Positions 1-64,000 are shown, counted from the first letter of the stretch. The stretch: DNA of 64,000 bases from Tubulanus polymorphus (GCF_964204645.1 NC_134026.1:5456001-5520000), one strand, 5' to 3'. The notes: a model not told the origin generated them from the letters alone. A program made the numbers and translations.

Positions 1-3000
1 TTTGTAAATAATGATTGTATAAGATTTTTTGTTAAAAAGAGTTCATTTATGTACATATATTTAGTGAAAGCGTGTAAAGGCGTGCTTGTTGTTTGTGTTT
101 GATGTCGATATACGTATTGTTATAAATTTTTGAGTTGACGATTTAATGCGCAAAAAAGAAAACATTCCCCTATACTGAGCAATGTCTTTCATTGTGGATT
201 TCTGATAATCATAGACACTGCCACTAACCAGTTAAATGCCAACACCCGGTTACTTTTCTAATCTCATTAGCGGATTGTATATCAAAAATAATCAATAAGT
301 TAATATGCCCTTAGAATTTCACATCTAAGTTAGTTTAGTTGGCTGAAACCGTTTTGGTCTGTGCTTTAAAACGATTATTGTAGTTATCGTGACGAAAGAC
401 TTGCTTTTAGTAAAACGGGAAGATTTTTGACGATGTAAATGTATTCGCCTTAACGCGTGTATGCTAGCTGAGATATGCTCTTCGAAGAAGTTTTGAAGTG
501 TAAATGTAGTCACTGATCAAATGATAACGTTTTAAAACTAGGACTGTTCTATACATAGTTATAATAACGTGAAGTAGGCATGTTTAGACTGAATGAATCG
601 TTCTTATTCTGGCTAAAAGCCAAGTCGGTTTCGTTCACCTTTTCATCGGAGGTCACACTGCGTACTACTACCACCTACCGCCACCGAGCATAACAACCCG
701 ATATCTTCGTGTTGACCCCGTTCTTGTAGATAAAAACCCATTGATATATAGATACCGGTATTTCTGGAAAGTTGCGAGAAGACCGCTACGAATTTGTTCA
801 AACTAGTTTTCAAACGTAGGTCATCGAGGTTGTTTACTCATTTCAACCGAATTGCACGATGCGCAGAAAAACTTCAAACATAGCCAATCATTGTCCTTGA
901 TTGATGATATTGCTTGGGCGTTTTAAATTGCATTTAGATTTTGTTGCAAGTTCATGCTTCTTATGAATGTTGACATTCCGTGTATTAATACGCATTAGGA
1001 ACATGATGTAAGATACTGTGCAACATCTTGAATACAAATAATAAGCTTAAGAGTTCAACATCTAGTCCCATAAGGTTTTGGACTTACTTTACCCCGTTGT
1101 TTACACCGCAAAATGCTCGAGTCCTTTTAAGATCTGGTCAGGAATAGAATACTCTCTTTAGAATGATACGGAAATTCCACCAAATGAAGCGATTTTTCCA
1201 TTCTTCGCGTGGCAGCTTTTTCTACGTTTCAAACACTTTACTTCTACTAGTAGATTGTGTACGCTTTGTTATGATTTTTTAACCGACTCGCGTTATTCTT
1301 TCGAGCACATGTTCCATTTCGGGGATAGTTAGTTTCCTGTGCATAGAATTCAAATATGTGCCTTATTATGTGTAGTTTTTGTGTATTTTCTTGCGTTTTC
1401 TTCATTAACTCTTGTTGAGATCAGTTAATCGACGCGCATTACTTGCCGTGACTTATTGGGTTGAAATAATACGTTGTAGTATGTTTACGACGAATATTCG
1501 GGGATTCTTTTGTGATTTGTAAATATAACAAAGCTTTGGGGTACTTAAAAAAGGATGAACATTACATTAATATAATAAGCACTTTGTACATAACCCTATT
1601 TAGTCTATGTTCTATATTCGTTTCAGTAGCTACCTTGTAAATAGTTGGCAAAGCGAATGCAATTCAAATCATGTATTTAAATTATGAAAGAGCAGTTATC
1701 ACCGTTGTATGTATGTATGTGTATTGATGCAGAAATTATTGTCAGGTTGTATATTTTGTGGAAAGTTTGTTTCTTTGCTGAGGTTTGCGAAAGTAGTTGC
1801 TACTTTCGAGAGAAATAGTTGTAATTACCCAAGAAAAACTTGAATGGATGTTATTGGCTTTTTGTCGAAATGAGTTTGAAGCACTTCATTTTGATATATC
1901 ACTGTAAAAATGCAGCGCATATTTGTTTTTAAAAAAAGATAAACGAATTTTTTCATTAAAATCCTAATAAATTATGAAAACATATTCTGTGGCTTCTTTG
2001 TTGTTGATATAATATATATATACATCTTTGTGGAGGACTTCATTTTCAAATTGAGTGGAAATCGAAGAAAAACTGTTTTTGTTTTCTACGACAAAGGTTT
2101 ACGATTTATCTGAGGAAAAGTAGATAAAGAGGTAATCGCTTTAAGGACATTCTTACTGAGCTCCTTCGTTTAGAGATAATCAGCTGATAAGGATATGGTA
2201 AGTTCCTTTGCCAACTTGTGATAATTTTTAAAAATGTGGTGTCAATTTAATGCGGCTGGCTCTATACCAAACGACAAACAACATGACACCGTTGAAATGA
2301 GCAGGTGTGTCGTCAGTGCGCGCTGATTGGTCGATTCAAACATCAGCCCATAAACTACCAACGACACAGTAATTATGACAACAAGCAATACACGATCGCG
2401 CGTCGCGCTCGTCTCAAGGTTGATAACATGCATACATAAGTAACTGTAAAAGAAATAATTCTCGTGAATATATTCACATGATGTGTTATATTAGCGTTTT
2501 CAGGCTGTTTGCCAATTTTTTTTCTCAAGATTTGCCAAAAAATATATAATAATGCGCTGAAATTAGGTACAATTTGGAAAAACAAGTGTTTGCATTTGCG
2601 TTATCCAGTCCTTAATGATTATGTTTATCTAAGATTAGATAATATCAGATAACATGTTGACGATCCTTAATTTGGTAAACCTATAGTATCTTATCTCAAT
2701 AAGACAGGATCTGGTACTCAAAATCCCCGGGTCGCGTATTTAGTCCAATGTGTAAACACAAATTCACGCTACAACAAGAACAAAAAAAAATTGTTTCAGC
2801 GGCTTTTTAATAAATGTATTCACAAAAAAAACACAGAAAAACAACATTTGTGAGATGAGGTGATTTGTGGGGAGATTCCATTGATCTGTTGAGAACAGAC
2901 GTCATCGCCACATCGAACCATCTCTGTCGTCTGCAGCAGCATAATCATCACCAGCAGTCTCTCATGTTACATTCCCGCAGCGCCAGTTAATGCAACCATA

Positions 3001-5010
3001 GCCATATGGGATACGTATCATACATATAAAGGCCTAAATCAATTAGAATAGACATAATTATTGAAACATGATCAAGATTTTGGCCGATTACATTATCGAA
3101 AATCACACAGCAAAGTTCTACATCTTTTTTATTTCAAATTTGTTTATTCATTCATGATATATCTTTACGTCAGACAAGGTTGTCTGAACAAAGTAGTGCA
3201 GCGTTAAAAAAAACATTACGTAATAAAAAAGTCTGGATTCACCAAAATTATATATGGCGAAAGATATTCCTGTGACAACAGGCGTTACAAATCGAGAAAG
3301 AAAAGAATCGTTCTGCGTTTGGATGTTTCCTCACAACAAGAAAAAGAAAACATATTGTCAGGTGTAAATAAGCAGTAAAGGCAAAAGGTGAAATACATAT
3401 TTTAAGTACGTTGATAAATCCATGAAGGTCTATTTACAATTTACCGGCGGTAGGTTTTATTAAGTGCGCATCTTTCTTTAGCGGCTGCCAAAAGTTAATG
3501 TGGTGGATTGATAAAGAAAATAATAAAGATCAATCTATTTGTAGTATCATTTTATGTTTTGATTATGATCATTTGACACGACTTCACAAATGATAGCGCA
3601 AATATCAGTTAGTCACCGGGGGCGCCATATGTCATTGCAGGAGGGAATAAGCGCGCGATAAATTGCATTACCCTAAACATTTTTTTCCTACGTTCAAATT
3701 AAAAAGATTCGCTTTTCAGATGATTGATCTAGTACGGTTTCTTCGTTGCACCTTTCCATTCTATATACGGGTAGAGCATTTTACTGGACCTTTAGGGCCG
3801 TAGGCCTACCTAGCATTTGAATTTGGGGAAGGCAGATATATCCGAAAAAGGACGGTTCTATTGAATATAACAATAATATAGGCGCTTTTCCCACATTTCA
3901 GAGGGGCAACTGCCCCTGCCCTTGTCCTCCGCTATGTACGACCCTAGGCCTTTAGCGGAAGTTTCGAAAAGTGAGAAATATTATTCATCAAACGAACTGG
4001 TTGATAAAAAGTGTGGCGTTGAAAATCCCGTGGATAATGCGGCTCAAATAGATTTTGCATTAAAAAAGCGCGGACCTTTTTCGGACTTTGTTCTAACGAT
4101 ATTCGATGTGTGTATTTTCATTCACACACCCTGATAAGCGAACATTGACCCAGACGATGCCGTCTGCGATTGACGTCGTCGCGAAAAATTCTTTGGTGGA
4201 GATGTCACGTAGTACGAACCTATCTCTGTTACTACTTGTCCAAACAACATCGTGTTAAGATACTAACAGGAATATGTCATACAGTCGTTTCTCACTAAAT
4301 TCATGCAGTCACCTTCCATGTTTACGAGCAACGGCTCAACGTGCTACGAAGTCCATCCTACCCAGACGATTACACAAAACGGGAAAATTCGATCCAAGGA
4401 GAAGGATAACAGTAGAATACAAACCTATACAAATTGGAAAAACGTCGATGCAAAAAACAAGAAAAACTATTTCTTCATTCGATGGGAGAACGTCTGGAAC
4501 TCGGTACCAGAGGAAGTACCGGTAGTCATTGCATCTACAGCGGACACAGGATTAGACAAAATTGACATCTTCCCAGGCGCTGGCGGCATATCAATTCGAT
4601 GGGGAGCCCGGACATCTAAAGCTGGGCGTAGGTCGACCTTGCGACGGCTTGCGACTCACTGCGACGCGATTCACTGCGATCGCCAGCAACGATCGCAAGG
4701 CCTACGCCCGCAGTCGTGTTTGCATGATATGAATTTGTAGGAGGGCTCATATTTTCGTAAAATATATAACTTCTTTGCGGAAATTGCATACTGTATTTTC
4801 GTGTTTATGGAGCTTGCTAGCTACACGGTATAAACCATCTCCTTGATAAATTGCCTTTTATAGAAAACCCGTCCAGTCTCATTTCATGTGACGACAGATT
4901 GAAAATCGACGCACCGCGTAAGAAATAACAAAATACACGCACCACAGTGTCGGCTAAATATACAACTAAAATATAATTCATTCTTCTCAGCTCCTTTCCG
5001 TACAACAGCT
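1..5010. other. Intergenic; probable 3'UTR of an upstream gene at left edge
   Basis: No reading frame here has convincing coding character; the longest open frame (4303-4740, 145 codons) has no recognisable domain and runs into a GC-rich hairpin. Positions 1-1970 are T-rich and end with AATAAA at 1966-1971, followed about 15-35 bases later by a GT/T-rich stretch. That is the layout expected of a cleavage and polyadenylation site, so this may be the 3' untranslated tail of a plus-strand gene lying left of the window (inference). The rest is AT-rich DNA with repeat debris, including a GGGGC-rich patch at 3901-3930. Confidence 0.5.
4624..4709. repeat. GC-rich imperfect palindrome (hairpin/MITE-like)
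   Basis: The outer arms GGGCGTAGG (4624-4632) and CCTACGCCC (4701-4709) are perfect complements. They are followed inward by a second complementary block (CCTTGCGA on the left, TCGCAAGG on the right) and further imperfect pairing rich in GCGAC/GCGATCGC. The GC-richness contrasts sharply with the AT-rich surroundings. A foldback transposon remnant is the likeliest explanation. Confidence 0.6.
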
Positions 5011-5016
5011 TTTATT
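5011..5016 (-). terminator. Candidate polyadenylation signal of ANKUB1
   Basis: TTTATT on the plus strand reads AATAAA on the minus strand, about 470 bases beyond the ANKUB1 stop codon. The position suits a 3' end, but AT-rich DNA produces such hexamers by chance. Confidence 0.35.
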
Positions 5017-5485
5017 TAGTCCTTTTTACATAATATTCTTTATCACAGACGAATAATATCACAATTCAATATAGACTACATGTGTATAAGATTATTATTG
5101 GTAAATAGCACGGATTTGAAGATTATTGCAAACGAACTAATTTGAAATTATTACCATTTAAAAACAATACACTCTCTGCCTCCCAACGATCATGTTGATG
5201 ACGTTGCATAGTAGGACGGCATGACGTCATACAACATTTGAACTCAGCAGAAGTACGAGAATTAGAATACATCCGAGATTAACTTATAAATATTTACTAT
5301 ACATATCAACGATATCTCAATTATGAATACAGAACAAGTGGGAGTTTACGGCACCTCCCTACCGAGATGCGGATTAATGCGCAATGTAGATAATCTCTTG
5401 AAAATCGACATTCGAGATTTGATCGAATATAAATATTTTAAACAATAATAACAATATGTCCTTTGAGTTTCAAATTGAATCAATT

Positions 5486-7509
5486 TCAACTTTCCACTAA
5501 ACTTAAAGTGACGGAGCGTTCTCCGTCCAACGATTTCTTCACCTTTTGTGTGGTCAACGTCATTGCTAACCTCACCTGATGTAACCACGGTTTTTCTTTG
5601 AAAGTGTTCGCGACGGATAAACATTTAATCGCGTAGTCTCTGGATTTCATACCCCTATATTTCTCGTACTGATCCAAAGTTCGTTGCGCATCGTCCACCT
5701 CGTAAACCCCTACGTGATAGAACGGTTTCGGCAAACTGTCTACACTGTTCATTGGTAACGGGATGCCGTACTCGGCAGACTTCGCTTTGACGAGTAATGC
5801 TGCTGACTTCGTCTGCCGCTTCTTCGGTCGTCCGTCTGCATCGCTCATCGATTTGGCCGATTTCAAATTTTTCGGCCCGCTAGATTCGTTAGGTTTTAAT
5901 TTACCCGTTTCTAAATAGTTACTTTTCATAGAAGCCGCGCTCGGGCTATTCGGTCTAAGCTCGGATGTTTCTGAACCGGTCGAATGCATAGCGAGATTCT
6001 GGTGTGACTGACTTTTCGATTTCTTCATCGATGATTGGTTGCCATAGCTCAGATTCTGCTGTGACTGGCTAACGCGACGGCGTTCTTTGATTGGTGGTAA
6101 GCGAACCGAGTCATCGAGCTCATCAGTTGGAGACGTCAGCATCGGGTACGTGCTCGATTCGCTATGCCCCGACCTATCACTAGCCTTATCATCTATGATG
6201 CTACTTTTGCCCGATTTTAGACCGGCAATAACGGACTTATTCAAGCGACCGATTCGAGGCAATTTCACATTAACATTCAACAACCTTCTGAAATAGCCCT
6301 CCGGGTCATCGTCATCGATGTCAAGATGTGCCGGCGGCAAGTTCAATATTTTCCTATTTTCGATATCAAATCTGGTGATGGCTTTAGATTTAGCTTGCAT
6401 TTGACACTCGGAAAAGCCGTCGACGTAGACACCCTGTCCAACCAGCGGTGCATCTTTCTCAGGTCGACGCTTCAAAGAAGACTTATCTAAACCGTAAATC
6501 AGTAACGTACGCTCTTTGGCTCGTTCGCCCCAAGCTCTCATCTTGGCGTACAGCGACAACGGTACGGACGTCGTCGAATAAGCGATGCGACTCCATTGCT
6601 TCGTCAACAGAAATTGCGCGCAATGTTTATGTTTCTGTCGAAGAGCGATATTTAGTGGTCTGAGACCGTTACCATCTTTAGTCATAACTGTACATACGTT
6701 GTTATGTACAAAAGCACGCAGTACCCCGAGCTGACCGTTCTCCGTCGCTTCGTGTACGGGACATTTGAAACTGTCGACGTGTTTCGTTTTCAAGCACCAC
6801 TGTCGGTACGGGTGTTGCCCAACTGGTTCATCGTGACGAATTCCCTGTTTCATCAGCGAAATCGCCAGGTCAACGTGGCCAAAATGAGCAGCAATGTACA
6901 TCGCTACTTTCATCTGATATCTGGCCACGAATTCATCGGCCGATAACTTAGCCATCATGTGATCGGTAAAACCCATAACCGCCAGTGTCAAAAAGTCGTT
7001 CCAGCCATCCCATGTTTCCAGGTTAATCGTATCACCTGCCTGGATGTCGTACTCATCAAGACCATGTACATCGTACATTTCCCTATCGTCTTTCGTAACC
7101 AGACGAAACACCCCGACCGGCAGTCCAGTCTTCTTCGACGCTAATGTCCTCAATTCCGCTGTGAGCATTTCTCGAATTTTGATCCGTTCCAGAATGTTCA
7201 AAGTTTCTCGGTTGTGTACGCAGTAGATGTACAGGATCGGATTGCGTTCTTCTTTCAGGAAAGCTCGGATCGTTGATCCGGGATTCACGCCGATATCGGT
7301 GAGAATCCACTCGTCTCCAAGTTCAGCGCCGCCATAACTGAGAACCAAAATATTCTTGGCGGTTTCCATATCTCCGGTAGCTGCATTATTCGGACGGATG
7401 AAGAATTTGTCTTGGACCATTACCTTCACATCGGCTACAGTTTTACCATGCGGAATGTCCATTGATGCCCGTTCATCTCCGAATGAAACGAATATTCGCA
7501 TTTTAGGTT
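5486..7509 (-). CDS. ANKUB1: ANKUB1: ankyrin repeat and ubiquitin domain-containing protein 1, main exon
   Basis: This one large exon carries essentially the whole conserved ANKUB1 protein. The conserved start is the Met at 7499-7501 (MRIFVSFGDERASMDI), giving 671 residues to the stop at 5486. Residues 1-95 form a ubiquitin-like fold, followed by a second ubiquitin-like stretch with the WDGW motif near 165. Ankyrin-type helices span about 190-320 (VAMYIAAHFGHVDLAISLMKQG, PVHEATENGQLG). A basic, Ser-rich low-complexity linker follows, then a conserved C-terminal block containing CLSVANTFKEKPWL. A splice acceptor (polypyrimidine tract and CAG at 7510-7512) lies eight bases before the ATG, so an upstream exon exists; it is either non-coding or the 11738-12242 exon, which joins in frame. 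Family function is poorly known; ubiquitin-like plus ankyrin modules suggest an adaptor. Family recognition is firm, the start less so. Confidence 0.9.
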
Positions 7510-8234
7510 CTGAAAATAGACAAAATTGAAAATAGCCGTCAGTTACTGTGTCGATATTCAATTTCCAAGATGAAACATAAGCGCAATCGCGTATTTTGTA
7601 TATTCATGACCCCATGAACGAGGCGAGAAACATCAGAAATCGCCTAATAAGTAAAAACCCACAGTTGATGATTAGAACGTTTATTGTCTGACAGTTTTAC
7701 TTATTGACTCTGAATACTGAGATTTTGATATCTCTAGTCATCAGATATCGCCTCTTTACCGTTACCATAAAACATTAGAGTCATAATAACGAATTTAACT
7801 TTACTCCACGCCGTTACTAATTGACGCAACGATCTTCATTTACTACATTGTTTTAGTTCTGAGGCGCAGAAATAATTTGTAATCAGACACTCATCAAATG
7901 GTGATGATACTGGGGGATTTTTAGGTCGAATGATTCGGGCGCGTGGAAATCAATAGGTTTACTGGTAATGATCGATGCTTAGTCATCAGAAATATGTTCA
8001 GTTTCATTCGACATAGATCGATTACCAATATCTAGCCTGACGACATCATTGTGGTTTGTAACGTCGATGTGATGTGAAGACTGTGAACTTTATATCATTC
8101 GCAGGACACCTCTATTCTCGCATACTAAATATATACATATTCATTCATAAGAAATTTCATGTAAACAGCGATTCTACAATGTTACTTGGTGATGATTTTA
8201 TTATACATCGGTCCGACAAACCGTGGACGTTACA

Positions 8235-8301
8235 CGAACGGGGGTTAAGTTTTGATTCGAATTAGCAAACTAACCCGAATTAATGGCTTAATCCCTGTTC
8301 G
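8235..8301. repeat. 67-bp imperfect inverted repeat
   Basis: The left arm begins CGAACGGGGGTTAAG at 8235. The right arm ends with the complement of CGAACAGGGATTAAG at 8301, with further pairing of the ATTCGAATTAG and CTAACCCGAAT stretches toward the centre. This looks like a small foldback or MITE remnant. Confidence 0.55.
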
Positions 8302-11300
8302 CGAAACCGGGCCCGGGCCAAACAGTTGTTCGTATAGTCCACAGACAAAACGAAATCTCTACTGAAATGAAAGTTACAACGAGGGACATATGTATGAAAA
8401 ATAGCTGATGTATATATTGAAATCGATAATTAATACCGACAGAACGAATTTACGTTTTTTACTGATATCGTCTGAACTTTCGTAAAGATATACTTTATTG
8501 TACAAATTATTAAATTCAATCTAGAAATGCATAAACGACAGTACACAACATTTCTAAGTATATATACCTTTACGTCTTTTGCGAAAAGAGCCGAGCATCT
8601 CTAATAGGAACTGGTCCAGTGGCATTTTGAAGGCGGTTATTCCCTCTCAATGATAGAACAGTTTTGCGTATATTAATGAGATAAATATTGCTTTCTTAGC
8701 GCTTTCTGTTCGTGTTGACTGTAATTATGTGGACGATGTTAGCTGGTTTTTCAACCGTCACCAAGGTATATCTGTTAGAGAGCTCTTACAGCTATATTCA
8801 ATGCTTTGACATAAAATCGCAATAAACTCTTTCTTTGTACAAAAACATTCGCGTGATTTATATTATTTTAGGTTTGGTCACGGTGTAAATTTCAGCGCAG
8901 AGGTACTGCTCGGGTTAATTAGGAACCATAAAAGCGGGTCGTACTCGGGTGAAGTCGACAAATTGAATTTTAACGGTGCTTTTACAGGCATTATTGATAT
9001 GATTATAATGGTAAAGAAATGAACGAATGAACGAAGGCAAGGTGCATATTAAGCATAGCAAATCCCGTATGAATATATGAAATAGCCGTTAAGTGATAAA
9101 CTCACCAAAAAAACAACTATTCAATGTGTAATATACCAAACCGCATTGAAAGAGTCTTTTAGACTATGAAAGAAATTACAAAACTATCATACACAATAAA
9201 AGAATAGCTTGGTAATATGCATATCTATTATTTCAGGTTTATGAGATTTCTTTCATGCGCAGAATGAAGAATAACGAAACTTATTAATTAGTTTTCTGCT
9301 AGAAAAAATAACTAGCACTCGTTTGAATACTTAGAATACTTTAGTTATACAATTTGACAAAACACGAACGCCACATGTAGTCATTTATCGATTACAAGTG
9401 GTATTATAGAATAAACGGGTATTCCATAAACACTAAATACACGGGGCAGATCTAGAGGGGATGTTCGAGAGGTTCGGATCCCCTGTCATGTCCTGATGTA
9501 TCCGTTTCGAAAGAAGCTAATACGAATTTAACCCGCAGCCAGACCCATATTGGCTGTCTGATACTGACCTAATGCCTAATGCTGTCATAATCTTTTAGGC
9601 TCTTGCCCACAAGGTACGAACGTACCCTGCAAAGTCTCGGGTTCCACTAATTTTTTTGTTAAAGGATGTTTTCCTACAGATAGCAGGATAGATAGATACT
9701 GTAACGGTGAAGTTTGAACAGGCCCAACCCTTCTTTGAAACTAACCCCTAATGTCTAAACTGTAAATGATAAAATGCCACCCAGTGCCCTTATTGGTGCG
9801 GCGATACAACGACTTACTATGAAATTAACTGCAGCAATCAGAGCTGAGAAATAAGAATATAAAAAACTTACAAATTGTTATTCATGCTTATATTATAATG
9901 TACCCAGCTCTCCAGCATCCCGTATATGATTAATAACATTGCGTGGTTTGCGGCCACTAGTAATAGCTGTTGATAGAATGGGTAACGATGGAAATATAAA
10001 AGTAACCCATTAACCACGATCGTAATTGATTAATCTTAACGGAACTCCATATGTGGAGTTTCCGGAGTTTCAACTCATAAATCAGCGCAGATTTCTATAT
10101 ATTCCAATTGGTGGCGCATAGATCGGACATAGCCGCAGGTGTTCTCCGTGAAGACTGGGTAGTTCAAAAAATTATTGAAGACGAAATATAGATTAGTTAG
10201 GATATCAATTAACCGGTTATTTCAACGCTTTTAATTACTATATTTGAAATTAGAAGAACTTTCTCCGTTAGAAAGATTTATGACATCAGCGAAGTCGACA
10301 ATGCCTCTCGCGGTGGTCTGGGGGCCTCCTTCGTAAAAAATGACATTTTCTTACGCTGTAATGTACGTGGCCTTGTTTTTAATCGATTCTTATTCTTATT
10401 GCTGAGAGAAAATGAATGTACACCAACTTTTTCTGACATTTGGAAAAATGGACATTGAGCACACCTCCTTTACCTCCAAAATCATTTGAGGTTGTATTGC
10501 GCAATCAGATTATTACGTTGAATTCAGAGATCATTTTTGTTATGTATAGAAATTTGTAGCCTTTTATACTTGAATGAGAATTAATTACTAATGACGACGT
10601 GAAGCGGGTTGTTAAAGCCGTTGACCTGTCTAAATTCGAGAGTTCATGATTCTATCGGGAGAAAACTAATAGTTTTATTACTCCGTGATAAAAGATTCGC
10701 AAAAGAAATGTTTGCTTACTCCGACAACGACCGCAGATGTTTAACCGAGAACGCTGAACGAGGTCTTGCGGTGTCGTTTTTCTCACATGACTTGATGCGA
10801 CGATTGCATAATCAGGTTTTTTATTGATGTCAACAATCAAAATTAGTTTGCTCAAAGGTTTTACGAAGGCCTCGTTACACAAGAAAATAAATGAGGATAT
10901 GTGATATATAATACTTGATTTCAAAATGTTTCAATACATTTTGTTTATTTGCAGAGAAACGATATTTAGAAAATGTACTGATATCTAGAAGATGGGCTAA
11001 AGTGCATTATATACATATACATATACATGTGCATTATACATATGTTCTGGATATTTGACGTGGCTGTATTGTCAGAGTCAACAGGATATATTAATCAATC
11101 AACGCGATTTGTTAATTGATTATCGGTCGCACCGGATGGTCGTTGTTTTACTGACGTGGCCTTCAAAAACCCACGTCTCTTGGTCTCGTTCTCTTCTCGG
11201 ACTGTTCTGCAGCCGTCTCACTAAAGGCTTTTGCGCGGTGTCAACTGTCTGAATGATACAACGCGGTTATAACAACCAAAAGTTCTGTGCTATACTGTAT

Positions 11301-11474
11301 CTGTACTTCGATTTCCGATTTTAAAATCAAACCCCCTGTTTCGCTCTCGGCAGGTGTGGTGGGTCTTCAAGGGACACTCAATCATAAAATCAAACGAAAT
11401 TTACCTATCAAATAAATAACAGGGACAATCCCTATTATGCGTAAGATAAAAAATAAACAACCAAAAGTTCTCTT

Positions 11475-11528
11475 ATTTCTCTGAACTAGGAACTCTGTAT
11501 CATTTCTCTGAGCTAGGAACGCTGTATC
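11475..11528. repeat. 27-bp direct tandem duplication
   Basis: Two adjacent copies start at 11475 and 11502. Each reads ATTTCTCTGA(A/G)CTAGGAAC(T/G)CTGTATC, with two mismatches between them. Simple replication slippage is a sufficient explanation. Confidence 0.7.
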
Positions 11529-11737
11529 AACTGAACTCAGGGTATGCCTGAATATAATAAGTGAACTTTCTATCGATCGCCATTTGAAATCTCATTGCAA
11601 ATATAATTTATCTGTAAACTGATTGGTCTTTCAGTATTTTCAATCATTTTTAGTTGCTGCTTCGATGGGATTGTTAAAGTAAACTGCCGATGCGGTTTTA
11701 CGTGAACAACGAACGATTTATTTTGGTGTATGCCTAC

Positions 11738-12242
11738 CTGTCGAATCGAGGATTAATTTATAATGCATCGAATCACGTCGTTTCATCCCTCTTTTCCTCT
11801 GTGAATCCTCTAACCGTTTTTGCAATTCAAAACTAGTCGTAGCTCGAACATTAGGTGTTACCGGCCAGGTCTCAGTTAGAAAAGCTATCGCATCGTTCTT
11901 CGCCGGCCGTTCGGGTGGAGTATCTTCGGCAATCACTGGAGTGTGAGAGGACAGTCTGGACATCATCCACGGTACTATCGATGCGCGCCTGACTATAGAT
12001 AACCTTCTAGGCGCGGAGGCAGGCGGCCGATACATGAATTCATTTTCCAAATCAGCGCTATCATTGTCACCGTTTTCATCGTTGCGGTGCAATTCGAGCC
12101 TGGTAGATGACTTTCGGAAACCAAACGCCAGTTCATCACGAACTGTTATTACCCGATCGTGCGGTATTTCAATCGGGATTTTGGTCGGTTTCTCGTCGCT
12201 GAATAATCTTTCCATCACAACCGTTGAAAATCCTTTCAACAA
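11738..12242 (-). CDS. Probable 5' coding exon of ANKUB1 (N-terminal extension)
   Basis: The reading frame opens at ATG 12242-12240 and runs 168 codons to a consensus donor (CAG|GTAGGC at 11738/11737), leaving phase 1. The ANKUB1 exon acceptor needs exactly two bases to enter its frame, so joining 11738 to 7509 yields an uninterrupted 842-residue product with a GAA codon across the junction. The encoded segment is basic and Ser/Arg-rich, has no recognised domain and looks disordered; it resembles the equally basic linker in the downstream exon. Vertebrate ANKUB1 starts at the ubiquitin-like domain, so this would be an extension. It could instead be a short separate gene whose frame continues ten codons past the donor to a stop at 11718. 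The phase match has a one-in-three chance of being accidental. Confidence 0.5.
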
Positions 12243-15200
12243 AATACGCGCAATGATTTTTTCACTTTTGTTAAAATCGAACGAACGAGTTTTCTACAGA
12301 AATTAGAACAGTTCCCACTGGAGAATATTTAATACGGTATTCCTGGCGACCGCGATGTTACAAATTGCTCAATCGGTTTTCCGCGCCTGTTTTAATACTG
12401 CAAATAATTTGCGGCTTGATTCTATTCCCCGTTGGCGTCAAACATTTTAACGGATCAATCGACAGATACGCTTAGCAGACAGAAGGTTTTTTTAGAGACG
12501 CATTTTGCTGTTCAAACATTGCAGAATTAAACAGTACACGAGTGTGCATACAACAGATTAAAACTCGCTCGCCTGTTTTGGCCAATTTTACATTGATATA
12601 TTTCGTGGATTAATTCTTCGACTCGCTGAGTTTTTGGTCAAATGCGAGTGACCTCTTACAAAGCTATTTCTTAGTTCTTTTATTTCTGATCGAAGTGGAA
12701 CAAATCTTCGAGCTTTTCTTGATTGTAAATAAGGTGCACTTAGTAGCTTTAAGTATCTACGTACGAATTGTATTTCCATGTTTGTAAGCAATGATTTCTC
12801 ACTGTTGAATTTCAAGTATATGAGAGAAAATGAAAAGTACGCGTTTGTTTGAAAGGCGGCAAAAATACGTAAAGGATCTAAATTACGGGTTTGATAGAAA
12901 GTGCCGGTTTCGCCTGTTCTGTTGAGCCATTTTATTTCATCCTGACTTTCGAACGAGTTACGATATAATTACTAAGTGATGTAGCCAGGTCATATTTCAA
13001 TTCAGGTTCCTTCACAATCGAGACAAGTTACCCCCCAAAGATGTGTTCATTCGCGTTATTCGGGTTTGAACAGAATTTATGTTTCAGAACTGAATCGTAA
13101 TTTGGTTGCAATGTTCGATGTTTAGTTTTTACCCATGGACACCAAAAACGAAAGAGTCTATGGTTTGACCTCTCCAACCATGTACTATGTCATCAACATG
13201 CTCGTAATCTAAAAGTCTCATTGTTAAGCGCGCAACACAGGACTAAGACGTTAAAGGTTTTCCGGGTGTTAATCGTTAATAATTCATATTCAGACTGAAG
13301 GAATTGTTTCATATTTCAAGTTACAGAGGCGATATCGTGGTTGCTGCCCTACTACAGGAAGCAGCCATGGAAACATGGAACATTGATACATCAACGTCAG
13401 TGAAAGTATCAAGACATGCAAGCAACGTATATCAGGATATTGAAAAACGATGCATTAGAAGATTTGTGCGGGATTAACGATAGTAATTTCGGAATTTGAA
13501 AAAAATTGTTAATCCAAAAATCAAGTGTATATGATTCCTTCCGTAAAAATTGGATGAGACACTAAATAAATATATTCTATCATAGAAAATATTTGCTGAT
13601 TATGCAAATGCAAATTATGAACTATCCAATTCATTCTCAATTTACGTTATTATAGTAATTATTTCTACATTTTTCCGCTCATCTCTAGAATTTTCCATTT
13701 TGTTCTTCCCAAACAGAACACGCACGTCTATTGCGTAACTATATTGAATATGAATATTCGACATTACCTTAACTAATACATGGCCTACCTATGCAGATGT
13801 TATTTTGAGTTAATCAATTGTTCAGTTATATCTTTGTGCTGTATCAAAATAAATACGTGTAAGATTTTCGACCTAACTTTAAAAAAATCGGCTAAATTCT
13901 GCCTTTTAAAACAGGGTTTTATCTTTTCAGCTCAAATCATATATTTATATATTGACACTAATGTAATGACAAAGTGATCTACCATATTGACTACCGACTT
14001 TTAATAAAGGTAATGGACCTAGTGGAACGTTTTTGTACTGTTGTATAGTTCTGTCATTTTCCCTGAACGCTATGGTGACCGTGTGAAAGTTTTTCGCGGC
14101 ACTTCTCCCGAGCATTAATTGAAATAGAAAGTAAAAACTGCATCGTTAAGAAATGAAAAGAAAGACATTGCATTTTGCAGTTTTTCGAGAAACCTCAAAC
14201 TAACCAACGGACAAAAATAATGCTTTATAAGGTTGTTAGCAGACAAAACCTTGCAATGGATGCGTAAATTTGCCTAGCAATTAGTTTCAGTCAAAACCAA
14301 CAAGCAAAAATAATGCTTAAAAAGAACCTGTGACCAGATAACTGTCGGGAACCATTTGTGAATTTATCGGTTTGCCAAAATTTGCATTGTTTAGCTTGTT
14401 AAAGTTAAGATACTGATTTGAAAAAGCATCTATTTACCCCATTCGTCGACAATAACTTGAGCAAATCTAACAGCCGTCTGCAATTTTACGATTCGCTTTT
14501 TTGTTGCTTTTTTTCTTTCGTTTGAGTTGCATTTTCGAGTTTCTTCGTCTTGTATTTTCTCCATCTTCGTGAACTCTCGCTGTTTTGACATGGTTACTGT
14601 CGCGTAATATCGTAATTATAACAACTTCCTCTCCTCTGTATTACTCTGGCGGGTGGTCTGTGGTAAACGGCGACGGCTGGTTGCTGTTGCAATCGCGCGC
14701 ACTCACGCTAACAAATGCAATTATCGAATAACAAATTGCGCGTTAATCTCGTAAAGTGTAAAAGTGATGGAACATTAATAGTTCGCTCTTATCATAGACG
14801 CCTATATTCACCGTTCACTTAAGTTTTTTAAACAGACTTTGATGGAAGACAGCTTCGTGATACGATACGTAATAATAATGTGTTTGAATATGATAGCGTT
14901 GTTAAGTGTCGCTTATTGAAGTTCCACTCTGAAATTGATTAGCTGTAATGAGTCGATCTGTGAGAAGCTTTCCCACGTATAAATTATTCAGAACATGCAT
15001 TCGACAATGTTGTAACATTCATTTCGTCGAGCTTGTAGAAATTAACGAATGCTCGCTCTGTCCGTTGGGTCCGAAAAATCAGTTGATCGGGATCGAACCT
15101 ATGACAATCCTCTTCAACCATGTATGCGATTTCAAATAAGAAATTTCAAACATATTCAATAATCGTTTATTGGTCAAAGTATAGATTTAGTGAATGAATA

Positions 15201-15685
15201 ACATATTTTACATTCTTAGAAAATTAAGCATTCGAAAAAAGATTTCACGGTCAATCTGCAACAACCTGAAGAAAGATATTTTCGTGGAGTTTGCATAACA
15301 TTTTCTGGGGCCAACAGCGCTGGCGAACTTTTTCCTAGTTAGTCGACTGGGCGAAAGCAAGACCGAACGTACTATAATTCGGTCTTAACGCATTTCACAG
15401 TGTCAGCTGTCTTGGAAGCAGGTCTGGTCTACTAGGGAGGATGACTGTCATGCTGCTCTTGAGTAGTTCCGCTTTTTCTGGACAGCCCAACGACACGACA
15501 CCGGGAAACACTTAGAAACAAGACATGTTCGATCGCGGAAACATTTCTCCTGTTTCCGTATTTTCCCTGCGTCAAGTGCGTCTCACTCTAAGTCAAGTCG
15601 GTCGCAGCCCGTTGATGGACGGCTGGCTCCAATGGAGTCCTCCTGATACTGCTCCTCGCCAATGACCGGCTAGTGCTGCCACCAT
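12243..15685. other. Intergenic between ANKUB1 and LEXM (divergent 5' ends)
   Basis: No supported coding exon was found. It should hold the promoters of the minus-strand ANKUB1 and plus-strand LEXM genes. One half-conserved RFX-like palindrome sits at 13361-13374. A short perfect 9-bp stem-loop (AAGACCGAA/TTCGGTCTT) lies near 15360-15387. Open frames up to 75 codons lack splice context. Confidence 0.5.
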
Positions 15686-15699
15686 GTTTCCATGGAAAT
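15686..15699. promoter_or_regulatory. RFX X-box-like palindrome upstream of LEXM
   Basis: GTTTCCATGGAAAT at 15686-15699 matches the imperfect inverted repeat GTNRCC-N2-RGYAAC bound by RFX factors at almost every base, differing from a perfect palindrome only at the last base. It lies about 135 bp before the LEXM start codon, the usual distance for X-boxes of ciliary genes. LEXM belongs to a sperm-tail/cilium family, so function and motif agree. Binding itself is inference. Confidence 0.55.
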
Positions 15700-15833
15700 A
15701 ACATGTAGTTTGACATGTACATGTAAAATGTCAAATCGTGAAGGAAGAAATCCATTATTGTTAATGATGTCTTAAATAGCGATTACTCGTACCAGTTTAT
15801 TATTTCATACAAGACACTACTCATCTATTAAAT

Positions 15834-18800
15834 ATGACCGATAAGAAATTCAAAGGAGCCCCGTTCGGCGTTCAGACTTCACGGTAGGGTTAGGGCCTTA
15901 ATGCTTTAGTTTTCAGTCAGCAGGAGCCTCCTCTCCTCACTCAAGACTCAACAACTCATCTCTCTTATCTACCTGTTTCTACATATTACCTATTTTACTG
16001 TATATATCAGTGCAAAGTTTAGTGGTTATTAATATCTCTAACTTCATAATAGCCCTCAATTCAGGCTCGGCTTCCAAATCCTCGCAGTAAAATTATATTC
16101 CGTTGAATTATCTATTTTTAGATTTGACGTATCAGGCGTTCATCCGAAGAGTAAAACACCTGGAACATTTACGCAAATTCCATACGACAAAAAATCAATA
16201 TGTGAATTGGTAAGTGGCGAAGGAATTGTCAATTTAGAAATATGAGTTCGCCATTCTAAATCGCTAAATAATCTGGATCAAATTTGTTCTATCTATCTTT
16301 CAGAATCGACGCTTAGGCCCGGGTAGTTATCACGTAGATACAGGCGATTTCTCCGACAAAGCCGTAATCCATCGCGCTTCGGGTCCGGGATGGGCACGAG
16401 CTTATGAGGTTTCTAAAATGGCTGCACTTCCACATCTACTGCACAAAGAACAATGGGAACTGAAAAAACTGCTTGTAAGTCTATAGCGATCTCTTGTTTA
16501 GCCAGGGGCGGATCGAGAGAGTGGTCTCCCTGATCCCTCAGATCCCTGCTGTCCAATCAAGATTGTCCTTTTAGTTAAGGCAGAGATCAAAGCCTACAAA
16601 TTTGATTCTATCCTCTCAAAAGCATCTATTGGGATGTATTTCTTCGAAGATATCTATTAAAAACAAAGGGTGAGACCCTATAGAGGCCTTTGACATAGCT
16701 GCTATATCTGAGAGATACCTTTCATTTTCTTCCGGGGCACGGCGATCCCTTCCTATATTTGCCCCATCTATTCGATCTGAGGAATCATGGATTTTTTAAT
16801 TAATCATTTCATCTTTGAAAAGGAGCGGAAACTTGGACCTGGAACGTATAACATCAAAGATTTTCTAACGGATCAGCGTCCTCATAGCATTCGTGGTATC
16901 TGTCAAACAAAAGAACAAAGATTCAAAGAGCCATCCACTTTAGTAAGTATCGGTACCTTTAAATCACTTATAGAGCATTCCTATAGTCCACATATATTTT
17001 TGTGATTAGCTTAAAAACAGTAAATTCAGTTTAAGTATAGTTAGTGAACCCTGAGGATGACGTATAACTGTAGAATGAGACTCTTTTTGTAATGTCCATT
17101 TAGAATGATACACCGGGACCGGGTACCTATGGTAAAGGAGGCGTACCACATGCAGCATTGGAAGAGAAAGGGTTCAAGTCAACTAGTACTGTGGGCATGT
17201 TAGACGCCGGTTCATCGCAGCCTAGATCACTTCCGATGGTGGTAAGTCGCGAAGAAAAAGCCTTCATTACGCACGTTACCCACAAGATGTATGAATTTAA
17301 AGATGTTTGATTTTATTCAGGGATCCGATCTTGGACCGGGAAGTTATAACTTCGAAAGTTTCACGGATCAAACCGCTAAGAAACTAACGAGTCTACGAGG
17401 ACCGTATGATCTCTTCACGGGAGAACGCAATAAACCAATCACTACAGGTCACTACGCATCACCGGTAAGTTTTATATCAGCTGTATTTAGATATTAAGTT
17501 AGAATAGTCACCCTTGAAGTGTGTACACAGTTCTGCTGATTTGCCAGGCTTCTTTTCAGGGCTGTCACAAGGATTTTTCTAAAAGGGGGACAGAATTTAT
17601 ATGAGCGGAATTGCCACGAATTCTTGAAACCTTTTGAATGTTCTTTCATAATCTTATATTTTAAATTTGAAGCTTGATAGGGGGGTTTTCTGGACCTTTT
17701 TAGGCAAAATATTTGTGAAATTTCTTGAATGTGAAAAAAAAATTTGGATCTGAAAAAATGTGGAACTTGGGTTTTAAAAGGGGGTCGTCCGTAACCCTCG
17801 ACCCTGCTCTGACGATGCCCTGCCTCGACCCAAGTATGCCATGCAGGAATTAGGCTCATAGCTTCTATTGACCATCTCCCCATAGTTGCTCAATGAATAG
17901 TCTCTCTGTTTTTAGTTGAGTGGCATTAGTTTTTGGTATTGTTAAATTGGGATTTGTGGTTTCTACAAATCCTCGATGTTTGTTAAAGGTTATAATACAC
18001 TGTTTTTTGTCTTTTTTTCAGATAAGTCATCTCGGTCCCGGTCAATACGAGCTGAAATCGTTCCTCGACGATATGACAAGTGAACACAGCAAAAAACAAG
18101 GAAAGTTCGGAAAAGTTGAACAATATCCAGCGAAACATAGCGACCGTATTTACTGTTGTACACTACCGCAAGTACCACGCAATCCTGTACGTTTTAGCAT
18201 ATTAATTCATAAGTCCATTTGAAATTTCTTGTCAAAAAAGAATTCATGAGTTATGTTGTGCAAATTTATATTCTCGCAGGAAGATCCGGGCCCAGGAAAC
18301 TACGATCCCGATAATCCCAATCTGAAGAAACCGAGCTTCGCGAAGAAATCCCCCGGTTTCCTGTCGTCCGCTCAGAGGAATGATCGAATCGCGCAGAAAT
18401 TCTTCACTAGAAACTTTGTAAGTACGAGTCTAACCCCCATTTCATAGATCAGGGGCGTATTAAGGGTTTAATGCTTTTACTCATTGCTTTTCTTCTATAG
18501 AATCCAGTCGGAGCCGGTCGGTATGATATACAGAAATGGGAAGAATCTCATCACATCAATGCGCATAAGAGCGTATTCGATTCGAAAACCGGGCGATATC
18601 AACCATCGATGGAAAAGTTCTATAAGTAAGCAGATTTCGCTGAAGTACTACTTCGTACAAAGACTATAGCCTATAGTTGCGATCCTTTGAAGGCCCGACG
18701 CATGAGGGTTCTAACGAGAATTTAGTTTTGCTAATCAATAGTAATGGAATCTTAAAAATGTTTCAGAGTACATGCCACACATAATCTTAAATTTGTTTAT

Positions 18801-19126
18801 TTACTCGGTTACATTTACGGAAATCGCTCAGAGGCCATATTGAAGCATCGAATTCTCAAAAATTTCTGTCTGGGAGAAGGTCCAAGATAAAAGCTTCAGT
18901 TCCAACCGATGTTAAACACAAACTCACTCGCATATTCCTCAAGCCTGTCTGCTTGAATAAATCCAATGATGTTTTCATAAAATTTTTCAGAGAGAGAATT
19001 CGTGCTAAAGATCTCCGTCCCGAGGACAAAATATGTATCATTCAACCGGAGACGCCTTCGCAATACGTGCAAAGACAAAAAGACAACACGCCGATGTCAA
19101 ATCAACGAGCAACGACTGTCGTTTGA
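15834..19126 (+). CDS. LEXM: LEXM / CIMAP2: sperm-tail PG-rich repeat protein (lymphocyte expansion molecule)
   Basis: Ten coding exons join in frame to 424 residues: 15834-15883, 16122-16209, 16304-16474, 16823-16942, 17104-17241, 17321-17464, 18022-18186, 18280-18417, 18501-18625, 18991-19126. The start MTDKKFKGAPFGVQTS is the family's characteristic N-terminus and continues into RFDVSGVHPKS across intron 1. Seven SHIPPO/STPG repeats follow, each with a core such as LGPGSY, LGPGTY, PGPGTY, LGPGQY, PGPGNY or VGAGRY, and each sits at the start of its own exon (exons 3-9). Length agrees with the vertebrate protein (about 417 residues). STPG proteins are associated with axonemal microtubules of cilia and sperm tails; the vertebrate protein was also described in T-cell proliferation. 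AATAAA at 19141 lies only 15 bases past the stop. An RFX-like site precedes the gene. Confidence 0.92.
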
Positions 19127-19140
19127 ATAATTATACTCGA

Positions 19141-19146
19141 AATAAA
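19141..19146 (+). terminator. Candidate polyadenylation signal of LEXM
   Basis: AATAAA starts 15 bases after the LEXM stop codon (TGA 19124-19126), implying a very short 3'UTR if used. Further hexamer-like sites occur downstream in AT-rich DNA. Confidence 0.4.
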
Positions 19147-21941
19147 ACTGCCGATATTCGTCAGAGCTACTGATTTCTTTCAGACAGGTTACACCACCGG
19201 TACGCACTAAATACTCGCCCAAATTTTTCTCATTCCGATGGCCGTCATCTAGGCATAATCTGCGTTTACTTTGAAAATTCCAATAATGATTCGAATATAC
19301 CCAGTACTCGGTTTTGGAGGGGCTTTGAGTGCAGATGTAATTATTTGAGTTATATATTATTTTTGTGCTGTGATTTACGTATTTACAAAATATGTTTGCT
19401 TTTTATATATACATTCTAATCAAACTGCTAAGACTCTATTGTTAAATTCTACTCTAATTACTCTATACTCACTGTATATACTATACGTTGATTACCGGTA
19501 CACATGATTGTTGTTGTTATTTAGTTTTCAATACAAGACACCTTTTTAATTTCATGTACAATAATGATTTAATTGATCGACAAAATACTCTATTGATCGT
19601 GTCCAAACTGACCAAGAGATGATCTGTGATATTATGAAAAAAGAATTGAAATAAATTGAATTTTTCAACGATAATATGTTGTTATGAGACTAGAGGATGG
19701 TAATTTGATTTGTTTCAAGCTTAACACAGCAATAACTTATCAGTGATGGGTGCTGATCAAAATATTACCAGGCCCGATATTACCCAGAGGTTGGGTGTAA
19801 ATGCACTTCCCCGCAAGATCCAGTTCCGCTATTTCTTGTTTAAGAAAATCTATGAAGTTTACATTAATTTTCCAGAATAATTACATTTGTAATGACCCTC
19901 AGCCAAATGGACCAATCCTCTAAATCCCCAAAAAATTGACTCACCCTCTGAGATAACATTTTTAGGATGGATTTCTTCAAAATTATCTAAGCCTAGATGG
20001 AGGGACCTTACCAGTCGACTCAGACATGGCTATCTTCTGTGAACAAGTCCATTCCATTCACAGAAGCTCGGCAGATACAGCACATGAAATCAGAAACAAG
20101 ACTCCTTCGTTTTCTAGTTACCTGCAGAATCGGCAGGTGCAGTCAATGAATACCCAGTCTCCACAGATCATAAACTGTACTTATGCATGTAAATTTCTAT
20201 GGCCTTTGGATCAATGGTTGCTGAACTTCTGTGACCATCCAATATAGCCATTTGATTCATCACAATGCCTATGATTTTGTCCAAGGGTTAATTAGTGAAT
20301 TGTGCCCAACTCAGGGCACAGTATTTGACATGTACCGATAAAGGGTACTCAATTCAAAGTATCCTTTGTGGATGAATGAGTTTTGTTGGTTTTCGCTGCA
20401 ACAAATTTGGCCACCACTTTCTTGGGTAGTTGACTAACCCAAGTTCAGTATACCCTAATTCAGGATAAATATGTACAGGTCCATGTTTCGGCTACTGACT
20501 TGCAAAAAAATACATCAATCCCTTCAAAAACACCATATCACAAAACCATTAGAACATTTTCAGCCTAAAACAAGTTTTATTAAAGAATTTCAGAATTAGT
20601 CGGCCCAACAGGCCACATCGACCATATATAGACCACTTATGCGCAGCTTATGGCTGTTATTGGAAGAAAATAATCCTCTAAATAATTGAAACAAAAATAA
20701 GTCATATTTACATCGAGCACCAACAGGAAATGTCATAATCTGCCTGGACGGTAGCACCATTTTGTGAACTCAGCGGTTTTTGCATAACAAATTGTTCACT
20801 CGGGACTAAAAACAATTCCTTTCAAATGAGCTTGATTGTAGTCGAACACGATTGCAAAGTTAAAATGGAGACTAGAATTGAAGCTCAATATACTTGGAAT
20901 CATTCAACATAAATGCATAATGGTGGTAATATCACAGGTTTTGTAATCATGAAAGACAACCAAAGACTTCTTAAATGCAATAAGTCCTTTCATGACGAAA
21001 GAGACAGTTTGATTTTTGAGATCACTATTTGAACTGGTTTGATTTCACCACACGTATGTTCCAACTGCTCAGTTTGGAAGTTCATTAATCTCACCAATTG
21101 CGGGCTCCGTTTATTCAAAGAATGTGGTCACCTTTTTGAGCAAAACCGTTGAAAAGCTGAAGAGCCACTGAATGCGGAAGGCACTTACACACACATCACA
21201 AATATTGTGTACGCGAATCAGATACACCTGAAAACCATGGGAGCTTTAACTATTCAACTCTAATCAATAACCACCCTTTTCATTGGAATGATAGGAATTC
21301 ACTGGAATGAAAAGAGTATTCGTTGGAATGCGTGAAATTGCAGCAGACTGCATTCGGCCTTCACTGACAACAGCAACCTTTCAGCATTTTCAGTTTTTTT
21401 TCTCTCCGAACTGTTTTTTTCCAGCATCAGCTCATACCCATCGTACATTATGCATTTATCGGTCATATCCATCCGCTATCCAGGCAGTGTGCATACAACA
21501 TTCACTGCGTCCGTTCTAAACCAATCGGAGTTTGTTCTGATAATCGACTCCGGTTGGCTTAAATTGCTTTTCGACACTCGGAACATTTTTGTCAGTGCTC
21601 TTTTTTCCCCCAAAGCCGCAGTCACATCAAATAATTTCCAGTATGAATTGAAGTTCTTTTCGAATTGAAAGATATTTGACATAATTGAAGCCGACCTCTG
21701 CATCTATAGAGATGTGAACTATATATACATCCCACGTTAAAAACAGTGAGCGATTTAGAATGTTGTAAAACTCCATTATACAGAGTTAGAATTTGATTTG
21801 ATTAAACATTTTAACTCGTTGGAACTTGAAACAGAACATCAATCATTTTTCTTGCAAAGAAACAGTTTAAGTAATTCGAACATTTATACAAAGGAGTACC
21901 ATACAACTGTTACTCCTCGAGTAGGATTCGTGAGAACGCTA
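19147..21941. other. Intergenic between convergent LEXM and vasa; includes vasa 3'UTR
   Basis: The two genes point toward each other, so this 2.8 kb holds both 3' ends. No convincing coding exon is seen. A perfect 10-bp inverted repeat (CTTCTGTGAA at 20034-20043, TTCACAGAAG at 20057-20066; loop 13) could form a hairpin if the vasa transcript extends that far. Vasa 3'UTRs commonly carry translational control elements, but none can be named here. Confidence 0.5.
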
Positions 21942-26948
<5,007 letters not shown>

Positions 26949-29508
26949 TGTGTTTCTTAAATCTATATGTATTTCAACGATTGGTTTTTCTATCTACCAG
27001 GTTTACAGCCCTTGGAATACGACAAAATTGTGTTTTTCAACAAATTCTTACCATAAATTCTGAAAAAAGAAAACATGTGACAGTTTTTTTCTTTCTAATA
27101 ATGCACATGGTGATAGTTATAGACCAGGATGAAACAACAATTAAGGTTGTATTCTGATAACCAATGAATACCACATAATAGCATTATACCAGCATACAGT
27201 TCACAGGCATTTATGACCATAATTCCAGACAGAACTTATTGACCCAAATTTGGGAGTCCCCAGCAGGGAGTGAACTAGTTATAACAGAAATGCCATCTAA
27301 ACATCTCGGTGCAGCAGCGCTGGCTGATGTAACCGATAATGAAAAGATGAACATCATTTGTTTACTTCTCACAGACCTACTCACTAATATACGTTTATCG
27401 TGTCAACATAATATGAAATGTCTGGAACCCTCATAAATTGATTAAGATAATTAGAAATAACGTAACACATGCTAACATAAACAATAACAGTGAACACAGC
27501 TGAAATTATCAATTAGATATTTTTGCATGTATCACATATCGAAAATAACGTTTAAAACACAATTCACACTATATTCTACATGGCATATGCCCATTAATCT
27601 CTAGACTAACTAAAAATACCATGGAGTTAGGGGTAAATCTAGCAGCTTAATTTCAGTACCAATGTTGCGGTAGGCCTAAAAGAGTAACTCACAGGATTGT
27701 TTTCAAGCTTTTTGAGCAACAAATCATTGCCAAAGTTGTTCAAAATAAAATAACTATCGCCAATTTCATCGATCCTGACAAATGACATAACTTAAAACTA
27801 GCATTAACAGCTGATTTGCACATGACATGTAAACAATGCTAATATACACGAACCCAGAAGTTTATCGAAATACCAGGAATCAAGGATCTAGCTATTTTTT
27901 TCGATTAACCCAAACTTCACCCCAATTAACGAATCAACATAAAACCTTTTGCAATATCACTCTTACGCTTGGGGCCTGCTATATTTCAACTCTTGGGCAC
28001 AACATATATCTAAATTACATCGCAAAATCGGTCATGTTGTTCGTACAAACAAGTACAGAATATACTTAGATGTCAATCAAGAACTTTTGAAAACACCTGT
28101 GAAGGTTTTGTGATCCCCAGCCCCTTTCCTGCGAGATCACCTAGAATTTGGATGGGCATCGCAGAACTGCATTTTTCCACGCACACCTGTCAATCAGCAC
28201 TTAAATTGGCTGGTGTTTCATGTACTACACCGAAGTTTCAACACACTATAACAAGCTCCCTTGTGATTCTATATAGTTAAGCGCCGCGACCGTCTGATAC
28301 TGATCCTTAACAGCCAATTGTTTATCGGAACTTAATAGCGGATAAATAAACAATATAAACACAAGGTCTTACTGTGATATTTCGAATTTATTAGCAGTTC
28401 ATATTTAGCGCCATTCTTGCGAGATTATCAGCAATCCGGAAATAAAAATCCAAGCCCATACACTGACAAACCCCTGTGCAAAAATACAAGTCATAAGCCC
28501 CATGGGTCAAAAACCTGCCATGCATCTTAAAGACCAAGCTTTATCTAAGGACAATTTCATAATCGGTCAACTATTAAGATATGCCCAACCAAGAATATGA
28601 ACTAACAAGAGTGTGGTGAATATTTTGAGTGAGACGCTAACTAAATGGGATGTTTTTGGGACATTTACATTTTCAAAATTATTCACATTTTTGTAAATCA
28701 TATATTGATAAATTTTTCACCTCAGTTTCACACTAACCCCTGTATGAATCTAGGCTGAGCTCTCACTAGTAGCAAGAATTATTTCCCGCGTCGAAAAAGA
28801 AATGGCGGCGGCGGGCGGCATGCCTATAAAATCCGGCATCATGCTTTGATTATTTCTCCTTTTTTCGTCAATAAAATTCAATGACATTCGAGAAAACCTA
28901 CCAAAAACGACACTACATAACCATACATTCAACCCAAAATAATCGGCTTGGATAAAATAATTACCTTTAGTTAATAGATAAGAATTTTTGCTGCCAATAG
29001 AGCTGGTTTCGGAGTTTCAGTACAGCATCAATGGAGAGAGAGGAGTACGTATGTATAGTTCGGGGATGAGGCCTCGTGTTTAATCGGAATATATCTCCGC
29101 TTTCGCCCGCCAAAACTGAAATATACGAATAATCTGGTAAATGTAATCATTTGCTTGAATCTGAATTCTCAATATTTAATTTTTCTACTCCTAACGCCTA
29201 ATTAGTTATATATTATTCTATTTAGAGGTTCGATATTAATATAAATTTTAGAACTATTTGATTGCGGAGTAAAACTGCCCAAATTTCTGTGTCATCCACA
29301 TCACTCGCTTACCACAGTTGCTTAAAAATGCAATGAAGGTCGAATCCCTATATTCAAACATACAAAATCAAAGGCAACACTCTTTTCGAAATCACAGATT
29401 GTCAAGAATCCTCAATGCAACATTTTAATCGCGTTCCTTCGAAAAAAACCTTTTACTTCATACGCCTGTTTAGACATGAGTAACAAAAAATCTGAATACA
29501 TAAAATTC
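26949..29508. other. Vasa upstream region / promoter and WDR83 3' flank
   Basis: This 2.6 kb separates the vasa start codon from the WDR83 3' end; both genes are on the minus strand. The vasa promoter and any 5'UTR exon must lie here. No coding exon is supported, and no core promoter element could be named with confidence. Confidence 0.45.
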
Positions 29509-29514
29509 TTTATT
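29509..29514 (-). terminator. Candidate polyadenylation signal of WDR83
   Basis: TTTATT on the plus strand (AATAAA on the minus strand) lies about 110 bases beyond the WDR83 stop codon, a plausible 3' end distance. Confidence 0.4.
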
Positions 29515-29625
29515 CTAAATATATCACAATTTTTCAAATGCTTATAAAACAGTAGTCAAGCAATTCAAGTTATTATCAAGTGCTGTTTGCTGTCCACTGG
29601 CTATATAATACCCAACATTCATCTT

Positions 29626-32328
29626 TCATTCCACAATGGGATCTCCCCAGACATATACTTTATCAGCTGCCGCAGTTATTAGGGTATTTTTACTAGGATG
29701 ATGAGCTAATGAATGAACCACAGATGAGCCATGATCCAAAGTATCCAGGAACTTTGCCTAAAAACCGAAATTATGAAAAAATAACATATTTATTGCAATA
29801 AAAATCAGTATGAGGCTCAAGTATTCATGATTTGCTTATGGAGATGTTTTCATACTGCTGAGTCTATCGTTACGTACTTCAACTAAATCCCAAATATAAA
29901 CTTTTCCATCTTCAGAACCGCTGAACACTTTTGTATCGTCTGCACTTAAACAGCTGTCAATCTTGTAGTTATCATTTTTGTGACCAGTGTACCTAAATAC
30001 AAAACATGATCAACTCAATAAAACAAGTACAACAAATAAGCTCTTCGAGATCTGCCACAAATATCCACACATTAATTCAACAATACAGTAGAACCAAATT
30101 TATTCAGATCATTTGAGACTGAAGAAATTCATCTTATTTATAAGAAATATGGATTAAAAATCATCACATTTTGCATACATATGGTGGATTGTAAATGATA
30201 TCCAGATTAGATCAAAATCCGGATTAAACTGATCTAAATGAAGCAGGTTGCTACTGTAATGATTTTAAGTACTTCCACATCATGAAAGCCAAATCTATTT
30301 TTGAATATGAGGATCATTCTAAAGCATTTTAAGAATGGCGGACTTACTCATTTAACATTTCTCCAGTTTCCTTATCGATAAGTTTCACCGAACTATCAAG
30401 GCTGCTGACTAACATACTCTGTCCGTCTTTCGATAAGTGAACACACGTGACAGGCTCTGAAATAGAATAATATGTTCCAGTCTCTATCACAGTGTATTAC
30501 ATATATATGAAAAACAAATTGATAACTAGGGTCCAGTTTTATAGATCTATTAGAAGCATAAAGCCCTTCATTAAAATCATTAATTCAGGATAAAAATTTG
30601 TAACACAAAATAACACAAATACTCTCGATACAGTAAGTGAGTCCCACAATTTACACAAAATTGTTTTGATCTTTTTTTCAAAAACTCCAGACTATTTCAA
30701 GTCTTGATAATTAAACCAACCCACTATATCAATAACAACAACTGTTCTTGATTGAGGTTTCGTGTGGAATCCTTCTATTTTCAGAGTTCATTTCAATATA
30801 AACTCTGAATATGGGTGAAAGGATTCCACCCAAAACGTAAAGGAAAAACAAAACAGTTTGAATTGATATTGAGGCTATATCTTAATGAGAGTCTGAAATG
30901 TTCTTCAGGAAAAGTGAATACTGCAGATGAGTAATTCGAATAAATATGTGCTCAAGGAAACATTTCGTACTCTTATGATCCTTAGTGTCGGATTTGATAC
31001 TTTATGATGGGTTTACTTACGTCCAATGCAATCGACAACCATCGAACCAACTCTCAAATCATACCGCCGTATCGTACAATCAGCTGATCCAACTAGTATC
31101 TCATGATCTGATACCTGTATCGTTGTTACGCTATCCTTCGCTTCATTCAAAACCTTTCAATAAAAAAAGTAAAGCACATTTTTGTCCTAGTGAAGCAATC
31201 GCATTAAAAATGAGGCTGACAAAATCGATCGAGTTAAACAAAAGTCAAAGCTTATAGGATTGGAATATGTGTTAGAAAATAAGTAAATGCTTGTTTTTGT
31301 CATAGTTGGTCAAAGGTTAGTCAGTAACCTGTTTGTGGTTTAGTTTCACGATTGGATATTTATCATATTGAGCATACTGAGTTAGCCAAGCCATGTTGAT
31401 AAAGATTTACTGCATTGAAGCTTGATTTAATTTTCTGCTCTCATCATATCTACCGAGACATTGTCAATTGAATTTACCTGAACTGGTTCCATTCGTCTGC
31501 TTTTGACATCCCATATTTGAACTGTTCCGTCGATTGATCCAGACAATATGAGCGTCGATTGTTCATTGAAGGATACACAATTAACTGTTCCTATTGAAGA
31601 CAATAGAATAGCTGTACTACCGTCATATACACTTCATGAAAGATCTCTTAAATAAGACATTTAGAGGCAAGGATAAGCGTAATATTCTATTGATATTTTT
31701 GCTGTATGAGCTAGTGTATTTGTTGTATCAGCCTTCACTGGATGGAGCAATTAAGGGTTTCGCCAAACGACATAGTAATAGACCTAGCATTGCAAAGTAA
31801 GCATCAGCCTTCGGTATGCTATCGATTAGGCCTAGTGCTTACCAGCATGTCCTCTGTACTTTCTCAGGACCTTTCCCGAGGCAACGTCCCAGTATATGAC
31901 AGTCTTATCCAATCCGCAAGAACAGATATTTGTATTATCGCAAGAAGACTGAGCATCCAGTACTTCATAACCGTGACCGCTGTATGTTTTCAGGAGAGTC
32001 GAAGTGATCGGATTCCATAGTTTCAACGATTTGTCGCTTCCACAAGTTAAACTAAAATTTCCGTCAACTAGAAGAAATTACAAATAAATTGCCATCAGTA
32101 TTTAACTAGATTTTGTCAAAGTCTAGTTAGACCAAGGCTTACACATTACAATTGCACACCAAACAAAGGAATTATAAAGGATAATCTTATTTGGCGAGTA
32201 TTAGTAATTTTGTTTTATTTAATTGAACGTTTTTTAAAGTTGAATGAAGTTCTCTTTTTAAACTTGCCGTTAAATCTCGCCGATCGCACAGCTCCCTGTT
32301 TGCAATCTAATGTGATTATCTTCTTCAT
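29626..32328 (-). CDS. WDR83: WDR83 / MORG1: WD repeat domain-containing protein 83
   Basis: Seven exons join in frame to 295 residues: 32328-32268, 32067-31843, 31590-31478, 31153-31021, 30456-30348, 29992-29878, 29757-29626. It is a single WD40 propeller. Recognisable blades include TCGSDKSLKLWNP, SCGLDKTVIYWDVASGKVLR, SGSIDGTVQIWDV, VGSADCTIRRYDLR, SSLDSSVKLIDKETGEML, SGSEDGKVYIWDLVE and TAAADKVYVWGDP. The segment LKTYSGHGYEVLDA is a strong family signature. The human protein has 315 residues; the difference is mainly a shorter N-terminus before LDCKQGAVRSARFN. It is a scaffold in ERK signalling and a component of catalytic spliceosomes (family knowledge). The first intron starts with GC (G|GCAAGT), the only choice that keeps the frame. 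The start codon lies 424 bp from divergent MAGOH. Confidence 0.94.
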
Positions 32329-32752
32329 GATAGCTGGGCTTTTATTTCATTTAAAATGACATAATTCATATTTATTTTATTGGGCTGTAAGTGAACAATA
32401 AAGGTTTTATTGAATTGAATATATGCCGGCTTTTCCCCAAGTGAGGAAGTCACTGGATGGCGGATGGTGCTTCAAATAGTTAATTCGGGAAAACACATGC
32501 ATATGATGGATGGAGCATTGTTTTACATTTTGCATAAAAACTATTCTCGTGTTTCCTATTTTTCAAGATAGCAACTATTTACCACAGATCTGTTTAGTTT
32601 TATGGGGAAATAAAGCAATTTGATATTGAACTATTTCCTCACTATGGATGACGGGCGGGGGCGTCGTTCGTTCGGGAAATTGAAATAGCGCCATCTGTAT
32701 TTGGCATCGTGTAATTTTTTAGAAAGGAAATCGACACTTTTGTAGTTGAAAT
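32329..32752. promoter_or_regulatory. Shared divergent promoter region of WDR83 (-) and MAGOH (+)
   Basis: Only 424 bp separate the start codons of these two head-to-head housekeeping RNA-processing genes. A GC-richer patch at about 32645-32700 (GGGCGGGGGCGTCGTTCG) stands out from AT-rich surroundings and may be the core promoter. Bidirectional use is inferred from geometry. Confidence 0.55.
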
Positions 32753-34148
<1,396 letters not shown>

Positions 34149-34307
34149 ACTGGAAACTATTTTTTCTTATCACGAGTGCATTTCTAAATGAACAATTCTT
34201 CGACTAATGACAAACAAGGCATAAAAAAACTCAACTTATAGGTAGAAAGTGCTGCATCGCGATACTTTTTCTGTGTCTGACCTTTTTTTTTAGATTTTAA
34301 ATTGAAT

Positions 34308-34313
34308 AATAAA
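34308..34313 (+). terminator. Polyadenylation signal of MAGOH
   Basis: AATAAA occurs 160 bases after the stop codon and is followed by a TTGTTGTTGTTTG stretch about 25 bases on, the expected GU-rich downstream element. Confidence 0.65.
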
Positions 34314-34978
34314 CATTGTATAATATGTATTTGAATTGTTGTTGTTTGCTAAATTTTTTTCTGGCCCAGTGTATGCAGAGAAAGGGTAGTGATAGCTACC
34401 ACCTAGATTTGATCAAATTGTTGCAGCATTAATGATTGGTGACCTTCACGGTATACAAATTGTTCTTTTATAATTTTCACTAAAAATCAATTTACTTATA
34501 CCGGTACATTGAAATTTCTTGCTTTACCACAAATCAAACAATTATCCAATTAATCTAGTCAAACAGTATAAGATTAATCAGCTGATCAATTTCAACTACT
34601 AGTAATCTACTAAATCAGTGAGAGATTAAACCAATCAAGGAATTAGAGTCTGTCTTCCTACAAACAACGTTTAAACCTAGTTACAACGGCAAAGAACATA
34701 AGCTGAGGAATGCGTGTAAAACCATAGGCTCTCTTCAGAGCATTAAAAAAAGATATTGACCCATTTCTGTTATCTATTATTATGCTATTATATGATATGA
34801 TCGTCAAGTGAATTGAAAGGGATTCGAACCTCCACACTGAAACACATAAATGTCATCAAAAATATTTTAGAAAATTGTCGAAATCTATTTTCCCCTTCTC
34901 AATTTTGAGGATTGATCGATATATTTCCAAGATTATTTGTATTTTGATACATTTTTGCAATCCGCCACCATATATTTG

Positions 34979-34992
34979 GTTTCCATGGTCAC
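34979..34992. promoter_or_regulatory. X-box-like motif upstream of CCDC17
   Basis: GTTTCCATGGTCAC has a good left RFX half-site and a weaker right one. It lies about 1.06 kb before the CCDC17 ATG but possibly close to the transcription start if a 5'UTR intron exists. It is weaker than the LEXM site. Confidence 0.3.
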
Positions 34993-35486
34993 GTTTACGG
35001 GCACCTGTTCATGGCGTCCGTTCTGGTTGAGTGCAGAATTCACATGGACGAATTAAGCTGCATTTAACAATCGAAATACACCTGTCCAACTGAGATTTCT
35101 GCTATGAAACCTTGATAGACGAAACAATGGAAAACGATAATTAGACTGTATATATTATGTAAGTAGATTACAACCGAGCATTTGGGCAAATAAAATACAA
35201 AATGTGAAATTTCATAGCCATAGGCATCTTCTTCAATCAAATCAAATATCAATACCCTATTTTATTCAACAGCCGAGATAAGTAATGTCAAAGTTACATA
35301 TTCATTGTTAATAAAGAAAAAATGATTTATGGATTAGAAATTAAATTGATTTGATTGAAAGGGTTTTTGTTAGGTAATTTTTGTGTAACCATAGAACTTG
35401 AGTTAAAAAGTATAAAGAATGCTTAAAAATACTTAAACAAGCATGACTATTGGTTTCCATAGACAAGTGGCTGTCCAATATCAATG

Positions 35487-35597
35487 AGTCGACAAAAACC
35501 CACAATAAAAAAAAATTTTGAAAATGGCTCATAGATTTGAGTCGAAACGTCAAACTATCAGATAGTTTTTCTTTTTTATTGTGGGTTTTTGTCGACT
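35487..35597. repeat. 111-bp element with perfect 26-bp terminal inverted repeats
   Basis: The left arm (35487-35512, beginning AGTCGACAAAAACCCAC) and right arm (35572-35597) are perfect reverse complements over 26 bases. The 59-base centre contains GAGTCGAAACGTC. Perfect arms in an otherwise diverged AT-rich spacer indicate a recently inserted foldback/MITE. No duplicated target site is obvious. Confidence 0.85.
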
Positions 35598-36055
35598 AAG
35601 CACGACTATGTCTTGCTTATTCTTAAAATTCTCTAAACAGGCAATTAATGAGCTTTTATTATTTAATGCCAGTATGTATGTAGCTGTACTGATGAAGTGA
35701 TAATTTTGATTAATAGAAAGACTTAAGTGTGGTGAGCAAAATTTAATTAGCCTCGGCCAAATTGATTTAGGGCCTATTGTTCCAGTTATCAATTAATAAA
35801 TAAAAGGGAGGTCAGTAAAAGTCCTGGAAAGTCAGGTCTTTGGAAGCCAGGGAATTTCAGCTCTTAGTGCTCAAATAAAAGTTTAATGATATTCTCATGT
35901 TAATTGAGTATCCTTTTCTTGACTGATGATCTTCTTGTTAGTTGAAATTCCCTAGAACTCCTGAACATTTTGTAGATTAAACCCTGACTAAGTGTGAGTG
36001 AAAATATTAATTCTTTATTTAGTAGCTCCCTATACAATAAAGTGTGAACGAGACA

Positions 36056-39000
36056 ATGGATTCAACTGAAAGATACAGATGTGAAGACTGTAATATGAGT
36101 TTCCGTCAAGGGTCACAACTTCAAAAACATAAAGAGAAGTTTTGCATCGGGGCTTCGATCGGAGATCCGATGCATTTAGGATCTAGTATACCCCCAGCTG
36201 CCGTGCATGTTCCCGCCATTGAAGTTTGGAGCCCTTCAAGCCATGGATCTGGTGGTTCAAGACGTCCATATACTCCGGTATAGTAACTTTTCATTCCAGT
36301 CATAACAAGTGAATCTGATTGAACTTAAAGCATAATGTTTCATAATCTAAAACCTAAAAATTCTGTTTTCTATGAAGGCTTAGGTAATTTTTGAAAGTAA
36401 GTTTTGAAGTCTATCATTTATTTGGATTTCCAATGTTAAGTTGATTATATTTATAAATAAAATTAGAATTTATGATTGTATAGGTTTCATGAAAATGAAG
36501 TGTTCGAATAGGCATAAATATTCTTATCCGCTAAATTGGAATCCTTTTATTTTGATATTTGATAACTCACTCCTTATCTGGCATTTCGGTGGAACTTAAG
36601 GGTTAAAATGAACGACCCTCTAATAATATTCAATACATTGTAAGATATTCAAATCATACAGAAGTGTTGGAGTCTAAAAAAGTTCTTGTCAAGCGATATT
36701 CAAAAAATGCCGAAAAAATCTCTCAAGTTTCCATTGATTTATAGTCAGTGCTTGTGAATATGACAAAGGAGCGAAACTATTTCAAACCAACTTTTGTTTC
36801 AATCACTTCTGACGAGTCTTTTTTTAAGAAACCAGTTTCGTTGATAATAGTTCACGTTCTATGTAAGTTTCTTCGTATGAAAGTCATGTGTTTAGAAACA
36901 TATCGTAAACACTGTCTCTAAGGTGGCTTTATCAAACTAAACTCAATGGAGACTCCTCACCAGGAACCCTGCTGTCGGCATGTTTGCCCAAAATGTTTTA
37001 AATTGGTACAAACTGTTTTTTTTTATTGCTTTGGTGGAAGACTAGCATATCATATATATATATATATATCTTAATATCAAAATTATGAGCTTTTCTAAGG
37101 TGGTGGCTACTTTAAAAAAAAAAAAATTGCTTTGATTTTATCTCATGGAGATGGTTTTTTTTTAAACGGTGCTTCGATAACTACATGGTATTTGGCCATC
37201 ATTTATACAAACGTGTATTCTAAACGTTATTTTCAGATTATGGGCACATCTTCCGATATCAATTCTGTTGCTAATGGGGTAATTTTTCTCATCTGATCAG
37301 AAAGCCTCATCCTTAATGAATATTATGTTACGCCTTGGTTTCAACCTGCAGATATTCCTAAACCCTTTTTGGCTAACATTCGGTGATAAGATTACCTATT
37401 ATCAAATGATACCTCAACCAGGGGCGGATCAAGGGGGACTCATGAGACTTGTACACGTCAATAACAGTTTTTTGAGTGCCCTTTTTCGTTTTATCAACAA
37501 AACAAAATTTGCAATTTATAGTATTATGTGTGAATGAAACTGATTCATCTTCACAGAGAGAACAGAAAATTACATTGAAAGATTGCACTTTGTTTGCTAG
37601 AATCATTGCATTTAATGGATATTCAAAGAATTCATTGGATATGGATATCATTTTTCCCCTGGGCATGATGCCTGGGTTCGTATGCCTTCTTGGACATGAA
37701 AGCGTATTTGGGATATGACAAGTTCTTCAAAACAAATGCCTAGATCCACCCCTGCTCCATATGAATAATCATCACATTTTCCCTTTTTTCAAATTCATGA
37801 GTTTGAGCTTTGTTTTATTCTGTTGATATTAATTGCTTCCATTCAGTCTAACAAATGCTACATGTGTAATTCCATACACATTCTCTAAATAAGAGGCGCT
37901 TGAATTCTATTTTACCATATCGCACTTAGGCTTGCTTGCACCAATGAATAAGTAATTCAATTTATTAGAATAAAGCTATATTTACACTTGTTGTATTCTA
38001 CTCTTTGTTAGAACTGTCTTCGGCAATAGTTTTTGCAATTCACTTTGAATAAAGTAAAATATTCCTTTGCATACCGAGTTTTAGAAACAACTTCCTACAT
38101 ACAATCTGTATGGAACAGTATTACAATTGTATTTTGTGTCAATCGATCAGAAAATCACCATAAGCCTATGGCAGTTCAGGCTTACAGTTTCTACCATTCA
38201 ACTTCTTTTGGCTTAGGAAAGAGTTGCTAGATTGTGAACACGTTGCGATTGCCAACGCACTTAAAATGAACTTTAGCGAAGTTATTGAAGATACTAACAG
38301 ACGTTTAGGTCAATTTGATCTCATCAAAAAGGTGACGATGACGACTAAGTTACATTATCAAATACTGTATTAAGACGAAACCAATCAAAATTGATACCGT
38401 AATTAGAATATCATATAGATATTACTGACAGGTAAAAGTTTAGTCAATTAGATCTCATAGAAAGTGATCTTAGTACCTCGGTAAATCAGTAAGATCGCAA
38501 TATCCGCGATGAAACAACAACTGTAAAATTCTGCAATTGTCGAAAAACTAGAAAGTTTATTCAAATATTTCTAGTATTTTAGATAAGATTTTTAGCCTGG
38601 CGACAATTGTGAGGTATTTTTCAGTGGTAAGAATTAGTAAGATGATTAGAGAATTGTGTTATTGATTGATAATGGAACTTTGTCATTTCGTCGAAGATTA
38701 TTCGTCTGGGAGACATGCGAGAATATCGCGGCCGCAAACGACAAATTCGTAACCTCGAGGAATGGATGTTGCTCGAACAACTCGATCAGAAATCGAAAGA
38801 AATCCGCGATAACGAAGAGGCCATCGATTCCGGCGAACCGTTGACTGATTTGCTCGGCGGCGACGGTCGTAAGAGTATGAAAGATACGATTAATATTACA
38901 GTATCCGGTAGGGGCAAGGTAAACGCAGAGAAAAGCGGAGATTGTGGTGAATCCTGAGATTGGAGCTCGGCTTACTGGTGCTTTATTTCCAAACGATAAA

Positions 39001-42000
39001 CGCTATTCATAACTTCACCCCTATCCTGACGCTTTTTAACCCACGGAATTGTCTTATTAGAAAATTTAGCACTTTCTAACTTTTTTTTCTAGATTTCAGA
39101 GCATGCATCGGTGCGTTCGAACACTTTGAAGGGAGATGGACGCGACGAACCGTACAAATTTTACAAGTGATGAACGATGATATTTTCTAAATTTCAGAAA
39201 TCGGGCAGAGAGAGTGAACTCTCTAATTATAGTGACACGTCTAGTGTGAGCATTTTTTCTAATTCTCAAAACAGAAAACAACGGCACCGTCTTGGTGCAG
39301 GTGGTGGTGGTGCTGGTAGGAGGTATAGGGATGTAAGTGGTGCTAGTGCCGCCATTTATAATATATATATATATTTATGACTTATATGCTGGATCTTTAG
39401 TAGAGAATATTACGTATTCAACAAACTGCTTTTTCTACGGTGTTTTTCGCTTTCTAACGTTCAAGTTTTCTACGTTAAAGTATTGAATCGTGTATGTTTG
39501 TATAATACCGGTAATAGTAGGTAGTTATCAGTTTGTAATGTAGTGACAGGTCAACTCATCTGTGACATTGGCGGATCCTGGGGAGCTTTTGCAACTCATA
39601 CAAATCCATCAAGTATTTTTTTGAGTGTTCTATTTCATTTTGTTAACAAAGATAATCGGTGCATTTCAATATCACCTGTTTGGACATCAAAGTGCTTTTT
39701 GGGATGTTATTGGCCTCTGGAAACTTCCCTGGGAAATGATTTCTCCCATTTGTCAGACTAATGCGAGACCTGTTGCTACACACTGATATAGTATACAATG
39801 TATATTGATATGCCTAGTGTTTTGCCGTGAGATATGACTATAGTTTTGCTTTAATTCATGGAATACGTTTAGAGATATTATATTATATGGATTGAATAGA
39901 ATAGATTCAGTTATTCTGAGAAACGCTGAAATCTTTCATTCATTTTTTGTACATTTACCGCTACAATATGTTCTAGTGTATTCAAGTAAAAAGCAGTCCA
40001 TTTCTAGCAGGACTATTTACAACATTGTTAATTCACACTACAGGCTGTTATTAATTCGATTGATATATGAAGAGCACCATTTATCAGCAAAATAGAGGTG
40101 TTTGTCTGATTTCGTTATGAAGGTTTTTGGATAATATGCTAATTCCACATTCAATTTCCTCATTATATCGGTATTTGTTGTGTGAACCTAGAATTAGACA
40201 ATTGTTATGTGAGATAAATTCTGTCGAAGCCATATTTAAAAATGTGTAATGTGAACAGAATTTATTTCATATAGTGTGATGCTGTACATAATGTAGTTAC
40301 CTCCAGTTACCTCCAGTGTTCTCCATATGCTGGAATTTGAAATTTCAAATGACATCATGGCTGCTGAAGTAGCAATGCTTTCAATTCCCAAAAAAAATTC
40401 AGCTTTAACTTACTTTCGATGTAATATCTTCTATTTCTGGTTGGGGCAGAAGATATTCTATAAGGGGTTGCTGATTTTCAGAGGGGTGGATGTAAGGAGT
40501 GGCCACCCTTCAAGAAACTGTTATGGAGAACACTGTTGAAATGCTGATATATGTAGAAAACTAATAGGGATCTTACAAAAATTGTGTATAGACTGCAAAC
40601 CTTCCATCTACCATATTCCCTTCCAAATGGCTGAAAAGTCCCTTCGCTTCTTGCCGTTGCCCAAAAATTTCATAAAATTTTGTGATTTTCCTTGAATGAA
40701 TAGCAGTCTCTTAATTCAAGATGCTGTACTTTACGAGACATTAACACAATTTTTCATTGTCCTGTCTTTTTAGCAGGATAGCTACGAAGACACAAAACGG
40801 TCAAATAGAGGTGCAAATTTCCACGTATTGCAAGCCGCAGAAGAACATGGCCGACAGATCGCGACTATCAGAAACAGAAACCTGGAACTGGAGAGGCAGA
40901 AAGAAGGTAAGACTAAGGCCAAGACGGGCTGGCCAGTTTCCATCCATTTACGAATCCGCTGAGTTTTCCCTGATTCTTCCATAGAATCAACTACTGATTA
41001 GAAGAAAAATGCTGTCAATAGTCCCTGAGTTTAACAGGTTTTTGGTAGAATTCAAACTCTCTGAGTTTTCCCTGATTTTTTCTAGATTTTTTTGATTCCC
41101 TGATTTTTCAGGTCTGTAGCCGCCCTGTAGGAGTTGATCACCTTTTTGGACATCAAATAGAAAATTGATGAAATCTTGCAGTAAACAGCAATGCTAGGTC
41201 CAGGAAAGTTAAATATAACATTTTCTTTGGTAATGTTTTAGATATTCGCAGACGTTTGGAAGAACTAGCCAATCGTGATTTCAAAGATCTAGAAAGTTAT
41301 CGCACGAACAAAGTCATAGAAGATCTGCAGGATCAGGAGAAAAAGAACTCGAAGATTCTCGTCGATCTGAAAAACCAGATGGAATCGTTATCAGCGAGGT
41401 GAATTTCTATTGCTACGAATTACAGATCAGAGAGCATTATTGTGCTCTGGCCTGGGCCCATTTGGCACCCTTGTGAACGGTTGTTGCACAAAAAATGCTT
41501 GTGTGATCATGATATTCCAACTAGAGCTTTGTGTTGTATCCCGGGTGCCTCACTTTTGTCATAAGTGCTTGGACTTTTATCTCCATAGATGATGTGAGGA
41601 ATGTGGAAGAACTTTTGGTCGCAAACAAATTGAGGCCTTACATATAAATTTTGATAATGAATTGCTCTAACATTTGGTTCTAGACTTCTGTTAGACATTT
41701 GAAGACTTTTCATATATGCCCTTGGAAAGACCAGGGAGACTTTCAAGTTTGAAAGACTTCCCAATTGAGCCTTTTTGATCCCTTAGTGATGAGAGCATGC
41801 GAAGATGAACTGAATACAATTAAGGCCTTGTTAAACTGTCTTGCAGGGAATCTTATGATGAAAATTTTCTGAGAAATCTTTACGATGATCTATTTTTGAA
41901 GCACCCTGAAAACCTTGTTCATGGTAGTAGATTACTTACGATATCTTGCCCAGAAAGTCTTTTCATCCTCGATTATTTTACATGTGTCTAAAAATCTATT

Positions 42001-45000
42001 CCTATACGAAGGTTCGAAATCGGTAGAAAAGATTCCACATAATGAAGAAGGCCCTAATGTAAAAAATGAATTTAAAGAAACATTAGACAATAGGGAAAAT
42101 AAGGCAGTGGCCGGAATGAAACGGAATACAGATATTGATGATCGGTTTCAAGATTTACTCAGATATTTTCATAAACAAAAACAAAAGTTTGAGGAAGAAT
42201 CTTACATAGACGAAGAGGAAGAATCCTCTCTAAATGAGGAGAGGTGACTGATTTTAGAATTTTCATTTTAAGGTTTTGAAGTTTTAAATATTTGTTTATT
42301 GTTTTGATTTGAAGCGTTGACTATAGTTGCTTTTGTTTTAGCATCTATTCAATACCTTCTGCTTGTTTTTTGTGTTATAAATACTTCTTGTTCTTGGTTT
42401 AAGCTTGTGTCATAAAAAGATTTCACTAACACTTAGTGAATTTTCTGATTTCAGAGATAACAGGCTGAAAACTTATCCGATGTTTCCGGCGGGATCATTA
42501 TTAGCTGAAATAAGGTATTCAACGATTTCTTCTGAGAAAATCCTATTATTTGGCATCTATTCTCATCATTCGTTCTATCGTTTTCAGTGCTCTGAGGCAG
42601 GCGTATGTAGATGGTGGCGGCAATGACCCGATCGTGCTGGCTCAGTTGGCCGAAATGTTGTACGAGGCTCAGAATATGGAACAGTTGAAATCAAAGCGAA
42701 CTCCAAGACGAAAAAAGAGTTAGTAGTGTTTATCTATATTTAAACTGAATTATTATATGATATCATATTGTATATCATATTACCCCGGTATATGAAAAAA
42801 ATTGGAGCTTTTGAATTTTTTCAATCATTGCAGAAAGAGAACACAATAGTTTAGCCGATCAGCTCATCGCATTTGAAATGGAAAACCAACGTTTGCAAAG
42901 AGAATTACTGCAGCTACAAGCGCAGGAGATGCAGAAACCGAAAGAAACGAAACGCGAATCGCAAGACGAAGACAAATTCGAACGACAAATGAAACAACTG
43001 CAGATGGAACATTTACAGAAGATGCAACAGTTACAGCAGGAAATGGAACTAGTTCGACATCAGCTGGCTTTAGAGAAATATCGGCGCGAGCTAGATATTC
43101 CATATACTCAACCAACACAACCTGTAAGTGGAAAAATACCCATTGATTACCTCACAGCGAGAAAATCTATAATCAATAGTTCATTCATGGTTCTCATAAT
43201 TGAAGCACGTACATACTTAGTTTTACCGAAATTAAATATATTTGCAGCTTGTTATAAGACATTTAGAGGTATATCCAGTGTTCACATCACCTAGTTCTTT
43301 ACGATGTACTCCTCCTATTATGACTTCCTTTCAATTTGTTGCATTCTCAAAACATTTGTCATTTCTTAATGCTCTTTTTTGTAGTGAGAATGAGTTACTT
43401 AGTTTGTGACTATCGTCATTTGCCTTGGACGGGCTCAGCCACTATACTCGTTAAGAGCTGTGCTGGGCAAATGGCGATTGAGACTTGTGTAAACAAAGCG
43501 GAACATATAGTACCCGTATCTTCTTGCAGGTCCCTCGCCCTCGCCCTGTTATTGTCGCCGCTCCTCCCCCTGCTCAACCACCTCATTATACTCCCGTCAT
43601 TCTCTACTCCCCTCGCTACTCCTACCGTCCTTTCTAATTATCATCTCTGCTTCTATTACTGTCTCTTTCATCACCGCTTGTAGAAAACGTAACCTTCACG
43701 ACTAAAGCCCAACGTTCACAGCAACAAGCAGCTAAAAAATTTTTTGTTCGTGTCTTTATTTGAAAACACAATTCAAAGCTACGAATCAACTTGCTATTGA
43801 ATATCAGAATTCTAATAGGTTATTGGAGTAGCTGTGTTGTGTGCATTGGGCTTCACTCTAATAACGTAATGTGTGCGATTGTTTTAGCCTTAAAGATTTG
43901 TCTCTGTTACTAACAAATAGAGTAGATGTGTGTGAAAAAAATATCTTATAGTTCTATTAATTATAATGTAATGTAATGTCTGTTGGTGTAAATAATGTTT
44001 AGATATATAGTTAGCAATTGCTGGATCTCAAAACCCTATATTCTAAAACTAGACTAAAACCAATGTCTGTAATTTCCTAAAAGCTTTGCTTATCCCAATA
44101 GCTTTTATGTATGTTCAAGGTTTTGGTTTGTCGTAGTCTTATATACCTTGTATTGAGAGGGTTTCCTCGGGAAATCTGCTGCCTTGTTTCTGAAGAGTAG
44201 ATACCGGTTAAGGTTTCCCTGAAATGACAAATGATTTGATGAAGTCTATCAAACATTCATTGATCATCAATAATAAAAAAGCTGTATCTTAGCGCGGGAT
44301 TGTGGTTTCAACGTTTTAGTCACTGCTTAATATTCTCTTCATCTTTTCAGTAGTAAACATATATACATATAGAACATTAATTGATATTTCCGATAACTTG
44401 CATTCATTTCAGCCCCCGCCAGCCCTGCCGCCCCGCCCCCCAGATGCTGAAATACCGCAACTGAATCTTTTACAGCAACAAGGAGGTGGTCATAATCAGT
44501 ACGATAATGAGCCACTCTACCCCTCAGGTTATGATGCCAGGTGAGTAATCGGACCTAACAATTCATTCACCTTGTCATAAAGCATGGATTTATCAATTAA
44601 TTTCGGACGGTACAAAAATATGTTTTTTAATATGTACACTATATCTATTCGGTTGATAATTGTTTGAAACCTATCAGAATTATCTTGTTTTGCTTTCTGA
44701 AAAGATTATTTTATATTACTTTACAGCACGGGATTTGTGATCTTCCATGACTTCATATTAAACGTAGATGCGCACATTAAAGCAGTACGATTAATCGTTA
44801 GTTTGTATAATGCTGCTCAAGAGATGGGCGATCCTTCAGTTTTACCGACAACGTTCACGGAGCAGCAAGAGACGGGTGCAGGAGGATATGAAGGAGGAGG
44901 AGGAGGAGGTGGAGGCAGTTCTACCGTAGCTATCATCGGTGCCAAACAACCCGTACCTAGGTGAGTCCATTCGAAGTTTTAGTTAAATCAAATAGTAATC

Positions 45001-48000
45001 TAAAAATCAATTCATTATGTTTTGTCGTCAGTTTCTGACATGATAAGATTTAAAGCATCAGGGACCAGTTGCACAGTCGTGGCTTAAGTCCAAAAGTGGT
45101 CTTAAATCTTAAGACTGGTCTTAAGTTGTTAGATTGGCTATAGAACTAAGTTGGTCTTAGACTGGTCTTAGGTCTGGCTGTGCAACCAGCCCTTGGGTTC
45201 AAATGGGCCAAATGGTCTTAATATTGGACCAAAAAGCTTGGGTATTCATACTCATCATATTACACATACCTTCTCAAAAGAATTATACCCATGATACGAT
45301 TTACACATTATCATCAGGTATCGAATGTTGCTTTTAGGTGTCCTCCACAGCCGGATATGGCCTTGCTGATTGAGTTGCAGATGGCTGAAAGCACTCACGC
45401 CAAACTCACGACGAGAGCTTGGTCGAAAATTGACGTATTTGACGACCAGGGAAGAGTTAATACCGGCCGGTGGAGAATACAGCTGAAAAGTTTACCAATT
45501 AAACCGGAGCTTTCGTCGCAAGAAGTTAGCACGATGCCACCTGTAAGTTTTTGATCGCCATTCTGACCGAGACATTCGAAAGTAATGTCCGCGCAGGTTT
45601 TTGTTGATTTGTTTGTGTTGATTATAGTACGGTCAGTTGGAGCTTTATTTGCGTTTGGTGAATCATCGCGATGCAGATCGACAATCTCATGCATCTATTA
45701 CTACTTCGCATGCTAACAGTTATAGGAATCCTCCTGTTGTAAGTATCCGCTTTAAACGCTTATGGAATGAAATATACAATAATGTGGAATTGAACATTTT
45801 TTGACTGAAAATTGTCTTAAAGGACCTGTTAGCTAAATCAGAAACTTAAAAAGTTTCTGCAGTCGATATGATATAGGAAACCATAATTCTTCATTTAACT
45901 TTAGAATCTCATTAGCATTGAACTGATCGTAACAAACTGATGAAAAATAATTGTATTCATTTTGACAGCGTTTCCACAATAGCCGAGGCTATTCACCTGC
46001 AGTCCAACCTCAGTATCAACAAGCTCCGACACCTAGACATGTAAGTACAATACGTAACAGTAATCAAATCTACTAAAGTTTTATGATAAGGGGACAATTC
46101 AGTTACTGACCATCTTGAATCTGTTGAGAATCATAATTCTTTGTCCGTGTCTGGAAATAATATGTTTTGCATTGTTTTACATTCGATCTGAATGCACAAA
46201 TTGATTAACTGCCTGGTGTGAGTACCTAACTAATGCATGCCTTATATAACACCATCTTCATTGCAGAACTTTAGAAAATATGTTTGTTTTGATTTAATCG
46301 GGTAAACGTTGATTTCACTATGTTTGTCTCTATCTGCCGGATTTATAGAAATTAGTTTAAATCTTAGAGAGAATCAATTCTTGTCTGTTCTACTGATAAC
46401 TTGGTCATGGTTGATTTCCGAACTTCTGTCTGAAAAAGTAATAAAACTTGAAATTTGCTCATATAAAGATGAGCCTCTATATTTCATTCTAAACCGTGTA
46501 AACATGTAGATTTAACTTCAGCAATACCCGTGTACATAGAATTACTGTTAATATTCTCCACCTTAGATACCCATGAGATTTCTGGGTCTAGTCAAATTTC
46601 GTCAGAGCAAAAATGTTACCCTAAATTTCTTCATTAATTCAGTTTAGTCAATTGAGCAGTTAATCTTTTTGCGAAATACGCCTTAGACCCAGTTCCACGT
46701 ATGAAGAGATGAGCACCCTAGTATCGGCTAGTTTTGAAAAAACCAAAAATTACAAAATTTGCTAAAAAGTATGTTGATTTGACTGTGTATCCTTGGTCGC
46801 AGATATAAGAAGCAAAATTGAGCAAATGTATACATGGTATGTTGTCTTATGCAGGGAAGAAATCATTATGAGCAGAGCGAACTAGTTGATATCTTTAAAG
46901 ACAAATATGATAGTAGAAGCCAGGTATATACATACAGTGGTGCATGTGTATGGTGTTGGGAGTTCATCAACTGATATATACTATTCTAAAATCAAATTTT
47001 GATTGCTGTGAATTAGAAAAATCAATCCAAGATTTATCAACAAGGGCACAATTTGTAACCATGAAAAAACAAATCACATTTATTTGTGTTGATTATGGCT
47101 TTGTTTAGCTTAGGAAAAACTGACTTAAAAGCATATGGATCCAGTTCCACAGTTGTGAGTTGGAGTTGACTCTGAGTAAAATCAGCTCACTTTCAATGAG
47201 TTAACTTTTAAACTCAGAACTATGGAAACGGGTCCAGGCTATTTGGGAAAATTGACACCGGTATTTTTCATAACCAAACTAAATCTGTTGTAGCTTTAGA
47301 GTAGTTCATCTTATAGTTCACTGTCTCTTCTGCAAAGCTTTCGCTTCTGCTTATAGCTCTACGATGGCATGAATAGTTTAAAAAACTGAGACTTAATCTG
47401 AGACCCTTCACTTGAAACCTCAACCAGAAGAAACCCAGTCCATTCTTCCATCTGAATTGTGCTTATAGTAACCAACTTTTAATTGAAAAGCATCTTATAC
47501 CGAATCAAAACATAAGCATGTACTTACTTAAGGTTTGAGTTGATGTTCAGGAGAAAGGGTAGAGCATTTCATGATTTTATGTAGTTGGTCCCTCAATTAA
47601 TGAGTATTTTGATACTGTCTATGCTGTGGTAGTGTAACCCATCAGTCTTTCTGTTTATATCTCTTTGCAGGCCATTAGTAATTCTCGGCCAACTCGTCCT
47701 CCTACTACTACTACCACCACTGCCCTGATCCCGAAAACCGTTCCACCTATACCACCATCCGCCCCACCCAGACATATTTCTACACCTCCTGTGCCAATTA
47801 TTGAAACGCCTCAACAAAATATCGAGACTCATCGATCTAATGTGGATACTGCACCTATTGACGATGATAACAGGTAGGAATTACTGGGTGGTTTGGGTGA
47901 ATATGTTTGTTATAGCCACATAGGCTTTTGCTGTGTCATGTATGAGCATCGTGTTTCCGAAAAGAAATAGATGTTGGCATGGACGGTAGTACCCCGATAG

Positions 48001-51000
48001 TCTTTCCTCCTAGCGCTTGATAGCAACTGCTTTCGGTAACTTTTCTCCATCTGTCATACTGGTACATATTCTTATTCCAATATTACACTATCCCTTTAGC
48101 CACCTGTAGCATTTAAAATGCACATTCTGTGATATCTCACCAAATATATTAGACATTGCTGCTGAATAACCACCATCAAGAATTGTTTTCATAAAAACGA
48201 TGTATATTTTTGCCTTGTCTAAAGAGAAAGCTAACGATGAACAGTGAATTGTATATAATGTTGTATTTCAGACTCAAGCCGGTGGAAGGCACAAAGGATA
48301 CCACAGTAGGATTTCAAATTATTAGAGTAAAGAATGCAGACCCAGGAGAAGCAAAAGTTCGACTCACCGGTTACTACACTAACACCGGAAAGGTATAGAA
48401 ATTTAGAATGTAGAAATTCTCATTTAATTGAGAAGGATTTTGGATTTGTTCTGAATTCAGAAATTCAAAAACTAGTTACTGTGTTACATCTTCGAAATGT
48501 TCGTAATACTGATATCAATCAGGGTATGATGTAGGCTATTTTAGGTATTTCATATGACTTAATTGAAGAAAACATTTTTGTAGGTTGCTCAATCTTTTAC
48601 TAGTCCATTAACATGTAGCACGACGGCTGTGCGTTCGAACTTCAAATATCGTTACCACAATTACGGCCAACAAGAAGCAACGTTTCACGGTGTTGATGTA
48701 CGCGCTCCAATCATGCTTGTAGTTAGATTGTATTTACGTAAATCACGAATAGCCATCGACCCCGATCCGGGAGCAGACATGGAATTAGGCGGAGAGCCGC
48801 CTAATGATAATAAAGCTGATGATTCTGAAATATTGACTGCTTGGGGAGCAGTTCCACTCATAACTCCACAATTGCACAACAAAAACCGTAAGTTCTTTAG
48901 CTTACTTTGATGAATTATACTATAACCCCGAGAAATGTTTTAAAGGGTTTTCAGTTATTTCTGTGGTTTCTTATTTTAAGCCATCAATGACATTCTAAGA
49001 TTGGTCTGTGGGGTTTGAAATCGTTTCACCTTTTAGATTTGATCTTTGTCAATTGTTTTTTAAGTGAAATGCTCTTTTCATTTCTGTTTTCTATTTTTGT
49101 TTCAAGGCAATGGACACCGAAAGTTTCCTGGTGAATGGGAATGGAAGGATTTATTTGTGAACGTCGGTACGAAAAACATTCAACTGTACTTGCCTCCTGT
49201 TCCAAATCCGGATACGATCCCACTCGAGCCGCATTATGTGTCGAAAGACTGGACAAGATATGGAAAAGCAGATCTTCGATTGCATGTATTCCATAATATA
49301 CCGCGACCGGGTTCGGTGACACCCAGTGAAGTGTCCGAAGATGAGGACAATGACTCATTGATACCACCAGAGGTATGTTCACATTCACTATCTGTCAGTT
49401 AGCTTCATGCACCATAACTAACACGAATCATTTGGCGATAATATGTTCAGGTAATAACTACCCAAAATATGGTGTCACCTTAAGTGTTGCGCTGTGAAAA
49501 CTGCAGATCCTCAAGTACATGTATATGCCCTTTTGGTAGGCCTTATAGTTACTCAAACTGTAATGCTTATGATTTCTAGCCATGTCAATAATTATGGGTT
49601 AACTGACTTTAGAAAGTACTGTATTATGATAGATGTATCTATTATTTGGTTGCAGGTGGCTTGGATATCATTTGAAAGAAAGATGGTAATCAGTGAACAG
49701 TTTGGTCCATCAGACGGATTTGATTTATATATTGACGGTTGTCGATTCCTACCTGACTCTGTCACTATTACGCGGGTAAGTCTCTGTTACTTTGTTTATA
49801 CATGCATATATAAAGTATCCAGATTCTATATCTCGTAAATATGTTTGCATTTTCTTCTAATGTAGGTAGCTGGGCGAATTCTGACGCGAAGATATGAGAT
49901 GGTTGGAAGAGATATAACGACTATAGTCCGTCCAGATAGTTATATATACAACCCAAAATTTGAACATAAAATGGAATTCCGTGAACCAAATATTCCTCCA
50001 TCTTCAACTCTATTACTTAAAGTAAGAAAAAACGTCAAAATATAAAAGGGTTTTCATTTCTCAAATGACTTATCTTCTCTTTGAACTGTTGTTTTATGCT
50101 AATTTTTTAGGTTTACACGATAGATAGATTTTCAAATAAACTCACGGTTGTTGGATACACAGCGCTGAACATATTCGTTGAAACTGGTACAGAAAAACAA
50201 CCATCTCTCGATGAAGGTGGACAACAGGTCAGAAGAACTAAGAAGTAGTGATGATAGCAGATATTCATATCGTACAAAATCCTAGAGGGAGTCAAAATTA
50301 TATAATTTGTATTTACAATAAACAGGTTTCACTAAATGAAGGAGCTCACCAGTTACGATTGTATCATTTTGGTCCGAATGGTTCAGATCCATTAACTGAG
50401 GGATCGATGAGAGATGCCGGAGTTCGAATTATCCCGTGTGCTTCATTACTCGTTAGACTTATACGAGCTCCAATTGGTCACAATGGTCTGGCTTTGACTG
50501 TAAGTTTTAATTGAACTGTATTTGGAAATCTGAATTTCTGCTGAAATCTTTGATCGATTCTGGTATAGTTTGAAATTGCTCTCTACCACTGTCTCTTTAT
50601 TGTTCTGTTGCTTCAATTAAAGAACCTCTTACATTTATTAATTCTGGTCTGTATTCTTCTCATATCGTTTCCTGTGTTTATAAATGATTTTCAGGGTGAT
50701 AAAATTCCTGAGAAAGATTGGGCGAGGTATGGACTTTGGGTGCCACGTCCACGGTATTCCGACCGTGTATATCTGTCACGCAAATGCGAACCAACCAGAG
50801 GCGAGCGGATGATATTCAAAGCGATGTTACGGCGACCTCAAGTATCGATTGCTGAGGCGGTCGAATTTTTGTCGGGGAAGAAAATAACGGGTGAACTGAA
50901 AATCGAACAGTTCATGAGGGTAAGAGAATTGTCGCACAGAATCACGAAATCATCTTAGAATGAATTGGAATCATATTTGGTTCTCGTTAATGTCCTTTTA

Positions 51001-52443
51001 GAATCAGTTGACCAAACTGATGGATACAACACCCCAAGATCAAGACATGACATTCATTTCAAAATATGACCCTCAATCGGGTATCAAAGTTGCGATTGAT
51101 ACGGCCATGAATTTACCATGGAGCGGTTTTACTCATGCTGTCTTCTGTTTGAATCCACCTGGAGCATTTTACATGGTATGTTAAATTTCTTCTCAATGAT
51201 TATCTAAGGTTTTTTGTTCATTCCTCTATTCGTGGATCTGCATCAATTTTCTCGATTTCCAGGGAGCGCCTCACGCTTCATATGACAAACCACAATTCAC
51301 CTCGCAGCTGGATCTTTACAGCACAAACAAGTCACCAACGTGGAAAGATGGATTCAGGGTATGAACTTTCTAATCTTTCATCAACTCTCTTAATCAGCAA
51401 TAGACTATTCATGTAAATTTTGCGTTTCAGCATTTTCAAAGTCGATCGTATCATCGTTATTTGTGTGTGATAATACATCTACAGGAGATCAGCGTCTCTG
51501 TGAATAAAGAAAACTACAAATACGGTTTACTTGAACAGGTAATATAGATTTAATCTCTATTATTGCTGATTATTTATCCCATGATTGTATCATTAGCTGA
51601 CATGTGCAATTCTCCCATCATTTTCTAGGGTTGGACAGCAGTTCAAGTGTTCAATGATATGTACGCTAATACACAAATCTATCAGTTACCAGTATTTCAT
51701 GGCTCTCCTACTCAGAGCATGCTTAAACTTTTAGCTCGCGAACCGTGTATAGAGTTTGTACAACGAGGACTACAAAATGGCTCGGTAAGTCACTTGTTTT
51801 CCAAGAAATATCATATTCCTCCGCTCTTCGATGGTACATGGACCCGTTAATAACGTTTTCTACTGAATATTTCAGTTAAAACTGCTGGAAGGAGCTTCGT
51901 TGTTTGTGCGATTATGTGATGCTAGACGAGATGAAGAACTTACTGAAAAAAGAGAGGATGACGTTGTAAGTACATTATCATGTACATTCAACATCAGCAT
52001 CCTGTTTGATTGCCCATCAGGGCTAAAAATCTTTAATGATTTTATTCTGATTTTAGGTTTATTTGCAATTGTTTATTTCATACTCTCAATAAAGCAAACG
52101 TCATGAAATTAGTTTATGAAATCAGGCTCCACTGAGCATGCCTTTATGTGATGCCTTATTTTGGGTCCATTTCAGATGGAATTGTCAACCGAATATATCC
52201 CACTTCCCTTGTATCAAAAATACACCACGGAACTACCTGGTCAACAGTTCATACAGATGATACCTCCTGGTAGAGAAACCTCTGAATTTACCGCTGGTCT
52301 TGCTGCCAAATTCAAAAGTGTAAGTAGTCAGTGCTTTGCTGATCTATCTAATGTACTGATAGGCATATTTTGAATATTATCGATATATTCCAATTTTGTA
52401 GTTGGTATACAAGTTATACGAAGAAGGAAACTTAAATGTATGA
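36056..52443 (+). CDS. CCDC17: CCDC17: coiled-coil domain-containing protein 17, long form
   Basis: Exons joining in frame to about 1,706 residues: 36056-36277, 37237-37278, 38224-38331, 38697-38918, 39198-39332, 40777-40906, 41242-41398, 41847-41923, 42012-42243, 42455-42514, 42588-42718, 42834-43123, 44413-44540, 44727-44960, 45338-45542, 45628-45738, 45969-46040, 46855-46923, 47671-47873, 48272-48392, 48584-48887, 49107-49372, 49656-49775, 49866-50021, 50111-50227, 50326-50499, 50695-50919, 51002-51175, 51263-51358, 51431-51538, 51629-51784, 51876-51965, 52176-52319, 52402-52443. It opens with a zinc-finger-like CEDCNMSF...KHKEKFC, then coiled coil (about 130-600), a Pro-rich hinge, and C2-like beta segments (for example FVIFHDFILNVDAH, FDLYIDGCRFLPDS, IKVAIDTAMNLPWSG). 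Human CCDC17 shares the start and the VIFHDF...QPVPR region but is about 622 residues. Exons 2 and 3 are least certain (exon 3 has a poor acceptor). Confidence 0.88.
37052..37069. repeat. (AT)n microsatellite
   Basis: Nine AT units lie in CCDC17 intron 1. A similar shorter TA tract is present near 39358-39376. Confidence 0.9.
37419..37754. mobile_element. Non-autonomous hAT-like DNA element in CCDC17 intron 2
   Basis: The left end CAGGGGCGGATCAAGG (37419) and right end CCTAGATCCACCCCTG (ending 37754) are near-perfect inverted repeats in the CAGGG(G) style of hAT transposons. The 336-bp interior has no transposase frame. No matching 8-bp target duplication was found, so the copy is probably old. 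Confidence 0.6.
39093..39170 (+). CDS. Possible alternative (stop-containing) exon of CCDC17
   Basis: It follows a strong acceptor (polypyrimidine tract and TAG at 39090-39092). It reads in phase with the exon ending at 38918 for 25 codons (ISEHASVRSNTLKGDG...), then hits TGA at 39168-39170. The only nearby donor (AA|GTGATG) leaves a phase the next exon cannot accept and a 30-base intron. It is therefore either a terminal exon giving a short isoform, a poison exon, or a chance frame. Confidence 0.35.
   Translation: MSEHASVRSNTLKGDGRDEPYKFYK
39573..39760. repeat. Diverged copy related to the 37419-37754 element
   Basis: It begins with GGCGGATCCTGGGG and shares the segment TTTTTTGAGTG(C/T)(C/T)CT followed by GTTTT(A/G)TCAACAAA-like sequence, and later a CCCTGGG(A/C)AATGAT-like end. 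Homology is visible by eye but the termini are eroded. Confidence 0.45.
41445..41512. repeat. Repeat family copy (TTGTGAACGGTTGTTGCA block)
   Basis: It shares GTGAAC(A/G)GTTGTTGCA and TGCTTGTGTGATC, at similar spacing, with 63356-63418, and both are preceded by a GGCCTGG- and ATTTGGC-like sequence. This is a dispersed repeat of unknown class. Confidence 0.5.
43530..43637 (+). CDS. CCDC17: Alternative proline-rich terminal exon of CCDC17
   Basis: A strong acceptor (TTCTTGCAG) at 43521-43529 opens a phase-0 frame of 35 codons, VPRPRPVIVAAPPPAQPPHY and onward, ending TAA at 43635-43637. The exon ending at 43123 is also phase 0 and ends TQPTQP, so the join is in frame and would give an isoform that stops after the coiled coil (about 637 residues, close to the length of human CCDC17). 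The main path instead splices from 43123 to 44413, which is also Pro-rich. Coding character is good; use is inference. Confidence 0.5.
   Translation, partial: VPRPRPVIVAAPPPAQPPHYTPVILYSPRYSYRPF
45061..45192. mobile_element. Palindromic MITE, copy 1 (GTTGCACAG termini)
   Basis: Terminal inverted repeats: GGGACCAGTTGCACAG on the left, and the complement of GGGCTGGTTGCACAG on the right. The interior is built from repeats of (A/C)TGGTCTTA and its complement TAAGACCAG, so the whole 132 bp folds back. It lies in CCDC17 intron 14. Confidence 0.75.
47137..47235. mobile_element. Palindromic MITE, copy 2 (diverged subfamily)
   Basis: Left end GGATCCAGTTCCACAG, right end the complement of GGACCCGTTTCCATAG; the arms continue to pair through GAGTTGGAGTTGACTC and TGAGTTAACTTTTAAACTCA. 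It is 99 bp, in the intron before the exon at 47671. Termini resemble copy 1 while the centre differs. Confidence 0.6.
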
Positions 52444-53388
52444 ATGCAATGAATACCTACAAGACTCGAGCTGTCACTTTACAAACTGCCCTTCATCAGC
52501 ATGAAATGGAATGTTTAATAAAGTGGAATGAACTCCTTGGCTTTCAGAATCAAAAAATATCCGTGTCTCCATTCTTTGTATTGTTAACAAATGCATTGCG
52601 AGTCAGCTAGTTTTAGATTAACAATAATTCTTGTTATTAAATGTATATATTACTTTTAAAAAGATTGCTTCTCCTGGGTCAAAAATGTGCATCTTAAATT
52701 TAGTATTGTCTCATATAGATACAGTATACTAGTGAAATATGTAATTATCTTTGTAATGTTGTATATTAAGTTGTGTGACTATTTTTTGTATATGCTTATT
52801 TATGTTTATGATGCCATCCATCTGCTGTATTTGTGGATACAATAAGTGCTAATATAATTTAACCGTCCAACAAATTCATACTTCAATATACCGATGTTCG
52901 TATTTACTTATTGTATTTTTGTGTATAAGCATAAGGAATAATAATGAAGACTTTACCATATTTGAAAATTGTTTTATTATCGCTGGATTGTGGTCCCGTT
53001 TTAATCAGATATTGTCAAGCCCTATCCGACATCAAAATCTAACAATGCAGGGTGTCATCTGAATCTGTAGCCTTGAAGCCATCTCCCATTTAAACATTCA
53101 CCAATGAAGTGTCAAATCTCAATGATTGCGGGGATAAAATGACTGGATGTCCGGTGTTTGTGGTGCATTCTTTTGTTCATTTTTTATCAAAATGTCCGAT
53201 GTGAAGTCCAGACGACAGATGACGCGTCGACAATCGTGAATTGGGAAGAGTGGTGGATTGATAATTGAATGCCTGAGGGGTGGTTCCATACTGTAAATTG
53301 AAACCTACGTACAACCTCGACAGAGCAGTTTCACGGATCCTTCAGTCGATGAAATATTTAGCTAAAGAGGAACTGCTGATAATTTTAG
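52444..53388. other. Convergent 3' ends of CCDC17 and DMAP1
   Basis: AATAAA at 52517-52522, 74 bases after the CCDC17 stop, is one candidate poly(A) signal; the AT-rich sequence to about 52950 allows a longer 3'UTR. No coding exon is present. Confidence 0.5.
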
Positions 53389-53394
53389 TTTATT
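53389..53394 (-). terminator. Candidate polyadenylation signal of DMAP1
   Basis: TTTATT (AATAAA on the minus strand) lies about 35 bases past the DMAP1 stop codon. Confidence 0.4.
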
Positions 53395-53427
53395 TCTATA
53401 CACAATTTATTTACAATCAACCGGTAT

Positions 53428-56400
53428 CTAAACTTTATGTTTGATCTTCTTCAGAATATTACTCTGTTCTAAAGCCGCTCTTCTTTTACGCTGAAAAATA
53501 AGAAAGAAAATGCAAGAAAATAAACAATAAATCAACTACATCACAATACAGTGTATAACAAATAACTCAACGAATAGAAGTTACTCACCAGTTCTCCAGA
53601 GTTAGGTGTACCCGGTGTTCCGACTACATCTATCGTTTCTGAGATCTTCTTCTCTTTTCCCGGTGATTCGTTTATAGATACATCGATCGCTGCTAACGTC
53701 GACGAGGTTTGCGTCATGTTCAGGATCGGACCCAAGTCTAAAGGCTACAGACAAAAATATGTAAGGAATATCTATAATGCTTTCGAAACAAGATAGGGTA
53801 ATTTCTTCTAGGAGTCCAGCTATGAACAATGCTCTTACCTTTCCAGGCGCTAATTGCTCGTATCTGTGACGTAAAGTTTGTAGCTCGTATTCACAATTCG
53901 CCAATGCTACCTTTAGTTCGTACAGTAATACAATATCTTGTCTTAACTCGTTAAAATTCTGTACAATTTCCTCCGAAGGTATAGGATTGAATTCTGAAAA
54001 TAATTTCAATAATTTCATAATCGAGGACTAATCTATACATATGAATTTCAAAACGTCATTTTTTGATACAGTCAAACCAACTCAATTTGGATAAAATTTT
54101 ATCTAATCTAAATATCATTTACCAGTATGGCCCAGCTATACGTAAATGTAAGTAGAATATGATGTTTAATTCAGATTTCCTATAAACCGCATTCACTTGT
54201 CCCTTACCTATTCCCAATTCTTCTAAAACTTGTTCTAACGCTTTAGTTTTCTTCTGTCCAACTGACGAAGGCAATTTCATCTGAGAAAGTAAAGGAATGG
54301 TTATCAATTAAGAATTGCAGTTGTCAACTATACATAAGGGACTGTTCTTGAAATTCATATAAGAAGAGGAAAGAATCTTGCATGTTCCATTCGTGTACAA
54401 CCCCTGAATGAATGTTTTGATTTGAGAGATTACCCTTTGGCTTCTGAGCGTGACACCGGGTTGTTTGAAATCGGGGAATTTAATACCAGTCGTTTCTGGA
54501 ACGGTCTGAAAACAAAAAAGGTATAACGGAGTAAGTCTAACTCAAATACAAGTCATCGGCGATTGCTGATCTAAATCATCAGTATCCCTACCACATCTTT
54601 ACTCTTCTGCGTGAAAGGCATCTTCTTTTTCGGGTTTTTCTTATCGTGTTTGCGAGCGTCGACGTTACTGTCGGCGGCCGTTATCAGTTTCTGGAGATCT
54701 TGTGTTTTCTTTTCTCGTTCTTTCTTTCTTTGCTCGATTTTCTTCAATTCATTCATGAGATTTTCTTCCTCTTCGATCTAAAATGCATAGAATAATAGAA
54801 TATTTTGAAGCCATCAGCATTTTCACAAATAATCAATTAATTTACTGTTATCATATACATGTAGTTAGGCTTTTACTCATTTAAGAAAGTGATTCAGCAG
54901 AATTAGCTTCTACTGACAATACGTTGGAGTTAAAAGAAAGAAAAATATCACCAACTACAGCAGAAAAGAGAAATAACAAATGTGCACTTTTCCCCCCCCC
55001 CCGAGACCCTATCATAAAACAAACATGGGGCCGGTTCCATAGTCATAGCTCAGTATAAGACCAGCATAGTTCTAAGCCAATCTAACAACTTGACACTGGT
55101 CTCAGGAAGGTTAAAGACCACATTTGGACGTAAGTCCCCTTTTCCTAGAATGCAGTTTCACTGCGCATTACATAGCGGTCATGCAGCTATGTGCTTTTAT
55201 TACTTGACAACGCCATATTGAAGGTCATACACAATGGTATATTTACATGAAAAATCCCTGAAATTTGCAAGTGACCATATCATCTTTTGTTAAGTATAGC
55301 AAGTCAACACTGATGGGCTAACAAACTAAGACGTCTATCATGGAGGTTTTTATTTTGCGCTGATACCTGTTCATTAGTCCTGTTAAACAATTTATTCAGT
55401 TGGTCTTTTCGTCTTCGTTCGTGATCGGCGTCAAATACTTTGACTTTCGCTTCGTGACCGGGAGGAGCGTGCAACTAAAAATACACCGAAAAACATGAAC
55501 AGCCGCTAAAATCTTCAACAGTTTAATGCCACAAAGAAATGAAATCCCATCCCATCTATATGAAGTAGATAAATTTCATTCTTAATAATCTTAATAATCT
55601 GTATTTACTGTACTCTCATCAGATTTAATCATAAATTCACAACCTACTCAAGTTTTTTGGTTTCTCATTCCAAAACTCTTTATCTATCTTTTTTCGAATA
55701 TTTCTCGACGTTATCAAATTTACCTTCGTTAAAATGTTACAAATGCCGTAGTAACGCTCTTTCAAATCTTCGACGCTTCGTTCGGAGAATTTCTCGCGGT
55801 CCCACCGATCGTGCATGACGATGAATCGTAAATCGAACCGCCGTCCCAACTCGAACAGATGATCGGTCTCCTGACGAGTCCATTTATCGTCGTGTAAATT
55901 CTGCTGGTATTCGATGTCGGAGTACGACGGAATGTCCACTTGCTGTACATAAACAATTGGAACTTCGATGAATAAATTCATGAATACGTGTACATTTTGA
56001 CGAGTATAACACTACTAGGGGGAGTCCCAGAGAGGCGCAGTGGCCGAGTGGGTTAAGCCGCCAGTCACTGGTCTCGTCAATCCAGGGTTTATGGGTTCAA
56101 ACCCTGGTGGCGACAGAGTTTCTTGGTCGAAGGTTCTTCTCTGGTCTCTCCCCCATTGGGAAAAAGAAACATCGAACCCCCTTATAATGCCTTGTGTGGC
56201 GCTGATTTTGATTTCACGAACACCCTTTTTAACTTAGCTTAGCGGGTTAAGGGTGTTAAAAAAAAGAGGGAGTCCCAATTTGGCTTTGAGGTAGTTAGAT
56301 AATCCAGTATCTGCTGTATGAAATCTTTGTTTGTCTTTAATTTCATGATATGAAGGGAGTTGTGGAGGGCCGCATTGAATCAGAGTAAGCATAAAGACAG

Positions 56401-57763
56401 CACTGCGTAGGTTTACTAGATTTAACAGAAGTACGAGTTTTAGCAGCAACTATATGGTAGCTGCATCAAGTAGATGAGTCACTCATTTTACGAAAAGCAT
56501 GAAATCAAAATCATCGAAGTACATGTAGTTTCTTCAAAAATCAAAGATCCTAACAATAACGTACAAGAGGAGGGTGATTATAGAATCTAATCGAGCCTCT
56601 CTACAAAATTGATAATAATGACGACACAGTCTAATAGCCGCAACTACTATGCCAAGGAAACAATTTGTATTAGAATATATAGTAAATTATACCTTATTGA
56701 ATCTTGCAAATGGATAATCCTTTCCTTCATCGGCCACCCTTCTCCAATGATAGAACACTGCACCATCCTGAAATTTTAAAGTAAATTTTAACATTAATTC
56801 CAAGATAATCTGATTTTTACGATATTCTTCAAAAACTTTTTAGGCAATGATTCGCACCTTTCTGGCTGGATTGGTAAATGGCATCCATTTCCACGGTCGG
56901 ACTTTACTGCGACCGATCTTGGCTTTCATTTGTTTATAGCCCGATTGTGGACTATCAGTCGGAATTATCGGCGGTAAATCTCTGCAAAAAATCAAAATAT
57001 CAAGACAGCATAAGTTAACACTGATGGACACGTTTTAACTTTGCAAATTGTCTAAAAGCTGCTACAGCCTACTTCACCCATATTTCTTGGGTGGCCACTT
57101 TTATTATGTCATTTGATCTTTCCCTGAATTTTCCCTGGCTATTCCCTGACACTCAACAAATTTCACTGACTTTTCACTGACTTTTCGCCTTTTTACAATT
57201 TTCCTTGACTTTTTTAAAGAAATGAAATTCCCCTGGCTTTTCCCTGAATTCCAGGTAAGTTGCCATGGTGTTTTTGAGGAAGTGCAATCTAAAGTAGAGT
57301 ACACTTCAAGTAGTAAGTAGTGATATTTGAAACGTCTGATATGGTATGCAGATCAAGAAAGTAGGCTTTGTGGTTTGTAATTGCTGACATAACTTCTTCA
57401 TACTTGCTATCAGTCCACAGAAGTCCCCATAGTTCTCTGTGCATTCCTTCTGGGCGTTTCTGTTGCGTTTCAGTTTTCTTTGTCTTTTTCTGTTAATAAT
57501 AGAAACAAACAAAATATATTTTCTTCTAGAATTCTGTGAAGATTCAAGATTGCAAATGGCTGGTAATTCGCTATAGATGCTCGACCAATAGGACCTTCAC
57601 GTTTATGGCTAAATTATTGTGGGATTTTTTCTCGGCCTCGACCAATTTCTTAAGAAAATATTCTTACCTTTTTATCGGAAGACATGATTGCATCTTTGGT
57701 CATCGGTTCACTGCTGACCTCCCCGAGCTCGAGGATATCTCTGACATCACTTACAGCCGCCAT
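53428..57763 (-). CDS. DMAP1: DMAP1: DNA methyltransferase 1-associated protein 1
   Basis: Twelve exons join in frame to 470 residues (human 467): 57763-57668, 57489-57404, 56981-56858, 56767-56693, 55942-55724, 55474-55367, 54777-54592, 54505-54434, 54280-54208, 53993-53839, 53744-53589, 53490-53428. The start MAAVSDVRDILELG and the block KRPEGMHRELWGLLW are family signatures, followed by KVRPWKWMPFTNPARKDGA and FYHWRRVADEGKDYPFARFN. The SANT/Myb-like domain (about 145-210) reads WTRQETDHLFELGRRFDLRF and YYGIC. A Lys/Glu-rich coiled coil follows (about 260-310), then the DMAP1 C-terminal domain (RMKLPSSVGQKKTKALEQVL, YELQTLRHRYEQL) and a basic tail RKRRAALEQ. DMAP1 is a subunit of the NuA4/TIP60 and SRCAP chromatin complexes (family knowledge). 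Confidence 0.96.
54992..55002. repeat. Poly-C tract
   Basis: A run of 11 C residues in a DMAP1 intron, near the junction with the MITE copy at 55027. Confidence 0.9.
55027..55140. mobile_element. Palindromic MITE, copy 3 (inverted relative to copy 1)
   Basis: Compared with the reverse complement of 45061-45192, the blocks GTTCTAAGCCAATCTAACAACTT and TTAAAGACCAC(A/T)TTTGGAC(G/T)TAAG are shared almost exactly. The left end GGGGCCGGTTCCATAG matches the family terminus; the right terminus is eroded. It lies in a DMAP1 intron. Confidence 0.75.
56030..56267 (+). mobile_element. tRNA-derived SINE with target-site duplication, in a DMAP1 intron
   Basis: The head is tRNA-like: A box TGGCCGAGTGGG at 56041-56052 and B box GGTTCAAACCC at 56094-56104, both close to Pol III consensus (Leu/Ser type). 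A tRNA-unrelated body of about 100 bp follows. The 3' end can fold: ACACCCTT pairs with AAGGGTGT around a TTAAC/GTTAA inner stem; an A-rich tail ends the element. The insertion is flanked by a perfect 10-bp duplication GGGAGTCCCA at 56020-56029 and 56268-56277. Acceptor ends do not pair, so this is not a functional tRNA gene. Confidence 0.88.
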
Positions 57764-59123
57764 TCTTCAAACTTCAATTCAGTAGAATATAATTTTATTA
57801 TTGTGATGAAATTGTATTGAATTGAATTGACATGGATGCAAAAATGGGACGGAAAATCGCTTTCTTCGACACCTTTTGGTTCAGCTACAAAAATTCTGTT
57901 TGGTCAATTATTTTCAGAAATATGCTCTCCTTAAATGCATCTATTGTTCATGTAGCAGATATAAGCATTTATTGAGATAATTCACCTTTTTCTGATTGTT
58001 TTTGTAAAAATTTGTTCAAATGGCAAATCAGCGACCGCTTTTAATAACCAAAGTCGATATTCGAACGGACCGGCGTACGGATAACTCCAAAGCTATTCAT
58101 ACGGAACTAGCTCTAAATAAAATCTGGTGATATAAAACCTGGCATGGCATGGCATTTGGTAGGGCATGGAATGCAAAGACAAATGGAATTTGATATTTTC
58201 TATTTTTCAAATTCCGCAATTATTTTTTCTAATTGCGGCGATTAAAATTCGCGGCAGTTTTTTTGTACCGAGTGCGCCTCGGCAAATCTCGCTCCTGTTG
58301 TAGTGCGTTTTGTCCTCTCCACAGCACAGTCACTTTCGTCCTTGAATGAAAATTGGCCGAATTGCAATGCTTGATGCTGTTCCCCTGTCGAAGACCCTCA
58401 CGACAATGACCATTGGTGACGACGAAGGAGTGCTCCGATATTTGTTTGTTGACGGAAGTAAAATCACATGCGCAGAGTGCGACGACGCGCAGGTTTAAAC
58501 ATGGAGGCGAGCCAACTACTCTAGCAATGTATTCTATCTACTGGAAATACGCTCGATTTTCTGCTGTTCAACATTCGCCAACGGCATGAAAATGCGCGAC
58601 GATCGTCGAGTAGATGTTACTGATTCGACGGATAGCAAAGACGCGGTTTTAAGACTGTGTTTGTTCTCGGAAACGGTCACTAAAGTTGAAGCGACGCAAC
58701 AGGCATTCGATTCACGGCACATAGTTATCAGAAATACACACGGCAATAAATAAGTAAATGATAATTCGATATCGAGAATCTTATATTCTTGGCTTCGTTA
58801 TTGTACATTGAGAATTATCGTCAAAACCAGTGAATTGTTCATAGCACCCCTCTTAAACTGAGCGATGATTGCATTTTTTGGCGATGTTGGCCGCCACTGC
58901 GCCGCTGTATGCCTACCATTTCATCGCTGTTGGATAGTTGTCGGATTATCGTATCGCCAAAAATCAGTTTTGCATTGCGAGCGATCTTGTTCTAAAATGC
59001 ATCGAACAAGTTAAACGGAGTATTGCGCTGTAAATAGTGGCGAGAATTCGTGAATATATCATCGTAGAATTTGAGGCGCGGTTCGTTTCGAACCAACGAG
59101 ACATTTTGTGATGAAGTATCAAT
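57764..59123. other. Intergenic; DMAP1 promoter side
   Basis: It separates the divergent start codons of DMAP1 (-) and the small peptide gene (+). It contains a short GGCAT repeat (58143-58160) and a GC-richer stretch around 58260-58600, possibly a promoter. No coding exon is supported. Confidence 0.45.
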
Positions 59124-59967
59124 ATGAAAATTTTGATATTATTGCTTTGTATGATTCTACAACTGCTTCCAGCAACTGGGCTTATAGGAGGTACGTATAT
59201 GCTTCAGTTTAAGTATCTGACAGTAGACAGCGTTCATTTTAGATCTTTTCCTTGGCATCATAAGTGATTTGAGAGGTAGCAGGTCAAGCCGTACCTAGGT
59301 CAAACCCTGTTGCAGACTTGTCCCTGCATTCTGACAAGCTGTTCGCCTCCCCTACTTAAAACAATTATTTTCCTGTTTGATATTTGACTATGATTCCTGT
59401 TTGACATCGAGACAAAGCAAAAAACACATAAATCTTCCCTTTTGCGACATCAGATGTACGGGCCTTCATGTGTATATAGATTTTTTTTCAGTGAAAAACC
59501 CTTTTTCTGATAACGGTTTTACATTTAGTACCTTTTTTTTGTTAATACCAGCAAAAGCGGGTAATCTTAAACAAGGTAAATGTTGAGCATAGTTAGGTAG
59601 ATTAAGTGGTACGAATTGACCAGGTATGAGTTGACTGGCAGGCCTTATCATTTGAGAAGGTGAAGGGTGGGGGGATATTGTGACCGCCAAACTCTGTCGC
59701 CTCTGATACCATTCATTGAGACTGCAGTACGCACGAGAGGCTGATGCTGAAAATGACCGGGCTACTACCTCTCTGATCACAAATTGAATGATTAGCTAGC
59801 CAATCCAATTTGAGTAGTAAAAAGGTCAGAAAAAATATTTTTTCAGCAATTAGCCCTATGTCGGAGTTGAGGGGATTCTAGGCCTACTGTATTTTCATTT
59901 TACAGGTGTTTACTACTACCAGCCATCTGAGCGTGTGAAGGAATCGGGTCATTCTCCTCTATTCTAA
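59124..59967 (+). CDS. Putative small secreted peptide (two exons, 42 residues)
   Basis: Exon 1 (59124-59190) encodes MKILILLLCMILQLLPATGL, a textbook signal peptide, and ends at a consensus donor GAG|GTACGT in phase 1. Exon 2 (59906-59967) follows a TTTTACAG acceptor, enters in the right phase and gives GVYYYQPSERVKESGHSPLF before TAA. The predicted mature peptide is about 20-24 residues with no cysteines or dibasic sites. I do not recognise the family. Other downstream acceptors (60622, 62177, 62643) also accept phase 1, so this may be the first exon of a gene with different or alternative 3' exons. Confidence 0.4.
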
Positions 59968-60259
59968 AAAAGCAGTCGGCCTTTATAGGTCAAATTAGAG
60001 TGTCGATGCCCTTTTTCTCTTCCGCGTTGTTTTATTTTTTTTTATTGTAAAAAAAGGTTAAATCCACCGTTTTTATTTAAGCTGTTTTTTCGAAGTATGA
60101 GAAGCAAACGTGTGATAAAACGGCTTGCGTAACGTATAACAGAGCGACAGTTGATTGATCTATCAGGATTGAGGGAGTACTGCCCTTAAACAGTTCATTC
60201 ATCTGTCTGGAAAAAATTAATACGATTCTCAGATCATTAGCGTCCCTGGTAGGTTGTTG

Positions 60260-60400
60260 CACTAGAGACAAGCGAGTTCGAGTCCTGCTGGCTACTTACA
60301 GCGTGCTGGCAACAATCCTAAGGTGACACCTGACGATGATCTCTAGTGTGAGATCGAAACGTCGCGTTCTTATATTTTAGATTGTTTCAATAAATGAATT
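60260..60400 (+). repeat. Possible SINE-like fragment with B-box
   Basis: GAGTTCGAGTCC (60274-60285) resembles a Pol III B box; an A box is not clear. Downstream lies GACGATGATCTCTAGTGTG then GAGATCGAAACGTCG (about 60332-60365), a stem-loop-like tail, then AT-rich sequence with AATAAA near 60390. Probably a transposon 3' fragment. Confidence 0.4.
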
Positions 60401-63207
60401 CTCGATTTTAGATTTCTTTTAATTTTTAAATAGTGGGTTTCTATCTTATCATCTGTTCACCACGTTTGAGTGTGGTTATTGTACCAATCGTAGGGTTAGT
60501 CTGCGTTACTAGGAGGCAAAAAACGTTTCATTTTATTGAATTCAACCAAAATCTTTCCGGTTATACCAATTTGAACTATGATTTAAGGAAATTGATTTCA
60601 TGATTGATCACATTCATTCAGGATATGTCTATGTGGTGCCTGAACTTATTCACTTCAGAATTCATCAGCCGTTCTAGAATTCAGGTTACCAAAGAATCTT
60701 ACGCCCGATCGCTTAATTCTTTCCATCGTCAAACGAATGGATGCAAGAATTTGAGAAAGGGGGCGCCATTGGTCCAATTAAGATGTGGCAGGCAGTGCGG
60801 GACGGCTGTACCGTCCTCTCATGGTCGCTTCAGTGCGGTGCTCCCCAAATGGGTCTGTCGGCCTTCCTCCAGCAAATTTTGAAATATTAAATGCTTTCTG
60901 GTGCATTCTTAGCACTTTTTGCTAAAAATCGAAAGATTATAATGACGAAATTTGTGTAAAATTTTTTAGCAATGAGCAATGTATCTTTTGAGCTGATATT
61001 GACTATGTTTTTTAAAAGGTTTAGAAGAGAGCACACGGCGGGTATGTCTCCTTTCGATCTGCCACTAGTGATGTAAACAAAAATTGTGATTTGATCATAA
61101 AATACTACAATTTTTGAAGGTTTTTTTTCACTAAGTGGATGAACGTATTGTGTGCATTTCAGCCAATGATAACAAATAGCAAATCTTCAATCCCGTTGAG
61201 TAATAAGAAATTCATGCTAATGAATCATATTTAAAATGCTTGGACTGATTCACGAGTCACTTGCCAGTGGTGGAATTCGGTATTTTGTAAAAGCATTTTG
61301 AATACCTTCGGCATGTATTTTTAGAAATCGCCACGTTTTTTTCCGCTGCCTAACATAATAATATTCATGTTCGTTCCTTCAAAATTGATGGCTTTTCAGC
61401 TCATCTTGACAGAAATAATTCCATCTGCTACTGATAGATAAATCAGTAAAGAGCGAAGCACGAGATGATGCATCAGGAGATCATTCATTTCTCAACTTAT
61501 TCGTTTATATCAACCAGTTCGAAATCGAAGATAATAACTTTTTAGAGGTCGATTTTGGCAGACCAGAGAATACTTTTTTTTCTATCTATGGCAAGATGTC
61601 GACCCTCTAGATGGCATAATTTGAGTAGTAAAGCCAAAGGGTTGGATGGATAAGACAACTCAAAACATTATGGAAGAAGTCACATCAAACTTCGTGAGGC
61701 TTATTTGCTTTCAAAGATTTTTTTTAGTAGTAGGCCTCGAGGATTGGCCAGTATCTACCTATCCTATTTTCATATTTAGTGCGGCTGCTTTGGAACAATG
61801 GACAGTTTTCGTTTTCGGCACCTTTATAGTCGTAACGTTGCATTGTAAGCTTTCTAGATTGTTTCCGAATGATAGTAATCGGTTTTAAAAGCAATCTTTG
61901 AAGTTGTTATATCATTGATTACACTGTTATATGAGTAATCTCGCTCATGCCGGAGTTGTTTTATTTCGCGCCGAGCGTAAGGGCAGAAACGTATCGTGTT
62001 GGACCCGGGCCAGGAATGTTCTGTCATTATGCCAATGCTTATTCGCTTCGGTATCGTAACGCACCGTGGGTGGAAGAAATGGAAAGATATTTAGCATTTT
62101 TCGTTTCGGATATGACACGAGGTTCCTCCTTGTGAACCGGTGAACTTCGGTAAATTACCGGCCATTTTTCCTGTAGGGCCTAGACCGTCGAGTGCGTTCC
62201 CGGTGCGTAACCTTACCGGAATAAGATTTCGAAATGACGACGTTGCTAGACAATTGAGAGATCCTTTTAAAGCGTTGATCAAAGTCCGGCGATGACGCCC
62301 TGGGCAAAGTTCTATCCGTCGAGAATATTCCCAATACTTTGAATTCCATTTGCACTTCAAAGTATTGACTCAATCGTGATAAAGAGTTATTCATGCTGTA
62401 CTGGCTACTACTATTACTAGGCCACCACCAAACGCGTGGCGGCTGACCAGCTTGTATCCGGCTGTTTTCGGTTTTAAAAATGATTTTGAAGAATAAGGTT
62501 TTTCGAGAAAAAAAATAAATAGGTTTCATTTTTTATCACCGCGCCCAAAAGTTTGAACGGCAAAAAGGGAAGATGGATTTTTTATTAAAGAGAAAAAAAT
62601 CGAATCTATGCGTTATATTTAGTTTGAAAATCTTTCATGCAGGTAGTTCTGGTGAGGCGTACGCTGGAAGAGAATGAACGATTTCGGAATATCGCATGGC
62701 CGTAATTTTTTCATATCTGCAGCTCTGCGGCGAGCGTACATATCGCGTTTTGAATATTTTTAACGCCGGTAGCTCGGGTAACTCGGGGAGGAGCGCAGGC
62801 AGTCGTAGTCGTGTATACTCAGTTCATTCTACGGTTTTACACATGTATATCAAATAGAAAGTGTGCATGAATGGCTTCGGCTATTCATCGCGAGAGAACA
62901 TTGTCCCAGTTTGAACTCCCGGCGAACAAAGCTGTTCTGAGAATTTCGCCATCCCCGTACAGAAGCTACGAATCGACGGTGTGCCCCCGTGATGTCGAAA
63001 AATTCATATATTCTTACTCGAAAAACGGCTCAACGTTTAATTGCTTTTTAAACGTTTAACGTCTCCTTTTCTGTAGGTGATACACGTGTATCATCAGAAC
63101 TACGATCATTGGATCAGAAAGCATGATAATCTATAAAAAAGTGATGAGTGATGGGATTGTATTACAGCTAAAAGCGCTGAGACAATTTGGCCTTGGCCGC
63201 ATTGCCC

Positions 63208-63341
63208 CAGATCAGGCCCGAGTCAAATATGGCCCTTGCCTTATTAGTGCGCACATTCACACGAAAACCATTCACTCGATACTTAAATGAAATGAGTCAC
63301 TTCTGGAACCTGTAGCTAGAATTTAGCTCGGGCCTGGTCTG
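63208..63341. repeat. Inverted-repeat element at the right edge
   Basis: CAGATCAGGCCCGAG at 63208-63222 is complementary (one mismatch) to CTCGGGCCTGGTCTG at 63327-63341, with weaker pairing outside (TTTGGCC- and GGGCTAAATTTGG-type sequences). Confidence 0.55.
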
Positions 63342-63355
63342 AGGTTTTTGGTTGG

Positions 63356-63418
63356 GCTAAATTTGGCGTGTACGTGTGAACAGTTGTTGCAGGCCAAATT
63401 TGCTTGTGTGATCGCGGA
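63356..63418. repeat. Repeat family copy (GTGAACAGTTGTTGCA block)
   Basis: Homologous to 41445-41512: ATTTGGC, GTGAACAGTTGTTGCA and TGCTTGTGTGATC occur in the same order and nearly the same spacing. It adjoins the inverted repeat at 63208-63341 and may be its 3' flank. Confidence 0.5.
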
Positions 63419-64000
63419 TATAGTGGACTCTTCAGAAAGATTAGCCCTGTCCCCTGTGCCCAGCCTTTAATGAAAAACAATGTGAATGTTTAGCATTTTG
63501 TCCTAAATTCTCATCGTGTTATCCGCCCCTTTTTGTCGATTATCCAATAACGATCTCAAACAAGGATATTTTAGAATGATAAAAACATTTAATACGATTG
63601 TCAATGTATTGAATGCTTTTAAGATCGTACAATAAATTTTATTTTTAACGAATATTTTCTATGTCTTTGTCTGACCTGTATTAGAGTTGATTAGCCTATA
63701 GTCATACATTCTACAGACTAATGCGATTGTAATCGACGATTAACGCAGTCCTGTCTGCTCCATACTTAATTCAACGGGTCTCAAAACCAAGCGTTAAATA
63801 TTTACCTGCGCTCACTTAAGGGTATTACCTCGTTTAGCCTCGAGTTTTTAATGTAATCGATTCCCATGACTGTTGATGACACCATGTTTTAGTTTCACTA
63901 AGTTATTTTCATAGTTGTATAAATCAGAGGGAGCTGCTAAACGCTACTGTCGCAATCGAGGATTCCACTTATGGCAAGCGAGGATCCACCAGGTTCGCTA

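Follow-up and report, generated by a model that had tools for sequence, protein, structure and literature searches.

A long CCDC17-like gene with a probable C2 domain in its extended C-terminal tail in a spiralian

We identified one long gene on the plus strand of the window, the whole stretch of 64,000 nucleotides that was analysed. The gene runs from an ATG at 36056 to a TGA at 52443 in 32 exons whose GT-AG borders were checked base by base, and its spliced product of 1,615 amino acids reads in a single frame without an internal stop. The product opens with a C2HC zinc-finger-like region, continues with a coiled coil and a VIFHDF...QPVPR block, and ends, after a proline-rich linker, with about 880 more residues. 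The gene appears to be a spiralian orthologue of CCDC17, from a protostome, as judged by alignment with a human sequence. Its tail holds one probable C2 domain and may hold as many as three. We consider it fairly probable that this is one long spiralian CCDC17 gene whose C2-like tail would act as a calcium-independent scaffold in motile cilia, an explanation built on the observed gene anatomy and on the C2-like signal in the third of four modules described below.

The region 35500-54500 was read and 34 candidate exons were delimited by means of their GT-AG sites. Candidates 5 (39093-39166) and 9 (42012-42243) broke the frame with the chosen bounds and were omitted, so that the model consists of exons 1-4, 6-8 and 10-34 with the original numbering kept. 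The sequence-only reading had counted about 34 exons, joined in frame into some 1,700 residues; the continuous frame stood, while both figures proved close but slightly too high. Exon 1 (36056..36277) has an open frame and carries the start ATG and a C2HC/C2H2-like zinc finger within residues 1-74. The finger scored 20.4 bits against Pfam zf-C2H2, for which the cut-off is 25.2, and its fourth ligand is Cys. Exon 2 (37237..37278), of 14 amino acids, is tentative, with good splice-site scores, phase 0 and a slightly negative codon score. Its join to exon 3 (38188..38331) is the single weak point of the model. The in-phase acceptor at 38188 scored 3.9, slightly under the trusted acceptors, and was needed because 38217, which lies nearest the conserved sequence, is out of phase. 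The helical or coiled-coil exon 4 (38697..38918) and the Ser/Gly-rich exon 6 (39198..39332) are followed by coiled coil in exons 7 (40777..40906) and 8 (41242..41398). The SLLAEISALRQAY block, common to human CCDC17, begins in exon 10 (42455..42514), and the SLLAEISALRQAYVDGGGNDP block in exon 11 (42588..42718) aligned with the human sequence. A Gln-rich coiled coil in exon 12 (42834..43123) and the proline-rich exon 13 (44413..44540) lead to the first module, which bears the VIFHDF...QPVPR block. This module comprises exons 14 (44727..44960) and 15 (45338..45542), both of which aligned with the human sequence, and exon 16 (45628..45738), which encodes its final strand GQLELYLRLVN and ends at residue 736.

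Human CCDC17 is 622 amino acids long and begins with a zinc finger. When a human CCDC17 sequence was used as a BLASTP query, it matched exons 13-16 with 116 bits (34% over 193 aa) and the coiled coil with a further 54 bits; 39 residues of this query agree with a peptide printed in PMC11263391. The identity given to the gene in the sequence-only reading is supported, as both the coiled-coil block and the VIFHDF...QPVPR module align with the human query. The two proteins have in common the coiled coil, the SLLAEI-ALR-AY block, the VIF-DF ... QPVPR block and a GQ-EL-LRLVN-RDA strand. The human protein, however, ends soon after the first module, whereas the one described here extends about 880 residues further, in agreement with the roughly 900 predicted earlier. 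A search of the same genome found no second copy, and no stray eukaryotic relatives were found in the viral and prokaryote collections.

In the tail beyond the linker we see three more C2-like modules, all on the plus strand, whose exons were placed by splice and codon scoring unless stated otherwise. Module 2 (residues ~860-1070) is encoded by exons 20 (48272..48392), 21 (48584..48887), for which the segment AWGAVPLI was also considered, and 22 (49107..49372), which includes the segment after the module. Module 3 (residues ~1085-1270) comprises exons 23 (49656..49775; FDLYIDGCRFLP), 24 (49866..50021; NPKFEHKMEF), 25 (50111..50227; LKVYTIDRFSNKLTVVGYTALNIF) and 26 (50326..50499), where it ends; a C2 profile match spans exons 24-25. 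Exon 27 (50695..50919) lies between modules 3 and 4. Module 4 (residues ~1370-1550) starts in exon 28 (51002..51175; IKVAIDTAMNLP) and continues through exons 29 (51263..51358; SPTWKDGF), 30 (51431..51538), with good splice sites and a codon score of about zero, and 31 (51629..51784), which has the segment GWTAVQVF, to its end at ASLFVRLCDAR in exon 32 (51876..51965). Exon 33 (52176..52319) encodes the C-terminal tail, and the last codons and the TGA stop are in exon 34 (52402..52443). The three consecutive introns at 51176-51262, 51359-51430 and 51539-51628 have lengths of 87, 72 and 90 bases, each divisible by three, and in-frame stops are present in all of them.

To examine the C2 character of these modules, PF00168 was used to locate C2 exons in the genome, and a profile was built from 30 such exons. 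Module 3 scored 12.5 bits, a value equalled by none of 1,000 shuffles (best shuffle, 1.9), and it aligned in the expected register from NPKF..MEF to LLLKVYTIDRFSNKLTVVGYTALNI. It resembles the second half of a canonical C2 domain (PF00168) in NPxF..EF, LxVY, D and VGYxxL, but differs in that it falls below Pfam detection and that the calcium-binding aspartates are mostly missing. The counterpart of the acidic loop reads VYTIDRFSNK and lacks two of the three Asp usual in calcium-binding C2 domains, which argues for a calcium-independent reading. Modules 1 (residues ~554-720), 2 and 4 scored at noise level, which tells against a C2 fold, although the C2 exons of RPGRIP1L and CC2D2A from the same genome did no better, so that the profile fails to recognise C2 domains of the divergent ciliary kind. 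For these three modules the C2 reading draws on the sequence pattern and on weak internal similarity, and is no more than probable. A Pfam scan of the whole product gave no domain in the tail, and sequence searches of the PDB returned nothing for it; matches of module 1 to scFv linkers in the PDB search were due to a glycine run. Structures were predicted for two contiguous translations, of which one covered a single exon (48584-48883) and the other ran through exons 28-31 including the introns, and were uninformative (mean pLDDT of 42.5 and 38.3).

At least three segments with a C2-like strand pattern had been proposed before, with examples near residues 647, 1190 and 1465. These correspond to FVIFHDF (557), FDLYIDGCRFLP (1104) and IKVAIDTAMNLP (1374) in our product, the constant shift of about 88 residues indicating that the same segments are meant. 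The claim stood for module 3, which the profile supports independently, while the others are only probable; as to the count, four modules are seen and the one in exons 20-22 had been overlooked. In the C-terminal part (1,062 aa), a loosened form of the earlier pattern was found 4 times, where shuffles would give 0.25, a contrast that overstates the evidence because the loosened pattern was fixed after the data had been seen.

It is also conceivable, if unlikely in our estimate, that the tail consists of beta-rich domains of a non-C2 kind, module 3 perhaps excepted. Modules 1, 2 and 4 have no family match, as this alternative would have it, and the internal similarity of the modules is marginal. 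In pairwise alignments, the score of modules 3 and 4 was reached by 2 of 500 shuffles and that of modules 1 and 3 by 9 of 500. Profile comparison among the four modules gave weaker and marginal scores (11 of 1000 shuffles for modules 1 and 3). Because a coiled-coil control compared with module 3 did as well as the modules (15 of 1000 shuffles) and the scores are marginal, internal repetition is suggestive only. On the other hand, each module contains one segment of the form [AG]-[WY]-[GST]-x-hydrophobic-x-hydrophobic-hydrophobic, a pattern that was read off afterwards: AWSKIDVF, AWGAVPLI, GYTALNIF and GWTAVQVF in modules 1 to 4. In module 4, moreover, the segments IKVAIDTAMNLP ... SPTWKDGF ... 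YLCVIIHL ... GWTAVQVF follow one another as C2 strands would be expected to.

The combination of a coiled coil with C2-like modules had been likened to RPGRIP1L and CC2D2A. The layout is indeed similar: RPGRIP1/RPGRIP1L are ciliary proteins with C2 domains after a coiled coil, and CC2D2A is a ciliary protein with a coiled coil and divergent C2 domains. The likeness is an analogy, however. RPGRIP1/RPGRIP1L differ as transition-zone proteins, published data placing CCDC17 in motile ciliated cells and at the tip of the cilium, and neither the Pfam domain C2-C2_1 of that family nor CC2D2AN-C2 of CC2D2A (PF11618 and PF15625, respectively) has a match in CCDC17, while their true members are found elsewhere in the genome. 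Since RPGRIP1L (G000 C3:27.509 Mb) and CC2D2A (G000 C2:8.367 Mb) are separate genes and their diagnostic domains are unmatched, the CCDC17 gene does not belong to either family.

Human CCDC17 may be a shortened version of a longer form, and vertebrates may have lost the tail. Shortening fits the human sequence, to which the 1,615-residue product shows no similarity beyond residue 736. Extending this, we put forward tentatively, at somewhat below even chances, that in the animal ancestor CCDC17 was a large scaffold with several C2 domains at the tip of motile cilia, whose C-terminal half was lost in vertebrates. Conversely, the short human form could be ancestral and the tail added in this lineage by fusion with another gene. 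With only two lineages compared, loss and gain are indistinguishable; yet the weak mutual similarity of modules 1 and 3 would fit duplication within one old gene, and the own-genome search found no further copy of the tail elsewhere. We regard a fusion as doubtful. A long CCDC17 was not described in any paper of the literature searched, though automatic annotations may well exist.

The joining of the CCDC17-like part to the tail depends on the linker exons 17 (45969..46040), 18 (46855..46923) and the Pro/Thr-rich 19 (47671..47873). They connect the two parts in frame, with good splice sites (strong ones for exon 19) and coding-like codon use, the codon score being positive for each. Residues 699-935 of the spliced product contain no methionine, so that a free-standing tail gene could begin only half-way through module 2 or in an exon that has escaped notice. 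A candidate poly(A) signal, AATAAA, lies at 52517..52522, 74 bases past the stop. Taken together, the open frame, the coding-like exons 17-19, the missing start codon for the tail and the AATAAA after the final stop argue for one gene, judging from the DNA as read. That a short CCDC17 instead ends near exon 17, with the C2-like tail encoded by a neighbouring gene of the same orientation, is quite improbable: exon 17 read into its own intron does run into a stop 12 residues on, intron 17 has an AATAAA at 46440, and the human protein terminates at about the same point, but base composition predicts about 2.4 chance AATAAA in that 2.5-kb AT-rich stretch where one was found, and the linker exons and the methionine-free segment speak against it. 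One gene remains our preferred reading, and it may produce an additional shorter transcript.

Directly downstream and tail to tail with CCDC17 is a DMAP1 gene (53602-56011, minus strand) with DMAP1 and SANT_DAMP1_like domains. In vertebrates, the neighbourhood of CCDC17 includes NASP and GPBP1L1 (PMC4082323). Elsewhere in the window, a Vasa/DDX4-like DEAD-box helicase gene occupies 24697-25305, 23826-24563 and 22317-22652, all on the minus strand, and encodes CCHC zinc knuckles, five in all. A tandem repeat of 87 bases with 93% matching covers three to four of them, so that a recent duplication of the knuckles is probable. An intronless open frame of 705 amino acids (5486-7603, minus strand) combines a ubiquitin-like domain with ankyrin repeats. 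In another part of the assembly, contig C6 carries a Hox cluster (loci L044-L052 and L056; G000 C6:5.318-5.635 Mb), all found members of which are on one strand, Lox2/Lox4-like genes among them. It includes a Lox5 gene with a KLNGPNG peptide, two genes with UbdA-type peptides (QQIKELN and LQAIKELN) and a Post2-like gene; Lox5, UbdA-type and Post2-like Hox genes mark a spiralian protostome.

The ciliary location proposed for the protein is carried over from published human data. Human CCDC17 is among the ciliary tip proteins recovered with DNAAF9 in mature airway cells (PMC12700831), and another study uses it to mark ciliated cells (PMC13096173). Two papers count it among transcription factors or predicted regulators (PMC10024626; PMC12832812), presumably on account of the zinc finger. 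A search of the 1 kb before the start codon revealed no RFX X-box-like site. A palindromic X-box-like sequence, GTTGCGATTGCCAAC, is present at 38242-38256 inside exon 3 with a 10/12 match, and could be due to chance or mark an internal start. We propose that the product consists of a zinc-finger-like start, a coiled coil and module 1, to which a proline-rich, disordered linker joins as many as three additional C2-like modules. The coiled coil would most likely multimerise CCDC17 and anchor it at the ciliary axoneme or tip. The C2-like tail would most likely act in motile cilia as a scaffold that contacts proteins or membranes independently of calcium.

CCDC17 is poorly understood and serves as a marker for ciliated cells. 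If a long form with C2-like modules, more than twice the length, exists outside vertebrates, the missing half may explain binding partners, and invertebrate cilia would be the better system in which to study the protein. A member from the ciliary tip would also join the proteins that combine coiled coils with C2 domains, which are known mostly from the transition zone and the centriole. Should the ancestral protein have been a multi-C2 scaffold, work on the human protein would miss most of the ancestral machine.
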